Part shown: positions 1-64,000 of the stretch, piece by piece
Numbering within the stretch: the stretch's first letter is position 1
Layout: the number at the start of each line of letters is the position of its first letter
From: Actinotalea sp. Marseille-Q4924
GTDB taxonomy: Bacteria > Actinomycetota > Actinomycetes > Actinomycetales > Cellulomonadaceae
Reading direction: 5' to 3'
Assembly: GCF_916618755.1 (NCBI RefSeq)
Contig: NZ_CAKAKB010000001.1
Location: 1-64,000 of the forward strand
DNA: 64,000 nt
Made by a program: the position numbers and the translations under genes
Notes under the pieces: model-generated
Database searches by the model: none
What the model was told of the DNA's origin: nothing
What the model saw: the letters and a program-made list of their open reading frames with translations, nothing else

Positions 1-124
1 GGGTGGCCCCGGCTACACCTCCGACGACGAGATCCCCCCCGAGCTGACGTTCCCCGAGCCGTACCTGCTCGCCATGGCGAACGCGGGCAAGCGCCGCGAC
101 CCCGTGACCGGTCAGGTCGGGGGC
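1..124. repeat. Inverted partial copy of the cyclophilin gene at the sequence edge
   Basis: These bases are the reverse complement of positions 404-527, inside the cyclophilin gene at 215-754. They match at 121 of 124 positions. The three differences (21, 36, 53) are all changes to C and all change the amino acid (F to S, H to P, S to P). Similarity stops abruptly after base 124. There is no start codon and no complete domain, so this is not a functional second copy. A fold-back read or assembly artefact at a contig end explains it best; a real inverted duplication is the alternative. Confidence 0.85.
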
Positions 125-165
125 GGGACGGGGTTGCTCATCGCTGCTCCTGGCCGGTGTGCGTC

Positions 166-196
166 GGGCCGGGCACCCGTACGGGGTGCCCGGCCC
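166..196 (-). terminator. Hairpin terminator downstream of the cyclophilin gene
   Basis: A perfect 13-bp stem (166-178 with 184-196) closes a 5-base loop. It lies about 20 bases past the stop codon of the leftward cyclophilin gene. There is no clear U-tract, as is common for actinobacterial terminators. Confidence 0.7.
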
Positions 197-214
197 GGTG
201 GACTGTCGCGGTCC

Positions 215-754
215 TCAGTCCTCGACGGTCACCGACGTGATGGTGATGTCCTCGACCGGCCGGTCGCCCGGACGCGTCTGCGCGGTGGCGATAGCGTCCA
301 CGACGGCACGGCTCGCGTCGTCGGCGACCTTGCCGAAGATCGTGTGCTTGCCGTTGAGCCACGACGTCGCGGCGACGGAGATGAAGAACTGCGAGCCGTT
401 CGTGCCCCCGACCTGACCGGTCACGGGGTCGCGGCGCTTGCCCGCGTTCGCCATGGCGAGCAGGTACGGCTCGGAGAACGTCAGCTCGGGGTGGATCTCG
501 TCGTCGAAGGTGTAGCCGGGGCCACCCGTGCCCGTGCCGAGCGGGTCGCCGCCCTGGATCATGAAGCCCTCGATGACGCGGTGGAAGATCGTGCCGTCGT
601 ACAGCGGCTCGGAGCGGTCCTCGTCCGTGCGCGGGTCCTTCCACTCCTTCGAGCCCGTGGCGAGGCCCACGAAGTTGCGGACCGTCTTGGGCGCGTGGTT
701 CGGGTAGAGCTCGATGCGGATGTCACCGGCGGAGGTGTGCAGGGTCGCGAACAT
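215..754 (-). CDS. Cyclophilin-type peptidylprolyl isomerase
   Basis: The 179-aa protein is a single-domain cytoplasmic cyclophilin, which catalyses cis-trans isomerisation of Xaa-Pro bonds. It has no signal peptide. The family core is visible: FHRVIEGFMIQGGDP near residues 57-71 carries the catalytic Arg, and NGSQFFIS carries the QFF substrate-pocket motif. The start at 754 was chosen because MFATLHTSAGDIRIELYP matches the normal N-terminus and a GGGAGG ribosome site lies just upstream; the open frame continues further upstream without sense. Mycobacteria carry a cyclophilin near gyrA (ppiA), so the location is expected. The terminator at 166-196 closes the gene. Confidence 0.95.
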   Translation of the reverse strand: MFATLHTSAGDIRIELYPNHAPKTVRNFVGLATGSKEWKDPRTDEDRSEPLYDGTIFHRVIEGFMIQGGDPLGTGTGGPGYTFDDEIHPELTFSEPYLLAMANAGKRRDPVTGQVGGTNGSQFFISVAATSWLNGKHTIFGKVADDASRAVVDAIATAQTRPGDRPVEDITITSVTVED

Positions 755-1007
755 GCGGTCATCCTCCCACGGAGGGCCGACACGCGACGGAGGGCCCTCA
801 GCCGGCGGCGCCGCCCGCCCGCGTACCTGCTTGTGCGCTCGTCCCGGGCGCGATGTGCGGGGGACGTGAAGGAACCCGAAGGACGCGCGACGCCGGGGCA
901 GGGGTGGCAGCATGGTCAGGAGTCCCGCAGGCCCGACGTACGTGAAGGGGAGCCGGCAGCACGCCGGTGGGCCGACCGAACGAACGCCGTCCACAGAGGA
1001 GCACCAG

Positions 1008-1949
1008 ATGTTCGACCGCATCAGAGCAGCTCGCACGACCGTCGACGCGGAGCGGCTCAAGAGCCAGGCTGCCGAGCTCCAGGCTGTGCTCGCGGACGCC
1101 GGAGCGCGGGCGAACCTCACGGCGGCCCAGCTCGCCGAGCAGGCGCGTCTGCAGGCGGGCGTCGCCCGCGAGTGGGCGTCGCCCCACGTCGAGCACGGCG
1201 TGGACTGGGCGCGGCCCCGGCTGGAGAAGGCCCTCGCCGAGGGCCGGCACCGTGCCGCCCCGCACGTCGAGGCGGCGGCCCGCAAGGCGGCGCCCGTCGT
1301 CGACACGGCGCACGACAAGCTCGTCGAGGACCTGCTGCCCAAGGTCGTCGCCGCGGTCGCCGCCGCAGCGGCCGCCACGGCCGCCGGCGCCGACAGGGCG
1401 CACGACGTCACCGCGGCGAAGCTCACCGAGCTCGCGCACGTGGAGACCAAGAAGTCGCACAAGGGCCGCAACGTCCTCCTGTTCCTGGCGATCGCCGGCG
1501 CCGGCGCCGCCGGCTACCAGGCGTGGCGGCGGAGCACGCCCACCACCGACCCGTGGGCCGAGGACCCGTGGCAGGCCACCCCGTCCGCCGGCACCGCGCG
1601 CCGTCAGGAGTTCCAGGGCGTGGTCGAGGACGTGCGGCACGAGATGGAGGACGCGGCGGAGGCGGTCGGTGAGGCCGCCGGCGAGGCGGTCGCCCGGACG
1701 CGCGAGGCGACGGAGAAGGCCAAGGAGGCCGGCGGCACGTCGGCGCGGACCCGCCGTCGGACCGAGGAGCCGGACGCCGACGACGCCACGGCGACGCAGG
1801 CGATCGAGACGGCCGGCACCACGGGCACGGCGGGCGAGACCGACGTGACGCCTGCAGACGTCGCCGACTCGATCGGGACGCAGCTGGACGAGACGCCGTC
1901 GGACGCCGGTGCGGACGAGGGCGCGGAGAACGGCAAGCACAAGGCCTGA
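1008..1949 (+). CDS. Ala-rich protein with one central membrane segment
   Basis: A 313-aa protein of unknown function. The first 150 residues are Ala-, Glu- and Arg-rich and should form long amphipathic helices. One membrane segment follows at about residues 154-170, then an acidic, low-complexity tail of about 140 residues rich in Glu, Asp, Ala and Thr. The motif GYQAWRR with nearby DPWAEDPW after the membrane segment resembles that of the small DLW-39 protein at 15321-15440. The ATG at 1008 was chosen over an upstream in-frame start because an AGAGGAG ribosome site precedes it. It looks like an envelope-associated protein, but no function is assigned. Confidence 0.75.
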   Translation: MFDRIRAARTTVDAERLKSQAAELQAVLADAGARANLTAAQLAEQARLQAGVAREWASPHVEHGVDWARPRLEKALAEGRHRAAPHVEAAARKAAPVVDTAHDKLVEDLLPKVVAAVAAAAAATAAGADRAHDVTAAKLTELAHVETKKSHKGRNVLLFLAIAGAGAAGYQAWRRSTPTTDPWAEDPWQATPSAGTARRQEFQGVVEDVRHEMEDAAEAVGEAAGEAVARTREATEKAKEAGGTSARTRRRTEEPDADDATATQAIETAGTTGTAGETDVTPADVADSIGTQLDETPSDAGADEGAENGKHKA

Positions 1950-1977
1950 GCCGTCGCGGCGCGCCGCAGGCAGCACA

Positions 1978-2010
1978 CGGAGGGGCCCGGCATCGCGCCG
2001 GGCCCCTCCG
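1978..2010. terminator. Bidirectional terminator between convergent genes
   Basis: A perfect 14-bp stem (1978-1991 with 1997-2010) and a 5-base loop sit between the stop of the rightward Ala-rich gene and the stop of leftward wrbA. It can serve both. Confidence 0.8.
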
Positions 2011-2029
2011 TCGTCGTGACGCCGAGGGC

Positions 2030-2635
2030 TCAGCCCTCGACCGTCAGCCGACGGGAGATCCGGATGGTGCGCGCGGCCAGGTGGTCCAGCGCGTCCAGGA
2101 CGCCGTCGCCGATCGGGTCGTCGTTGTCCGCGCCGGAGACGTGCGAGACGCCGTACGGGTTGCCGTCCACGAACTTCAGCGGGTCCGTGTAGCCGGGGGT
2201 GACGAGGATCCCGCCGAAGTGGGCGACACCGTGGTACATCGCCAGCAGGGTGGACTCCTGACCACCGTGCGCGGTCTGCGAGGACGTGAAGCCCGCGTAG
2301 ACCTTGTCCGCGAGCGTCCCCTGCGCCCACAGCGGGCCGAGGGTGTCGAGGAACTGCTGGAGCTGGCTCGTGACGTTGCCGAAGCGGGTGGGCGAGCCGA
2401 GCAGCACGACGTCGGCCCACTCCATGTCGTCCCCGGTGGCCCTCGGCTCCTCGGCGATCGCGTCGACGTGCTCGCGCCACCGCGGGTTGCTGTCGATGGC
2501 GGCGTCCGGGGCGATCTCCGCGACGTGGCGGCGCCGCACGTCGGCGCCCTCGCTGCCCGCCGCCTTCTCCAGGCGCAGCGCCATCTCGTGCAGGTTGCCC
2601 GTGCTGGAGTAGTAGATGATCGCGACGTTCGTCAT
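2030..2635 (-). CDS. wrbA: NAD(P)H:quinone oxidoreductase, WrbA family flavoprotein
   Basis: A 201-aa cytoplasmic flavodoxin-fold protein. WrbA enzymes bind FMN and reduce quinones by two electrons, avoiding semiquinone radicals. The N-terminal phosphate loop is YYSSTGN (residues 8-14), followed by GSPTRFGNVTSQLQQFLD and the flavin-site segment SSQTAHGGQESTLL, both typical of WrbA. The length is normal for the family. The start at 2635 follows an AGGAGG site. The gene is divergent from the ligase-acyltransferase gene across a short region carrying an iron-box-like palindrome, so the two may share control. Confidence 0.92.
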   Translation of the reverse strand: MTNVAIIYYSSTGNLHEMALRLEKAAGSEGADVRRRHVAEIAPDAAIDSNPRWREHVDAIAEEPRATGDDMEWADVVLLGSPTRFGNVTSQLQQFLDTLGPLWAQGTLADKVYAGFTSSQTAHGGQESTLLAMYHGVAHFGGILVTPGYTDPLKFVDGNPYGVSHVSGADNDDPIGDGVLDALDHLAARTIRISRRLTVEG

Positions 2636-2727
2636 GCGGCCTCCTCGGTGGTCGGGGTGATGTTCCTCGACCGTCGGCCACGACGTGCTCGGCTGCATCC
2701 CCGCGTCGCAGCATGCGGGACAGCACC

Positions 2728-2746
2728 GTAGGTAAGGCTTGCCTTC
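2728..2746 (+). promoter_or_regulatory. Candidate DtxR/IdeR iron box
   Basis: The 19 bases match the DtxR/IdeR consensus TTAGGTTAGGCTAACCTAA at 13 positions. They are centred on an inverted repeat AAGGC-TT-GCCTT (2734-2745). The site lies in the wrbA / ligase-acyltransferase intergenic region, just upstream of a -10-like TAGGCT (2750-2755). The match is moderate and binding is inferred. Confidence 0.4.
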
Positions 2747-2762
2747 CTGTAGGCTCCGCGGC

Positions 2763-5414
2763 GTGCTGCTCCCGCCAGTGGCCGCCGGGGGACGCACGGC
2801 GGCCCCTCCTCGCCCGGTTCCCGGGCTTGTCGCCGACCTCGCGCGCCACGGCGCCACGACGGCGCTCGTCGAGGACGGCCGACGGATCACGTTCGAGGAC
2901 CTGGACCGCCTCGTGCAGGAGCGGGCCGAGGCGCTCGGTCGCACGCGCCGTCTCGTCCTCGTGGCGATCACCGCGACGGCGTCGTCCGTCGTCGACTACC
3001 TCGGCGCCCTGCGGGGCGGCCACGTCGTCCTGCTCACGGCAGACGACGACGTCGTCGTCGACGGTCTGGTGATGGCGTACGACCCGGACGTCGTGCTCCG
3101 TCCGGGGGCGCCGGCCGACGAGCGGCGGGACGGGACGGCGCACGAGCTCCACCCGGACCTGACGTTGCTCCTGAGCACCTCGGGGTCGACGGGCTCGCCC
3201 AAGCTCGTGCGCCTGTCGCGCGACAACCTCGACAGCAACGCAGCCGCGATCGCGGCGTCGCTCGGGCTGGACGCGGACGACCGCGCGGTGACGAGCCTCC
3301 CCCTGCACTACACGTACGGTCTGTCCGTCCTGCACAGCCACCTGCACGTGGGTGGCGCGGTCGTCCTGACCCGGCTGTCCGTGGTGGACACGTGCTTCTG
3401 GGACCTCGTGCGAGCGGAGGGCGTCACCGGCGTCGCCGGGGTGCCGCACACGTTCGAGCTGCTGACCCGCACCGGTTTCACGGGGAACGACGTGTCGTCC
3501 CTGCGCCGGATCACCCAGGCCGGCGGCCGGCTCGCGCCTGAGGCCGTCCTGCGGTGGCACCAGACCGGCCGGCGCGCGGGCTGGGACCTCGTCGTCATGT
3601 ACGGGCAGACCGAGGCGACCGCGCGGATGGCGGTCCTGCCGCCGCACCTCACCGCCGCGCACCCGGGCGCGATCGGCCTGCCCGTTCCGGGTGGCGACCT
3701 GCGGGTCGAGCCCGTGCCGGAGACCGCCGACGACCCCGACGCCGGAGAGCTCGTCTACCGCGGGCCGAACGTCATGCTCGGCTACGCGGAGTCCCCGGCG
3801 GACCTCGGCCTCGGACGGACCCTCACCGAGCTGCGCACCGGGGACCTCGGACGTCGCCGCGACGGCGTGCTCGAGGTCGTCGGACGCCGCAGCCGGTTCG
3901 TCAAGGTGTTCGGGCTGCGGATCGACCTCGGGGTCCTCGAGTCACGCCTCGCGGACGCGGGCCTCGTGGCCGCCTGTGCGGGGGACGACGACGTGCTGGT
4001 GGTCGTCGTCGAGCGGGAGGGGCTCGACCGTGCGGGTCTCGTCGGCGTCGGGGCGGTCGAGGCCGTCCGGCGGCGGCTCGCCGGCGCGTGCGGCGTCCCG
4101 GGGACGGTGATCGACGTCGTCGTCGTGGAGGCGCTGCCCCGGCTGACGAGCGGCAAGGTGGACCTCGGCGCCGTGCGTGACCTCGCGGCCCGGCGGCGCG
4201 AGGGTGCGGCCGGGGCGACCCGACGGGACGAGGGTGCAGCCGGGGCGCCGTCGGCGCGGGGGAGCCGGGCCGACGACGCCGCGGCCCCGACGTCCGTCGG
4301 GGGCCTGTGCGCGCTGTACGCCGAGCTGCTCGAGCGGCCGGACGTCACGCCGGACAGCACGTTCGTCAGCCTGGGCGGGGACTCCCTGTCCTACGTGGAG
4401 ATGTCCGTCCGGCTGGAGGAGCGGCTGGGTGCGCTGCCGCCGGGGTGGCACGTGACGCCGGTGCGCGAGCTCGCCGCCGACGCGGCCCCACCGTCACGGG
4501 CGCGGCCGTGGACCGCAGGCCGGCTGGAGACGAGCGTGGCCCTGCGCGCCGTCGGCATCCTCCTGGTCGTCATGACACACTCGAACGTGCTCTTCGTGCC
4601 GGGCGGGGCGCACCTGCTCATGGGCGTCGCGGGCTACAACTTCGCGCGCTTCCAGCTGTCCGCCGTGGACCGGCGGACGCGGGTCAGGCGTGTCGGCGCG
4701 AGCCTCGCGCGGCTGCTCGTGCCGAGCATCCTGTGGATCGCGGTCGCGGGGGCGCTGACCGGTGCGTACTCGCCGACGACGGCGCTCATGCTCACCAACG
4801 TCCTGGGACCGGACCGGTGGGGGACCGCCTGGCACTTCTGGTTCCTCGAGGCCGTCGTGTGGCTCGTCGTCGGAGTGACGGTGCTGCTCTGCGTGCCGGC
4901 TCTGGACCGTGCGGAGCGGCGATGGCCGTTCGCGAGCGTCGGCGTGGTGCTGGGTGCGGGGATGCTGTTCCGTTACGACGTGCTGGTCCTGGACAGCGGG
5001 CCGGACATCCAGACACCGCAGAACCTGCTGTGGCTGTTCGCCCTCGGCTGGGCCGCCGCGCGCGCGGGTGACGTCTGGCAGCGCGTGGCCGTGACGGCGG
5101 CGGCCCTGGTCACCGTGCCGGGGTTCTTCGAGAGCCCGCTGCGGGAGGGCCTCGTCGTCGTCGCGCTCGCCCTGCTCGTGTGGGTGTCGAGCGTGCCGTT
5201 CCCGCGGGCCCTCGCCCGGGTGGCCGGCGTGCTCGCGGCGGGGTCGCTGTACGTCTACGTGACGCACTGGATGGTCTACCCGCCGCTGGAGGACGACTAC
5301 CCGGTGCTGGGGGTGCTGGCGTCGTTCGCCGTCGGGCTCGCGTACTGGCGTCTGTCGACGGTCGTCGTGAGCCGGGTCTCTCGGTGGCGGACGGGGCGGT
5401 CCCGGGACCGCTGA
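2763..5414 (+). CDS. Adenylation domain - carrier protein - membrane acyltransferase fusion
   Basis: A three-part protein of about 883 aa. Residues 1-475 are an AMP-binding acyl/aminoacyl-adenylating domain: the P-loop STSGSTGSPK, MYGQTEAT, the TGDLGRR motif and a C-terminal LTSGKVDL with the catalytic Lys. Residues about 510-585 are a phosphopantetheine carrier with the attachment Ser in GGDSLSY. From about residue 590 there is a multi-pass acyltransferase-3-like domain with a family-typical His (VVMTHSN). The likely chemistry is activation of an acid, loading on the carrier and transfer across or at the membrane; the substrate is unknown. A TTG at 2739 would lie inside the iron-box palindrome, so GTG 2763 is preferred, possibly leaderless from TAGGCT at 2750. 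It converges on the LuxR gene with 11 bases between stops. Confidence 0.85.
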   Translation: MLLPPVAAGGRTAAPPRPVPGLVADLARHGATTALVEDGRRITFEDLDRLVQERAEALGRTRRLVLVAITATASSVVDYLGALRGGHVVLLTADDDVVVDGLVMAYDPDVVLRPGAPADERRDGTAHELHPDLTLLLSTSGSTGSPKLVRLSRDNLDSNAAAIAASLGLDADDRAVTSLPLHYTYGLSVLHSHLHVGGAVVLTRLSVVDTCFWDLVRAEGVTGVAGVPHTFELLTRTGFTGNDVSSLRRITQAGGRLAPEAVLRWHQTGRRAGWDLVVMYGQTEATARMAVLPPHLTAAHPGAIGLPVPGGDLRVEPVPETADDPDAGELVYRGPNVMLGYAESPADLGLGRTLTELRTGDLGRRRDGVLEVVGRRSRFVKVFGLRIDLGVLESRLADAGLVAACAGDDDVLVVVVEREGLDRAGLVGVGAVEAVRRRLAGACGVPGTVIDVVVVEALPRLTSGKVDLGAVRDLAARRREGAAGATRRDEGAAGAPSARGSRADDAAAPTSVGGLCALYAELLERPDVTPDSTFVSLGGDSLSYVEMSVRLEERLGALPPGWHVTPVRELAADAAPPSRARPWTAGRLETSVALRAVGILLVVMTHSNVLFVPGGAHLLMGVAGYNFARFQLSAVDRRTRVRRVGASLARLLVPSILWIAVAGALTGAYSPTTALMLTNVLGPDRWGTAWHFWFLEAVVWLVVGVTVLLCVPALDRAERRWPFASVGVVLGAGMLFRYDVLVLDSGPDIQTPQNLLWLFALGWAAARAGDVWQRVAVTAAALVTVPGFFESPLREGLVVVALALLVWVSSVPFPRALARVAGVLAAGSLYVYVTHWMVYPPLEDDYPVLGVLASFAVGLAYWRLSTVVVSRVSRWRTGRSRDR

Positions 5415-5425
5415 GGGCGCGAGGG

Positions 5426-6091
5426 TCAGTCCGGTCGGCGAGGGGAGCGTCCGGCTCCGGCCGCGGGCGCGCCGGCCGTGACCGCGCGTACCGCCTCCGC
5501 CCGGGTGTGGACGTGCAGCTTGTGGATCGCCGACGCGATGTGGGTCCGCACCGTGACGGGCGCGATGACGAGCCTGTCGGCGATCTCCTGGGTGCGGTGA
5601 CCACGGCGCAGCAGCTCCACCACCTCCGCCTCACGCTCGGTGAGCAGAGACGCCGGTCCGGCGGTGCGAGCGCGGTCGCGGAGGCGGTACTCCTCCAGGA
5701 GCCGGCCCACCATCCGCCTGGGGAGAGCCGGCTCGCCCCGGAGGACGGCGTGGAGGCAGGCGGGGAGGGTGTCCACCTCGTCGAGCGGGACGACGCCGCT
5801 CGCCCCGAGCAGGACCAGGTCCGCGCACAGCGGGTCGTCGGCGTCCTCCACGACGAGGACCACGTCGCACCCCGTCGCACCGAGGTCACGGACGACACCG
5901 GCCATGTCGCCCACGGTGTGGCAGCCGACGACGGCGACGTCGACCGGCGACCTCCCGGCGAGGGCGAGGGCGCTCGCCGTGGATCCGGCCGTTCCGACGA
6001 GCCGGACCTCCGCAGGCAGCGCCGCGCAGAGCCGTCGCAGCACTGCAGGATCGCTGTGGGCGACCAGGACGCCGGGGGACGTCGTCGTCAT
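5426..6091 (-). CDS. LuxR-family regulator with degenerate receiver domain
   Basis: A 221-aa protein with a receiver-like N-terminus (residues 1-120) and a clear LuxR/NarL helix-turn-helix (about 145-205: LLTEREAEVVELLRRG, IADRLVIAPVTVRTHI). The normal phospho-acceptor Asp after beta-strand 3 is replaced by Gly (DVAVVGCHTV), and the conserved Lys after GASG is missing. It therefore probably does not work by ordinary phosphorylation, and no histidine kinase gene is adjacent. It is divergent from the giant repeat-protein gene, with an 11-bp inverted repeat between them. The start follows an AGGAGG site. Confidence 0.85.
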   Translation of the reverse strand: MTTTSPGVLVAHSDPAVLRRLCAALPAEVRLVGTAGSTASALALAGRSPVDVAVVGCHTVGDMAGVVRDLGATGCDVVLVVEDADDPLCADLVLLGASGVVPLDEVDTLPACLHAVLRGEPALPRRMVGRLLEEYRLRDRARTAGPASLLTEREAEVVELLRRGHRTQEIADRLVIAPVTVRTHIASAIHKLHVHTRAEAVRAVTAGAPAAGAGRSPRRPD

Positions 6092-6211
6092 GCCACCTCC
6101 TGGGGTGGGGCCCCTCGACCATCGTCCTCCCTGGCCCGTCGACCGGAGGGCGAAGTGGTCGCATTCGACCCGGTATCACCCGTTCGGACGGCGGGGCGAC
6201 CCCCGGGGCGC

Positions 6212-6235
6212 GGGCGTTGAGAGATCTCAACGCCC
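6212..6235. promoter_or_regulatory. Inverted-repeat operator candidate between luxR-type gene and giant gene
   Basis: Two perfect 11-bp arms, GGGCGTTGAGA (6212-6222) and TCTCAACGCCC (6225-6235), are separated by two bases. The site lies between the divergent LuxR-type gene and the giant repeat-protein gene. A -10-like TAGCGT follows at 6274-6279 for the rightward gene. The LuxR-type protein is the obvious candidate binder, by inference from position. Confidence 0.5.
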
Positions 6236-6335
6236 TGCCGTCCCATTCGGGCTAAGCGGACAACACGCCCTCCTAGCGTGAAGACGTGTGCGGCGGACGC
6301 CCCCGTCCGTCGTCGACCGCCGACGGAGGTGCGTC

Positions 6336-9300
6336 ATGGTCCCGACCCGCTCCACGCGTGGTTCCCACCGCTCGCTGACGACGGAGCGACGACGACGGCA
6401 CGTCCCGAGGCGCTCGGCGGTCATCGTGACCGCGGGCGCCTTCGCCGTGAACCTCGTGGGGCCGGCCGCGCTGCCGGCGGTGGCGGCGGTGGGCGACTTC
6501 TCGCTCGACTTCGCCGCGGCGGCGCCCTACTCCTACAACTACATCACCGGTGGCGGGGCGTTCGACGACGGGACGATCGGCGTCGACAAGGACGTCGTCG
6601 AGTCCCTCGAGGGCGGGGACTACGCCTGCGGCGACATCGTCACGTACTTCACCAAGATCGTCGTGGACGACACCGCTGCCGCCGACGACGCGCAGACGAT
6701 CGAGCTCACGTACTCCTTCACGATGGACACCACCGGGCAGTCCGGTGTCGCCATCGGGGACATCACGTACGCGGGCATCAACTACGGGACGATCCAGGAC
6801 CTCATCCCGGGTGAGAACACCGTCGACGACGGGTTCGCCGACGAGGACGGGATCGTCGTCGACGACGGCGACAGCGTCGCGACGCTCGTCTACGAGCACG
6901 GTTCCGGCCCGATGTTCGAGCGCGGGTCGACCCTCACCGGCACGGTCGAGGTCACGGACCTCGAGGCCGGTGAGGTCGTCATCCTGCGCCTCGACACCCA
7001 GCTGTACTGCCAGGGCGGCGGCACGAGCCCGACGGGCAACCTCCAGGGCGACCTGGCCACGGCTGAGCTGACGTACATCGACGACACCTCCGCGGTGACC
7101 CCGCCGCAGACCATCCCCGGCGGCGCGCAGACCATCCCGTTCAAGCAGATCGGCGACCTGCAGTACCCCGAGCTGGTCATCCAGAAGACGGTGACGACCG
7201 AGGGGGCAGCCTGTCCCGGCGTCGAGAGCCTCACCGTCGCGGCCGGTGACGTGGTGCGGTACTGCTACGCCATCCGGAACGCAACAGGCTTCACCAGCAG
7301 TGCGGTCCCCGGGACCGCGCCGCTGTACGACCTGGTCGTGCGCGACGACAACGCGACGTCCGGCACGGCCGACGACTTCGACGTCATGCTGACGCTCGGG
7401 CTCACGGACGAGGACGGTGACGGCTTCGCCGACGACCTGGCCGCGGGTGGGTCCGCCTCCGGTGAGGCACTCGTGACCGTCCCGGCATCCGCGCCCCCGG
7501 GCACCGTGACGAACACCGCCACGGTGACCGGCGAGGTCAACGTCCTGCTCGGCGGCGGGACGATCTCCCGGACCGACACGGCGAGCGTCGTCGTGAGTGC
7601 GGCGCCGGCCATCGACATCGAGAAGACCCCGGACTCCCAGACGGTGACGGAGGGGGACGACGCCACCTTCACGATCACGGTCACGAACACGGGCAACGTC
7701 CAGCTGACCGACGTCACGGTCACGGACCCGAACTCGCCGAGCTGCGCGGCCACCATCGGCGCGCTCGCCGTCGGCGCGACGCATTCCTACCCCTGCTCGA
7801 TGACGCCCACGGCGAGCTTCACGAACACCGCCACGGCCACCGGCACGGGCGCCGGAACCCAGGTGACGGACTCCGACTCGGCGGACGTCGTGCTCGACCT
7901 CCTCCCCGCCGTCACGGTGACGAAGAGTGCGAACCCCACCTCCGTCCCCGAGACCGGCGGGAACGTCGACTTCACGTTCTCGGTGCAGAACGACAGCGCC
8001 GAGCCGGTCACCATCACCAGCCTCGACGACAGCGTGTTCGGCGAGCTGGTCGGCGACGGCGACTGCACCGTCGGGACCGAGCTGGCCGCCGGCGCGTCGT
8101 GCTCCTTCACATCGACCTTCGCCATCCCCGCCGGTGACGTGCCCGGCTCCCACGGGAACACGTTCACGGCCTGGGTCGAGGACCCCCAGGGCAACGACAC
8201 CAGCGACACCGACGACGAGACCGTCACGTACACCGACGTGCTCCCCGACGTCACGCTCACCAAGGACGTCGACCCCGCCTCCGTCGCGGAGACGGGCGGC
8301 GAGGTGACCTACACCTACGTCGTCACGAACAGCTCGGCCGAAGCCGCGACCATCACCGGGCTGAGCGACGACAGGCTGGGCACCCTGACCGGTGACGCCG
8401 ACTGCCAGGTCGGCACGGTCCTCGCCGGAGGCGCCTCCTGCTCCTTCACGGCAGGGGCCACGATCCCTCCGGGTGACTTCCCGATGGGGTACACCAACGT
8501 CGGCACGGTCACCGTCGCGGACGACGACGGCAACACCGACACGGGTACCGACAACGCGACGGTCATGTACACCGACGTCCTGCCGGACGTCAGCCTGACC
8601 AAGACGGCGGACCCGACCACGGTCCCGGAGAGCGGTGACGTCGAGGTGGTCTACACCTACGTCGTCACCAACAGCTCGGCCGAGGCCGCGACCATCACCG
8701 TCCTGGCCGACGACAGGATCGATCCGCTGGTCGGCGACGACGACTGCCAGGTCGGCACCGTCCTGCTCGGCCGCGCGTCCTGCACCTTCACCGCCACGGG
8801 CACCGTCCCACCGGGCGACGCCCCGGGCGGATACACCAACATCGGCTCCGTCACGGTCACGGACGGCGACGGCAACACCGACGTCGCCACCGACGACGAG
8901 ACGGTCACCTACACCGACGTCCCGCCGACGGTCCGGGTGGACAAGGCGGCTCTCCCGCTCTCCGTACCGGAGAACGGCGGCCTGGTGTCGTTCACCTTCT
9001 CGGTCACCAACACGTCCTTCGAGCCGGTGACCATCACGGCTCTCGAGGACGACGTGTTCATCGAGATCGACGGCAACGAGACCTGCCAGGTCGGCACGGT
9101 TCTCGACCCGGGTGAGACGTGCACCTTCACGGAGACGCATCGGCTCTCCGGCGACGTGGCCGCGCCGCACACGAACGTCTTCACCGCCACCGTCGCCGAC
9201 GACGAGGGCAGCACGGCGAGTGACGACGACGACGCGACGGTGGACTTCGCCGACGTGGCGCCGACGGTCGTCATCACCAAGACGCCCAGCGTCTCGGAGG

Positions 9301-12300
9301 TTCCCGAGACCGGCGAGGACGTGACGTTCACGTTCGTCGTGACGAACACGTCCGACGAGCCGGTGTGGATCGACTCTCTCGACGACACCGACTTCGGCAC
9401 GCTCACGGGTGACGCGGACTGCATGGTGGGTACCGAGCTGGCACCCGACGCCTTCTGCGAGTTCTCCCTCGTCCGATCGATCGCGGGTGACTTCGGCGGA
9501 CCGGACCACAGCAACACGGTCACCGCCGTCGTCAAGGACAACGAGGGCACCACGGGCACCGGCACGGACGACGCGACGGTGAGCTTCACCGACGTCGCGC
9601 CGACCATCACGGTCGACAAGACCGCGTCCCCGACCACCGTCCTGGAGACAGGTGGAGACGTCACCTACACGTTCGTGGTGACCAACACCGGCCCGGAGGA
9701 CGTGACGCTGACCAGCCTGTCCGACGACCGGTTCGGCGAGCTCGACGGGAAGGGCACGTGTGAGCTTCCCGCCACGATCCTCATCGGCGGCGCGTACACC
9801 TGCACGTACACGACCGCCCTCGCGTCCGACAGCCTCGCGCCGCACACCAACGTGGTGACCGCCACGGCTGAGGACGACGACGGCACGGAGGCGACAGACA
9901 CCGACGACGCGACGGTGACCTTCACCGACGTGGCACCGGCGATCCAGGTCACCAAGACGGCGTCTCCCACGTCCGTCCCCGAGACCGGCGGCAACGTCGT
10001 CTTCACCTTCGAGGTCGAGAACGTGGGGCAGGAGGACGTCACCCTGACGTCCCTGAGCGACAGCCGATTCGGTGACCTCGACGGCCAGGGCACGTGCGAC
10101 GTCCCGCAGCAGATCCTCATCGGTGGCAGCTACGCGTGCACCTACTCGGTGTTCCTGTCCTCCGACTCGCTGACCGCGCACTCCAACGTCGTCACGGCCA
10201 CCGCGGTCGACGACGACGACACCCCAGCCACGGACACGGACGACGAGACGGTGATCTTCACCGACGTCGCGCCGATGATCCGCATCACGAAGACGGCGAA
10301 CCCGACCCACGTCCCTGAGACGGGCGGTGACGTGACCTTCACCTTCCTGGTGGAGAACATCGGGGACGAGGACGCCACCTTGACGTCCCTCACCGACAGT
10401 GTCTTCGGTGACCTCAACGGCCAGGGCTCGTGCGTCACCGGCGGCCTGATCGCGATCAACGGCAGCTACAGCTGCTCGATCACGGTGTTCCTGTCGTCCG
10501 ACTCCCTGACGGACCACACGAACGTGGCGTCCATCGTGGTGACCGATGACGACGGAACCCCAGCGAGTGACACCGACGACGAGACCGTCACCTTCGACGA
10601 CGTCGCACCGGCGATCCGGATCACGAAGACCGCCGACCCGACCTCCGTCCCGGAGACCGGCGGCAACGTCACCTTCACGTTCCTCGTGGAGAACATCGGG
10701 CAGGAGGACGTCATGCTGACGTCCCTGACCGACTCCGTCTTCGGCGACCTGGCCGGCCAGGGTGACTGCACGGTGCCGCAGGCCATCCTCGTGGGCGGCA
10801 GCTACAGCTGCTCGATCACGAAGGCACTCGCCTCCGACTCGCTCAGCGCGCACTACGACGTCGCCACCGCCACCGCGGTCGACGACGACGGGACGCCGGC
10901 GACGGACGACGACAGCGAGACCGTGACGTTCCAGAACGTCCCGCCGGAGATCCGAATCACCAAGACCGCCTCCCCAGCCTCCGTCCCGGAGACCGGCGGG
11001 GACGTCACCTTCACGTTCCTCGTGGAGAACATCGGGCACGAGGACGTCTCGCTCACCTCGCTCGAAGACACCGTCTTCGGCGACCTCGACGGCCAGGGCA
11101 CGTGTGTGGTCCCGCAGACGATCCTCATCGGAGGCACCTACAGCTGCGAGATCACCGAGCCGCTCAGCTCCGACTCCCTGACCGACCACGACAACGTCGT
11201 CACGGCCACCGCGGTCGACGACGACACCACAACCACCACGGACGACGACGACGAGACCGTCACGTTCTCCGACGTGGCCCCGACCATCTCGGTGACCAAG
11301 GACGCCACCCCGAGCGCCGTCCCGGAGACGGGCGGCGACGTGAGCTTCGCGTTCACGGTGCTGAACACCAGCCTCGAGGCGGTCACCATCACGTCCCTGA
11401 GCGACAGCGTCTACGGCACCCTTGCGGGCGACGCGGACTGCGCCGTCGGGACCGTCCTAGCCGCCGGCGCGTCCTGTGACTTCACGCTGACCGCGTGGGT
11501 CGAGGGCGACTACTCCGGACCGGACCACGTCGACGTCTTCACCGCGGTCGCGGTCGACAACGACAACACCGAGGCTAGGGCCAGTGACGACGCCACCGTC
11601 GACTTCACCAACGTGCTGCCGACCATCGACGTGACCAAGACCGCCGACCCGACCTCCGTCCCGGAGACCGGCGCCGACGTCACCTTCACCTTCGTGGTCA
11701 AGAACACCAGCACCGAGGAACCCGTCACCATCACCTCCCTGGAGGACGACGTCTACGGGCTCCTTGACGGCGACGCCGACTGCGCGGTGGGCACAGTCCT
11801 GGCCGCGGGCGCATCGTGTGAGTTCACCCTGACCCAGTGGGTCGAGGGCGACTACTCCGGCCCCGACCACGTCAACGTGTTCACCGGCACCGCCGTCGAC
11901 AACGACGGTTCCGAAGCCACCGACCACGACGAAGCCGCCGTCGACTTCACCGACGTCGCCCCGGCGATCGAGGTGACCAAGACGGCCGACCCGACCTCCG
12001 TCCCGGAGACCGGCGCCGACGTCACCTTCACCTTCGTGGTCAAGAACACCAGCACCGAGGAACCCGTCACCATCACCTCCCTGGACGACGACATCTACGG
12101 GCTCCTTGACGGCGACGCCGACTGCGCCGTCGACACCGTCCTGGCCGCAGGCGCCTCCTGCGCGTTCACCCTCACCGAGTGGGTCGAGGGCGACTACTCC
12201 GGCCCGGACCACGTGAACGAGTTCACAGCCATCGCCGTGGACAACGACACCACCCAAGCGACCGCCACCGACGACGCGACGGTGGACTTCACCGACGTCG

Positions 12301-14396
12301 CCCCCGAGATCGAGGTGACCAAGACCGCGAACCCGACCTCCGTCCCGGAGACCGGCGGCAACGTCACCTTCACCTTCGCGGTGACCAACACCAGCTCCGA
12401 GGAGCCGGTCACCATCACCGCCCTCAGCGACAGCATCTACGGACCGCTCAGCGGTGACGCCGACTGCACCGTCGGGACGGTCCTGGCCGCAGGCGCCTCC
12501 TGCGAGTTCACCCTGACCCAGTGGGTCGAGGGCGACTACTCCGGACCGGACCACGTCAACGTGTTCACCGGCACCGCCGTCGACAACGACGGTTCCGAAG
12601 CCACCGACCACGACGAAGCCGCCGTCGACTTCACCGACGTCGCCCCGGCGATCGAGGTGACCAAGACGGCCGACCCGACCTCCGTCCCGGAGACCGGCGG
12701 GAACGTCACCTTCACCTTCGTGGTCAAGAACACCAGCACCGAGGAACCCGTCACCATCACCTCTCTGGAGGACGACGTCTACGGGCTCCTTGACGGGGAC
12801 GCCGACTGCGCGGTGGGCACAGTCCTGGCCGCGGGCGCATCGTGTGAGTTCACCCTGACCCAGTGGGTCGAGGGCGACTACTCCGGCCCGGACCACGTCG
12901 ACGTCTTCACCGCGGTCTCGGCGGACAACGACAACACCACGGCCACGGACACCGACGACGCCACGGTCGACTTCACCAACGTGCTGCCGACCATCGACGT
13001 CACCAAGACCGCCGACCCGACCTCCGTCCCGGAGACCGGCGGCAACGTCACCTTCACCTTCGTCGTGACCAACACCAGCTCCGAGGAGCCGGTCACCATC
13101 ACCGCCCTCAGCGACAGCATCTACGGACCGCTCAGCGGTGACGCCGACTGCACCGTCGGGACGGTCCTGGCCGCCGGCGCCTCCTGCGAGTTCACCCTCA
13201 CCCAGTGGGTCGAGGGCGACTACTCCGGACCGGACCACGTCGACGTCTTCACCGCGGTCGCCGTCGACAACGACAACACCACGGCCACGGACACCGACGA
13301 CGAGACCGTCACCTACCAGGACGTGCTGCCGGACGTCAGCCTCACCAAGCTGGCCGGCTCGGCGACGGTGCCGGAGACCGGAGGAACGGTGACGTACACC
13401 TACGTCGTCACCAACAACTCCGCTGAAGCCGCCACCATCACCGTCCTGACCGACGACAAGATCGGGCCTCTCTCCGGCGACGCCGACTGCACGGTCACCA
13501 CGCTCCTGGCCGCCGGTGCCTCGTGCAGCTTCACCGCCACGGGGACCATCCCCGCCGGGGACTACCCCAGCGAGTACACCAACCTCGGCAGCGTCACCGT
13601 CACCGACGACGACGGGAACGAGGACTCGGCAACCGATCCGGCCACCGTCCTGTACGCCGACGTCCTCCCGACGATCGACGTGACGAAGACGGCCAACCCG
13701 ACCTCGGTGCTCTTCGGCGGCGAGAACGTCACCTTCACCGTCGACGTCACGAACACCAGCGGCGAGGACGTCTACCTCGACACCCTCACCGACGACGTCT
13801 TCGGCACCCTCGACGGCAAGGGCACCTGCGACGTCCCGCTGACGATGCCCGCCGGCACTGCGTACAGCTGCGCCTTCACGGAGTTCCTCTCCTCCACCAC
13901 GTTCCAGACCCACAAGGACGTGGTGACGGCGAGCGGCACCGACGACGAGGGCAACGTCGCCAGTGACACCGACGACGCCACGGTCACCTTCTGGTGGTAC
14001 GGCCGTACGCCGGGCTACTGGAAGAACCACCCTGAGAGCTGGGTCGGCTACACGCCGAGCCAGAAGGTGCAGAGCATCTTCGCCATCCCGGCCTGCATCC
14101 GGACGAAGGGCAACTTTGACCAGGTCAAGCCGTCCGGTGCCGACACGCTGATCCAGGCACTCGGCTACCAGGGTGGCGAGACGACGAAGGGCAAGGCGGA
14201 GATCCTCCTCCGGGCCGCCGGCGCCGCGCTCCTCAACGAGCGCTACTACGGCGACCAGTACCCGCCGTACGCCAGCACCAGCCAGCTGATCGCGGCGGTG
14301 AACAGCACCCTGGCGACGTGCGACGGCAGCCAGTACATCGCCCTCGCCACCGTGCTCGACGGCTGGAACAACGGGTTCGACGGCGATCTGCCGTGA
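6336..14396 (+). CDS. Giant secreted repeat protein with DUF11-like beta-sandwich repeats
   Basis: A 2686-aa exported protein. The first 50 residues form a signal peptide with a twin-Arg stretch (PRRSAVIVTAG) and an Ala-rich cleavage region. A unique domain follows to about residue 425, then one DUF11-type repeat. About residues 525-2548 hold 18 tandem repeats of about 112 aa, each beginning with a K(T/S)A-x-PTSVPETGG-like motif followed by TFTFxVxN, and each with two Cys about 12-16 residues apart, probably a disulfide. The last 135 residues start with TPGYWKNHPESW, a motif seen at the end of other actinobacterial DUF11 proteins. There is no LPXTG motif and no C-terminal membrane helix. It is highly acidic. 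ATG 6336 follows GGAGG at 6325-6329; an upstream GTG frame lacks this. A stalk-like surface or matrix role is inferred. Confidence 0.88.
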   Translation: MVPTRSTRGSHRSLTTERRRRHVPRRSAVIVTAGAFAVNLVGPAALPAVAAVGDFSLDFAAAAPYSYNYITGGGAFDDGTIGVDKDVVESLEGGDYACGDIVTYFTKIVVDDTAAADDAQTIELTYSFTMDTTGQSGVAIGDITYAGINYGTIQDLIPGENTVDDGFADEDGIVVDDGDSVATLVYEHGSGPMFERGSTLTGTVEVTDLEAGEVVILRLDTQLYCQGGGTSPTGNLQGDLATAELTYIDDTSAVTPPQTIPGGAQTIPFKQIGDLQYPELVIQKTVTTEGAACPGVESLTVAAGDVVRYCYAIRNATGFTSSAVPGTAPLYDLVVRDDNATSGTADDFDVMLTLGLTDEDGDGFADDLAAGGSASGEALVTVPASAPPGTVTNTATVTGEVNVLLGGGTISRTDTASVVVSAAPAIDIEKTPDSQTVTEGDDATFTITVTNTGNVQLTDVTVTDPNSPSCAATIGALAVGATHSYPCSMTPTASFTNTATATGTGAGTQVTDSDSADVVLDLLPAVTVTKSANPTSVPETGGNVDFTFSVQNDSAEPVTITSLDDSVFGELVGDGDCTVGTELAAGASCSFTSTFAIPAGDVPGSHGNTFTAWVEDPQGNDTSDTDDETVTYTDVLPDVTLTKDVDPASVAETGGEVTYTYVVTNSSAEAATITGLSDDRLGTLTGDADCQVGTVLAGGASCSFTAGATIPPGDFPMGYTNVGTVTVADDDGNTDTGTDNATVMYTDVLPDVSLTKTADPTTVPESGDVEVVYTYVVTNSSAEAATITVLADDRIDPLVGDDDCQVGTVLLGRASCTFTATGTVPPGDAPGGYTNIGSVTVTDGDGNTDVATDDETVTYTDVPPTVRVDKAALPLSVPENGGLVSFTFSVTNTSFEPVTITALEDDVFIEIDGNETCQVGTVLDPGETCTFTETHRLSGDVAAPHTNVFTATVADDEGSTASDDDDATVDFADVAPTVVITKTPSVSEVPETGEDVTFTFVVTNTSDEPVWIDSLDDTDFGTLTGDADCMVGTELAPDAFCEFSLVRSIAGDFGGPDHSNTVTAVVKDNEGTTGTGTDDATVSFTDVAPTITVDKTASPTTVLETGGDVTYTFVVTNTGPEDVTLTSLSDDRFGELDGKGTCELPATILIGGAYTCTYTTALASDSLAPHTNVVTATAEDDDGTEATDTDDATVTFTDVAPAIQVTKTASPTSVPETGGNVVFTFEVENVGQEDVTLTSLSDSRFGDLDGQGTCDVPQQILIGGSYACTYSVFLSSDSLTAHSNVVTATAVDDDDTPATDTDDETVIFTDVAPMIRITKTANPTHVPETGGDVTFTFLVENIGDEDATLTSLTDSVFGDLNGQGSCVTGGLIAINGSYSCSITVFLSSDSLTDHTNVASIVVTDDDGTPASDTDDETVTFDDVAPAIRITKTADPTSVPETGGNVTFTFLVENIGQEDVMLTSLTDSVFGDLAGQGDCTVPQAILVGGSYSCSITKALASDSLSAHYDVATATAVDDDGTPATDDDSETVTFQNVPPEIRITKTASPASVPETGGDVTFTFLVENIGHEDVSLTSLEDTVFGDLDGQGTCVVPQTILIGGTYSCEITEPLSSDSLTDHDNVVTATAVDDDTTTTTDDDDETVTFSDVAPTISVTKDATPSAVPETGGDVSFAFTVLNTSLEAVTITSLSDSVYGTLAGDADCAVGTVLAAGASCDFTLTAWVEGDYSGPDHVDVFTAVAVDNDNTEARASDDATVDFTNVLPTIDVTKTADPTSVPETGADVTFTFVVKNTSTEEPVTITSLEDDVYGLLDGDADCAVGTVLAAGASCEFTLTQWVEGDYSGPDHVNVFTGTAVDNDGSEATDHDEAAVDFTDVAPAIEVTKTADPTSVPETGADVTFTFVVKNTSTEEPVTITSLDDDIYGLLDGDADCAVDTVLAAGASCAFTLTEWVEGDYSGPDHVNEFTAIAVDNDTTQATATDDATVDFTDVAPEIEVTKTANPTSVPETGGNVTFTFAVTNTSSEEPVTITALSDSIYGPLSGDADCTVGTVLAAGASCEFTLTQWVEGDYSGPDHVNVFTGTAVDNDGSEATDHDEAAVDFTDVAPAIEVTKTADPTSVPETGGNVTFTFVVKNTSTEEPVTITSLEDDVYGLLDGDADCAVGTVLAAGASCEFTLTQWVEGDYSGPDHVDVFTAVSADNDNTTATDTDDATVDFTNVLPTIDVTKTADPTSVPETGGNVTFTFVVTNTSSEEPVTITALSDSIYGPLSGDADCTVGTVLAAGASCEFTLTQWVEGDYSGPDHVDVFTAVAVDNDNTTATDTDDETVTYQDVLPDVSLTKLAGSATVPETGGTVTYTYVVTNNSAEAATITVLTDDKIGPLSGDADCTVTTLLAAGASCSFTATGTIPAGDYPSEYTNLGSVTVTDDDGNEDSATDPATVLYADVLPTIDVTKTANPTSVLFGGENVTFTVDVTNTSGEDVYLDTLTDDVFGTLDGKGTCDVPLTMPAGTAYSCAFTEFLSSTTFQTHKDVVTASGTDDEGNVASDTDDATVTFWWYGRTPGYWKNHPESWVGYTPSQKVQSIFAIPACIRTKGNFDQVKPSGADTLIQALGYQGGETTKGKAEILLRAAGAALLNERYYGDQYPPYASTSQLIAAVNSTLATCDGSQYIALATVLDGWNNGFDGDLP
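11495..13320 (+). repeat. 342-bp near-identical tandem repeats inside the giant gene
   Basis: The same landmark (GTGGGTCGAGGGCGACTACT) recurs at 11495, 11837, 12179, 12521, 12863 and 13205, always exactly 342 bases apart (114 codons). Long stretches between copies are identical at the nucleotide level; 12521 onward repeats 11837 onward almost base for base. Repeats in the first two thirds of the gene are far more diverged. This points to recent duplication or gene conversion in the distal part. Confidence 0.9.
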
Positions 14397-14415
14397 CACC
14401 GTCCTGACCCGCGAA

Positions 14416-14448
14416 GAGGCCCCGCCCGGTCCGACCGGGCGGGGCCTC
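14416..14448. terminator. Bidirectional terminator after giant gene
   Basis: A perfect 15-bp GC stem (14416-14430 with 14434-14448) and a 3-base loop lie 20 bases past the giant gene stop and before the stop of the convergent chaplin-like gene. A CGTCAGG heptamer is repeated three times at 14468-14488, next to it. Confidence 0.8.
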
Positions 14449-14498
14449 CCGCGTCACGCTCAGGCGCCGTCAGGCGTCAGGCGTCAGGACGCAGTGGA

Positions 14499-14945
14499 TC
14501 AGTTCTGCGCGCCGGCCTCGGCCAGGGCGTCGCAGGTGGTCGGACCCACGAGGTTCAGGGACGAGATCGCGTTGACCGTCACGCCACAGACGTTGGCGGC
14601 CACGGCGATCGGCACCTGCACGGTGGTGTCCTGGACGGCCACGTTCACGAGGCCGCGCTGGCGGGCGTTGTTGCCGTCGCCACCGCCGTCGCGGTGCGCC
14701 ATCGCGACGCCCTCGGCGGTGCAGTCGACCGGCGAGGTGACGTTCGATGCCGCGAGGACGTTCGCGGTCACGCCGCAGATGTTCGCGGCGATGCCGACCG
14801 GGACCTGCACGACCGTGTCCTGCAGGGCGAGGTTGACCAGGCCGTCCTGGTTGGCGTTGTTCGGCGCCGCCTGGGCGGCGCCGGCGAAGCCGAGGCCCAG
14901 AGCCAGGGTGGTGGCGGCAACTGCTGCTGAACGACGTGCCTTCAT
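14499..14945 (-). CDS. Small secreted chaplin-like protein with two repeats
   Basis: A 148-aa exported protein. The signal peptide MKARRSAAVAATTLALGLG ends at AQA-APNN. The mature part has two homologous segments, each GLVN(L/V)A(L/V)QDT followed by VQVP, AAN and CGVT, with the Cys conserved. The VQVP...CG pattern and beta-strand-rich hydrophobic composition recall chaplin (DUF320) and rodlin proteins, the amyloid-forming surface proteins of filamentous actinobacteria. A second Cys follows each segment. The gene converges with the giant secreted repeat protein, so both may belong to the same surface layer. A GGAGG site precedes the ATG. Family membership is by motif only. Confidence 0.7.
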   Translation of the reverse strand: MKARRSAAVAATTLALGLGFAGAAQAAPNNANQDGLVNLALQDTVVQVPVGIAANICGVTANVLAASNVTSPVDCTAEGVAMAHRDGGGDGNNARQRGLVNVAVQDTTVQVPIAVAANVCGVTVNAISSLNLVGPTTCDALAEAGAQN

Positions 14946-15070
14946 GATGAACCTCCGCTGTGGGTCGGTGTCACGCCGTCGCCCGGAGCCCTGTGGCGCT
15001 GCTGGCCCCGGTCGATCGATCCGGACTCTGTTGTGCGAGACCAGAGGCGGGGGCGGGAGCCCTCGCGCCG

Positions 15071-15101
15071 TGACGGTCTTTCCCTTGCACTTGTGACGGT
15101 A
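15071..15101 (-). promoter_or_regulatory. Direct repeat GTGACGGT upstream of chaplin-like gene
   Basis: GTGACGGT occurs at 15071-15078 and again at 15094-15101, 23 bases apart, in the 14946-15150 region upstream of the chaplin-like gene. This is roughly two helical turns, as expected for a regulator binding a direct repeat. Nothing else in this 200-base gap looks like a gene. Confidence 0.25.
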
Positions 15102-15150
15102 AGTCCGGGTTCTGAGCCGCGCATGTCGATCTACAGCGGGCCACGACGAC

Positions 15151-15182
15151 GACGGCTCCCGACCGTGTGGTCGGGAGCCGTC
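15151..15182 (-). terminator. Terminator after tRNA-Ala
   Basis: A perfect 14-bp stem (15151-15164 with 15169-15182) and a 4-base loop lie about 10 bases past the 3' end of the leftward tRNA-Ala. It closes the gyrA-DUF3566-tRNA transcription unit. Confidence 0.75.
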
Positions 15183-15192
15183 TCGTATGCCG

Positions 15193-15265
15193 TGGAGCCA
15201 AGGGGACTCGAACCCCTAACCCCCTGCTTGCAAAGCAGGTGCGCTACCAATTGCGCCATGGCCCC
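15193..15265 (-). tRNA. tRNA-Ala (UGC anticodon)
   Basis: A 73-nt cloverleaf. The acceptor stem GGGGCCA pairs with TGGCTCC (one G-U pair) and the discriminator is A. The anticodon loop CTTTGCAAG holds TGC, and the T-arm is GGTTCGAGTCC. CCA is not encoded. It lies downstream of tRNA-Ile and the DLW-39 gene on the same strand, an arrangement common near gyrA in actinobacteria. Confidence 0.95.
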
Positions 15266-15320
15266 GTGCGGCCGGAGCCGCGGGTGGACACCTCAGGGTG
15301 CCGTGCTGCCGGAGGGAGGG

Positions 15321-15440
15321 TCAGGCGACGTCGTCGGTGACCTCGGTCCACAGGTCACGCTCGTCGCGGTCCTCCGCGTACGTGCGCCATGCCAGGTAAC
15401 CAGCCCCGGCCGCGAGCAGAGCGATGACGAGCTTCTTCAT
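15321..15440 (-). CDS. DLW-39 family small membrane protein
   Basis: A 39-aa protein encoded between tRNA-Ile and tRNA-Ala. It starts MKKLVIALLAAGAGYLAWRT, a single hydrophobic helix, followed by a charged tail containing the eponymous DLW (EDRDERDLWTEV). Exactly 39 codons match the family name, and the location next to gyrA-linked tRNAs is where actinobacterial DLW-39 genes are annotated. A GGAGGACGG ribosome site precedes the ATG. The function of the family is unknown. Confidence 0.85.
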   Translation of the reverse strand: MKKLVIALLAAGAGYLAWRTYAEDRDERDLWTEVTDDVA

Positions 15441-15465
15441 CCGTCCTCCGGTGGAGCTTCGGGGG

Positions 15466-15539
15466 TGGGCCTAAGAGGACTTGAACCTCTGACCTCTTCC
15501 TTATCAGGGAAGCGCTCTAACCGTCTGAGCTATAGGCCC
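15466..15539 (-). tRNA. tRNA-Ile (GAU anticodon)
   Basis: A 74-nt cloverleaf. The acceptor stem GGGCCTA pairs with TAGGCCC with discriminator A. The anticodon loop CTGATAAG holds GAT, and the T-arm is GGTTCAAGTCC. CCA is not encoded. It sits between the DUF3566 gene and the DLW-39 gene. Confidence 0.95.
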
Positions 15540-15596
15540 GTGCGCCCGCAGGCGCCGCATGAGACTACCCCAGCGGGTCCGTCCGACCCAACTCGG

Positions 15597-16243
15597 TCAG
15601 TCGTCCGTGAGGGTCATGTGGATGCCGCCGACCAGCGCCGCGACGATGTTGTAGAGGAACGCTCCGATCGTGGCGAGCGCCGTCAGCAGCACGACGTCGA
15701 CGATCGCGATGATCGTGGCCAGCGCCATGACCCGGTCGAACGCGGCGTACTCCTCCATGGGGAAGAAGTCGGGGTTGCCGGTGATCTCGGTGACCGTCTG
15801 GTCGATCTGCGCGAACACGCCCTGGCTGTCCAGCGTCATCCAGACCACCGCGGCGGCCACGACCATCATGATCCCGACCGCGAAGGAGAGCAGGAACGAC
15901 AGCTTCATGACCGACCACGGGTCGATCCGCGCGAGCGCCAGCCGGACCCGCCGGGGCGCGGTGCTCGGCGGTGCGTCGTCGCGGGCCGGCGCCGGAGCCG
16001 GGCGGGAGGTCGCCGGCCGGTCGTCCCGGGTGACGGCGCCGGCGACCGCGGCACCCGCCGCCTTGATCCGGTCCGTGACCGACGGCCCGGCGTCGGCGTC
16101 GCGCGGCGGCACCGCTGGACGCTCCGCAGTGGTCCGGGCGTCCGGCGCCCCGGGGTGGGTGGGCGTGCGGACCGACGTGCGTCCGGGTGCGCCGGGACCC
16201 ATCTGGGTCTGGGTCGTGGGGCGCGACTGCGTGCCGTCGGTGC

Positions 16244-16247
<4 letters not shown>
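15597..16247 (-). CDS. DUF3566 domain membrane protein
   Basis: A 216-aa protein. Residues 1-100 are a disordered Pro/Ala/Arg/Thr-rich cytoplasmic tail. Two membrane regions follow, about residues 113-140 ([19 protein letters not shown]) and 173-207 ([20 protein letters not shown]), separated by an external loop. The RIDPWSVMK motif before the first helix is typical of DUF3566, a family nearly always encoded directly downstream of gyrA in actinobacteria. Its ATG overlaps the gyrA stop by four bases (ATGA), so the two are translationally coupled. The function is unknown. Confidence 0.9.
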
Positions 16248-18889
<2,642 letters not shown>

Positions 18890-18965
18890 GGTGCTCCTTG
18901 TTCAGGACTGCGGTGGTCCGGTCGTGCGTCGGTGCTCGCTGCGCTCGCGCTGTGCCCGTGCAGCT

Positions 18966-19071
18966 CAGATGTCTGTGCTTGTCGTCGACATCTTGCGGGG
19001 CTCGCTTCGCTCACTCCTCAGATGTCTGTGCTTGTCGTCGACATCTTGCGGGGCTCGCTTCGCTCACTCCT
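18966..19071 (-). repeat. Two 53-bp direct repeats abutting the gyrB stop codon
   Basis: Two identical 53-bp units (18966-19018 and 19019-19071) lie head to tail directly after gyrB. The boundary falls on the gyrB stop, and the last bases of gyrB (CAGATGTC on the plus strand) restart each unit. Each unit carries an inverted repeat AGATGTC...GACATCT and a GCTCGCTTCGCTCAC motif. On the gyrB strand each unit also encodes an 8-codon mini-ORF ending in the same Asp-Ile-stop as gyrB (18965-18991 and 19018-19044). Confidence 0.9.
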
Positions 19072-21239
19072 CAGATGTCGAGGAACCTGACGTCCTTGGC
19101 GTTGCGCTGGATGAAGCTCCGGCGGCTCTCGACGTCCTCGCCCATGAGGATGGCGAAGATCTCGTCCGCCGCGGCGGCGTCGTCGAGGTTCACCTGCCGC
19201 AGGGTCCGGTGCTCCGGGTCCATGGTCGTGTCCCACAGCTCGGAGTAGTCCATCTCGCCCAGGCCCTTGTAGCGCTGGATGCCGTTCTCCTTGGGCACGC
19301 GCTTGCCGGCGGCGATGCCCTCGGAGAGGAACACGTCCCGCTCGCGGTCCGAGTACACGTAGTCGTGCGGCGCGTTGGACCACTTGATCCGGTACAGCGG
19401 CGGCTGCGCGAGGTAGACGTGCCCCTCCTTGATGAGCTCCGGCATGTACCGGAACAGCAGCGTCAGCAGGAGCGTGGAGATGTGCTGGCCGTCGACGTCG
19501 GCGTCGGCCATGAGGACGATCTTGTGGTACCGCAGCCGGCTGATGTCGAAGTCCTCGCCGATCCCCGTGCCGAACGCCGTGATGAGCGCCTGCACCTCGG
19601 CGTTGCCGAGCGCGCGGTCCAGCCGGGCGCGCTCGACGTTGAGGATCTTGCCGCGGATCGGGAGGATCGCCTGCGTGCGGGGGTTCCGCCCACGGACGGC
19701 CGAGCCGCCCGCCGAGTCGCCCTCGACGATGAAGATCTCGCACTCCTCGGCCTTGTTCGACTGGCAGTCGCGCAGCTTGCCGGGCATGCCGCCGGACTCC
19801 AGGAGTCCCTTGCGGCGCGTCGCCTCCCGCGCCTTCCGAGCCGCCATCCGGGCCGCCGCTGCCTGGATGGACTTGCGGATGACGTCCCGCGCCTCGGTCG
19901 GGTGGGAGTCGAGCCAGTCGGTGAGCTGCTCGTTCATGACCCTCTGGACGAAGGTCTTCGCCTCGGTGTTCCCCAGCTTCGTCTTGGTCTGGCCCTCGAA
20001 CTGCGGCTCGCCGAGCTTGACGGAGATGACGGCGGTGAGCCCCTCGCGGACGTCGTCGCCGGTGAGGTTCTCCTCCTTCTCCTTGAGGATGTTCTTGTCG
20101 CGCGCGTACCGGTTGACCAAGGTCGTCAGCGCGGCGCGGAAGCCCTCCTCGTGGGTCCCGCCCTCCGTGGTGCTGATGGTGTTCGCGAACGTGTGCACCG
20201 ACTCGGAGTACGCACCCGTCCACTGCAGCGCGACCTCCACCGCGATCTTGCGGTCCGTGTCCTCGGCCTCGATCTCGATGACCTCCGGGTGCACGATCTC
20301 GACCTTCTTGGCCGCGTTGAGGTGCTTGACGTAGTCGACGAGCCCGCCGTCGTACCGGTAGCTGACGGTCCGGTGGTGCAGCGGTCCGCCGTTGTCGGCG
20401 GCGACGTCGGAGGGCTGGTCCTTCGCCGGCTCGGTGACCTCGTCCTCGGTGCCGGTGTGCTGCGGCCGCTCGTCCGTGAGCGTGATCTGGAGACCCTTGT
20501 TGAGGAACGCGTACTGCTGGAACCGCGCCCGGAGCGTCTCGAAGTCGTAGTCGATCGTCTCGAAGATCGTGTCGTCGGCGTAGAAGACCTGCATGGTCCC
20601 GGTCTCCTCCGTCGGCTCCAGCTGCTCCAGCTCACCGACCGGCTTGCCGCCGTCGGCGAAGGACTGCCGCCACGTGTACCCGTCGCGCTTCACGGTGGTG
20701 ACGACCTTGCTGGACAGCGCGTTGACGACCGAGATGCCGACGCCGTGCAGACCGCCGGAGACCGCGTAGCCCCCGCCGCCGAACTTGCCGCCCGCGTGCA
20801 GGATCGTCATGACGACCTCGACCGTCGGCCGGCCCTCCGTCGGGTGGATCGCCACGGGGATGCCGCGTCCGTCGTCGGAGACACGCACACCGCCGTCGGC
20901 CTGGAGGACGACCTCGATGTGGGTGCAGTAGCCGGCCAGCGCCTCGTCCACGGAGTTGTCGACCACCTCGTACACCAGGTGGTGCAGGCCGCGCGGGCCC
21001 GTGGACCCGATGTACATCCCGGGACGCTTGCGGACGGCCTCGAGACCCTCGAGCACGGTGATGTTGCTCGCGTCGTACCCGTTGTCCTTGCGGACGACGA
21101 CGGGCGTGGTCTCCGGGGTGCTCGTCGCCGTGGTGCTCGTCACCGGGGTGCTCGTGTCCGTGGTGCCGGTCGGGGTGCTGCTCCCGGAGGTGCCGTCGAG
21201 CGGCTCGCTGGGCGGAGTGGTCGCGCTCTGGTCAGCCAC
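19071..21239 (-). CDS. gyrB: DNA gyrase subunit B
   Basis: The 722-aa ATPase subunit of gyrase. The GHKL ATP site begins [15 protein letters not shown], the transducer region follows, and the Toprim metal sites are EGDSAGGSA and DADVDGQHI; the protein ends VRFLDI. The GTG at 21239 (VADQSATT) was chosen; an AAGGAG lies about 11 bases upstream, and the longer open frame is Arg-rich nonsense. A Thr/Ser/Pro-rich tail of about 45 residues precedes the conserved core ([19 protein letters not shown]). An insertion near residue 250 ([19 protein letters not shown]) is also low-complexity. Confidence 0.97.
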
Positions 21240-21388
21240 GGGCCGGGGTGCTCCTTCGAGGTCGCGCGGGGGATCCCGCGTCGCGCAGGCTCCCTGGCGG
21301 TCGCGTGGAGGACGGCGGGCCGCACGACGGCGGGCCACGCGGGGTGCGCGGCGCCGGACGGCTCCTCCGGCGCTCCGGAGCACCAGGA

Positions 21389-21415
21389 ATGACAGGTGTC
21401 AGTCTACCCTGTCAT
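21389..21415 (-). promoter_or_regulatory. gyrB promoter with overlapping inverted repeat
   Basis: In the 363-base gap between gyrB and dciA, two 8-bp arms, ATGACAGG (21389-21396) and CCTGTCAT (21408-21415), flank a -10-like TAGACT read leftward (21401-21406). A repressor or supercoiling-sensitive element over the gyrB promoter is plausible. The rest of the gap is a leader of about 150 bases with no gene. Confidence 0.4.
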
Positions 21416-21602
21416 GCCCCTCTCACGGGCCCGTGCACACCCAGGAAGCACGATCAGGACGAACCGGTGACCCGGTGGTGGCGGGACGTCCCCGCGGGCC
21501 TTACAGCGCGCTCCTCGGGCCTGCTGCGCCCGCCCCGGCAGCGAGCCCTGGGGCACCGTGCCGTGACGTGCCCGGGGCTGCCCGGGCCGCATGCCGCTGC
21601 GG

Positions 21603-22178
21603 TCAGCCGTACGTGTCCCGCGGTCCGCGGCCCGCGACGCGCCGCTGCCCGTGCCCCCAGTGCGTCCCCGACGGCCCCAGGACCTTGACGTCACGGACCA
21701 CGTCCGGTCCCAGCTCCACCGCCAGACGCTGCAGCAGCTGGGGGACGAGCAGCCGCACCTGGGTCGCCCAGGCGGTCGAGTCCGTGCGCACCACGAGCAG
21801 CCCGTCGTCGAACGTCTCCGGGGTGCAGTGGTCCGCGACGTGGTCGCCGACGACCTCGCGCCACCGCCCGACGACGCCACCCACCGAGAGCTCCGCCGAC
21901 CACCCCCGCTCGGTCGACAGCCGGGCCAGCGCGTCGCCGACGAGCGCGGGGTCACGCCCGTCCCGCGCCGCCGAGGACAGCTGGACCTCCGCGGGCCGAC
22001 GGCGCAGCGGTGCCCCGGGACGGAGCCCGCGGGCCTCGGCGGCCGCCCTGGCCCGGTTCAGCGCGGCGAGGGTCACCGCCGAGGGCGGCGTGAGCCCGAG
22101 CCTCTCGTGGACGGGCTTCTCCACGCCGACCGGTCCCGGCCGGGGGCGCCCCACCGGGTCGTCGGTGTCAGCGGACAC
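21603..22178 (-). CDS. DciA-like DUF721 protein
   Basis: A 191-aa cytoplasmic protein. The C-terminal half (about residues 95-180) has the DUF721 pattern: [38 protein letters not shown] and [10 protein letters not shown]. Members between recF and gyrB in actinobacteria are linked to DciA, the ancestral loader or partner of the replicative helicase. The N-terminal half is Pro/Arg/Ala-rich and probably disordered. The gene overlaps the recF 3' end by 11 bases, and it lies in the dnaA-dnaN-gnd-recF-dciA-gyrB order. Confidence 0.9.
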
Positions 22179-23424
22179 GGGACACCTGCCCGCCCATGAC
22201 GTCCCACCGGGCGCCCTCGAGCTCCTCCGGGACGTCCTCCGCCACGGCCGCCGTCACGAGCACCTGCTCCGCGCGCGTCACGAGGCCGGCGAGCCGCCGA
22301 CGGCGCCGCACGTCGAGCTCGGCGAACACGTCGTCGAGGACGAGCACCGGCTCGCTGCCCTCCTCCCACGACGAGATGCCCCCGGCCGTGTCGTCGTCGG
22401 GCGTGCCGTGGGTGAGCAGCTGGTAGGACCCGAGGCGCAGCGCGAGCGCGATCGACCAGGACTCCCCGTGGCTGGCGAAGCCCTTGGCGGGCAGCCCGCC
22501 GAGGCTGAGGACCAGGTCGTCGCGGTGCGGGCCGACGAGGTTCACGCCCCGGTCGATCTCCTGGCGCCGCAGCCGGCTGAGCGCCTCGAGCAGCTGCGCC
22601 TCGAGCAGCTCCGTGGACGCGCCGCGGTGCGGGACCTCCGGCTCGCTGCGGGTGAGCGGACCGTTCGGGCGACCACGGTCGTCGTCGTCGGCCGCGCTGC
22701 CCTCGAGCGAGGACCGGTAGCCGACGACGGCGGCGCCCTGGCCCTCGGAGACCTGCTCGTACGCCGCGGCGACGTGCGGGCGCAGCTGGTCGACGAGGCG
22801 GATGCGCGCGGCGAGAACCTGGGCGCCGAGCTGGGCGAGCCTGGTGTCCCAGACGTCGAGCGTGCGCAGGTCCGGCGTCTCCTCCTCGCCCGCGGACCGC
22901 CGGCCACGGCGGGCGCCCCCGGCGGACTTCAGCAGCGCACCGCGCTGGCGCAGGATGCGGTCGTAGTCGCCCAGCACCGCCGCCATGCGCGGGGACACCT
23001 GGACGACCAGCTCGTCGAGAAAGCGCCGCCGGCCGTCCGGGTCGCCCTTGACCAGCGCGAGGTCCTCGGGAGCGAAGAGGACGGTGCGCAGGATGCCCAG
23101 GACGTCGCGGGCCCGGCGCACCGGGGCACGGTTGACCTGGGCGCGGTTGGCGCGGCCGGGGTTGATCTCGAGCTCCACGAGGCTCGAGCGGTCCCCGCGC
23201 ACCGCGCGGAGCCGGACGACGGCGCGGGGCGCGCCGGCCCGGACGAGCGCCGCGTCCGTCGCGACGCGGTGGCTGCCCAGCGTCGCGACGTACCCGACGG
23301 CCTCCACGAGGTTCGTCTTGCCCTGGCCGTTCGGGCCGACGAGCGCGCTGACGCCCGGCTCCAGCGTGAGGTCCACCTGCTCGTAGGACCGGAAGTCCGT
23401 GAGGGACAGGTGGCTGACGTACAC
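22168..23424 (-). CDS. recF: DNA replication and repair protein RecF
   Basis: The 418-aa SMC-like ATPase that helps load RecA at gaps. The Walker A motif is [14 protein letters not shown] (about residues 29-42), and the signature and Walker B/D-loop appear as [12 protein letters not shown] near residue 370. The N-terminus [14 protein letters not shown] is typical. The GTG start at 23424 fits the family. It is slightly longer than usual owing to charged insertions near residues 160-170 and 245-260. It overlaps the downstream dciA-like gene and lies 78 bases from gnd. Confidence 0.96.
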
Positions 23425-23502
23425 GCTCGCTCTCTCGGTCGGGTGCCGGCGGCGCGCGCCGGGGGCGTCGGACGGCGGTGCCCGGGTCGCCCGGGCCGCC
23501 GG

Positions 23503-24396
23503 TCAGGCAGGCGGCTGCGCCGGGCGCACCGCGTGACCGCCGAACTGCTGGCGCAGGGCGGCGACGGCCTTCATCGCCGGCGAGTCGACCTGCCGGGAGG
23601 CGAACCGGGCGAACAGCGCCGCAGAGATCACCGGCAGCGGGACCGCCTGGTCGATCGCCTCGTCCACGGTCCAGCGACCCTCGCCGGAGTCCTCGACGAA
23701 GTCGTCGATGGACGCGAGCGACGGGTCCTGCTCCAGGGCCTCGACGAGCAGGTCCAGCAGCCAGGACCGCACGACGGTGCCCTGGGTCCAGGCGCGCAGC
23801 GTGCCGGTGACATCCGTGACGATGTCCTGAGCGGTGAGGAGCTCGTAGCCCTCGGCGTACGCCTGCATCAGGCCGTACTCGATGCCGTTGTGCACCATCT
23901 TCGCGTAGTGCCCGGCGCCCACCGAGCCGGCGTGGACGAAGCCGTTCTGCCGCTCGCCGTCGGGGCGGAGCGCGTCGAAGACCGGCATGAGCTCCGCGAT
24001 GTCGGCCTCTGCCCCACCCGCCATGAGGCCGTAGCCGTTGGCCAGGCCCCACACGCCGCCGGAGACGCCGACGTCGACGTAGCGGATCCCGCGCTCCGCG
24101 AGGAGGGCGGCGTGGGCGACGTCGTCGGTGAAGTGGGAGTTGCCGCCCTCGATGACGAGGTCACCCTCGGAGAGCAGGCCGGCCAGCTCCTCCACGACGC
24201 CCCGGGTGATGTCCCCGGCCGGGACCATGACCCAGACGACACGCGGGGCGGGCAGAGCGGCGACGAGCGCCTCGAGGGTCTCGACGTCGGAGACCTCGGG
24301 GTTGCGGTCGTAGCCGGACACCTCGAGCCCGCGCTCGCGCATGCGGGTGCGCATGTTGGCGCCCATCCGGCCGAGTCCGACGAGTCCGAGGTGCAT
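23503..24396 (-). CDS. gnd: 6-phosphogluconate dehydrogenase, decarboxylating (short YqeC/GntZ type)
   Basis: A 297-aa cytoplasmic enzyme converting 6-phosphogluconate to ribulose-5-phosphate with NAD(P)+. The dinucleotide site GLVGLGRMGANM is at the very N-terminus. The substrate-site segments are GGNSHFTDD (about residue 95) and SVGAGHYAKMVHNGIEYG, with the catalytic Lys. The protein is of the short class of about 300 aa that lacks the long C-terminal tail. The start at 24396 begins exactly at the Rossmann strand. The position between dnaN and recF is conserved in actinobacteria. Confidence 0.95.
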   Translation of the reverse strand: MHLGLVGLGRMGANMRTRMRERGLEVSGYDRNPEVSDVETLEALVAALPAPRVVWVMVPAGDITRGVVEELAGLLSEGDLVIEGGNSHFTDDVAHAALLAERGIRYVDVGVSGGVWGLANGYGLMAGGAEADIAELMPVFDALRPDGERQNGFVHAGSVGAGHYAKMVHNGIEYGLMQAYAEGYELLTAQDIVTDVTGTLRAWTQGTVVRSWLLDLLVEALEQDPSLASIDDFVEDSGEGRWTVDEAIDQAVPLPVISAALFARFASRQVDSPAMKAVAALRQQFGGHAVRPAQPPA

Positions 24397-24409
24397 GGTG
24401 GGTGTCTCC

Positions 24410-25540
24410 CTACGAGGCGAAGCGGATGGGCACCAGGAGGTACCGGTACCCCTTGTCGTCCTCGCCCTCGAGCGAACCCTGGCCGGTGAACTCGACCGGC
24501 TTGTTCGGGTGCGTGAAGGACATCCGCACGAACTCCGTGTCGAGCGCACCCAGCCCGTCCAGCAGGAACTGCGGGTTGAACGCGACCGTGATGTCGTCCC
24601 CGGTCAGCGCCGCCTCCAGGGCTTCGGACGCCTGAGCATCATCACCCTGCCCGGCGTCGAGCACCACCTGGCCCTCGCTGAAGGCGAGCCGGATGGGCGT
24701 GTTGCGCTCCGCGACGAGCGAGACGCGGCGGGCGGCCTCGACGAGCACCTGCTTGGGCACGACCGCGTGGATGGGGGTGTCGTCCGGGAACAGCCGACGC
24801 ACCGCGGGGTACTCCCCGTCGACGAGCAGCGACGTCGTGTGCCGGCCGCCGGCCTCGAAGCCGATGAGGTCCACCCCGGCGCCGGTCGACAGCGCGACGG
24901 CGACGCGGTCGGACCCGCCGAGCGACTTCGCGGCGTCGGACAGCGTCCGGGCTCGCACCAGCGCTGTGGACGAGTAGTCCGGCGACGACGGCGTCCAGGT
25001 GAGCTCGCGCAGCGCGAGCCGGTAGCGGTCGGTGGCGAGCATCGTGATCCGCTCACCCTCGATCTCGACGCGCACGCCGGTGAGCAGCGGGAGCGTGTCG
25101 TCCCGGGATGCGGCGACGGTGACCTGGCCGACGGCGGCGGTCAGCTCGTCCCCGGCGATGCTCCCGACGACGTCCGGCATCGCCGGCAGAGCCGGGTAGT
25201 CCTCGACCGGCATCGTCAGGAGGGAGAACCGGCTCGCGCCGCACGTGACCGTGACCTTGGTGCCGTCGAGCACGACGTCGACGGGCTTGGCGGGCAGGGC
25301 GCGGGAGATCTCGGCGAGGAGCCGGCCGGAGACGAGCACCGTGCCGGGCTCGGCGACGTCCGCGGCGATCTCGGACCGCGCCGAGACCTCGTAGTCGAAG
25401 CTCGAGAGCTGGACCACGCCGCTGGAGTCGGCCTCGAGGCGGACACCGGCGAGCACCGGCACCGGGGGCCGGGTCGGCAGGGACCGGGCGGTCCAGGTGA
25501 CAGCCTCCGCCAGCACGTCGCGGTCGACCCTGAACCTCAT
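24410..25540 (-). CDS. dnaN: DNA polymerase III sliding clamp (beta subunit)
   Basis: The 376-aa clamp that tethers the polymerase to DNA, built of three similar domains. The first begins MRFRVDRDVLAEAVTWTARS, and the C-terminus ends VRMSFTHPNKPVEFTG... then YLLVPIRFAS, close to the universal LMPMRL ending. The length is normal. A GGAGG site precedes the ATG. It lies 13 bases from gnd. Upstream is the 751-base DnaA-box region separating it from dnaA. Confidence 0.97.
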   Translation of the reverse strand: MRFRVDRDVLAEAVTWTARSLPTRPPVPVLAGVRLEADSSGVVQLSSFDYEVSARSEIAADVAEPGTVLVSGRLLAEISRALPAKPVDVVLDGTKVTVTCGASRFSLLTMPVEDYPALPAMPDVVGSIAGDELTAAVGQVTVAASRDDTLPLLTGVRVEIEGERITMLATDRYRLALRELTWTPSSPDYSSTALVRARTLSDAAKSLGGSDRVAVALSTGAGVDLIGFEAGGRHTTSLLVDGEYPAVRRLFPDDTPIHAVVPKQVLVEAARRVSLVAERNTPIRLAFSEGQVVLDAGQGDDAQASEALEAALTGDDITVAFNPQFLLDGLGALDTEFVRMSFTHPNKPVEFTGQGSLEGEDDKGYRYLLVPIRFAS

Positions 25541-26291
25541 CGCTCATCCCTCCGCCTGCGGGGCCACCGCGGCGCGGGCGTCCCGCGGCCGCGGGGCAGC
25601 ACGCTGGGTGCGGCCCCGACGTCGACGCGGTCGCCGCCCGCCGCAGCGGTGGTGACCCGATGATCCGTCTCTGATCCGTGTGAACAGTACGCGAGTGCAC
25701 CGACGCGCCGCGCCGGACCGCACGGGCGGGTCGGACGCTCGTCGTCGAGGTCATGGCGCGACGCTCGTGCCTCGAGGAGGCCGTCCCGGCCGGGCGGGAC
25801 GAGCGGCCGGCGGCGGGCAGTGCGACCGACCCGGCGCTCCGCCGGGTCGCACCTCATGAAGGCGGTGTGGATCGAGGAGGAAGAGATCTGTCGTCGTCAT
25901 CATCGGTCCTGTGGACACTGTGGATGACGGTCGTCGGTGCAGGTCCCGTCGAGGAACGTGGTGTGGACGCGATGTCGACGGCGCTGTCGAGGGGGCTGGG
26001 CGTCGGTGGACGGTGAGGTGTCGTCCACGCTGCGTCCCCGGTGACCACAGGTGGCGTCCACATGGACGTGGCGAGTCGTCCACCGTCCTCCACAGCTCTT
26101 TCCACAGGTGTGTACAGCACCGGAAGAGCCCTTCGGGTGATCCACGGGGGCCGGAGGCGGGGTCGCGCGGGGCGACCCGGGCCGCCGTCGTCGTCGGGAG
26201 CCCAGGGTGCGGGGCCGGCTCGAGCGCCCGAGAACGTCACCCGGACGGAGCAGAAGGAGGCGGCTCGTGCGGGCGGCCGGGTGGCAGCCGG
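25541..26291. other. Replication-origin-like region between dnaA and dnaN
   Basis: A 751-base gap without a credible gene. It contains about ten DnaA-box-like 9-mers related to TTRTCCACA or its complement: 25866-25874, 25910-25918, 25919-25927, 25962-25970, 26005-26013, 26022-26030, 26054-26062, 26076-26084, 26086-26094 and 26138-26146, plus CTTTCCACA at 26098-26106. The two at 25910 and 25919 abut exactly. The left group reads TGTGGA and the right group mostly TCCACA, so orientation flips near 26015. A less GC-rich stretch lies at about 25870-25908. Position and box density make this the likely oriC core. Confidence 0.75.
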
Positions 26292-27767
26292 TCAGCCGCG
26301 GTGCTGCTGCTTGATCCGGTTGGTGAGCTCGGTGACCTGGTTGTAGATCGACCGACGCTCGGCCATGAGCTCACGGATCTTGCGGTTGGCGTGCATGACG
26401 GTGGTGTGGTCCCGGCCCCCGAACTGCTGCCCGATCTTCGGCAGGCTCATCTCCGTGAGCTCGCGGCATAGGTACATCGCGATCTGGCGGGCCGTCACGA
26501 GCACCCGTGAGCGGGAGGATCCGCACAGGTCGTCGATCGTGAGCCCGAAGTAGTTCGCCGTCTGGGCGATGATCGCGGCGGCCGTGATCTCCGCCGTGTC
26601 GTCGTCGGTGATGAGGTCCTTGAGGACGATCTCCGCCAGCGCCAGGTCCACGCTCTGCCGGTTGAGGTTGGCGAACGCCGTGACGCGGATGAGGGCGCCC
26701 TCGAGCTCACGGATGTTCGTCGAGATCTTCGAGGCGATGTACTCCAGGACCTCGTCCGGGGCCTGCAGCCGTTCGTTGGCGGCCTTCTTGCGCAGGATCG
26801 CGATGCGGGTCTCGAGGTCGGGCGGCTGGACGTCGGTGATGAGGCCCCACTCGAACCGGGAGCGCATCCGGTCCTCGAACCCGTTGAGCTGCTTGGGCGG
26901 CAGGTCGGAGGTGATGACGACCTGCTTGTTCGCGTTGTGCAGGGTGTTGAACGTGTGGAAGAACTCCTCCATCGTCTGTTCCTTGCCCTGCAGGAACTGG
27001 ATGTCGTCGACGAGCAGGACGTCCACCTCGCGGTAGCGGCGCTGGAACGCGCCGGCCTTGCCCTCACCGATGGAGTTGATGAAGTCGTTGGTGAACTCCT
27101 CGGAGTTCACGTACCGCACCCGGACACCCGAGTACAGCGACTGCGCGTAGTGGCCGATCGCGTGGAGCAGGTGCGTCTTGCCCAGACCGGAGTCGCCGTA
27201 GATGAACAACGGGTTGTACGCCTTGGCGGGCGCCTCCGCCACGGCGACCGCGGCGGCGTGCGCGAACCGGTTGGAGGACCCGATGACGAAGGTCTCGAAG
27301 AGGTACTTCGGGTTGAGGCGGGCCGGCTCGACCGGCGTGACCTGCCCCGCACGACGCCGGCCCGAGTAGGCCCGGTCGTCGAAGCGGCCGAGGTCGTCCT
27401 CGACCGCGCGCAGCACGCGGGCGTCGTCGTCGGCGTCGTCCAGGGGCACGTCGGTCGGCCCGGCGGTGTCGGTGCTGGGGCTGACGGTGACGTGGTCGTC
27501 CAGGGCGGGGTCCACCATGACGGCGAACCGGGCGTCGACCCCGAGAGACCGACTCAGCGCGCGGGTCAGCTCGCCGCGCGCCCGCGTCTCGAGGTACTCC
27601 TTGGTGAAGTCGTTGCCGACGCCGAGGAGCACGGTGCCGTCGAGGAGGCCCATGGGCTGCGCGAGACGGATGAACGCGAGCTGCTGCTGGGACGCGATCC
27701 CGTCGCCGGCGAGGTGGTCCACGGTGCGTGACCACACCTCGGCGATCGAGTCGTCCTGTCCTGCCAC
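26292..27767 (-). CDS. dnaA: Chromosomal replication initiator DnaA
   Basis: The 491-aa AAA+ initiator that binds DnaA boxes and melts oriC. Domain I is residues 1-90 ([10 protein letters not shown]), followed by a variable linker. The AAA+ domain has Walker [19 protein letters not shown] near residue 190 and Walker [10 protein letters not shown]. The C-terminal DNA-binding domain has the signature [18 protein letters not shown]. The GTG at 27767 ([12 protein letters not shown]) with GGGGAG upstream was chosen; the upstream open frame is Arg-rich. Two DnaA boxes in its upstream region suggest autoregulation. Confidence 0.97.
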
Positions 27768-27874
27768 CAGCTGACTCCCCGATGCGCGATGCGTGTGCTC
27801 AGTCCCTCCCGGCGGCTGCTGCGACGCGGACGTCGAGGCCGGTGCCAAGGGTCGCAGTCTGGCACGACGGCCCA

Positions 27875-27895
27875 TGATCCACACACTTCTCCACA
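27875..27895 (-). promoter_or_regulatory. Two DnaA boxes upstream of dnaA
   Basis: TGATCCACA (27875-27883) and TTCTCCACA (27887-27895) lie 110-130 bases upstream of the dnaA start, three bases apart. The second differs from TTRTCCACA at one position. They could act in dnaA autoregulation or as a second origin cluster. Apart from these and the rpmH promoter, the 27768-28268 gap shows no gene. Confidence 0.55.
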
Positions 27896-28073
27896 GCCTG
27901 TGTGCTTCGGGTCGCCGCGCTGCGCCGCAAACATCGGACATCCTGCCCGGCGCGTCGTCGCGGTGGCGATACGCCGTTCGGGTCATGATGGGAGGTCGCG
28001 TCGAGCCCTCCCACGGCGCGCTGACGCCCCGTCCGGGGCCTGCGGCCCAGGTGCGTCGCGCTCCCGGCGCGGT

Positions 28074-28102
28074 TTGACCCTGCGCACCGCGGCGCGTACC
28101 GT
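28074..28102 (+). promoter_or_regulatory. rpmH promoter
   Basis: A -35 TTGACC (28074-28079) and a -10 TACCGT (28097-28102) are separated by 17 bases and point toward rpmH. The predicted leader is about 160 bases. Confidence 0.55.
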
Positions 28103-28268
28103 GACACAGCCGTTCTACGCGGCTCCTTCTGCCTGCGCTCGTCCGCGCGGAACCCACCGGTCACGGTCGGGTCCCCGCGCGGGACGCCGCCGGGTGGGGA
28201 CGGGGAGCGGGAACGTCCTCGACCTCCGTCCTCGCGGCGGTGCCTGTGAACGAACCTTGGAGTCTGAC

Positions 28269-28406
28269 GTGTCGAAGCGCACCTTCCAGCCGAACAACCG
28301 GCGCCGGGCCAAGACCCACGGCTTCCGCCTGCGCATGCGCACGCGTGCCGGCCGGGCGATCCTCGCCGCACGTCGGCGCAAGGGTCGCACCGAGCTCTCC
28401 GCCTGA
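28269..28406 (+). CDS. rpmH: 50S ribosomal protein L34
   Basis: The 45-aa, strongly basic protein L34 of the large ribosomal subunit. The sequence starts [19 protein letters not shown] and carries the family's [19 protein letters not shown] core, so it is complete. A GTG start encodes the N-terminal Met. It is the first gene of the rightward rpmH-rnpA-yidD-yidC-khpB-rsmG cluster, nine bases before rnpA, an order conserved across bacteria next to dnaA. Confidence 0.97.
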
Positions 28407-28415
28407 GCCACCCCG

Positions 28416-28784
28416 GTGCTGCCCGCCGCGCTGCGGATGCGTCGGTCCGAGGAGTACGCACGGACCATTCGCACCGGCGCGCGAGCAGGCCGGGACACCC
28501 TCGTCGTGCACTGCGCCGTCGACGCCCTGCACCCGGAGCCGCATGTCGGCTTCGTGGTCTCCAAGGCTGTCGGCGGCGCAGTCGTGCGTAATCGTGTCCG
28601 TCGACGTCTGCGTGGTGCCGTGATCGAGCAGCAGGAGCGGATCCCCGACGGCGCGGACGTCGTCGTCCGTGCGCTCCCGCCGGCGGCGACCGCCACCTAC
28701 GCCGCGCTGAGCGAGGACCTGCGCTCGGCGCTCGGCAGCGCCCTGCGTCGCGCGGACCGCCGGACGCAGCGGGACACGCCGTGA
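28416..28784 (+). CDS. rnpA: Ribonuclease P protein component
   Basis: A 122-aa basic protein that binds RNase P RNA and helps position precursor tRNA for 5' cleavage. The conserved signature [20 protein letters not shown] (about residues 48-67) contains the RNR motif, which contacts the RNA. It starts at a GTG just after rpmH, and its stop overlaps the yidD start (GTGA). Its catalytic RNA partner is not in this window. Confidence 0.96.
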
Positions 28785-29110
28785 GCGACTGGCGGCGCGT
28801 CGTCCTGCGCGGGGCCTCCCTGGTCCGACGCGCGCCCCAGCTCCTCCTGCTCGGACTGCTGTGGGTGTACCGGACCTTCGTCTCGCCGCTGACCGGGCCC
28901 ACGTGCCGGTACTACCCGAGCTGCTCGAGCTACGCCGTCCTGGCGGTGCAGCGGCACGGTGCCGTGCGCGGCTCGTGGCTCGCTGTCCGCCGTCTCGGCC
29001 GGTGCCACCCGTGGGCGGCGGGCGGCGTCGACGACGTCCCGCCGCCGCGTGAGCGCGCCGCACACCAGACGACCTCCGCCCGGCACGCCGGGCACGTCCA
29101 CACCCGCTAG
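28781..29110 (+). CDS. yidD: Membrane protein insertion efficiency factor YidD
   Basis: A 109-aa YidD protein, thought to assist YidC-dependent membrane insertion. The family core is clear: [34 protein letters not shown] with three clustered Cys, and [16 protein letters not shown]. An amphipathic N-terminal helix should lie on the inner face of the membrane. About 25 residues at the C-terminus (His/Arg/Thr-rich) extend beyond the usual end. The GTG start overlaps the rnpA stop by four bases. Confidence 0.95.
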
Positions 29111-29122
29111 GAGCACCACCCG

Positions 29123-30304
29123 ATGTCGATCGACAGCATCTTCTACCCGCTGAAGTGGGTCGTCGCGTGGATCATGTACGGCTTCCACGAGCTCCTCACC
29201 GGGCTCGGGCTGCCGTCGGAGTCCGGGGCGGCGTGGGTGGGGTCGATCGTCGGCCTCGTCGTCGTCATCCGGATCCTCCTCATCCCGCTGTTCGTCAAGC
29301 AGATCAAGGCCTCGCGCGGGATGCAGCTGGTCGCTCCGGAGCTGCAGAAGGTGCAGAAGAAGTACAAGGGGAAGACGGACCCCGCGTCCCGTGAGGCGAT
29401 GACCCGCGAGACGATGGAGCTGTACAAGAAGCACGGCACGAACCCGTTCGCCTCGTGCCTGCCGATCCTGGCTCAGTCCCCCATCTTCTTCGCGCTCTTC
29501 CGCGTGCTCTACACGCTGCCGAACGTCGCCAACGGCACGTACCAGAACGGTGCGCGGGACTCGATCGGCCCGATCGACCAGCAGCTCGCCCAGGAGGCCG
29601 AGAGCGCCACGATCTTCGGGGCGCGGATCTCGGAGACCTTCCTCGGGTCGGACGACATCAAGGTCAAGATCGTGACGGTGCTGCTCATCGTGGCGATGTC
29701 GGCGACAACGTTCTTCACGCAGCGGCAGCTGACGCAGAAGAACATGCCCGCGTCCGCCCTGCAGGGCCCTATGGCGCAGCAGCAGAAGATGCTGCTCTAC
29801 CTGCTCCCCCTCATCTTCGCCATCTCCGGCGTCAACTTCCCCATCGGTGTGCTCGTGTACTGGACGACGACGAACCTCTGGTCGATGGGCCAGCAGTTCT
29901 ACGTCATCCGGAACAACCCGACGCCGGGGTCCGAGGCCGAGCGGATGCTCAAGGAGCGTCGCGCACGGAAGGCCGCCCGCCACGGCGAGGTCCTGGAGAC
30001 CGAGACGCCCGCGGTGGTCGACACGAAGCCGAAGGGGCAGCGCCAGCAGCCGAAGCGCAAGGACCGGGCGAAGACCACCGGACGGCCCGCACCGGCGGCG
30101 GGTGGTGCCGACGACGACACCACGTCGTCCGTGGCCGGCGAGGCCGGGACGCCCGACGTCGGCGGCGACGGCGTCCGGAGACCTCCCGCGAGCGGAACGT
30201 CGGCACCATCAGGCCCCTCGGGTCCCTCGGCGAACGGCGCGACGTCGGCGGGCAAGAGCGGCAAGAAGAAGCCCCGCGCGACGGGTCCTGGCGCCCCGCG
30301 CTGA
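29123..30304 (+). CDS. yidC: Membrane protein insertase YidC
   Basis: A 393-aa Oxa1/YidC-type insertase that integrates and folds membrane proteins with or without SecYEG. The N-terminal membrane anchor is followed by the coiled cytoplasmic hairpin (LQKVQKKYKGKTDP) and the core helices: NPFASCLPILAQSPIFFALFR, then MLLYLLPLIFAISGVNFPIG. The insertase Arg is probably in helix 2 (VVIRILLIPLFVKQIK). As in other Gram-positives it lacks the large periplasmic domain. About 110 residues at the C-terminus form a Lys/Arg/Pro-rich tail, probably ribosome-binding. A TAGGAGCACC site precedes the ATG. Confidence 0.96.
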   Translation: MSIDSIFYPLKWVVAWIMYGFHELLTGLGLPSESGAAWVGSIVGLVVVIRILLIPLFVKQIKASRGMQLVAPELQKVQKKYKGKTDPASREAMTRETMELYKKHGTNPFASCLPILAQSPIFFALFRVLYTLPNVANGTYQNGARDSIGPIDQQLAQEAESATIFGARISETFLGSDDIKVKIVTVLLIVAMSATTFFTQRQLTQKNMPASALQGPMAQQQKMLLYLLPLIFAISGVNFPIGVLVYWTTTNLWSMGQQFYVIRNNPTPGSEAERMLKERRARKAARHGEVLETETPAVVDTKPKGQRQQPKRKDRAKTTGRPAPAAGGADDDTTSSVAGEAGTPDVGGDGVRRPPASGTSAPSGPSGPSANGATSAGKSGKKKPRATGPGAPR

Positions 30305-30382
30305 CCGTCGTCCCCTCATCCACACCGCCGGGTGCGCAGCATCGATGCGCACCCGGTGGGAACCGCAGGACAGGAGAGCACC

Positions 30383-30901
30383 ATGAGTGACGCACCGGAC
30401 GCTCCAGAGACGGGTCGCGACGGGTCGGACCTCCGTCGCCTCGAGGAGGAGGGCGAGATCGCGGCTGACTACCTCGAGGAGCTCCTCGACATCGCGGACG
30501 TGGACGGAGACATCGATATCGATGTCGACCACGGCAGGGCGGCTGTGGAGATCGTCGCGGAGAGCGGGTCCGAGCGCGGCCTGCGTCGACTCGTCGGGGC
30601 CGATGGCGAGGTGCTCGACGCCCTGCAGGAGCTCACGCGGCTCGCCGTGCAGGCGAAGACGGGCGAGCGGAGCCGGCTCATGCTCGACATCGCGGGGTAT
30701 CGGGCCGGACGGCGCGCCGAGCTCGCGGAGGTCGCTCGCACCGCGATCGCCGAGGTCCGGTCGACCGGTGCTGCCGTGGCGCTGGAGCCGATGAACCCGT
30801 TCGAGCGCAAGGTCGTGCACGACGTCGTGGCCGCCGCCGGCTTCGTCAGCGACAGCGAGGGTGTGGAGCCGTCGCGTCACGTCGTGGTCCGTCCGTCCTG
30901 A
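30383..30901 (+). CDS. khpB: KhpB/Jag-type KH-R3H RNA-binding protein
   Basis: A 172-aa RNA-binding protein. An acidic N-terminus (about residues 1-35) is followed by a KH domain with the GADGEVLDALQELTRLAV pattern, then an R3H domain from about residue 105 (RAELAEVARTAIAEV, then NPFERKVVHDVV with the Arg-x3-His spacing). This architecture matches Jag/SpoIIIJ-associated proteins encoded after yidC. It lacks the Jag-N domain of Firmicutes. The ATG at 30383 has AGGAGAGC upstream. Confidence 0.93.
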   Translation: MSDAPDAPETGRDGSDLRRLEEEGEIAADYLEELLDIADVDGDIDIDVDHGRAAVEIVAESGSERGLRRLVGADGEVLDALQELTRLAVQAKTGERSRLMLDIAGYRAGRRAELAEVARTAIAEVRSTGAAVALEPMNPFERKVVHDVVAAAGFVSDSEGVEPSRHVVVRPS

Positions 30902-30949
30902 CGTCGTGGCGGTCCCGGCGAGTGCTGTGACGGTGCCCGTCCTCGGGCG

Positions 30950-31699
30950 GTGTCGATGACGGCCGGATCACCCGACGGTGGATCGATCGGCCCTGACACG
31001 GAGTCGGTGCGTCTGCTGCTGGGCGACCGGCTGCCTCTTGTGGAGCGGTACGCCCGGATGCTGGCCGACCAGGGGGTGGTCAGAGGGCTCGTCGGTCCCC
31101 GGGAGGTGCCGCGCCTGTGGGAGCGTCACCTCCTCAACTCCGCCGCCGTGGCGCCGTTCCTGCCGGACTCCGGGACGGTCGTCGACCTCGGCAGCGGTGC
31201 AGGACTGCCCGGAGTGGTGCTGGCCTGCCTGCGGCCGGACCTGCACGTCGTCCTCGTCGAGCCGATGCTGCGGCGTTGCGTGTGGCTCGAAGAGGTCGCC
31301 GGCGCCCTAGAGCTGTCCGAGGTCGAGGTCCGTCGCGGCCGCGCCGAGGAGCTGACGGGTCAGCTGTCCGGCGACGTCGTCACCGCTCGAGCCGTGGCGC
31401 CGCTGGACAGGCTCGCGGGCTGGGCGCTCCCGCTGTGTCGTGTCGGAGGTTCGTTGCTCGCACTCAAGGGCGAACGGGCGCAGGACGAGCTCGACGCGGC
31501 CCGTCCGGTTCTCGCCCCGCTCGGCGGCGACGACGGCGAGGTGCTGATGGCCCCGACGGTGCCCGAGATCCCTGCGACGTCGGTGGTGCGCGTCCGGAAG
31601 GTCGCTCCTGGCGTTCGCGTCACGGGCGGAGGTCCCCCCTCACGACAGGAGCGCCCGGGCCGGCGGGCCGGTCGCTCGGCACGGCGACAGCGCTCCTGA
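30950..31699 (+). CDS. rsmG: 16S rRNA (guanine-N7) methyltransferase RsmG
   Basis: A 249-aa SAM-dependent enzyme that methylates N7 of G527 of 16S rRNA (E. coli numbering). Visible are the family N-terminal signature RLPLVERYARMLADQGV, the PREVPRLWERHLLNSAAV segment, and the SAM-binding loop VVDLGSGAGLPGVVLAC. The start is uncertain: GTG 30950 and ATG 30956 are both in frame with a weak ribosome site. It is the last gene before the parS array. Loss of function in relatives gives low-level streptomycin resistance. Confidence 0.93.
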   Translation: MSMTAGSPDGGSIGPDTESVRLLLGDRLPLVERYARMLADQGVVRGLVGPREVPRLWERHLLNSAAVAPFLPDSGTVVDLGSGAGLPGVVLACLRPDLHVVLVEPMLRRCVWLEEVAGALELSEVEVRRGRAEELTGQLSGDVVTARAVAPLDRLAGWALPLCRVGGSLLALKGERAQDELDAARPVLAPLGGDDGEVLMAPTVPEIPATSVVRVRKVAPGVRVTGGGPPSRQERPGRRAGRSARRQRS

Positions 31700-31743
31700 T
31701 CGCGGGGCGGCCTTCGGACTCCGCCAGCGTGCACCGTGCGCAT

Positions 31744-31757
31744 GTTTCACGTGGAAC
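31744..31757. promoter_or_regulatory. parS site 1
   Basis: GTTTCACGTGGAAC, one change from the consensus palindrome GTTTCACGTGAAAC. Expected ParB binding site. Confidence 0.9.
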
Positions 31758-31903
31758 GTGCCCCCGTTGCGGTGTCGGGCCCAGCGCCGGTCTCAGGAAC
31801 AGCCGGCTTCATCCAGCCGACGACGTCCGAGCGGGCCGTGCTTGCGGATCGGGGCTCAGGGCGGAGCGCCTCCGGCACGGTCCACGGTGTCGCGGTACGC
31901 GCT

Positions 31904-31917
31904 GTTTCGCGTGGAAC
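31904..31917. promoter_or_regulatory. parS site 2 (variant)
   Basis: GTTTCGCGTGGAAC, two changes from consensus; the central CACGTG is CGCGTG. Probably weaker. Confidence 0.7.
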
Positions 31918-32065
31918 ACGTGATGTGTGGGGAGGCCGCCCTCAAGTCCGCGCCTCTTCGCCCCGCCGGGGTGCCGGCCGTAGGAGCGTGTCCTCGGCGG
32001 TTCTCCTTCACCCACCGGAATCCGTGAGCAGCCGACGTCGTGGGCACGCCCGGGTCTACAGCGGT

Positions 32066-32079
32066 GTTTCACGTGGAAC
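32066..32079. promoter_or_regulatory. parS site 3
   Basis: GTTTCACGTGGAAC, identical to site 1. Confidence 0.9.
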
Positions 32080-32212
32080 GGGAGAGCTCTGTGTCTCAGT
32101 GCTCTCCGAAAGTTCGTAGGTCCTCCATCGGCACACTGGTTGACAGGGCAGGTGTGGCGACGGTGCAGGCGGAGCCGGTTCCTTCCAGACGTCGGCGCGA
32201 ACGCACGTCGAT

Positions 32213-32226
32213 GTTGCACGTGGAAC
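32213..32226. promoter_or_regulatory. parS site 4 (variant)
   Basis: GTTGCACGTGGAAC, two changes from consensus. Confidence 0.75.
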
Positions 32227-32481
32227 GCCGAGCTCGATCCGTTGCGCACCGGAGGGTCACCGCTGCCTTGCCCTCCGATGGGCCGGCCTGGCCTGCTCGA
32301 GAGCGACCCTCAGTGGGCAGTCCGGCATGCACCGGACGTGAGCCGATGCGACTCCCACGGTCGGCGGTGGTCGACGGTGACGCTACGTGTTCGTCCACCC
32401 AGCCGCGACCACGGGGCGACCGGTCTTCTTGGGCGGTCGTCTTCCGCTGCACAGACCGCTGGAGCCGCACGACGTCTCTCC

Positions 32482-32495
32482 GTTTCACGTGAAAC
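32482..32495. promoter_or_regulatory. parS site 5 (perfect palindrome)
   Basis: GTTTCACGTGAAAC, the exact consensus, in the middle of the array. Confidence 0.95.
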
Positions 32496-32723
32496 GGCCG
32501 GGCGCGCCTTCGACTCAGTCCGTGACCGGGCCATCCGTTCGCCGGCTGGTGCAACAGCCGGATGCGCGGCCGGCACACCGACCACGTCAGACAGCCGACA
32601 AACGAGGGGCGACCGCCAACGCGGACGTCTCCGAACGGTGGTTGCGATGGGGCGCTTCGTTGCGTAGGTCCACGACCGGAAGCATCGATTCGCGGGGCAT
32701 CACGGCGCCTTGTGGACCACAGC

Positions 32724-32737
32724 ATTTCACGTGGAAC
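32724..32737. promoter_or_regulatory. parS site 6 (variant)
   Basis: ATTTCACGTGGAAC, two changes from consensus. Confidence 0.8.
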
Positions 32738-32895
32738 GTCAGCCGACATGGTGCGCGTCACGGCCCTTGACCGACACTGTGCGCGCCTGTGCCTGCGCAT
32801 TCGGTTCACGGGGTGTGTGCGTGCTTCGACGCAGCGCACCACGGCAGGCGCCCGGGCCGAGCCAACGCACGCCGTCACGACGAAATTCGGCCGCT

Positions 32896-32909
32896 GTTCC
32901 ACGTGAAAC
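32896..32909. promoter_or_regulatory. parS site 7
   Basis: GTTCCACGTGAAAC, the reverse orientation of site 1. Confidence 0.9.
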
Positions 32910-33026
32910 GGTCGCCCGATCACAGATGTGCGACCAGGACATGTTGAGAGTCGCACGCGACTGAAAGGTTAGGAGATCGGGCTGAGCCGGCGCGGCGCTC
33001 AGGCGGCCCTGCGGCGTGGCGCCGAG

Positions 33027-33040
33027 GTTCCACGTGAAAC
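33027..33040. promoter_or_regulatory. parS site 8
   Basis: GTTCCACGTGAAAC, identical to site 7. Confidence 0.9.
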
Positions 33041-33165
33041 CGACATCGCGCGGGTGTGAGCCGGCAACGAACGTGCCCGCGCGGGTGCACTCGTGTCTCG
33101 CCTGGACTGGGTTCAGAGCCACCGCATGAAGAGGTGCAGCCGGGTGACGTACCGAGGATGCCCAC

Positions 33166-33179
33166 GTTCCACGTGAAAC
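33166..33179. promoter_or_regulatory. parS site 9
   Basis: GTTCCACGTGAAAC, identical to site 7. Confidence 0.9.
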
Positions 33180-33349
33180 GCGCACCCGTTCCTGGTCGTG
33201 CGGTGGGGACAAGGCCGGGTGCCGCTGCCGGGGCCACCGTTGCACTCGTCTGCGGTGACTCGAAGGTGGGGCACCGGCGCACGGCGCGGTGCCGCAGCGT
33301 GCCTGTGGTCGATGGCAGGATGTACCCACTCGACTGAACGGGAGACGTA

Positions 33350-34348
33350 GTGGATCAGGACGCCACCTGGAGCGTTTCACGTGGAACAACCGCCGCGCTC
33401 TCCGACGACGAGCGCCGCGCTCTCCTCATCGAGAGCCTGCCGGAGGTCGACGACAGCACTCCGCTCGCCGCTCAGCTCGCAGCAGACGCCCGCCGAAGGA
33501 TCGACCTCTCGGGTCGTCGGTTCGAGAGGCCGCCCTCGACACGTGTCATCACCGTGGCGAACCAGAAGGGCGGGGTCGGCAAGACGACCACCACCGTCAA
33601 CATCGCCGCTGCGCTGGCGCAGGCAGGCTTGAACGTCCTCGTCGTCGACAACGACCCGCAAGGCAACGCCTCCACGGCCCTCGGCATCGAGCACCGCGCC
33701 GGCACCCCGTCCGTCTACGAGGTGCTGGTCGAAGGCGAGGACCTGGCAGCGGTGGTCCAGCCGTCGCCGGACATCGCCAGGCTCGAGTGCGCGCCGGCGA
33801 CCATCGACCTCTCCGGTGCGGAGATCGAGCTGGTGTCGCTCGTGGCGCGTGAGGGACGGCTGGGGAACGCCATCTCGGCGTACGTCGAGCAGCGGGCGCA
33901 GGAGGGGAACCGCCTGGACTACGTCTTCATCGACTGCCCACCGAGCCTCGGTCTCCTCACGGTAAACGCGTTCGTCGCAGCTCGCGAGGTCCTCATCCCC
34001 ATCCAGTGCGAGTACTACGCCCTCGAGGGCCTGAGCCAGCTGCTCAAGAACGTCCAGCTCATCAAGAACCACCTCAACCGGGACCTCCACGTCTCCACGA
34101 TCCTGCTCACGATGTACGACGCGCGGACGAACCTCGCGCAGCAGGTCGCTGCCGAGGTCAGGGAGCACTTCCCGGTCCAGACCCTCCGGACCACGGTGCC
34201 TCGGTCGGTGCGGATCTCGGAGGCGCCGAGCCATGCGCAGACCGTGATGACCTATGACCCGGGATCCACCGGCGCCCTCGCGTACCTCGCGGCCGCGCGC
34301 GAGATCGCGCAGCGAGCCATGACCCAGCAGAACACCCAGGAGCACTGA
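33350..34348 (+). CDS. parA: Chromosome partitioning ATPase ParA
   Basis: A 332-aa Walker-type ATPase that drives origin segregation with ParB. The deviant Walker [15 protein letters not shown] is near residues 70-83, with Walker A' [11 protein letters not shown] and Walker [15 protein letters not shown]. The signature Lys of the deviant P-loop (KGGVGKT) is present. About 60 residues precede the ATPase core; this N-terminal extension contains a parS site in its coding DNA. The GTG start at 33350 follows GGGAGAC. It overlaps parB by one base (TGATG). Confidence 0.96.
33374..33387. promoter_or_regulatory. parS site 10, inside parA
   Basis: GTTTCACGTGGAAC lies in codons 9-13 of parA and encodes part of VSRGT. 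It is 24 bases from the start codon, so ParB bound here could affect parAB expression. Confidence 0.85.
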
Positions 34349-35667
34349 TGGCGGAGAAGCGACGCGGACTCGGACGAGGGCTCGGAGCCCTCATCCCCAG
34401 CGGACCCAGCGGAGCCGACCGGCCGGTCGACGTCTTCTTCCCCGGTAGCGCAGCGGCCGTGGCACTCGACGAGAACGCACCGCCGGAGGTCCCGCACCAG
34501 GGCTCCGAGCCGGACCTCGCGGGTCTGGGGCGGCCGCGCGGTGCCCTTCTGCGCGACGGGGCCGAGACGGCGACGGAGGCGTCCGCACGGGACGGCATCG
34601 TGGCTCGCGAGGATGCCCCCGGGGGCATGCAGGAGACTGCGGGTGACGAGGTGGCTGCGGCCGAGGACGCCGCCGTCGACGCGACGGCGTCGGCATCGTC
34701 CGACACGTCGACGCCAGCCGGCACCCCCATGCCTGCCGTGCAGGACACCACGCCGCCTGCGGCGGATCCCACCGTGGTGACGGCACCGCAGGAGGACGAG
34801 CGCACCGACGCTCCGGACGACGGCACATCGCTCGTGCCCGTGCCCGGGGTGCACTTCGCCGAGGTCCCCGTCGAGGCGATCCGCCCCAACCCGCGGCAGC
34901 CCCGGACGGTGTTCGACGAGGACGCGCTCGCCGAGCTGGTCGGCTCGATCAGGGAGATCGGGGTCCTCCAGCCGGTGGTCGTCCGTCCCGTACCGGGCGA
35001 GGACGGTGCGCAGTACGAGCTCATCATGGGTGAGCGTCGCTGGCGTGCCACCCAGAAGGCCGGACTGCCGACGATCCCGGCGATCGTCCGCGAGACCGAG
35101 GACCATGACCTCCTGCGGGACGCGCTGCTCGAGAACCTGCACCGCAGCCAGCTGAACGCCCTCGAGGAGGCGGCTGCCTACCAGCAGCTGCTCGACGACT
35201 TCGGGTGCACCCACGAGGAGCTCGCCACCCGGATCCACCGGTCCCGGCCGCAGATCTCCAACACCCTGCGCCTGCTCAGGCTCCCGCCGCTTGTCCAGCG
35301 GCGTGTGGCGGCCGGCGTGCTCTCGGCAGGGCACGCCCGGGCGCTGCTCGGCCTGCCCGACGCCGCGGCGATGGAACGACTGGCGCAGCGCATCGTCGCC
35401 GAGGGGCTGTCGGTCCGCGCCACGGAGGAGATCGTCACGCTGGGCGGCGACCCCGAGCGGCGCGCACCCGTGCGGCGTCCTCGCGCCGGTGGACGGAACC
35501 TCGCCCTCGACGACCTCGCGAGCAGGCTCTCGGATCGATTCGACACCCGCGTGAAGATCGCGCTCGGCAAGAACAAGGGACGGCTCACCGTCGAGTTCGC
35601 CTCGGTCGACGACCTCAACCGCATCCTCGCCACGCTGTCACCGGACGATCCCGGCCTCCTGCGCTGA
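34348..35667 (+). CDS. parB: Chromosome partitioning protein ParB
   Basis: A 439-aa CTP-dependent clamp that loads at parS. The N-terminus [17 protein letters not shown] is the ParA-contact motif. An unusually long acidic, Ala/Thr/Pro-rich linker (about residues 20-165) follows. The CTP-binding domain begins near residue 169 ([15 protein letters not shown], then [14 protein letters not shown]), and the parS-binding helix-turn-helix follows ([34 protein letters not shown]). The C-terminal dimer domain ends the protein. It is translated directly after parA, and the parS array is immediately upstream of the operon. Confidence 0.96.
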
Positions 35668-35710
35668 CCTCGAGGCAGGACGGGCGGCGCTCGGGGAGCG
35701 GGCGGCCCGA

Positions 35711-36664
35711 TCAGTCGGACGCGGCGGCGGCGGCCTCCACGATCGCGCGGTACAGCTTGCCCAGGTCCTGCCCGTCCGCCAGGGCGGCCTGCGGCAGCAG
35801 CGACGTCTCCGTCATGCCGGGTGCCGTGTTGACGTCGATGAACTGCGGCACGCCGTCGCGGTCCACGATGAGGTCGGTCCGCGACAGGTGACGGAGCCCC
35901 AGCGCGCGGTGGACGGTCACCGCCGCCTCCGCCACCCGTGCGGCGACGTCCGTCGCCAGCCGTGCGGGCGTGAAGTACTCCGTCCGGCCCGGGACGTAGC
36001 GGGCGTCGTAGTCGTACGGCCCCTCCGTGACCACCTCCACGGCCGGCAGGGCGCGCGGGCCGTCGCCGGTGTCGACGACGCTCACCGCGACCTCGACGCC
36101 CTCGATGGCCTGCTCCACCAGCGCGGTGTCGCCGTAGGAGAAGCAGCCGACCATCGCCCGCGGGAGCGCGTCGGCGGACCTGACGACGGTCACGCCGAGG
36201 GCGGATCCGCCACGGGACGGCTTCACCGCCAGAGGGAGACCGAGCGCGTCCAGGACGCTCCGGAGGACCTCCCCGGCTCCGAGCTCACGGAAGAGGCTCT
36301 GCGGCAGAGTGACGAACCGGGGCGTGGCGACGCCGGCCTGGGCGGCGAGGGTCTTGGCGACCGGCTTGCTCCACGCGCAGCGGCTGGCCCGGGGTCCGGC
36401 GCCCACGTACGGGAGCTCGAGCATCTCCAGGACGTCCCGCACCGACCCGTCCTCACCCGTGGCGCCGTGGAGCAGCGGCCACACGAGCCCGGGCCGCACC
36501 TCCCGCAGCGTCGGCAGGAGCGTCGCGTCGACGTCGTGCACGGTCACGTCCACGCCGGCGGCTCGGAGCGCCTCGGCCACGCGGCGCCCGCTGCGGAGCG
36601 AGACGTCGCGCTCGTGCGACAGGCCGCCGGCCAGCACGAGCACGTCGGGTGTCCGGTCGGACAT
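35711..36664 (-). CDS. D-alanine-D-alanine ligase-like ATP-grasp enzyme
   Basis: A 317-aa ATP-grasp protein of the Ddl family, which joins two D-Ala for peptidoglycan. Visible are the N-terminal AGGLSHERDVSLRSGRRV, the active-site segment LHGATGEDGSVRDVLEMLELPYVG (slightly atypical of LHGxxGEDG), VKPSRGGSALGVTVV, and the metal/phosphate segment FIDVNTAPGMTETS. Short relative to many Ddl (about 350 aa). The start at 36664 is set by GAGAGGAG upstream. It is 11 bases after the aminotransferase and probably cotranscribed. A related dipeptide ligase specificity cannot be excluded. Confidence 0.85.
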   Translation of the reverse strand: MSDRTPDVLVLAGGLSHERDVSLRSGRRVAEALRAAGVDVTVHDVDATLLPTLREVRPGLVWPLLHGATGEDGSVRDVLEMLELPYVGAGPRASRCAWSKPVAKTLAAQAGVATPRFVTLPQSLFRELGAGEVLRSVLDALGLPLAVKPSRGGSALGVTVVRSADALPRAMVGCFSYGDTALVEQAIEGVEVAVSVVDTGDGPRALPAVEVVTEGPYDYDARYVPGRTEYFTPARLATDVAARVAEAAVTVHRALGLRHLSRTDLIVDRDGVPQFIDVNTAPGMTETSLLPQAALADGQDLGKLYRAIVEAAAAASD

Positions 36665-36675
36665 CGACACTCCTC

Positions 36676-38055
36676 TCACGTCAGGTCGGGGGCGGGCGAT
36701 TCGACGATGCGGACCTCGCGGCCCGCCGCGGTACCGAAGATCTCCACGAGCTCACGCTCCGCCTCGACGACGCCGGCGAGGCGTCGGACGCCCTCGCGGA
36801 TCCGGTCGGGCGTCGGGTAGCAGAACGACAGGCGCATGTGGTCCGCGCCCTGTCCGTCCGCGTAGAAGGCGGTACCGGACACGTAGGCGACCAGCGCGGT
36901 GATCGCTCGCGGCAGCATCGCCTGGGCGTCGAGCCCGTCCGGCAGCCGCACCCAGGTGTAGAAGCCGCCGTCGGGGACCGTCCAGGACGCCTCGGGCATG
37001 TGCTCCGCAAGCGCGCCGATCATCGCGTCGCGCCGCTCGCGGTACATCTCGCGGAACGCCTTCACCTGGCTCCGCCAGTCGTGGTTCTCCAGGTACGTGG
37101 AGATCGAGAGCTGGGAGGCGTTGGACGGGCAGAGGATCGCCGACTCGCTGGCCAGGACGAGCTTCTCGCGGACGGCGTGCGGCGCGACGGCCCATCCGAC
37201 GCGGTACCCAGGCGCGAACGTCTTCGAGAACGAGCCGAGGTAGATGACGCCGTCGTCGTCCAGGGAGCGCATGGCAGGCAGGGGGTCGCCCGAGAAGCCG
37301 AGCAGCCCGTACGGGTTGTCCTCCACGACGAGCACGCCGTACCGCTGGGCGATCTCCAGGACCTTCGGTCGCCGTTCGAGGGACAGCGTCACCCCGGCGG
37401 GGTTGTGGTAGTTCGGCACCGTGTAGAGGAACTTGACCCGTCGACCCTCCGCGGACAGCCGGCGCAGGGTCGTCTCGAGCGCCTCGGGGACGAGGCCGTG
37501 CTCGTCCAGGGGGACGTGGACGACGTCGGCCTCGTACGCGCGGAAGACGCCGAGCGCACCGACGTAGCTCGGCGCCTCCGCGACGACGACGTCGCCGGGA
37601 TTGATGAAGAGGCGGGTCACCAGGTCCAGGGCTTGTTGAGAGCCGGTGGTGATGACGACGTCGTCGGAGTGCGCCTCGATGCCCTCCAGCCGCATCACCT
37701 CGAGCACCTGCTCCCGCAGCCGCTCGTCACCCTGGCCCGAGCCGTACTGGAGGGCTGTCGCACCGCGGGTGGCGATGAGCCGCTGCGTGGTCTCGGCGAT
37801 CGCCTCGAGCGGCAGGCCCGCGAGGTACGGCATGCCACCGGCGAGCGACACCACCTCGGGACGGTTGGCGACGGCGAACAGCGCGCGGATCTCGGAGGCG
37901 CGCATCCCGTGGGTGCGGTCGGCGTAGGAGCCGATCCACGAGTCGAGCCGAGTGCCGTGGGGGTGCTGCGGACCCGTCGACGGACGAGCGGTGGGGGCGG
38001 CGCTGCCGGGGGCAGGAGTCACCCGCCCCGTCGGTTCGCCGTTCTCGGGAGTCAT
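36676..38055 (-). CDS. PLP-dependent aminotransferase, class I/II fold (MocR/2-aminoadipate type)
   Basis: A 459-aa cytoplasmic fold-type I aminotransferase. After a Pro-rich N-terminal tail of about 40 residues it has the PLP scaffold: LQYGSGQGDERLREQVLEV, TTGSQQALDLVTRLF, VEDNPYGLLGFSG, and the Schiff-base Lys in GSFSKTFAPGYRVGW. The pattern matches the 2-aminoadipate/aromatic aminotransferase group often found beside parB in actinobacteria. It lacks the GntR DNA-binding domain of MocR regulators. The substrate is not determined. The Ddl-like gene follows directly. Confidence 0.88.
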   Translation of the reverse strand: MTPENGEPTGRVTPAPGSAAPTARPSTGPQHPHGTRLDSWIGSYADRTHGMRASEIRALFAVANRPEVVSLAGGMPYLAGLPLEAIAETTQRLIATRGATALQYGSGQGDERLREQVLEVMRLEGIEAHSDDVVITTGSQQALDLVTRLFINPGDVVVAEAPSYVGALGVFRAYEADVVHVPLDEHGLVPEALETTLRRLSAEGRRVKFLYTVPNYHNPAGVTLSLERRPKVLEIAQRYGVLVVEDNPYGLLGFSGDPLPAMRSLDDDGVIYLGSFSKTFAPGYRVGWAVAPHAVREKLVLASESAILCPSNASQLSISTYLENHDWRSQVKAFREMYRERRDAMIGALAEHMPEASWTVPDGGFYTWVRLPDGLDAQAMLPRAITALVAYVSGTAFYADGQGADHMRLSFCYPTPDRIREGVRRLAGVVEAERELVEIFGTAAGREVRIVESPAPDLT

Positions 38056-38125
38056 GCGCGGCAGTCTGCCACGACGCCCCGGCTCGACTCCGGCGGCGAC
38101 CGTCGCTCGGTCGCCGCCGGGACGA

Positions 38126-38159
38126 CGACGGCCCCCGACCGGCGGGTCGGGGGCCGTCG
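38126..38159 (-). terminator. Terminator after trxA
   Basis: A perfect 15-bp stem (38126-38140 with 38145-38159) and a 4-base loop lie 14 bases past the trxA stop. It separates the trxB-trxA unit from the aminotransferase gene. Confidence 0.8.
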
Positions 38160-38172
38160 CGACGGGCCGTGC

Positions 38173-38496
38173 TCAGGCGAGGACGGCGTCGATCTCCTGC
38201 GTCAGCGCCGGCTTCGGCCGAGCGCCGACGATCTGCTTCACGAGCTCCCCGCCCTTGTAGATGTTCAGGGTGGGGATCGACGTGATCCCGTACGCCGCGG
38301 TGGTCTGCGGGTTGGCGTCCGTGTCCAGCTTGGCGATCTTGACGCGGCCCTCGTACGTCGTCGACAGCTCCTCGAGGATCGGCGCGACCTGGCGGCACGG
38401 ACCGCACCACGTGGCCCAGAAGTCGACCACGACGGGGATGTCCGACTGCAGGACCTCGCTGGCGAAGGTGGCGTCGGTGACAGGAACGGTGCTCAC
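38173..38496 (-). CDS. trxA: Thioredoxin
   Basis: The 107-aa cytoplasmic disulfide reductant. The active site [10 protein letters not shown] is at about residues 28-37, the cis-Pro motif is [11 protein letters not shown], and the buried Asp is in VVDFWA. The length is normal. The GTG start at 38496 overlaps the trxB stop by four bases (GTGA), so thioredoxin and its reductase are translationally coupled. The gene is closed by the terminator at 38126-38159. Confidence 0.97.
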
Positions 38497-39482
38497 AGGG
38501 TCTCCTCGATCGTCTCGGTCAGGGTGCCGGTCGCGAGGTCCGCGAGGTCGGCGAGGTAGTGCTGCGCGTCGAGCGCGGCGGCGCAGCCCGTGCCGGCGGC
38601 GGTGATCGCCTGGCGGTACACGTGGTCGACGAGGTCGCCGCACGCGAAGACGCCCTCGAGGGTCGTCCCGGTGCCGCGAGCACCCTCGCCGCCGACGAGC
38701 ACGTAGCCGTTCTCGTCCACGGCGACCTGGTCCTTGACCAGCTCCGACCGCGGGACGTGCCCGATGGCCACGAACATGCCCGTCACGTCGAGACGCCGCT
38801 GCTCGCCCGTCCCGGTGTCGGTGAGAGTGAGGCCCTCGAGCTTGGGGTCGCCGTGGATCTCCGACACGACGCTGTTCCACGCGAAACGGATCTTGGGGTC
38901 GCTGTGCGCGCGGTCGGCCATGATCTTCGATGCCCGCAGCTCGCCACGGCGGTGGACGATCGTGACGCTGCGTGCGAACCGGGTGAGGAAGGTCGCCTCC
39001 TCCACGGCGGAGTCCCCGCCGCCGATGACCGCGACGTCCTGGTCCCGGAAGAAGAACCCGTCGCAGGTGGCGCACCACGACACCCCGTGCCCGGACAGCT
39101 CCTTCTCCCGCGGCAGGCCGAGCTCCCGGTAGGCGGACCCGGTCGCGAGGACCACCGCGCGGGCACGGATCACGTCGCCGTTGCCGGTTCGTACGGTCTT
39201 GACGGGGCCGGCCAGCTCCGCCTCGGTGACGTCGTCGTACCGGATGTCGGCACCGAAGCGCTCCGCCTGCTTCCTCATGTTCTCCATGAGGTCGGGGCCC
39301 ATGATGCCGTCGACGAACCCGGGGAAGTTCTCCACCTCGGTCGTGTTCATGAGCGCCCCGCCAGCGGTCACCGAGCCGGCGACGACGACGGGCGCGAGGC
39401 CGGCCCGTGCGGCGTACACGGCAGCGGTGTACCCGGCCGGACCCGATCCGATGATGACGACGTCGTGGACGGTGTCGCTCAC
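38493..39482 (-). CDS. trxB: Thioredoxin-disulfide reductase
   Basis: A 329-aa FAD/NADPH enzyme that reduces thioredoxin. The FAD site [17 protein letters not shown] is at the N-terminus, the redox-active pair is [11 protein letters not shown] (about residues 143-153), the NADPH site is [12 protein letters not shown], and the C-terminal FAD motif is [16 protein letters not shown]. The GTG at 39482 follows GAAGGAAG; an upstream ATG is less likely. A parS-like 14-mer lies in the coding sequence at 38874-38887. Confidence 0.97.
38874..38887. promoter_or_regulatory. parS-like sequence inside trxB
   Basis: GTTCCACGCGAAAC differs from the consensus at two positions and carries the same central transition (ACGCG in place of ACGTG) as site 2 in the array. 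It is 5.5 kb from the main cluster. It could be an outlying weak parS or chance. Confidence 0.4.
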
Positions 39483-39727
39483 ACTGACTTCCTTCGTTCG
39501 TGGGTGGTGCAGCACGTGGCGCGGGGACGGCCCTCGCCCGGACGGTCCCGGACCCAGGAGCCACGTCCGCGGACGTCACTGCGCTTCCGAGAGCCAGGAA
39601 CCGATCCTAGGGGCGATCTGTTCCACGAGCGGGCGCGCCGGGCACCCACGAGGACGTCGCCCCCGGGTGGTCACCGCCCGGACACAGGACGGACGACCCA
39701 CGGTCACGGACGGCCCTGCACGCTGGC

Positions 39728-40633
39728 TCAGCCGGCCGCCGGCCCGTTCAGAACGACCTCGTTGAGCACGACACGGTTGCGGCCGTCGGAGTCCTGCGGC
39801 AGCTGCGGGAACCACAGGACGATGTGCGCCGCCTCTACGGGCTCGGGGAACGTCAGCACGGTCTCGGGACCGAGCGGCCCGGACGCCAGGACGGGACCCT
39901 CCGTCGGAGTGCTGGGGTCCGTCGCCCGGACCTCGACGACCCCGCCGTTGACGGACGTCTGCAGCGTGACGGACGCGACCGCGGTCGGCTGGGCCAGCGT
40001 CACCGCGTAGCCGACCCCCGGCTTCATCCCGTAGTCGGGGCTGGCGTACCAGCGCGTGTACCAGAACGTGCTGGGGTCACCGTCGTGGGCGAGCGGCACC
40101 GCCTCGGGGTGCTCGTTGTTGTCGCCCGTGGGCGGCGGGTCGAGCTGCTGGGCCGACGCGATCTGCGGAGGAACAGGTCCGGCTTCTGCCTCGGCGGACC
40201 CGCCCTCGGCCCCCTCGGCAGGGGCCTCCTCGGCGGGTGCCTCTGCCTCGGGCTCCGCAGGCGTCTCCACGACGTCGATCACCTCACCGCCCCCGACCGG
40301 GGGCAACGGCGACGTGATGGTGCGCCAGGCGGTCCACAGGCCCAGGACCACCGCCAGCAGGAGGATCACGAGCACCCAGGGCGTCGGGTCGAAGGAGAGC
40401 CGGGAGCCACCGCGCTGGGACGGTCCCACCTGGACGGGGACCTCCTCGCGCTGGACGGGCGGACGGCCGGCACCGTCCCGACCGCGAGGACCTGGCCCGG
40501 AGGGCCGGGCCGTCGCGCCCGCGGGCGCAGCTGCCGGTCCCGACGTCCCCACGGACCCGAGCGCTGCACCGGCTGCCGCCGAGGCGCCGACCGGCGCGAA
40601 CGCCGACGACGCGCCGGTGACGGGCGACGTCAC
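39728..40633 (-). CDS. C-terminal part of MviN/MurJ: membrane helix and discoidin-like external domain (separated by frameshift)
   Basis: A frame of about 301 aa from the first possible start. It holds a disordered Pro/Ala/Gly linker, one membrane helix (WVLVILLLAVVLGLWTAWRT, about residues 110-129), an acidic Ala/Glu linker, and an external beta-sandwich (about 190-300) with the discoidin-like pattern DGDPSTFWYTRWYAS and AAHIVLWFPQL. This is the expected C-terminus of the mycobacterial MviN architecture encoded directly upstream. Sensible sequence in this frame continues back past the nominal start to about 40705 (SGSAPDVRPTGRPPVPAAAA), supporting one gene split by a frameshift rather than a separate gene. 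Confidence 0.75.
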   Translation of the reverse strand: MTSPVTGASSAFAPVGASAAAGAALGSVGTSGPAAAPAGATARPSGPGPRGRDGAGRPPVQREEVPVQVGPSQRGGSRLSFDPTPWVLVILLLAVVLGLWTAWRTITSPLPPVGGGEVIDVVETPAEPEAEAPAEEAPAEGAEGGSAEAEAGPVPPQIASAQQLDPPPTGDNNEHPEAVPLAHDGDPSTFWYTRWYASPDYGMKPGVGYAVTLAQPTAVASVTLQTSVNGGVVEVRATDPSTPTEGPVLASGPLGPETVLTFPEPVEAAHIVLWFPQLPQDSDGRNRVVLNEVVLNGPAAG

Positions 40634-43600
40634 GCTGCTGCGCGCTGCGGCGGCGGGTACGGGCGGGCGGCCGGTGGGTCGGACGTCCGGCGCGGACCCG
40701 CTGGGCGGGCGGGATGGCCGGAGGGGGCGTGCCCGGGCGCGCGGCTGCGGGGAGCGCCTGCTCGTCGAACGTGGCGCGCACCGGGTGCCGCGTCACGGGA
40801 GCCGGTGGACCACCGGCAACCGATGAACCGGCAGCCGCGCCGCCCTCGGCGTGGCGCTCGTCCCCGACACCCTTGGTGCGCTCAGCCTCCGGCGCGTCAG
40901 CCGACGCCGCGTCGCCCTCCCCGGTCGGGGGCGCCTCGCCCGCCTGGGTCGGCTGCGCCTCGGTCACCGGAGCGCCGGTCTGCGTGACCTGCGCGGGGGC
41001 CGCGCCGGCCGGGGCCGCGGTCCGGGCCGGCGCCTCGGGGGCGTGCAGGACCGGCGCGGCCACGGCGGCGGCGACGCCGGCCGCGCCCGCAGACGCGGAC
41101 GCAGTGCCGAGGTGGCGCTGCCAGGCGGTCGCGTCGTCGGACACGCCCGTGACGCGTCCGGGGTCGACCTCGCCCCACGGCTCGAGCTCGCGGACCAGCT
41201 CGGCGGGGCTGTGCGGGCCGTCGTCGTGCGGGCCGAGAGTGACGGTGCAGAGCGTGTCGAGGTCGTTCGGCACACCCGGCAGGAGGTCGGCAGGCGGCAC
41301 GGGAGCGCCCGCGACCACCGGGGCCGTCGGCACGTCGGTCTCCACGCCGGCCGGTGCCGGCCACCGGCCGGTCAGCGCCAGGTAGAGCAGGCCGACCAGC
41401 CCGACGGTGTCCGCGCGGGTCGTCGACCGGGCGTCGCCGAGGCCGTGGCCGGCCAGCTCGCCGTCCATGCCGAGCCCGGAGAGGAGCACCGTGCCGTCGT
41501 CGGCGACGTGGACGCAGGACGGCCGCAGCGCGAGGTGGTGCACGCCTCGCCGGCGCGCCACCTCGAGGGCCACGGCGGCCTCCCCGACGACGGCGCGCGC
41601 CTGGTCCGGCGGCAGGGGCCCGTGAGCGGTCAGCTCCAGCAGGTCCCGCCCGCGGGGCGGCTCGCTCACGACGTAGGCGACGTCGGAGTGCTCACCGACG
41701 TCGAGCACGCGCAGCAGGCGCGGGTCGGCGACCAGGGCGGCGCGGCGGGCCGCGTCCTGCGCCTGGGCGACCCGGCCGGAGACGAGCAGGGAGACGCGCA
41801 CGGGCCGGTCGAGGATCTGGTCGCGGCCGGCCCACACCTCGACGCCGGGCAGGTCCGACCGGTCTGGGTGCTCCAGGCGGTACCGGCCGGCCACGAGGGC
41901 ACCCCGGCCGATGGTCGCGGACTCCAGAAGACCACCTCCGTGTCGATCGGCCGAGGTCTCGACCGTCTGCCCGGCCAGCTCCGCCTCCTGGACCGGCGCA
42001 GCGGCGTCGGACGCCGCGGCGGCCACCTGCACCCCGTCGGTGCGGACGCCGTCGTCGGTGCTCATGGTACGGCCCACCCGCGCGCGCCGGAGCAGGGGCA
42101 CGAGGAGGTCCTCGAGGTCACGGACGCCCAGCACACGCAGCAGTACGACGTAGACCGCGAGCATGACCGACCCCACGACCACGCAGGCCAGCAGGGCCCG
42201 CAGGAGCCCCGCCCGGGAGAGGTCGCCGAACAGCAGGCTGAGCGGCCACCCCACGGCCGCCGCCGCGACGGCCGCCGCGGCGCACCGTAGGTACGTGCGG
42301 GCGACGCCGCCGCCGATGCCGCCGAGCCGGTGCCGCACCGCGACACCGCCGCGGACGGCGCCGAGCCAGTACGACGCCGCGATCGCCGCGCCCGCGGTCG
42401 CCGTCCACCACCCGGGCTCGAGCACGAGCCGCCCCACGAGCGTCACCACGACGACGACGACCGCCATGGGCACCTGCACCCAGAAGAGGCTGCGGGCGTC
42501 CTCGTAGGCGTAGTAGACGCGCTGCACGAGCGCCCAGGCCCCGAGCGCGACCAGCCCGAGCGTGAGCGCGACGACCACCGGGGCGAGGACGGCGGCGGCC
42601 TCGGGCACGTCGTTGATGACGATGAGCCGGGAGACGGGCAGCGCGAGCACGAGGATGAGCGCCGTCGCGAACACCGTGAAGATGCCGACCGTCCGCAGGC
42701 CGCCGGCGAGGTCCCGGCGCACACCCGCGACGTCGTCGGCGGCGGCGTGGTTGGCCAGCCGCGTGTACAGCGCGGTCACGAGCGAGACGGTCACCAGGGA
42801 GTGCGGCAGCATGAAGATCGTGAAGGCGATCGTGTACTGGTTGTTCGTCGCGACCGCGCCCAGCCCCTGCTCCTCGGCGACCTGAGCCGCCTCGAGGCCC
42901 ACGCGCGTCACGATCCACACGCCGACCTGCCCGACCACGAGCGCGGCGAAGGTCCATCCCGCGACCTGCGCCGCAGACCCCAGGCCCACCCCGCGCCACC
43001 CGCGTCGTGGGCGGAACGTGAACCCGATGCGGCGCAACGGCACGATGAGCACGAGCGCCTGCACGACGACGCCCAGGGTCGCGGTCCCGGCGAGGAGCGC
43101 CATCGGACCCGTGGTCCAGAAGCCGTACGCCTCGACCGGCGCCCCCGCCTCGTACCGCCCGTGGATGCCGATGAACACGAGGAGGCCGGCGATCGCCACG
43201 AGGTTGTTGAGGACCGGGGCCCACATGTACGGGCCGAAGACGCCGCGCGCGTTGAGGATCTGTCCCAGCAGCGTGTAGAGACCGTAGAAGAACACCTGGG
43301 GGAAGGACCACACCGCGAACGCCGTGGTCAGAGCCAGGTACTCAGGGCTGCGGTTGGCGCCGACGGCGGTCACGACGAGCGGTGCCGCGACCATGAGGAG
43401 GACCGTCGCGCCACCCAGGACCAGGATGCTGACGGTCAGGAGCCGGTCGACGTAGGCCTTGCCACCCGGCTGCTTCTCCGCGCGCACGATCTGCGGGACC
43501 AGGACGGCGTTGAGCACGCCGCCGGCGATGAGCATGTAGATCGCCGTCGGCAGCCAGTACGCCGCTGCGAAGGACGTGGCGGGGATCGTGATGGACCCGA

Positions 43601-43721
43601 TCGCACCGACCAGGACCACGACGCGCAGGAGCCCGAACACGCGGGACGTCGCCGTCCCGGCCGCCATGACGGCGGTGCTCCGCCCCAGGCTCGCGCCCAG
43701 GCCGCGGCCGTCGCTGCTCAT
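40284..43721 (-). CDS. murJ: Lipid II flippase MurJ fused to pseudokinase (MviN type), 3' end frameshifted
   Basis: The first ~550 residues are a MurJ/MviN flippase with about 14 membrane helices (starts SSDGRGLGASLGRSTAVMAA; AEKQPGGKAYVDRLLTVS). MurJ flips lipid II outward for peptidoglycan synthesis. A linker and a pseudokinase domain follow (about residues 610-850). Its catalytic loop reads HHLALRPSCV instead of HRDxKxxN, and DFG is LSGLGM, so it should not phosphorylate. A long Ala/Pro linker follows. Sense ends near position 40705 at a GGGCGGGCGGG tract (40703-40713), and the C-terminal domain continues in another frame (39728-40633). Mycobacterial MviN has the same flippase-pseudokinase-TM-external order. 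The start overlaps the DUF6049-like stop (ATGA). Confidence 0.9.
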   Translation of the reverse strand: MSSDGRGLGASLGRSTAVMAAGTATSRVFGLLRVVVLVGAIGSITIPATSFAAAYWLPTAIYMLIAGGVLNAVLVPQIVRAEKQPGGKAYVDRLLTVSILVLGGATVLLMVAAPLVVTAVGANRSPEYLALTTAFAVWSFPQVFFYGLYTLLGQILNARGVFGPYMWAPVLNNLVAIAGLLVFIGIHGRYEAGAPVEAYGFWTTGPMALLAGTATLGVVVQALVLIVPLRRIGFTFRPRRGWRGVGLGSAAQVAGWTFAALVVGQVGVWIVTRVGLEAAQVAEEQGLGAVATNNQYTIAFTIFMLPHSLVTVSLVTALYTRLANHAAADDVAGVRRDLAGGLRTVGIFTVFATALILVLALPVSRLIVINDVPEAAAVLAPVVVALTLGLVALGAWALVQRVYYAYEDARSLFWVQVPMAVVVVVVTLVGRLVLEPGWWTATAGAAIAASYWLGAVRGGVAVRHRLGGIGGGVARTYLRCAAAAVAAAAVGWPLSLLFGDLSRAGLLRALLACVVVGSVMLAVYVVLLRVLGVRDLEDLLVPLLRRARVGRTMSTDDGVRTDGVQVAAAASDAAAPVQEAELAGQTVETSADRHGGGLLESATIGRGALVAGRYRLEHPDRSDLPGVEVWAGRDQILDRPVRVSLLVSGRVAQAQDAARRAALVADPRLLRVLDVGEHSDVAYVVSEPPRGRDLLELTAHGPLPPDQARAVVGEAAVALEVARRRGVHHLALRPSCVHVADDGTVLLSGLGMDGELAGHGLGDARSTTRADTVGLVGLLYLALTGRWPAPAGVETDVPTAPVVAGAPVPPADLLPGVPNDLDTLCTVTLGPHDDGPHSPAELVRELEPWGEVDPGRVTGVSDDATAWQRHLGTASASAGAAGVAAAVAAPVLHAPEAPARTAAPAGAAPAQVTQTGAPVTEAQPTQAGEAPPTGEGDAASADAPEAERTKGVGDERHAEGGAAAGSSVAGGPPAPVTRHPVRATFDEQALPAAARPGTPPPAIPPAQRVRAGRPTHRPPARTRRRSAQQRDVARHRRVVGVRAGRRLGGSRCSARVRGDVGTGSCARGRDGPALRARSSRSGRCRPSARPARGGPRPGGTVPARWLPALLRPDALGARDPPAGGGPGPVDRLAHHHVAVAPGRGR

Positions 43722-46315
43722 CCGGGTCCTCTTCCGTCGGGGGCGTCGCCGTGCGGTGCGCCGCGGACCGCGGCGGCGTCGCCACCAGTGTGGTCGACGG
43801 CGCCCGCGCCAGCACGGTCGTGGACGGTCTCAGTTGTGGACGGACCGTCGCCGCCTGCGGATCGGCCCGTCGCGCCCTCGAGCTCCGCCACCTGCTCCGG
43901 GGACAGCGCGTCGGGGCCGGTGTACGGCTGCGGCTGCGCGCGTCGGCCGGTGCGGCCACGACGGATCGATCGGACCAGACCCACCACGAGACCCAGCGCG
44001 AGCAGCGCACCGATGCCCGCCGTCCCGATGCCCTCCCAGTCCGCACGGACGCGCACCGCGATGACCGTGTCGTCGTCGACGAGGACCCCGGCGGGTGTCC
44101 GGACCTCCACCGCGACGGCGACGTCGGCGCTCTGGATCGCGTGCACGGGGACCTGGACGACCTCCTCGCCGTTCGCCGGGACCGTGACGGGCACGCCGCC
44201 GTCGGACCGCAGCCGGGCGCTGTCCGGTCGCAGGTCCACGACGACGGACACGTCCTGGTCGAGGGCGTTCGTCACCCGGACCGGGATGCCGGCGCTCGAG
44301 GCGATGATCGTCAGGTCGCTGCCGGGCACCACCGCGACGGCCTCCTCGAGCGCCGCGGTCAGGGCGCGCGCCTTGTCGGCCAGGTCGGCGCGGTCCCGCG
44401 GCCGCTCGCGCCACGCCACCGACGTCGGAGCGAGGACCTCCAGGGCCCCGTCTCCGGCGAGCCGGTCGGGCTGGTCGACCATCGTCGCCAAAGCCGCACG
44501 GTCGGCGACCGCCTCGGCGACCGCGTCCAGGAGGTCCGCGGAGACCTCGCGCTCGCCGACCACCCGACGTGGCAGGGTCCCGCGGTCCACGTCCGTGTCC
44601 GGCGCACCCACGAGCGCGGTGACGGGCTCCATCCGTACCCACGGGGCGTCCGCGAGAGCCCCTAGCTGCGCCTGGACGACCGCGACGTCGGGCGACCACT
44701 CCCGGGGCAGCGTGGCCAGCACGTGCCGGCCGTCGGTCGGTCGCTCGCGCGTGATGACGGCCAGCTCGGCCAGGAGGTCCTGCGCCGCCGTCGCCGGGGT
44801 GCGCTGCGCCTCGTCGTCGCGGGCGTCGCCGTCGTCGTCGAGGGTGAGCGAGCCCGTGCGCAGGGCGTCGGACAGGCGTTCGTCGGCGACGAGCGCCGTG
44901 ATCTCCCCGCGTGCGGTGTCGACCGTGGTCCGACCGGACGGTGTGTACGTGAGCACCGCCGGCGGCGCCAGCTCACCCGGGCCGACGACGACGGCGCGCG
45001 CACCGTCGGCCTGGACGAACGACGCGGTCGTGAGATCCGGCAGGTCCGTCGCGGGCCAGGACAGGAGGCCCGCGCCGGAGGCGGGCAGGCCGACGTCGTC
45101 GGCGACCTCGGCGCCTCGCTCGCGGGCGAGCGCCAGGACGTCTTCCGCACCGGCGTGCGCCAGCGCCTCGACGTCGGCGTCGAGGTACGGCAGCAGGTGC
45201 ACGTCGCGGTCGGTGACGCCGTCGAGCAGGCGCGTGGCCCAGGTGGTCACCGCCTCGGGTGCGGTCACCCCGCCCGCGCCGGACGCCGCGCCGTCGTCGT
45301 CGCCGACGGCGCCTGGCATCGCCCCCATGCTGCGGCCGGCTCCCTGCGTGGGGCTCGGGCTCGGCGTGGGGTCCGTGCCGTCCGCCGCGCTGTCCGCCGC
45401 GCTGTCCGTCGCGCTGTCCGTCGGGGCGTCGTCGTCGGGGTCGCCCTCCGGCGTGCCCGCGTCGGGCCCCTCGGGGGCCGGGTCGCCGGCGGCCGGCTCC
45501 TCGGCCCGCACGGCGGCGGCCTCAGCGAGCCACGGGTCGAGCACCCACGTGACGTCGGACTGCTCCTCGGTCGCCTCGAGGACGCGCGCCAGGCGACCGT
45601 CGGTCGTCAGCGCCCCGAGGTCCGCCACCCACTGGCTGTCGTAGGGGTCGAAGGCGGGCCCGACGAGCGGCACGAGCACGCTCATGCGGGTCGCCGTCAC
45701 CTCCTCGACGGGGAACCAGAGCGCGAAGGACCGGGCGGCCCCCAGGCGGACGCGGGCGGGGTCTGCCGCGTCGACGACCTGCACCGCCAGGCCGCGCGGC
45801 CCCCACGCCCGCTCACCGCGGGCGAGCCCGAGGCCGTCGGCGGGGACGGTGACGGTGACGGTCGTGGCGGCGCCGGGCGGGAGGGGTGCGCCGGTGTCGC
45901 CCTGGGCGACGATCCCGCCGAGGGCGCCGTCGAGCGGTGCGGTGCGCCAGCCGTCCAGCGACGTCCGGCTGATGTAGGACCGGCCGTCGACGTGCAGGAA
46001 CACGCGGGGCTGCGCCACCTCGCCCTGCGAGGTGTTGGTCAGGCGTGCGGTGACGGTGAGGTCCTGTCCCGGCCGGAGCACCTGCGGCGTGACGGCGGTG
46101 ATCTCGACGGTGACGGGGAGGGCGGCGTCGTCGGCGTGGTTCGTCGCGGGGACGGAGGCGGTGGCGGGAGAGACCGCCGGGACGCCGTCCGCGACGACCG
46201 GGGCGATCGGGGCGATGCCGCCCGTCGCCGCCGCGCCGGTCGCGGCCGTCAGCCCCGTGAGCACGCACGCCCCGACGGCGGCCGCCGCGGCGCGCCACCG
46301 GGAGCTGCGGCTCAT
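43718..46315 (-). CDS. DUF6049-like secreted, membrane-anchored protein
   Basis: An 865-aa exported protein of unknown function. It has a signal peptide (SRSSRWRAAAAAVGACVL), a large extracellular region with beta-sandwich features near residues 50-220 (VTPQVLRPGQDLTVTARLTN) and a Glu/Asp/Ala-rich insertion near 300-350, a second beta-sandwich near 680-780, one C-terminal membrane helix (IGTAGIGALLALGLVVGLV) and a short basic cytoplasmic tail. Actinobacterial genes upstream of murJ commonly encode this DUF6049 type. It overlaps NUDIX upstream and murJ downstream, each by four bases, suggesting a cell-wall link. The ATG at 46315 opens the signal peptide. Confidence 0.85.
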   Translation of the reverse strand: MSRSSRWRAAAAAVGACVLTGLTAATGAAATGGIAPIAPVVADGVPAVSPATASVPATNHADDAALPVTVEITAVTPQVLRPGQDLTVTARLTNTSQGEVAQPRVFLHVDGRSYISRTSLDGWRTAPLDGALGGIVAQGDTGAPLPPGAATTVTVTVPADGLGLARGERAWGPRGLAVQVVDAADPARVRLGAARSFALWFPVEEVTATRMSVLVPLVGPAFDPYDSQWVADLGALTTDGRLARVLEATEEQSDVTWVLDPWLAEAAAVRAEEPAAGDPAPEGPDAGTPEGDPDDDAPTDSATDSAADSAADGTDPTPSPSPTQGAGRSMGAMPGAVGDDDGAASGAGGVTAPEAVTTWATRLLDGVTDRDVHLLPYLDADVEALAHAGAEDVLALARERGAEVADDVGLPASGAGLLSWPATDLPDLTTASFVQADGARAVVVGPGELAPPAVLTYTPSGRTTVDTARGEITALVADERLSDALRTGSLTLDDDGDARDDEAQRTPATAAQDLLAELAVITRERPTDGRHVLATLPREWSPDVAVVQAQLGALADAPWVRMEPVTALVGAPDTDVDRGTLPRRVVGEREVSADLLDAVAEAVADRAALATMVDQPDRLAGDGALEVLAPTSVAWRERPRDRADLADKARALTAALEEAVAVVPGSDLTIIASSAGIPVRVTNALDQDVSVVVDLRPDSARLRSDGGVPVTVPANGEEVVQVPVHAIQSADVAVAVEVRTPAGVLVDDDTVIAVRVRADWEGIGTAGIGALLALGLVVGLVRSIRRGRTGRRAQPQPYTGPDALSPEQVAELEGATGRSAGGDGPSTTETVHDRAGAGAVDHTGGDAAAVRGAPHGDAPDGRGPG

Positions 46316-46857
46316 GCCCGGGCGATCACCGCGTGCGCGGCGATCGCGAGCCGACGCTCGTTCGGGTACGCGAGGCGGTCCGCGAGGTCGACGACGGCGA
46401 CCCACGCGACGTCCTCCGCCTCGCCGTCGGGGTCGCCCTCGACGCTGAGGTCGCCGCCGGTGGCGCTGAGGAGGAAGTGGTGGACGACCTTGTGCACGCG
46501 CCGGTCGTCACCGGTGAACCAGTAGTCGATCGTGCCCAGCTGCTGGAGGACGACGCCGTGGATGCCGGTCTCCTCCGCGATCTCGCGGACCGCGGCCTCG
46601 GCAGGTGTCTCGTCACCCTCCAGGTGGCCCTTCGGCAGGCACCACTCGAGCCGACCGGCACGGTTGCGTCGCGCGATGACCGCGGCGTGGGGCCGGCCGT
46701 GGACCGTGGAGACGACGAGCCCGCCGGCGGACGTCTCGTCCACGACGGGCAGCGGCGTGGCGTGGCGCAGCCGCGCGAGCGGGTCGATGTGCAGGGCGTG
46801 CCCGCCCGGGGGCGTGGGCACGGCGCCGCGCCGCGGGTGAGGCACGGCGGTGGACAT
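46312..46857 (-). CDS. NUDIX hydrolase
   Basis: A 181-aa NUDIX protein, hydrolysing a nucleoside diphosphate linked to another moiety. The Nudix box is complete: GHLEGDETPAEAAVREIAEE then TG (about residues 77-98), with the metal-binding Glu residues present. The substrate is not evident; damaged-nucleotide or (di)nucleotide polyphosphate hydrolases are both possible. The gene heads the NUDIX-DUF6049-murJ operon, as in mycobacteria (Rv3908-Rv3910). It is divergent from the CCA-adding gene across 96 bases. The ATG at 46857 is preferred over a longer open frame lacking domain sense. Confidence 0.9.
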   Translation of the reverse strand: MSTAVPHPRRGAVPTPPGGHALHIDPLARLRHATPLPVVDETSAGGLVVSTVHGRPHAAVIARRNRAGRLEWCLPKGHLEGDETPAEAAVREIAEETGIHGVVLQQLGTIDYWFTGDDRRVHKVVHHFLLSATGGDLSVEGDPDGEAEDVAWVAVVDLADRLAYPNERRLAIAAHAVIARA

Positions 46858-46953
46858 GCGGCCACTGTAACGACCGGACCGTGAAGGTCCGGTGCCCGCC
46901 CGGGCAGGGACCAGGAGCGGCGGTGTCACAGGGATCTGGCACGCTGGTGTGTC

Positions 46954-48495
46954 GTGTCCACGCAGCCCCCCTCCTCCGCCGCCGCGCCCCAGCCGCGCGC
47001 CGCCCGACCTGACGCCGCGGCCCTCCAGCGCCGCGCGGCGGAGGTCCTGTCCGGCATGGCGCCGGCCGCGCTCGAGCTGGGCGCCGCGTTCGCGGCCGAG
47101 GGCCACGAGCTCGCGCTGGTCGGCGGACCGGTGCGTGACGCGTTCCTCGGGCGCACGAGCACCGACCTCGACTTCGCGACGTCGGCGGACCCCGACAGCA
47201 CCGAGCGGATCCTCGCGGCGTGGGGCGACGCGACGTGGGACATCGGGCGGGCGTTCGGCACGATCGGCGCGAAGCGGCACGCGCGCCCCGGCCGGTCGGG
47301 CGCCCCCGCGGCCGAGGACGTCGTCGTCGAGGTGACGACCTACCGGACCGAGGCGTACGACCCGACCTCGCGCAAGCCGGAGGTGGCGTTCGGCAAGGAC
47401 CTGGACGGGGACCTGTCGCGCCGGGACTTCACGGTCAACGCGATGGCCGTGCGCGTGCCGGACCTGACGTTCGTCGACCCCTTCGGCGGGCTCACCGACC
47501 TCGCCCGCGGCGTGCTGCGCACCCCCGTCACGGCGACGCAGTCCTTCGACGACGACCCCTTGCGCATGCTGCGCGCCGCCCGGTTCGCCGCCCAGCTCGG
47601 CTTCACCGTCGACGACGACGTGCGGCGGGCGATCGAGGAGATGGCGTCACGGATCGCGATCGTGTCCCCGGAGCGGGTGCGCGACGAGCTCGTCAAGCTC
47701 CTGCTCGCCCCAGACCCCCGGCCCGGGCTCGAGGTGCTCGTCGACACCGGGCTGGCGGACCACGTCCTGCCCGAGCTGCCCGCGCTGCGCCTCGAGATCG
47801 ACGAGCACCACCGGCACAAGGACGTCTACCAGCACTCGCTCACGGTGCTGGCCCAGGCGATCGCCCTGGAGACGGGCACGCACGACGCCCCGACCGGACC
47901 GGTGCCGGGGCCGGACCTCGTGCTGCGGCTCGCGGCGCTGCTGCACGACATCGGCAAGCCGGCGACGCGGCGGTTCGAGCCGGGCGGTGGCGTGAGCTTC
48001 CACCACCACGAGGTCGTCGGGGCGAAGCTCGTCGCCAAGCGGCTGCGGGCGCTGCACCTCGACAAGGACACGGTCAAGGCCGTGGCGCGGCTCACCGAGC
48101 TGCACCTGCGCTTCCACGGCTACGGCGACGCGCAGTGGACCGACTCGGCGGTGCGGCGCTACGTCACGGACGCCGGGCCGCTGCTGGAGCGGTTGCACCG
48201 CCTGACCCGCTCCGACTGCACGACCCGGAACCGGCGCAAGGCCGCGCGGCTCTCGGCGGCGTACGACGACCTCGAGCGCCGCATCGCCGAGCTGCGCGAG
48301 GCCGAGGAGCTCGCCTCGATCCGTCCCGACCTCGACGGGCAGGAGATCATGGCTGTCCTCGGGCTTCGGCCGGGGCCGGAGGTCGGCAAGGCCTACCGCT
48401 TCCTCATGGAGCTGCGCATGGAGCAGGGCCCCCTGGGCAAGGACGTCGTCGAGCGCGCTCTGCGGGACTGGTGGGCGGAGCAGGGCGCGTCGTAG
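46954..48495 (+). CDS. CCA tRNA nucleotidyltransferase (PcnA/HD family)
   Basis: A 513-aa enzyme that adds or repairs CCA at tRNA 3' ends. The nucleotidyltransferase motif LVGGPVRDAFLGRTSTDLDF lies near residues 60-79, with both catalytic Asp. The head and neck domains continue with RFAAQLGFTVDDDVRRAIEE, and ERVRDELVKLL follows. A C-terminal HD phosphohydrolase domain shows LLHDIGKPATRRF and HHHEVVGAKLV. tRNAs in the window lack encoded CCA, so such an enzyme is required. The GTG start at 46954 (STQPPSSAAA) is used. Confidence 0.94.
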   Translation: MSTQPPSSAAAPQPRAARPDAAALQRRAAEVLSGMAPAALELGAAFAAEGHELALVGGPVRDAFLGRTSTDLDFATSADPDSTERILAAWGDATWDIGRAFGTIGAKRHARPGRSGAPAAEDVVVEVTTYRTEAYDPTSRKPEVAFGKDLDGDLSRRDFTVNAMAVRVPDLTFVDPFGGLTDLARGVLRTPVTATQSFDDDPLRMLRAARFAAQLGFTVDDDVRRAIEEMASRIAIVSPERVRDELVKLLLAPDPRPGLEVLVDTGLADHVLPELPALRLEIDEHHRHKDVYQHSLTVLAQAIALETGTHDAPTGPVPGPDLVLRLAALLHDIGKPATRRFEPGGGVSFHHHEVVGAKLVAKRLRALHLDKDTVKAVARLTELHLRFHGYGDAQWTDSAVRRYVTDAGPLLERLHRLTRSDCTTRNRRKAARLSAAYDDLERRIAELREAEELASIRPDLDGQEIMAVLGLRPGPEVGKAYRFLMELRMEQGPLGKDVVERALRDWWAEQGAS

Positions 48496-48567
48496 GCGTC
48501 ACCCCGCGGTGAGGCGGGCCGGGGCCGAGCGGGTGCGTGGGGCGTCGTCGTCGGTGAGGGTGGTCCG

Positions 48568-49041
48568 GTGAGGCTCTGGTCCGTGCACCCCCGATACCTG
48601 GACCGGCAGGGCCTGACGGCGTGCTGGCGCGAGGGTCTGCTGGCGCAGAAGGTCCTCACCGGGAAGACGCGCGGGTACCGCAGCCACCCGCAGCTCGAGC
48701 GCTTCCGGGTGCCCTCTCCGCCCGCCGACCCGCCGTGGCCGCCGGGCGGGCCCATCACCACGTACCTGCACGGCATCGTCGACGAGGCGGTCGCGCGCGG
48801 CTACGCGTACGACCGGTCCAAGGTGCTCGCGCCGCCGGACGCCGACCTGCGTCTCGAGGTGACGACCGGCCAGCTGCGGCACGAGTGGTGGCACCTGCGG
48901 GAGAAGCTGCGGGCACGGTCCCCGGACGTCCTGCGGCGGTGGCGCGACGTCGACCTGCCGGACCCGCACCCTCTGCTCGTCGTCGTCCCCGGTCCCGTGG
49001 CGGCCTGGGAGGTGCGGCAGGACGCCGTCGTCGGCGGGTGA
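48568..49041 (+). CDS. Pyrimidine dimer DNA glycosylase / endonuclease V homologue
   Basis: A 157-aa protein resembling the pyrimidine-dimer excision family (T4 endonuclease V-like). The N-terminus RLWSVHPRYLDRQGLTACWR with GLLAQKVLTGKTRGYRSHPQ and LERF matches the conserved opening of these proteins. The family cuts the N-glycosylic bond at UV dimers and nicks the strand; whether this member is active cannot be seen. The GTG start at 48568 yields the canonical N-terminus after Met removal. It lies 72 bases after the CCA gene and converges with the LOV phosphatase gene. Confidence 0.8.
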   Translation: MRLWSVHPRYLDRQGLTACWREGLLAQKVLTGKTRGYRSHPQLERFRVPSPPADPPWPPGGPITTYLHGIVDEAVARGYAYDRSKVLAPPDADLRLEVTTGQLRHEWWHLREKLRARSPDVLRRWRDVDLPDPHPLLVVVPGPVAAWEVRQDAVVGG

Positions 49042-49090
49042 CCACGGGGTGTGGGCCGACCGCCCGGGCCCGCCCGAGCGCGAGGCCGCG

Positions 49091-51217
49091 TCAGTCGGTC
49101 AGGTCCGGCACCTCGACGCGACGGACGACGAGGACGCAGATGTCGTCCTCCTGGTCCTCCCCGACCATGGCCCCCACGAGGACGTCGCGGACCTCGGCGG
49201 AGCTCATGCCCTCCGGCAGCGCGGCGAGCGTCTCCGCCAGGGCGTCGATGCCCGTGCGGAGCGACCGGTCCCGGCGCTCGACGAGACCGTCCGTGTAGAT
49301 GACGAGGGTCGCGCCGAGGGGCAGCTCGAGCTCCTCCTGGGGGGCCTCCTCGAGGTTCGTCACGCCGACGGGCGTGCTCAGGGCCCCCATGAGGTAGCGG
49401 ACGCGGCCGTCGGGCTGGCGCAGGAGGGGCGGCGGGTGGCCGGCGCGGCTGTAGGTGAGGCGGGAGCCCTCCAGGCGCAGGTAGACGCACGTTGACATGT
49501 CCGCCATGTCGAGGCCCTGCACGAGCTCGTCGAGGCGACCCATGACGCGGCTCGCCGACTCCCCGCTCCACGCGTACGAGCGCAGCACCGAGCGCAGCTG
49601 GCCCATCGACGCGGCGGCCTGCAGGTCGTGGCCGACGACGTCGCCGACGGCGAGGCCGATCGCGCCGTCGGGCAGGGGGAGGACGTCGTACCAGTCCCCG
49701 CCGACCTCGGCGCGGTGCAGCGCCGGCAGGTACGACGCGGCGAGGTCGAGCCCGGGGACGTGGGGGATGACCGGCAGCAGGCTGTGCTGGAGGGTGAGGG
49801 CGGCGGCTCGCTCGCGCAGGTAGAGCCTGACGTTGTCGAGGGCGAGGCCGGCACGGCCCCCGACGTGCGACGCGGTCTCGATGGTCTGGTCGGAGAACTG
49901 GTCGTCGAGCAGCACGAGGGCGCCGATGACCCGGTCCCGCGCGCGCAGCGGCACGATGAGGACCTGCCCGAGGTGGCCGAGCCGCTCGATGCGCTCCCAG
50001 ATCTGCGGCGGCGTCTTGCTCCGGGCCGCCTCGGCGTCGACGTCGAGCGCCGTGGTGGGATCCGCCGACTCCGACGCCATGACCTGCTCCAGGACCCTGG
50101 AGCTCTGGATCCAGTCCAGCGCGCCGTTCTCCTCCATCCACACCGCGTCCTCCCGGCGGGCCGGGTCTCGGGGGACGATGTGCACACGCTCGTGCTTGCC
50201 GCGGTCGCTGGTCACGGTGACGTAGCCCCACGCGGCGAGCCGCGGCACCACGGTCTCGGCGAGCGCCCGCACGGCGTCGTGGTAGTCCAGGTGCTGCGCG
50301 AGCTCCTCGCTGACGCGTGCGAGCAGCTGGAGGCGCTCGGAGACCTGCCGTGCCTCCGCCAGCGCCTCGTCGCGGGAGATCTGCATCTGGATGCGCTCGG
50401 TGACGTCCGCCTGGATGCCGACGTGATGGGTGATGTTGCCACTGCTGTCGACGACCGGGCTGATGACGACCTGGTTCCAGAACGGCGTGCCGTCCTTGCG
50501 GTAGTTGAGCACCGTGTCGGCGACCGTGCGGCCCTCGCGCAGCGCCCGCCGCATGTGGTCGATGACGTCGCGGTCCGTGTCCGGACCCTGGAGGAAGCGG
50601 CAGTTCCGGCCGAGGACGTCGGCCGCGGCGTACCCGGTCACCCGCGTGAAGGACGGGTTCACCCAGACCAGCGGGTCGTCCGGCAGACGCGGGTCGGAGA
50701 TGGCGAACGACAGCTCGCTGGCGAAGGCGGCGCGTGCGTGGAGGTCGCCCGCGGCGTCCTGGAGCGCACGGACCGCGTCCTCCTGCCGCAGCGGCATGAG
50801 GATGACGAGCGCCTGGTGGGACAGCGGCGCCGGGGCCTCGGACAGCGGGATGCCCATGATCCACAGCGCCTCACGAGCGGCCGAGTCGTCCGACGCGCGC
50901 TCCGCGTCGACCTGCATGCCGCGAGCCGGCTCGCCGTGAGCGATCTGGCTGAGCGTGCGGGGACCGTCCTCGAGGAGCGTGCCGTCCGGTGTCTGCAGGG
51001 ACGCCCTCCGCGACCAGTCCTCGAGGCTCACCGGGAGCGCCAGGTCGGGCGCGAGCTCGACGGCGAGGAGGTTGGCGAAGACGACGGTGCCCTGGTCGAG
51101 GTCCACCAGGAGCGTCGCGGCGGGGCGGTCGTGGACCAGGGCGGGCAGCGCGCTCCTCGCGCGCGGGTCCGACGCCCTCGGAGAGCCTGCGGGGGCGGCG
51201 ACGGGGTCCTGCTGCAT
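49091..51217 (-). CDS. LOV-GAF-PP2C (SpoIIE-type) blue-light phosphatase
   Basis: A 708-aa cytoplasmic signalling protein. Domains in order: a PAS-like region (about 25-145), a canonical LOV domain (about 165-280), a GAF domain (about 290-460) and a PP2C/SpoIIE Ser/Thr phosphatase (about 490-705). The LOV motif GRNCRFLQ places the flavin-adduct Cys at residue 206, with NYRKDGTPFWN and GIQADVTER downstream. The phosphatase has GGDWYDVLPLPDG, GDVVGHDLQAAASM and YTDGLVERRDRS. Such phosphatases usually act on anti-sigma-factor antagonists; none is in the window. Blue-light control is inferred. A -10-like TAAAGT read leftward (51224-51229) lies six bases before the ATG, suggesting a leaderless mRNA. 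Confidence 0.9.
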   Translation of the reverse strand: MQQDPVAAPAGSPRASDPRARSALPALVHDRPAATLLVDLDQGTVVFANLLAVELAPDLALPVSLEDWSRRASLQTPDGTLLEDGPRTLSQIAHGEPARGMQVDAERASDDSAAREALWIMGIPLSEAPAPLSHQALVILMPLRQEDAVRALQDAAGDLHARAAFASELSFAISDPRLPDDPLVWVNPSFTRVTGYAAADVLGRNCRFLQGPDTDRDVIDHMRRALREGRTVADTVLNYRKDGTPFWNQVVISPVVDSSGNITHHVGIQADVTERIQMQISRDEALAEARQVSERLQLLARVSEELAQHLDYHDAVRALAETVVPRLAAWGYVTVTSDRGKHERVHIVPRDPARREDAVWMEENGALDWIQSSRVLEQVMASESADPTTALDVDAEAARSKTPPQIWERIERLGHLGQVLIVPLRARDRVIGALVLLDDQFSDQTIETASHVGGRAGLALDNVRLYLRERAAALTLQHSLLPVIPHVPGLDLAASYLPALHRAEVGGDWYDVLPLPDGAIGLAVGDVVGHDLQAAASMGQLRSVLRSYAWSGESASRVMGRLDELVQGLDMADMSTCVYLRLEGSRLTYSRAGHPPPLLRQPDGRVRYLMGALSTPVGVTNLEEAPQEELELPLGATLVIYTDGLVERRDRSLRTGIDALAETLAALPEGMSSAEVRDVLVGAMVGEDQEDDICVLVVRRVEVPDLTD

Positions 51218-51351
51218 GGTTCAACTTTAAGTGAGCCCCACGACGGAGTCGCGCTGTAGATCACCCACCGGGCACGGTGCGGGCCGCGCCCGCGGGCGTG
51301 TGCGTGCCGCTCCGGTCCCGGGCGCGCGGGTGCCGGGCGGCCCGCTGCACG

Positions 51352-52680
51352 TCAGGCGCGGGCCGGGGCGGCGCCGTCGTCGGCGGGGTCGGCCACGTCG
51401 TCGAGGTGCACCGGCTGGGACGGGCCGGTCCGGTAGAGCACGGCCGCGACGACGTACGCCGCCGCCAGCCCGAGGAACGCCCCGGACGACCACCCGGTGT
51501 CTGGCAGGACGACGGCGGCCAGGGCGGCGGCGCCGACGAACGCCGCGTTGTAGAGGACGTCGTAGAGGGCGAAGGCGCGGCCGCGGAAGTCGTCGTGCGT
51601 GTCGCGCTGGACGATCGTGTCGACCGCGATCTTCGCGCCCTGGGCCGCGAGCCCCAGCAGGACGCCGCTGACGAGGAGGACGGCGAGCGCGTACGACGCC
51701 GCGAGGAGCAGCTGGCTCGCCGCGCCGACCCCCAGGCAGACGACGACCCACGTGGCCGGGGTCATCCGCTCGTGCGCGAGGGGCGTGAGGACGACGGCGA
51801 GCGCGAAGCCGAGCGTCGTGGCGCCGAGGACCGTGGCGAACACGGCGAGGCCGGCGTCGGCGTCGGCGGGGTCGGCGAGGAGGTTGCGGGAGATGAGGAT
51901 GGCCGCGATGAACGTCACGCCGTAGATGAACCGGTGCGTCGCCATGACGCCGAGCGCCGTCGCGGGGGTGCGGCGGCGCGCCAGGTAGCGCATGCCCTGG
52001 CCCAGCCCGCGGCCGACCTCCCGGACCCGCGACAACAGCTCCCCGGCGGCGGCGCGGTGCGTCGGGCCGAGCTGGTCGGCGCGCAGGCGCAGCGCGAGGG
52101 CCGATGCCCCGGCGAAGAGCACCGCGGCACCGAGGAGGACGACGGCGTCGCGCGCCTCGCCCGTCGGGGCGAGCCGGCCGACGAGACCGAGGGCCGCCCC
52201 CACGCCGGCAGCGGCGGCGCCCAGGGTCGGGGTGATCGCGTTGGCCATGAGCAGCTGGTCCCGGGGGACGACGCGTGGGAGTCCGGCGGAGAGCGCCGCG
52301 AGCAGGAACCGGTTGATCGACAGGGTGAGGAGGGCGACGACGTACACGGCGGGGCCCACGCCGACGGTCACGAGGAGCGCGGCGAGGACGCCGGTGAGCA
52401 CGACGCGGACGGCGTTCCCCACCAGCAGCACCTGACGGCGCCGCCACCGGTCCAGCAGCACGCCGGCCCACGGACCCACGACCGTGAACGGGAGGAGCAG
52501 GACCGCGAACGCCGCGGCGACGTCGGCGGCGGTCGCGAGCCGTTCGGGCGCGAAGAAGAACAGGGTCGCGAGGCCGACCTGGAACATGCCGTCCCCGGCC
52601 TGCGAGACGAGGCGGACGGCGAACAGCCGCCGGAAGCCCCGGTGGACGGCGACCGTCCGCAGGTCCCCGAGCACGCTCAC
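51352..52680 (-). CDS. MFS transporter
   Basis: A 442-aa major facilitator protein with about 12 membrane helices. The first half opens with RTVAVHRGFRRLFAVRLVSQ and has VVGPWAGVLLDRWRRRQVLL, the loop 2-3 signature. The second half has LAAQGAKIAVDTIVQRDTHD and FRGRAFALYDVLYNAAFVGA. This sub-type resembles the MFS efflux group of actinobacteria; the substrate is unknown. It starts at GTG 52680 (SVLGDLRTVAV), downstream of nothing coupled. The C-terminal tail is acidic. Confidence 0.88.
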   Translation of the reverse strand: MSVLGDLRTVAVHRGFRRLFAVRLVSQAGDGMFQVGLATLFFFAPERLATAADVAAAFAVLLLPFTVVGPWAGVLLDRWRRRQVLLVGNAVRVVLTGVLAALLVTVGVGPAVYVVALLTLSINRFLLAALSAGLPRVVPRDQLLMANAITPTLGAAAAGVGAALGLVGRLAPTGEARDAVVLLGAAVLFAGASALALRLRADQLGPTHRAAAGELLSRVREVGRGLGQGMRYLARRRTPATALGVMATHRFIYGVTFIAAILISRNLLADPADADAGLAVFATVLGATTLGFALAVVLTPLAHERMTPATWVVVCLGVGAASQLLLAASYALAVLLVSGVLLGLAAQGAKIAVDTIVQRDTHDDFRGRAFALYDVLYNAAFVGAAALAAVVLPDTGWSSGAFLGLAAAYVVAAVLYRTGPSQPVHLDDVADPADDGAAPARA

Positions 52681-52773
52681 CCGCCGAGGCTACCGGCGGG
52701 GTGCCGTCCGGGGCTCCCGCCCCGCTCCCGCCCCCGTCCCCCGCCGTCCGCCGGCCCGTCTCGCTCCCTGCGT

Positions 52774-52810
52774 CGAAGCGTTTGTCGCACCACGGACGAC
52801 GAACGCTTCG
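52774..52810. repeat. Hairpin element, copy 1
   Basis: Two 14-base arms, CGAAGCGTTTGTCG (52774-52787) and CGACGAACGCTTCG (52797-52810), pair with one G-T, closing a 9-base loop. It lies 30 bases beyond the stop of the AbiEi/DUF559-like gene. A closely similar hairpin (53922-53958) lies upstream of that gene. Confidence 0.75.
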
Positions 52811-52839
52811 GTGAACGTGACTCGCTGGGGGTTCCCGCT

Positions 52840-53796
52840 CTACGACGACCGCCCGAGGGGGCAGGCCTTCCCGCAGCCACGGGTCACGCCGGACCAGCCG
52901 CGGCCGCGGAGGGCCGCCGCCACCTGCGCGGCTGTGGTGCACGGCGTCACGGCCACGTGCCGCCACCGGTAGCGCAGCGTCAGCTCCGTCCGTTCGAGCG
53001 CGACGGCGTTGTCCCGCCACACGTCGGCGTCGGTCCGGCCACCGGGGTGGGCGACCTGGCCGTCGAGCTCCACGCGGACGCCGAACGCATACCAGCGGTC
53101 GGCCCTGATCCAGCGGCCCCCCACCCGGTGCCGCGCCTGGGGCGTCCCGCGTGGAAGACCGTGCGCGCGCTCGACGTCGCGGTGGTACCGGTGCTCCATC
53201 GGTGACTCGGTCGTCAGGACGCCGTCGTCGAGGAGGTCCAGGACCAGACCCCGATGGCGGAAACGACTGCGCCGGCGCGCCGCCTCGGCGACGGCCTCGG
53301 CGAGGGCGCCGGCACGAACCGCACGCGCCAGCCATCCGACGGCGTCGTCCACCGTCGCGCTCGCCGCCACCAGGTCGACGGTGGTGTCGGCACGCGTGAC
53401 GGTGGGCAGCCCTCCGCTGACCTCGGGCATGACCTGCCGGACGTGAATCCGGACGCCGCGAGTCGGGCGCACGCGTCGGTGCGCGGGGACGACCACCTCG
53501 ATGGTGCGGGGCTCTCGAGAGGTGAAGCGCCACAGCCGTGCGGCGGACTCGTGGGACACCGCCGCGCCGGCACCGGCGTAGAGCACGGCTGCCCACGCGC
53601 GCGAGTGCCAGCCGACGGGACCCGAGTGCGTGAGGACGACACCCTGGTGGAGACGCTGCCATCGGCCGGTCCGGACCTGGTGCGCCACCCACGACCGGAG
53701 GGCGCCGTGGTGGAGCAGCTGTGCCGTGGGGAGGACGCCGGCCTGACGGTCCGCGCGGACCACGGCGGCTCGAGCGGCATCGCGGGAGGTGCTCAT
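52840..53796 (-). CDS. AbiEi-like / DUF559 endonuclease-domain protein
   Basis: A 318-aa protein. The N-terminal part (about 1-150) resembles AbiEi-type domains with a winged-helix start (VRADRQAGVLPTAQLLHHG, TGRWQRLHQGVVLT). The C-terminal third resembles DUF559, a VSR-like PD-(D/E)XK nuclease: RADRWYAFGVRVELDGQ shows Asp and ExD, followed by RDNAVALERTELTLRYRW. In actinobacteria such proteins are common orphans, sometimes linked to defence. No AbiEii toxin gene is adjacent. The gene is bracketed by two matching hairpins and has its own upstream gap. Activity is not proven. Confidence 0.75.
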   Translation of the reverse strand: MSTSRDAARAAVVRADRQAGVLPTAQLLHHGALRSWVAHQVRTGRWQRLHQGVVLTHSGPVGWHSRAWAAVLYAGAGAAVSHESAARLWRFTSREPRTIEVVVPAHRRVRPTRGVRIHVRQVMPEVSGGLPTVTRADTTVDLVAASATVDDAVGWLARAVRAGALAEAVAEAARRRSRFRHRGLVLDLLDDGVLTTESPMEHRYHRDVERAHGLPRGTPQARHRVGGRWIRADRWYAFGVRVELDGQVAHPGGRTDADVWRDNAVALERTELTLRYRWRHVAVTPCTTAAQVAAALRGRGWSGVTRGCGKACPLGRSS

Positions 53797-53921
53797 CCGT
53801 CGAGCGTGAGCGCGCCGCGCCGCGGAGCGCCAGACGGCCCAGCAGCCCTGTGGACGAAGAAAGCTCCGGCGGTCCTACACAGACCCCGGTGGCGACCCAA
53901 AAGGCCGCCGCGAACGTCGGG

Positions 53922-53958
53922 CGAAGCCTTTGTCGCGGCAACGGCAACAAACGCTTCG
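53922..53958. repeat. Hairpin element, copy 2
   Basis: Arms CGAAGCCTTTGTCG (53922-53935) and CAACAAACGCTTCG (53945-53958) around a 9-base loop; 12 of 14 positions pair. Same orientation, arm length and loop length as copy 1 at 52774-52810; arms differ by one and two bases. It lies 126 bases upstream of the AbiEi/DUF559-like gene start. Confidence 0.75.
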
Positions 53959-53960
53959 GC

Positions 53961-54016
53961 GGGAGGCCGGGAGGTGGGAGGGGAGGCGGGAGGCGAGGGG
54001 AGGCGGGCGGGAGGGC
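53961..54016 (+). other. G-rich tract
   Basis: A 56-base stretch almost purely of GGG or GGGG blocks separated by one to three bases. It can form G-quadruplexes on the plus strand. It sits between hairpin copy 2 and the ino1-proximal repeats. Together, 53797-54220 has no gene but these elements. Confidence 0.6.
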
Positions 54017-54023
54017 TTCGAGT

Positions 54024-54221
54024 CAGCGTTGGTGCCTTTGCTCGCGCTGAGCCTGCACTCCGCGACGGCCGAGGGCGCCGCCGCTGCGCGACGACGCCCT
54101 CAACCTCTGCTGCGTTCCGGCTCAGCGCTGGTGCCTTTGCTCGCGCTGAGCCTGCACTCCGCGACGGCCGAGGGCGCCGCCGCTGCGCGACGACGCCCTC
54201 AACCTCTGCTGCGTTCCGGCT
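54024..54221 (-). repeat. Two 99-bp direct repeats abutting the ino1 stop codon
   Basis: Units 54024-54122 and 54123-54221 differ at one position near the start. The inner boundary falls on the ino1 stop (54221-54223), and the ino1 end restarts the unit (CAGCGCT). Each unit holds a GAGGGCG...CGCCCTC inverted repeat that could be a terminator hairpin. The same architecture is seen after gyrB. Confidence 0.88.
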
Positions 54222-55312
54222 CAGCGCTCGGTGTCACCGGCGATGAAGGCCTCGAGCTGTGCCCGGCCCTTCGTGTCCTCCATCTGCACCGGCGGCGACT
54301 TCATGAAGTACGTCGACGCGGAGATGATCGGGCCACCGATCCCACGGTCCTTGGCGATCTTCGCGGCGCGCAGGGCGTCGATGATGATGCCGGCCGAGTT
54401 CGGGGAGTCCCACACCTCGAGCTTGTACTCCAGGTTCAGGGGTACCTCGCCGAACGCGCGGCCCTCGAGGCGCACGTACGCCCACTTCCGGTCGTCGAGC
54501 CACGCGACGTAGTCCGACGGGCCGATGTGGACGTTGCGGTCCTCCTTCTTGTTCGCCAGCGAGCCCTCGAGGTTCGAGGTGACCGACTGCGTCTTGGAGA
54601 CCTTCTTGGACTGCAGGCGCTCGCGCTCGAGCATGTTCTTGAAGTCCATGTTGCCGCCGACGTTGAGCTGGTAGGTGCGGTCCAGCGCGACGCCGCGGTC
54701 CTCGAAGAGCTTCGCGAGCACCCGGTGCGTGATCGTGGCGCCGACCTGCGACTTGATGTCGTCGCCGACGATCGGCACACCGGCTGCCTCGAACTTCGCC
54801 GCCCAGTCAGGGTCGGACGCGATGAAGACCGGGAGCGCGTTCACGAAGGCGACGCCGGCGTCGATCGCGCACTGCGCGTAGAACTTCGCGGCCTCCTCCG
54901 ACCCCACGGGCAGGTAGCAGATGAGGACGTCGACCTCCGCGTCCTTGAGGGCCTTCACCACGTCGACGGCGGGCGCGTCGGACTCCTCGATCGTCTCGGC
55001 GTAGTACTTGCCGATCCCGTCGAGCGTCGGGCCGCGCTGCACCGTCACGTCGAGCGGCGGGACATCGGCGATCTTGATGGTGTTGTTCTCGCTGGCGACG
55101 ATCGCCTCGGAGAGGTCGAAACCGACCTTCTTCGCGTCGACGTCGAACGCCGCCACGAACTCGATGTCAGAGATGTGGTACGGGCCGAACTGCACGTGCA
55201 TCAGGCCCGGCACCGTGCTCTGCGGGTCGGCGTCCGCGTAGAACTGGACGCCCTGCACCAGCGACGCGGCGCAGTTGCCGACGCCCACGATGGCGACGCG
55301 GATCGAACTCAT
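54221..55312 (-). CDS. ino1: Inositol-3-phosphate synthase
   Basis: A 363-aa NAD-dependent enzyme making 1L-myo-inositol-1-phosphate from glucose-6-phosphate, first step to inositol for phosphatidylinositol and mycothiol. The NAD site [13 protein letters not shown] is at the N-terminus. Further family marks are [47 protein letters not shown] and the C-terminal [17 protein letters not shown]. The length matches the short actinobacterial form. It is 20 bases downstream of the padR-type gene, probably one operon, as in the mycobacterial Rv0046c-Rv0047c pair. A GAGGAGCCAGG site precedes the ATG. Confidence 0.96.
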
Positions 55313-55332
55313 CCTGGCTCCTCGATATCTCT

Positions 55333-56040
55333 TCAGTGCTGCGGCGCAGGGGCGTCGTCAGCGGTGTCGTTGGTGGTCGGTCGACCACCGTCGGTTCGGT
55401 CGGCGCGACCGTGGGGGCCACGCGTGGCGGGCCGGTTCGCGGCCCTCGTGCCGGCGGCGCGCCGGGGCGCGTCGTCGCGGTCGCGGCCGAGGCCACGCTC
55501 GTTGTCGATCAGTCCGTCGAGCCACCGGACCTCGCGCTCGACCTGCTCCAGGCCGTGGCGCTGCAGCTCCAGCGTGTACTCGTCGAGGCGCTCGCGGGTG
55601 CGCGCCATCGCCTGGCGGACGTTCTCCAGACGCTCGGTGAGCCGCGTGCGGCGCCCCTCGAGGATCCGCAGCCGGGTCTCGGCGTCGGTCTGCGCGAAGA
55701 ACGCGAACCGCACGTCGAACCCCTCGTCCTCCCACGACGCCGGGCCGGCCTCGGCGAGCAGGTCAGCGAAGTGCTCCTTGCCCTCCGCCGTCAGCTCGTA
55801 GACGATCCGCGCGCGCTTGCCCGACAGGGCGTGCGGCGGCGGCGTCTGCGAGGCGTCGCTGCCCTGGATGAGCGCCCGTCCCTCGAGCGACTTCAGCGCC
55901 GGGTACAGCGAGCCGTACGACAGCGCCCGGAACGAGCCGAGCAGCAGGTTGAGGCGCTTGCGCAGCTCGTAGCCGTGCATGGGCGTCTCGTGCAGCGACC
56001 CGAGGATCGCCAGCTCGAGGACGTCCGCCCGACTGCGCAC
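55333..56040 (-). CDS. PadR family transcriptional regulator
   Basis: A 235-aa PadR-type repressor. The winged helix-turn-helix is at residues 1-90 ([40 protein letters not shown]), followed by a long coiled-coil dimer region (about 125-190: [29 protein letters not shown]). The tail is charged and Pro/Thr/Asp-rich. The GTG at 56040 ([11 protein letters not shown]) was chosen because the domain starts there; the longer frame runs through the operator and is unlikely. A near-perfect PadR-type palindrome at 56128-56150 lies upstream, so autoregulation with ino1 is likely. Confidence 0.9.
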
Positions 56041-56127
56041 CGCTCCGCCTCTCCCGGCCCGTGACCGGGCGGCGTGCTGCGCCGGACCGGTCCCGCTATG
56101 GTGTCTGCGCCGCCCCGGTGGACGGCT

Positions 56128-56150
56128 CGATGTATCGAACTGATACATCG
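56128..56150. promoter_or_regulatory. PadR-type operator
   Basis: Arms CGATGTATC (56128-56136) and GATACATCG (56142-56150), nine perfect pairs around a 5-base spacer, contain the ATGT-N-ACAT core of PadR operators. It lies about 90 bases upstream of the padR-type gene. A -10-like TAAGAT (56151-56156) abuts it on the plus strand. The rest of 56041-56468 has no gene. Confidence 0.75.
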
Positions 56151-56468
56151 TAAGATTAGGTCGGTTCGTCACAGCATGCAAGCGACCTACGCCGCGGGCG
56201 CGCCGCGCGGGGGCGCCCCAGGTGGTCGTATCCCCGCCCGACGCTCACCGGAGCGGGCCCGGCGGCGGTGTCGCACCCAGCAGACGTCCAGCCCGCACCG
56301 CGGTTCTGCCCAGGATCCGCACGTAGCGTCACGGTCCGTCCACGGCACGCTCGCCATACTGGGCGGCAGATCGACGTCGTCGGCCCGCCCTCAGGGCGCC
56401 GTGCCGGACGGGCGTCCGTACCCTGACCGGTGGCCGCGATCACGGCCCCGTCCGACGAAAGGCACAGC

Positions 56469-59222
56469 GTGGCAACGGGATCCTCCCCCACCTCCCGCCC
56501 CGCGGGCTCCATGCCGGCGACCCCCCCGCGCCGCAGCGTCCGCAGCGGGCAGGCTGGCCCGGCGCCGTCGGCCGCGCCCTGGGGCGCGACCGGTGCGGCG
56601 GCGCCGCAGCGCCCGACGACGGGCGGTGGTGCCGGTGGTGCGGGCGGCTCGGGCGGCGGCCGCGGAGGCGGTGGCGGCGGGCGTGGTCCCGGTGACGGTG
56701 GTCGCGGCTCGGGCGGCGGTCGCGCAGGCGGCGCGGCCGCGGGCCGTCGTCGGCTCATCGACTACCCGCGCCACGGCAAGACCGGCTGGCGGCGCTGGGT
56801 GCCGTCGTGGAAGCTCGTCCTCGGCCTCGTCCTGCTGGGCCTGGCGCTGCTCGTCGGCCTCGCCGCGTGGGCGTACGCGACCACGGAGATCCCCGAGCCC
56901 GACGAGTTCGCCCAGGCGCAGACGACGACCGTCTACTACGCCGACGGCGAGACGGTGCTCGGCACGTTCGGCGAGGCCAACCGGGAGATCGTCGCGGGCG
57001 ACACCATCCCGCAGCACGTCAAGGACGCCGTCGTCGCCGCGGAGGACCGGACGTTCTACGAGAACGCCGGTATCTCGCCGACCGGCATGGCGCGCGCGCT
57101 GTGGAACAACCTGCGTGGCGGCAGCCGCCAGGGCGGCTCGACCATCACTCAGCAGTACGCGGAGCGCTACTACTTCGGTGCCACCGTGGACGACTACCGG
57201 GGCAAGATCCGCGAGGCGCTCCTGGCCGTGAAGCTGGACCAGGCGCAGGACAAGGACGAGATCCTCGAGAACTACCTCAACACGATCTTCCTCGGCCGCG
57301 GCGCGTACGGCATCGAGCGCGCGGCGCAGGAGTACTTCGGGGTCCCGGCCGCCGAGCTGGACGTCTCGCAGGCCGCGCTCATCGCCGGGATCATCCCCTC
57401 GCCGAACAACTGGGACCCGCGCAACGACCCCGCGCGGGCCGAGGAGCGGTGGAACTACGTGCTCGACGGCATGGTCGAGATCGGCCGGCTCCAGCAGGCC
57501 GAGCGCGACGCGCTCGTGTTCCCGCAGACGATCGAGTACGTGCAGGACGACCGCCTCGCCGGTCCGCGCGGGTACCTCGTCGACATGGTCCGCCGCGAGA
57601 TCCTCGACCGGTCGCCGGTCTCGGAGGACGAGCTGGAGACCCGCGGCTACAAGATCGTCTCGACGATCGAGGTCCCGATGCAGGACTCCATCGAGGCGGC
57701 CGCCACGTCGCTGCCCGAGGACCGGCCGGCGAACCTCCGCGTCGCGATGGTGACGCTCGACCCCGCCGACGGGGCGATCAAGGCGCTGTACGGCGGGCCC
57801 GACTTCGTCACCGTGTCGCGCAACGCGGTGACCCAGGACATCGCCCAGGCCGGCTCGACGTTCAAGCCGTTCACGCTCGTCGGCTACCTCGAGAACGGCG
57901 GCTCGCTGCGCTCCCGGTACAACGGGGACAACGGGCTCACGGTCGAGGGCTTCCCGGAGCCGGTGCGCAACTTCGGCGACGACAGCTTCGGCGAGGTCGA
58001 CCTCGTCCGCGCGACGGCCAGCTCGGTCAACACCGTGTACGCGCAGATGAACGTCGAGGAGGGCGTCGAGGCCGGACCTGCGCGCACCGTCGACGTCGCC
58101 GTCCGCGCCGGCGTGGACGAGGACGCCGTCGACCTCCTCCCGCCGGTGCCGTCCAACGTGCTCGGCACGCCCTCGGTGAACCCCATCGACATGGCGCAGG
58201 CGTTCAACACCTTCGCCGCCCAGGGGGTCAGGACCGAGCCCTTCATCGTGCGCTCGATGGAGTACCTGGACGGGGGCGTCGTGTACGAGGGCGCCCAGAA
58301 GGGCGAGCGCGTCTTCGCCGAGGACGTCATGGCGGACACGACCTTCGCCCTCCAGCAGGTGGTCGCCGCCGACCGCGGCACCGGCCGCTACGCGCAGCAG
58401 ATCGGGCGCCCCGCCGCGGGCAAGACCGGCACCTCGAACGAGAACCGGTCCGCGTGGTTCGTCGGGTTCACCCCGCAGCTGACGACGGCGGTCGCGATGT
58501 ACCAGGTCGGGGAGGACGGCGTCTCCGCGGAGACGATCACGCCGTTCGGGGAGTTCGCGAACAGCCAGATCACCGGCGGCTCCTACCCGATCCGTCTCTG
58601 GACCGAGCACATGACGCGGGCGCTCGAGGGCACCGAGGTGCTCCCGTTCCCCGAGCGCGCGGACATCGGCGAGCCGAACCTCCCGCCGATCATCGCGGTG
58701 CCGTCGGTCGTGGGCCTGCCCGAGGCCGAGGCGGTCGCCCAGCTGCGGGCGGCGGGCTTCGGGGCCGCGGTGCAGCGCTCGACGGACCCCTCGGTCCCCG
58801 AGGGCATCGTCATCAGCCAGAGCCCGCGGGGCGAGGCCGAGGAGGGCTCGACGGTCACGGTCGTCGTGTCCGAGGGCACCGGGCTCGTCGACGTGCCGAA
58901 CGTCGTGGGCCAGAACGCGGAGCAGGCGCGGGCGACCCTCACCGCCGCCGGCTTCTCGGTGAGCTCGCGCGACGTCGAGGCGGCCGAGCCGGCCGGTCAG
59001 GTGATCGCGCAGAACCCGGCGGGTGGCCAGGCGCAGCCGGGCAGCGCCGTGTCGATCGACGTGTCGACGGGTCCGCCGCCGGAGCCGGAGCCGGAGCCCA
59101 CGGAACCGCCGGTACCGACGCCCGCACCGACGCCGGCGCCCACCGCTCCGGTGGCGCCGCCCGGACAGGACGAGGGAACGGGTGAGGGCCAGGTCCTCCC
59201 ACCCGGCCTGCCCGAGCCGTGA
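56469..59222 (+). CDS. Bifunctional penicillin-binding protein with PASTA domains
   Basis: A 917-aa class A PBP making peptidoglycan. The order is: a Pro/Ala/Arg then Gly-rich cytoplasmic tail (about 1-95), one membrane helix (WKLVLGLVLLGLALLVGLAA), a GT51 glycosyltransferase (AAEDRTFYENAG, QGGSTITQQYAERYYFG), a transpeptidase (catalytic Ser in AQAGSTFKPF, SSVNTVYAQ, KTGTSNENRSAW), two PASTA repeats (about 735-870: SVVGLPEAEAVAQLRAAGF; NVVGQNAEQARATLTAAGF) and a Pro-rich tail. GTG 56469 follows GAAAGGC; an upstream GTG at 56430 is less likely. It corresponds in place to mycobacterial ponA1. Confidence 0.93.
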   Translation: MATGSSPTSRPAGSMPATPPRRSVRSGQAGPAPSAAPWGATGAAAPQRPTTGGGAGGAGGSGGGRGGGGGGRGPGDGGRGSGGGRAGGAAAGRRRLIDYPRHGKTGWRRWVPSWKLVLGLVLLGLALLVGLAAWAYATTEIPEPDEFAQAQTTTVYYADGETVLGTFGEANREIVAGDTIPQHVKDAVVAAEDRTFYENAGISPTGMARALWNNLRGGSRQGGSTITQQYAERYYFGATVDDYRGKIREALLAVKLDQAQDKDEILENYLNTIFLGRGAYGIERAAQEYFGVPAAELDVSQAALIAGIIPSPNNWDPRNDPARAEERWNYVLDGMVEIGRLQQAERDALVFPQTIEYVQDDRLAGPRGYLVDMVRREILDRSPVSEDELETRGYKIVSTIEVPMQDSIEAAATSLPEDRPANLRVAMVTLDPADGAIKALYGGPDFVTVSRNAVTQDIAQAGSTFKPFTLVGYLENGGSLRSRYNGDNGLTVEGFPEPVRNFGDDSFGEVDLVRATASSVNTVYAQMNVEEGVEAGPARTVDVAVRAGVDEDAVDLLPPVPSNVLGTPSVNPIDMAQAFNTFAAQGVRTEPFIVRSMEYLDGGVVYEGAQKGERVFAEDVMADTTFALQQVVAADRGTGRYAQQIGRPAAGKTGTSNENRSAWFVGFTPQLTTAVAMYQVGEDGVSAETITPFGEFANSQITGGSYPIRLWTEHMTRALEGTEVLPFPERADIGEPNLPPIIAVPSVVGLPEAEAVAQLRAAGFGAAVQRSTDPSVPEGIVISQSPRGEAEEGSTVTVVVSEGTGLVDVPNVVGQNAEQARATLTAAGFSVSSRDVEAAEPAGQVIAQNPAGGQAQPGSAVSIDVSTGPPPEPEPEPTEPPVPTPAPTPAPTAPVAPPGQDEGTGEGQVLPPGLPEP

Positions 59223-59239
59223 CCGCGACGCCGTAGCAC

Positions 59240-59290
59240 CGACGCGACCGCGGCCGTCCACAGCCGTGGCGGCCGCGGTCCGTCGCGTCG
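59240..59290 (+). terminator. Terminator after the PBP gene
   Basis: An 11-bp GC stem (59246-59256 with 59270-59280) has an outer 6-bp extension (59240-59245 with 59285-59290) across a bulge. It starts 18 bases past the PBP stop. Confidence 0.65.
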
Positions 59291-59389
59291 GCGTCAGCCG
59301 GTAGCATGGGCCGCTGCTGCACGGGACGAGGGGTGCCATCACCACCTCCCGGTCCACGGACCGGGCCCGGCGCAGCTGACGCACAACCC

Positions 59390-59441
59390 TCCTGCCACGG
59401 AAAGACCGTGGCCGCTGAGACCACAGGAGGTGGGTTCTCGC
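59390..59441 (+). promoter_or_regulatory. rpsF leader hairpin
   Basis: CCACGG...CCGTGG forms a short hairpin about 40 bases upstream of rpsF, followed by CCG and then AGGAGG (59425-59430). S6:S18 autoregulation through an rpsF leader hairpin with CCG is known in other bacteria; the match here is by general shape only. Confidence 0.25.
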
Positions 59442-59732
59442 ATGCGTCGTTACGAGATGATGGTCATCCTCGACCCTGACATCGAGGAGCGCACCGTCGC
59501 CCCGTCCCTCGACAAGTACCTCGGGGTCGTCAAGACCGCCGGCGGCACCGTCGACACCGTGGACATCTGGGGCCGGCGCCGTCTGGCCTACGAGATCAAC
59601 AAGAAGGCCGAGGGCATCTACGCCGTCGTGAACTTCACCGCGACCCCCGAGACGGCTCAGGAGCTGGACCGTCAGCTGGGTCTCAACGAGGCCGTCCTGC
59701 GCACGAAGGTCATGCGCCCGGACGCTCACTGA
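59442..59732 (+). CDS. rpsF: 30S ribosomal protein S6
   Basis: The 96-aa S6 protein of the small-subunit platform, which pairs with S18. The sequence starts [17 protein letters not shown] and has [18 protein letters not shown], typical of S6. ATG 59442 was chosen over an in-frame GTG at 59430 that overlaps the AGGAGG site itself; the spacing is 11 bases. First gene of the rpsF-ssb-rpsR-rplI operon. Confidence 0.96.
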
Positions 59733-59810
59733 CCCGGCAGCCGTCAGGCCGTCGTCGCCGAACACCCAGATCGACCCACCCGCGAGTCGACCAACCGCTA
59801 GGAGCAGGCA

Positions 59811-60335
59811 ATGGCTGGTGACACCGTCATCACGGTGGTCGGGAACCTGACCGGGGACCCCGAGCTCCGCTTCACCCCCTCCGGCGCCGCGGTCGCGAAC
59901 TTCACGATCGCGTCCACGCCGCGTGCCTTCGACCGCCAGAGCAACGAGTGGAAGGACGGCGACACGCTGTTCATGCGCTGCTCGATCTGGCGCGAGGCGG
60001 CGGAGAACGTCGCGGAGTCGCTGACCAAGGGCATGCGCGTCATCGCCCAGGGTCGTCTGGTGCAGCGCTCCTACGAGACCCGTGAGGGCGAGAAGCGCAC
60101 CGTCGTGGAGCTCCAGGTCGACGAGGTCGGCCCCTCCATGCGGTACGCGTCGGCCAAGGTCACCCGGGCGCAGCGCTCGGGCGGCGGTGGCGGTGGTGGC
60201 GGCTTCGGTGGCGGCAACGGCTACAGCAGCGGTGGCAACCAGGGCGGGGGCGGCGGGTTCGACAACGACCCGTGGGCCACGTCCGGACCGTCCGCAAGCG
60301 GTGGTGGCTCGTTCAACGACGAGCCCCCCTTCTGA
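59811..60335 (+). CDS. ssb: Single-stranded DNA-binding protein
   Basis: A 174-aa SSB. The OB fold occupies about residues 1-115 ([55 protein letters not shown]). A Gly-rich linker follows, and the acidic tip ends FNDEPPF, the form used to recruit partner proteins. Its position between rpsF and rpsR is standard. A TAGGAGCAGG site precedes the ATG. Confidence 0.96.
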
Positions 60336-60391
60336 TCCCTCGGCCATGACCGCCCGGCGGTCCGGCCACGAAGAACCCCGAGGAGCACACG

Positions 60392-60628
60392 ATGGCGAAG
60401 CCCGTCGTCCGTAAGCCCAAGAAGAAGCAGAACCCCCTCAAGGCGGCGAAGATCGACGTCGTCGACTACAAGGACACCGCGCTGCTGCGGAAGTTCATCT
60501 CGGACCGCGGCAAGATCCGCGCGCGCCGTGTGACCGGTGTCTCCGTCCAGGAGCAGCGCGCCATCGCCCGGGCCGTCAAGAACGCCCGCGAGATGGCTCT
60601 GCTGCCGTACTCGAGCTCGGCTCGCTGA
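60392..60628 (+). CDS. rpsR: 30S ribosomal protein S18
   Basis: A 78-aa basic S18 protein, partner of S6 in the platform. It contains [20 protein letters not shown] and [20 protein letters not shown], diagnostic for S18. It lacks the zinc-binding Cys, as in the zinc-independent type. AGGAG precedes the ATG. The gene lies 56 bases after ssb and 16 before rplI. Confidence 0.96.
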
Positions 60629-60644
60629 GAAAGGGGCTGGACTC

Positions 60645-61097
60645 ATGGCGAAGCTCATCCTCACGCACGAGGTGACCGGACTCGGCGCCCCGGGTGACGT
60701 GGTGGAGGTCAAGGACGGGTACGCCCGCAACTACCTCCTGCCGCGTGGCCTGGCCACGGCGTGGAGCAAGGGTGCCCAGAAGCAGATCGACCAGATCCGC
60801 AAGGCCCGCAAGAGCCGCGAGATCGCGTCGCTCGACGACGCCCGCGCGGTGCGCGACAGCCTGCAGTCGAAGGCGGTCGTCGTGACGGCCAAGGCCGGCG
60901 CGTCCGGCCGCCTCTTCGGCGCGGTGACGACGACGGACATCGCCGAGGCGATCACCGCCGCCGGCGGCCCGTCGGTCGACAAGCGGAAGATCGAGATCGG
61001 TCAGCCGATCAAGTCGTTGGGCGAGTACCAGGTGCAGGTCCGCCTGCACGAGGACGTCGCCGCGCAGGTCGACGTCGAGGTCGTCCCCTCGGCCTGA
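60645..61097 (+). CDS. rplI: 50S ribosomal protein L9
   Basis: A 150-aa L9 protein. The N-terminal RNA-binding domain has the signature [20 protein letters not shown] (about residues 13-32); the long connecting helix ([14 protein letters not shown]) and the C-terminal domain ([14 protein letters not shown]) follow. The ATG at 60645 is right after AAGGGG. It ends the ribosomal operon, closed by the hairpin at 61113-61147. Confidence 0.96.
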
Positions 61098-61112
61098 CGC
61101 TGCGCGCGGCAC

Positions 61113-61147
61113 GAGAGCCCGGTCCCCGTCACGGGGGCCGGGCTCTC
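61113..61147 (+). terminator. Terminator after rplI
   Basis: A long stem (61113-61129 with 61131-61147) with one G-U pair; the inner pairs must open to form a loop. It starts 15 bases past rplI. Confidence 0.75.
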
Positions 61148-61163
61148 GCCGTCCCAGGCCCCG

Positions 61164-61211
61164 GCCGACGGCGCGTCGAGCCGACGGCGCGTCAGGCCGA
61201 CGGCGCGGTCG
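61164..61211 (-). repeat. 16-bp tandem repeats overlapping the FUSC gene stop
   Basis: GCCGACGGCGCGTC-like units start at 61164, 61180 and 61196, exactly 16 bases apart. The third lies in the coding end of the FUSC-type gene, and its stop codon is 61192-61194. The first two are thus duplicates of the gene's last codons and stop. Confidence 0.75.
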
Positions 61212-62331
61212 ACACCCCCGGCTTCGGCAGCGGGCCGGTCGAGAGGCGGACGCCCTCGGGCGTCAGTGCCGACAGGGTGCGTCGCAGCGTCGTGACCACG
61301 GTGGCGACCACGAGCGCCTCCGCGTCCGCACCGTGGCGCTCCTCGTGCCGGGCCAGCGCCACGACGAGGCGCTGCACCGCGTCGTCGACCCGTGCACGGC
61401 GGCCCGGTTCCCTGTCGTCCAGCGCGATCTCCCGGATCGCGTCGGCGAGCTCGCGCAGCGCCGCCGCGATGGGGGCGCGCAGCTCGCGCGAGACCCCGCC
61501 GACCGGCGTCCCCCACGGCTGGTCGGCGGACAGCCCGTAGAGGTCGTCGATGAGCAGGACCGCCCGCTCCAGGGCCCGGTACTCCTCGCTGCGGCTCGAG
61601 ACGAGCTCCGGGTGGCGGCGGGCGCGCAGGTTCCCCACGGCGGCCTCGTCGAACTCCCCGACGACGGCGCCCGCCCGGCTGAGGCGGCGACGCAGCTCCG
61701 CGCGCCCGGGACCGTGCTCGGTGAGCGGTGCCTCGCAGTCGTCGTCGTCCAGGTGCAGGGCGACGAACCGCAGGTGCGCCACCACCTCCGCGCGCAGCGC
61801 CCGGACGACCTCGTCGGCGGGGCCGAGCGGCAGCGTCGGCAGGGCTGCGTTGACCGCGATGGAGACGACACCACCGAGCAGGAAGAGCCCGGCGTACGAC
61901 GCCGCGTACGACACCTCGTCCCCCTGGCCGACCAGCAGCACGAACACCGCGGCCAGGGGCACGTACGACCGGCTCTCACCGAGCCACGGCAGGCCGCCGA
62001 CGAGGATCCCCGCACCGACGAGCAGCGCCAGGGTGATGCCGTGGGGCCCGAGGAGCTGGTCGCCCAGCAGGCCGAGCGCACCGCCGAGCACGATCGCCGT
62101 CAGGCCCCGCATCGCCTCCGCCGCGGAGCGGGACACCGCCGGGTGCATCGTGGCGACCGCACCGAACGGTGCGTAGAACGTGTAGTCCGCGGCGCCGGGG
62201 ACCTGCAGGGCGACGAGCCACGCGACCAGGGCCGCGAGGGCGGTCTTCCCGGCCAGGGTCGTGCGCGGGTGACGGAGCAGGCGCAGCGCCCGGCGTCCGG
62301 GGCGGAGCCCGGTGGGGCGGGGATGAGGCAT
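61192..62331 (-). CDS. FUSC-family / aromatic-acid-exporter-like membrane protein
   Basis: A 379-aa protein. The first half has about six membrane helices (TALAALVAWLVALQVPGAAD, FGAVATMHPAVSRSAAEAMR, AIVLGGALGLLGDQL), in the pattern of FUSC/ArAE proteins that form half-transporters. The second half is cytoplasmic and helical (ADEVVRALRAEVVAHLRFVA, EEYRALERAVLLIDD). Family members export aromatic acids or are of unknown role. ACTGGAGGG precedes ATG 62331. The last bases are part of a 16-bp tandem repeat. Confidence 0.85.
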   Translation of the reverse strand: MPHPRPTGLRPGRRALRLLRHPRTTLAGKTALAALVAWLVALQVPGAADYTFYAPFGAVATMHPAVSRSAAEAMRGLTAIVLGGALGLLGDQLLGPHGITLALLVGAGILVGGLPWLGESRSYVPLAAVFVLLVGQGDEVSYAASYAGLFLLGGVVSIAVNAALPTLPLGPADEVVRALRAEVVAHLRFVALHLDDDDCEAPLTEHGPGRAELRRRLSRAGAVVGEFDEAAVGNLRARRHPELVSSRSEEYRALERAVLLIDDLYGLSADQPWGTPVGGVSRELRAPIAAALRELADAIREIALDDREPGRRARVDDAVQRLVVALARHEERHGADAEALVVATVVTTLRRTLSALTPEGVRLSTGPLPKPGVSTAPSA

Positions 62332-62425
62332 CCCTCCAGTGAAACAAGATCGGCAGCATCGGCAACCCCGGCCGAGGACCCGCAGGTCAGCGCGCCGCCG
62401 CGACGTCCGGCTCGCGGACGGCCGC

Positions 62426-63790
62426 TCAGCCCCCGGTCACCATCCACGCCGTCCCCCGTGCCCGAAGACCGGTCGTGACGGCGCGCGCGAGCATGAAGAG
62501 GCCGGCGAACGCCACCCAGGACCAGGCGAGACCGACGGCGCCGTCGTCGGCCCACGTGCGGACCGCGACCGCGGCCGGGGCGTACACGAGGAGCGTCGCC
62601 AGGCCGACCAGGGCGAGGTAGCGGCCGTCACCCGCGCCGATGAGCACGCCGTCGAGGACGAAGACCCACCCGGCGACGGGCAGCGTCACCGCGACGATCC
62701 ACAGGGCGAGGGCGACGGCGCGTCGGACGGCGTCGTCGTCGGTGAAGAGCGGCCCGAGCCACCAGGCCAGCGGGGCCAGGAGCAGGCCGATGGCCACGCC
62801 CGCGCCCGTCCCCCACTGCAGGGTCCGGCGCAGCACCGCCCGCGTGCCGACGACGTCGCCTGCACCGAGACCGCGCCCGACGAGCGCCTGTGCGGCGATG
62901 GCGAGCGCGTCGAGCGCGAAGGCGATGAGGCCCCACACCGCCATGACGACCTGGTGACCGGCGAGCGACACGGTCCCCAGCCCCGCGGCGACCCACGCGG
63001 CCAGGAGCAGCGCCGCCCGCAGGGAGAGCGTCCGCAGGAGCAGGGGGACGCCGGCGCGTGCCCCGTGCAGCACGCCTGCCCCGGACGGGCCCAGCCCGAT
63101 GCCCTCGCGTCGCGCCCCCCGCACGACGACGGCCCCCAGCACCGTGGCCATGAGCAGCTGCGTCACCGCCGTGCCCAGGCCCGAGCCCGCGACACCCATG
63201 CCGACGACGAGGACGAGCACCACCGAGAGCACCGCGTTGAGCACCGCCCCGCCGGCAGCGACCCACAGCGGCGTCCGCGTGTCGAGCATGCCGCGCAGGA
63301 CCCCGGTCGCCGCGAGGACGACGAGCATCCCCGGCAGCCCGGGCGCGGACCAGCGCAGGTAGGCGACCGCGTGCGGGAGGACCTCCGCGGGTGCGCCCAG
63401 CCCGGCCAGCAGCCACGGTGCCGTGGCGAGCAGCGCAGCGGCGAGGACGGCGCCCAGGCCCGCCGCGATCCACAGGCCGTCGACCCCGAGCCGCAGCGCC
63501 CGTGCGCGGTCCCCGGCGCCCAGGGAGCGTGCGACGCTCGCCGTGGTCGTGTACGCGAGGAAGACGCACAGCCCGACGGCGGTCGTCAGGACGGTCCCGG
63601 CGAGCGCGAGCCCCGCGAGCGGGGCGGTGCCCAGGCGCCCGACGACGACCGAGTCGACGAGGACGAAGAGCGGTTCGGCGACGAGGGCGCCGAGCGAGGG
63701 GAGCGCCAGGGCGAGGATCTGGCGGTCGACCGGGCGGAGCCGGGCCCGCCACGAGGTCGCGCGTCGCTCCTGCGCCTGCCGTCCGCCCAC
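62426..63790 (-). CDS. MATE family efflux transporter
   Basis: A protein of about 454 aa with 12 predicted membrane helices. The MATE marks are visible: DRQILALALPSLGALVAEPL at the start, DSVVVGRLGTAPLAGLAL, and in the second half ALDALAIAAQALVGRGLGAG. The group resembles DinF-type MATE proteins that use cation gradients to expel drugs or metabolites. The start is uncertain: the GTG at 63790 is preferred because the transporter begins shortly after it; a longer frame extends to 63955 without domain sense and without a ribosome site. Confidence 0.85.
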   Translation of the reverse strand: MGGRQAQERRATSWRARLRPVDRQILALALPSLGALVAEPLFVLVDSVVVGRLGTAPLAGLALAGTVLTTAVGLCVFLAYTTTASVARSLGAGDRARALRLGVDGLWIAAGLGAVLAAALLATAPWLLAGLGAPAEVLPHAVAYLRWSAPGLPGMLVVLAATGVLRGMLDTRTPLWVAAGGAVLNAVLSVVLVLVVGMGVAGSGLGTAVTQLLMATVLGAVVVRGARREGIGLGPSGAGVLHGARAGVPLLLRTLSLRAALLLAAWVAAGLGTVSLAGHQVVMAVWGLIAFALDALAIAAQALVGRGLGAGDVVGTRAVLRRTLQWGTGAGVAIGLLLAPLAWWLGPLFTDDDAVRRAVALALWIVAVTLPVAGWVFVLDGVLIGAGDGRYLALVGLATLLVYAPAAVAVRTWADDGAVGLAWSWVAFAGLFMLARAVTTGLRARGTAWMVTGG

Positions 63791-63928
63791 GGGGCACGAC
63801 GGTACGCCCGCGTGCCCGGCGGGCGCCTCGCGGGTCCGCGTGCGCCCCGCGAGGCAGCCGGGAAGCCCTACCGTGGCGACCGTCCCACCAACGCCCGGCG
63901 CACCTCCGTGCCGGCAGGAGGAGCCGAC

Positions 63929-64000
63929 ATGACCCGTCCCGGTGACACCGACCACCTCGCCGCCCAGCGCGCGGACCTGCTGCGGTTCGCGGCCGGCGCG
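63929..64000 (+). CDS. Unidentified protein, N-terminal 24 codons only
   Basis: An ATG preceded by CAGGAGGAG opens a frame (TRPGDTDHLAAQRADLLRF) that runs off the window. It is divergent from the MATE gene. Too little is visible to recognise a family. Confidence 0.6.
   Translation, partial: MTRPGDTDHLAAQRADLLRFAAGA

Follow-up and report, generated by a model that had tools for sequence, protein, structure and literature searches.

A ten-site parS array beside parAB in Actinotalea sp. Marseille-Q4924, very probably a ParB-loading centromere

In Bacillus subtilis, parS sites are scattered over a far longer origin region than the array described here. Much denser arrangements have been reported; published statements are given here as they stand in excerpts of the cited papers. 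In Myxococcus xanthus, 22 sites lie within 3 kb, approximately 4 kb upstream of parA (PMC3899335, PMC3778016). In Corynebacterium glutamicum, ParB ChIP signal was reported at all ten parS sites, and degenerate sites with at least three mismatches showed no ParB recruitment (PMC7083940). Here, we analyzed a stretch of 64,000 nucleotides of Actinotalea sp. Marseille-Q4924 (hereafter the window), in which a first-pass annotation had pointed out an array of parS-like sites next to parAB.

The parS array and its genomic setting

Scanning the window with up to three mismatches to GTTTCACGTGAAAC yielded 12 matches, whereas 0.66 are expected and the maximum of 100 shuffles was four. Ten 14-mers with at most two bases off this consensus span 31744–33387, approximately 1.65 kb; nine of these fall within the 1,650 bp that separate rsmG from parA, and the tenth lies in frame within parA (Table 1). 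The start-to-start spacings along the array are 160, 162, 147, 269, 242, 172, 131, 139, and 208 bp. One site is perfect, six carry one change, and three carry two (31904, 32213, and 32724). The scan thus reproduces what the first-pass annotation had listed, namely nine gap 14-mers and a tenth in parA at distances of 131–269 bp, seven of the ten within one base of the consensus, and a single perfect palindrome at 32482. The two window matches outside the array lie at 3475 and 38874. The genome comprises 3.64 Mb in six contigs and is 99.99% complete; it contains 12 sites with at most two mismatches, all inside the window and ten in the array. An equal density elsewhere, which had been named as evidence against a dedicated array, is absent. 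The remaining two genomic sites (3475–3488 and 38874–38887) are both less than 29 kb from the array, and the latter is the 31904 variant in reverse complement.

Table 1. Features of the window around the parS array
Feature	Position	Strand	Details
dnaN	24410..25540	-	TIGR00663, 258.9 bits, exceeds cut-off
Presumed oriC (dnaN-dnaA gap)	25541..26291	.	From gene order
dnaA	26292..28157	-	TIGR00362, 519.2 bits, exceeds cut-off
jag/khpB, match under curated cut-off	30332..30901	+	NF041568, 97.5 bits (cut-off 145)
rsmG	30950..31699	+	TIGR00138, 121.9 bits (cut-off 99.5)
Gap with nine of ten parS sites	31700..33349	.	1,650 bp, 68% GC
parS 1	31744..31757	+	GTTTCACGTGGAAC
parS 2	31904..31917	+	GTTTCGCGTGGAAC, 2 mismatches
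parS 3	32066..32079	+	GTTTCACGTGGAAC
parS 4	32213..32226	+	GTTGCACGTGGAAC, 2 mismatches
parS 5	32482..32495	.	GTTTCACGTGAAAC, perfect palindrome
parS 6	32724..32737	+	ATTTCACGTGGAAC, 2 mismatches
parS 7	32896..32909	+	GTTCCACGTGAAAC
parS 8	33027..33040	+	GTTCCACGTGAAAC
parS 9	33166..33179	+	GTTCCACGTGAAAC
parA	33350..34348	+	Pfam AAA_31, 189.7 bits; sole own-genome match at E<=1e-60
parS 10	33374..33387	+	GTTTCACGTGGAAC; in frame in parA, encodes V-S-R-G-T
parB	34348..35667	+	TIGR00180, 190.8 bits (cut-off 58.45); best solved match 6t1f

Beyond dnaN and dnaA, the gene order is yidC, jag, rsmG, parA, and parB, and the cognate ParA and ParB are encoded beside the array. We infer from this gene order that oriC lies in the gap between dnaN and dnaA. 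The presumed oriC contains two adjacent DnaA-box-like words at 25910–25927 with one mismatch each, a class of word found 12 times in the whole window against 6.25 expected. Because dnaN and dnaA flank this presumed oriC, the array would lie 5.5–7.8 kb from it. Additionally, a full SMC gene scoring over its cut-off is present elsewhere in the genome.

The rsmG-parA gap of the window looks non-coding, in agreement with its earlier description as a gene-free stretch. An Rfam search over the window returned only two distant tRNAs and no match in the gap. Twelve ORFs of at least 100 aa touch the gap; nine were scanned, the other three lying partly in rsmG or parA, and Pfam at E 0.1 gave zero matches for these nine. 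The parA frame is open for merely 12 bp upstream of the parA start, and the GC content by codon phase is flat in the gap (0.70, 0.67, and 0.68), compared with 0.69, 0.46, and 0.89 in parA. Promoter-like and terminator-like sites were absent from the gap, which carries little weight since only 0.1 and 0.9, respectively, are expected. Within parB, ARAGORN placed a tRNA-Asp on the minus strand at 35555–35639, which does not appear among the Rfam matches and is probably false.

ParB exceeds the general ParB model TIGR00180 (Table 1). Its best solved match, 6t1f, is a ParB, which we take to be that of Caulobacter; GERRWRA and one 15-residue stretch align with it, and both are presumably CTP-binding. 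The top-scoring NCBIfam model for the protein is TIGR04285 of Noc, at 207.8 bits against a cut-off of 315, so the protein falls short of a Noc assignment although this model scores best. Noc-binding sites (NBS) resemble the window parS sites in that they serve a related protein family and form a similar palindrome. In contrast, excerpts of PMC7383237 give positions 1 and 6 as those that separate NBS from parS. None of the window sites carries the NBS bases at these positions in both halves, and their variation lies mainly at position 4.

The sites of the window are spaced more evenly than chance (CV 0.25; smallest-gap P 0.0001 and CV P 0.0009 under non-overlapping random placement, the test having been made after the evenness was seen). 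Among 54 gaps that hold four or more sites, the smallest-gap P was below 0.05 in seven (median 0.24) and the CV P in six (median 0.47); with a null that permits overlap, these numbers are ten and six. Regular spacing as a general rule is therefore rejected, while a mild avoidance of short spacings between sites may exist. Judged by eye, the site offsets share no phase modulo 10.4–10.6 bp.

No tandem repeat spans the window sites, the only two rows found being 16 and 21 bp long, and the flanks are similar in one weak pair, 46 nt at 32896 and 33166 that are 72% alike. On these grounds, visible tandem duplication is rejected as the origin of the array; an old, decayed duplication is possible. The array of genome G037 grew by duplication: at 7241–7470 of its locus (L155), five direct repeats of 54 bp (18 codons) in a parA-frame stretch carry one parS per copy, three perfect and two with one change. 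Five perfect parS sites, 32–35 bp apart, occupy positions 851–999 of locus L181 (G043), in a jag-rsmG gap of 276 bp.

Sites and inter-site DNA among relatives

To the nearest relative fetched (G004), parA, parB, and rsmG of the window are 86, 78, and 72% identical. Comparison of the window gap with that of G004 gave 0.502, and five shuffles gave 0.485–0.501; the inter-site DNA is therefore unalignable even with this genome. In G013, rsmG was not located, and the last 1,650 bp upstream of parA gave 0.587, with shuffles at 0.563–0.586. The exceptions are local matches of 27–41 bp with G004 and a parA-proximal match of 207–214 bp, of which 150 bp is parA itself. G004 keeps eight gap sites and one site in parA. 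Collectively, these comparisons show that across relatives the sites persist while the filler between them turns over.

The site was recovered in 18 of the 19 genomes of the genus (own genome included) and in 17 of the 17 good ones; G011 (83% complete and without sites, its parA lying at a contig edge) was left out of the family table. The array lies mainly in the jag-rsmG gap in eight of the 15 scored genus genomes and in the rsmG-parA gap in the other seven, a distribution that needs at least three changes on a ParA-ParB tree of 98 rows built with a quick method. In G012, which belongs to the rsmG-parA group, the gap is 92% open in the parA frame, the codon-phase GC is flat, and the sister genome G008 has its array in the same place. 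When parA contains a site, as in 14 genus loci, this site is always in frame 0 and codes for V-S/P-R-G/E-T.

The survey of named relatives took 80 loci, of which 71 were readable (nine without the Walker anchor are uncounted); for three without a located rsmG, the count covered a set length of approximately 2.7 kb. Between rsmG and the Walker motif of parA, 62 of the 71 loci have at most three sites, and nine have at least four, one of which (L024) is among those lacking a located rsmG and counted over the set length. The nine include Actinotalea, Agromyces, Demequina, Flaviflexus, and Janibacter. The earlier statement that few sites near parAB are usual therefore holds for the rsmG-parA gap among the named relatives, but some of these have many sites close by; L033 and L035 carry 12 and 11 sites, respectively, from 6 kb upstream to 4 kb downstream. 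Within the family, in contrast, a jag-rsmG or rsmG-parA gap that looks non-coding and contains at least four sites is present in 50 of 88 genomes.

The family table comprises 98 genomes, and the four anchor genes are all present in 88 of them. Of at least 181 family genomes outside the genus, 80 were taken, hand-picked among those listed, and 42 of these are from group g20. Across the 88 loci, gaps were regarded as non-coding-looking when the frame of the next gene was not open through them; they contain 356 sites (2.30 per kb), compared with 174 (0.51 per kb) in the other jag-to-parB sequence. Longer gaps have more sites (Spearman 0.78). The density of the window, 5.5 per kb, ranks fifth of the 50; thus, its array is compact, not unique.

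In groups g20 and g16, the parA frame is open over at least 90% of every rsmG-parA gap that is 400 bp or longer (30 of 30 and four of four gaps, respectively), and all 70 parS sites in these stretches are in phase with parA; L143, L148, and L198 are examples of such open stretches. The idea that every rsmG-parA gap in the family is non-coding is therefore rejected. These stretches are probably N-terminal ParA extensions in which parS forms a repeated V-S/P-R-E/G-T peptide. Gaps open in the parA frame are excluded from the density counts of the family, and the arm tests below, which kept all gaps as non-coding by label, were rechecked on jag-rsmG sites alone.

T and C arms of the parS sites

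Position 4 of each parS half is T or C and is the main point of variation. Excerpts of PMC7022226 name both GTTCCAC and GTTTCAC as half-parS. The C arm, which the first-pass annotation had labeled non-consensus, is therefore a recognized half-site, and sites with one arm of each type (mixed sites) are not new as such.

Among 592 exact T/C-type sites from 97 genomes (G005, which spans two contigs, was merged), 297 are T/T, 258 are mixed, and 37 are C/C. If the two arms combined independently inside each genome, 191 ± 8.6 mixed sites would be expected; the observed 258 was not reached in any of 5,000 shuffles. Similarly, mixed sites make up 74 of 105 in the genus (51.5 ± 4.9 expected) and 116 of 258 when only jag-rsmG sites are used (84.1 ± 5.8 expected). 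A GC-rich clade of seven genomes has 19 C/C, 17 mixed, and no T/T sites among 36, and the mixed excess is not significant there (p 0.09). In L158 (G183) and L159 (G190), most exact sites read GTTCCACGTGGAAC (four of five and five of six, respectively), with no T/T site. Furthermore, the C-arm fraction rises with the GC content of the locus (Spearman 0.67, 94 genomes; independent contrasts, r 0.33, p 0.001, 92 contrasts), shared ancestry being only partly removed from the arm statistics. These counts suggest that GC pressure may be opposed by a constraint that restricts each site to roughly one C arm.

Two other explanations bear on these counts. The C arm may lack functional meaning and simply arise by GC-biased mutation where ParB is lax about the base. 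Its tracking of locus GC agrees with this explanation; however, free mutation would leave the arms independent, whereas they are negatively associated within genomes, also among jag-rsmG sites alone, and we regard the explanation as doubtful. Mutation pressure and a one-C limit can both hold. Alternatively, the excess may come from the copying of founder sites with one C arm and not from selection against two C arms, a possibility that we rate below even chances but slightly above the former. The orientation of mixed sites is more uniform within genomes than chance (dispersion 73.6 vs 47.1 ± 8.5, p 0.0024; 225 sites, 48 genomes), duplications that carry parS exist in the 54-bp repeats of G037, and the 32896 and 33166 flanks of the window are weakly similar, all of which would fit copying. 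In contrast, the excess survives the merging of sites with similar flanks (231 vs 166 ± 8) and is retained in the 39 genomes whose mixed sites point both ways (186 of 257 vs 127 ± 7.5, although picking genomes in this way in itself favors mixed sites), and the window lacks a tandem repeat across its sites.

The orientation bias in some relatives, with mixed sites pointing mostly one way, is real. For the window, a polarity had been described in which the C arm changes side along the array. Most sites follow the described arm order, but the one at 33374 reverts, and because three or fewer runs arise in nine of 84 arrangements, the polarity of the window array is not shown. Across 48 loci, 124 runs were counted against 123.4 ± 4.5 expected. 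Block polarity, which would mark a polar (directional) parS array, is therefore not supported in the window or across these loci.

Genomes whose ParB has H before RSR show a mean C fraction of 0.41 (50 genomes), compared with 0.11–0.17 for S, A, or Q (42 genomes) and 0.50 for F (one genome); among seven independent pairs, an average of 0.8 agree with this direction and 0 oppose it. For R and K at LRLL[RK]LP of ParB, the means are 0.33 and 0.19, and the independent pairs are 1.1 vs 1.0. A ParB residue switch that sets the C arm was dropped as a candidate, given only seven independent pairs at 0.8 vs 0.

Centromere reading and comparison with known systems

We consider it very probable that the array is the ParB-loading centromere of the chromosome, of the ordinary ParABS type and near oriC. 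The reading as a dedicated centromere next to parAB, put forward in the first-pass annotation, gains support from the identity and clustering of the sites, their exclusivity in the genome, the adjoining ParA and ParB genes, the presence of an SMC gene in the genome, and the upkeep of the sites amid inter-site turnover. By analogy with established ParABS knowledge, ParB dimers would bind the 14-mers and would close as CTP clamps on parS, and the closed clamps would slide onto the inter-site and flanking DNA. ParB would also recruit SMC, and ParA would move ParB so that sister origins part. Several loading sites in a non-coding stretch this close to the presumed oriC would provide one compact, redundant loading zone, assuming low transcription of the rsmG-parA gap.

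The two mismatches of three of the ten sites count against this reading, as does the top score of the Noc model for ParB, albeit under its cut-off; in excerpts on M. xanthus, parS with two substitutions is bound approximately ten-fold more weakly (PMC3778016). For C. glutamicum, one of the ten sites is reported to suffice for wild-type growth and division (PMC7083940), and most copies of the array may therefore be redundant. It is very improbable that the sites chiefly regulate parAB, by autorepression or as a roadblock upstream of the operon, instead of serving as a centromere. The array does reach up to and into parA, and the in-frame position of every parA-internal site in the genus would suit such a role, but the array lies mainly upstream of rsmG in eight of the 15 scored genus genomes, and the own genome has no other site cluster able to be the centromere.

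With the centromere reading preferred, a joint reading of the family data can be proposed tentatively, and we hold it to be less likely than the centromere assignment by far. The centromere would consist of a few 14-mers in free DNA, with the filler replaced between close species and the array shifting between the two gaps around rsmG; selection would act on the summed site strength and allow one C arm, seldom two, which would favor the asymmetric site, and in the very GC-rich clade the limit would have moved to two C arms, perhaps accompanied by changes where the recognition helix of ParB begins. A compact bacterial centromere with changeable flanks and persistent sites would be a simple counterpart to the fast-changing eukaryotic centromeres. 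Sites in the family grade from T/T through T/C to C/C, a natural series in which the required strength of a ParB loading site, and the way ParB and parS change together, can be approached.

A search of open-licence papers for parS, ParB, and Actinotalea in combination found none, and the open-licence literature likewise yielded no paper on array relocation, filler turnover, or arm constraint in the family. All three of these features may be new.

The mixed arms themselves recall B. subtilis, as excerpts of several ParB papers, at least two on this species, print a mixed-arm 16-mer, which we take to be the parS used in B. subtilis work. Like the window, M. xanthus has a dense array near oriC with mixed orientations (PMC3899335, PMC3778016). 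In contrast, according to the excerpts, its sites are more numerous and denser, with the consensus TGTTCCACGTGGAACG and C in both arms, whereas those of the window mostly have one T and one C arm, and the array abuts parA. The parS1–10 sites of C. glutamicum also number ten, nine of them intergenic, in one oriC-proximal cluster; however, they are spread across 35 kb, lie 73 kb from oriC, and are identical in sequence as given in excerpts of PMC7083940. Collectively, the window array belongs to the known kind of parS clusters, of which dense examples are already described for M. xanthus in the excerpts cited.
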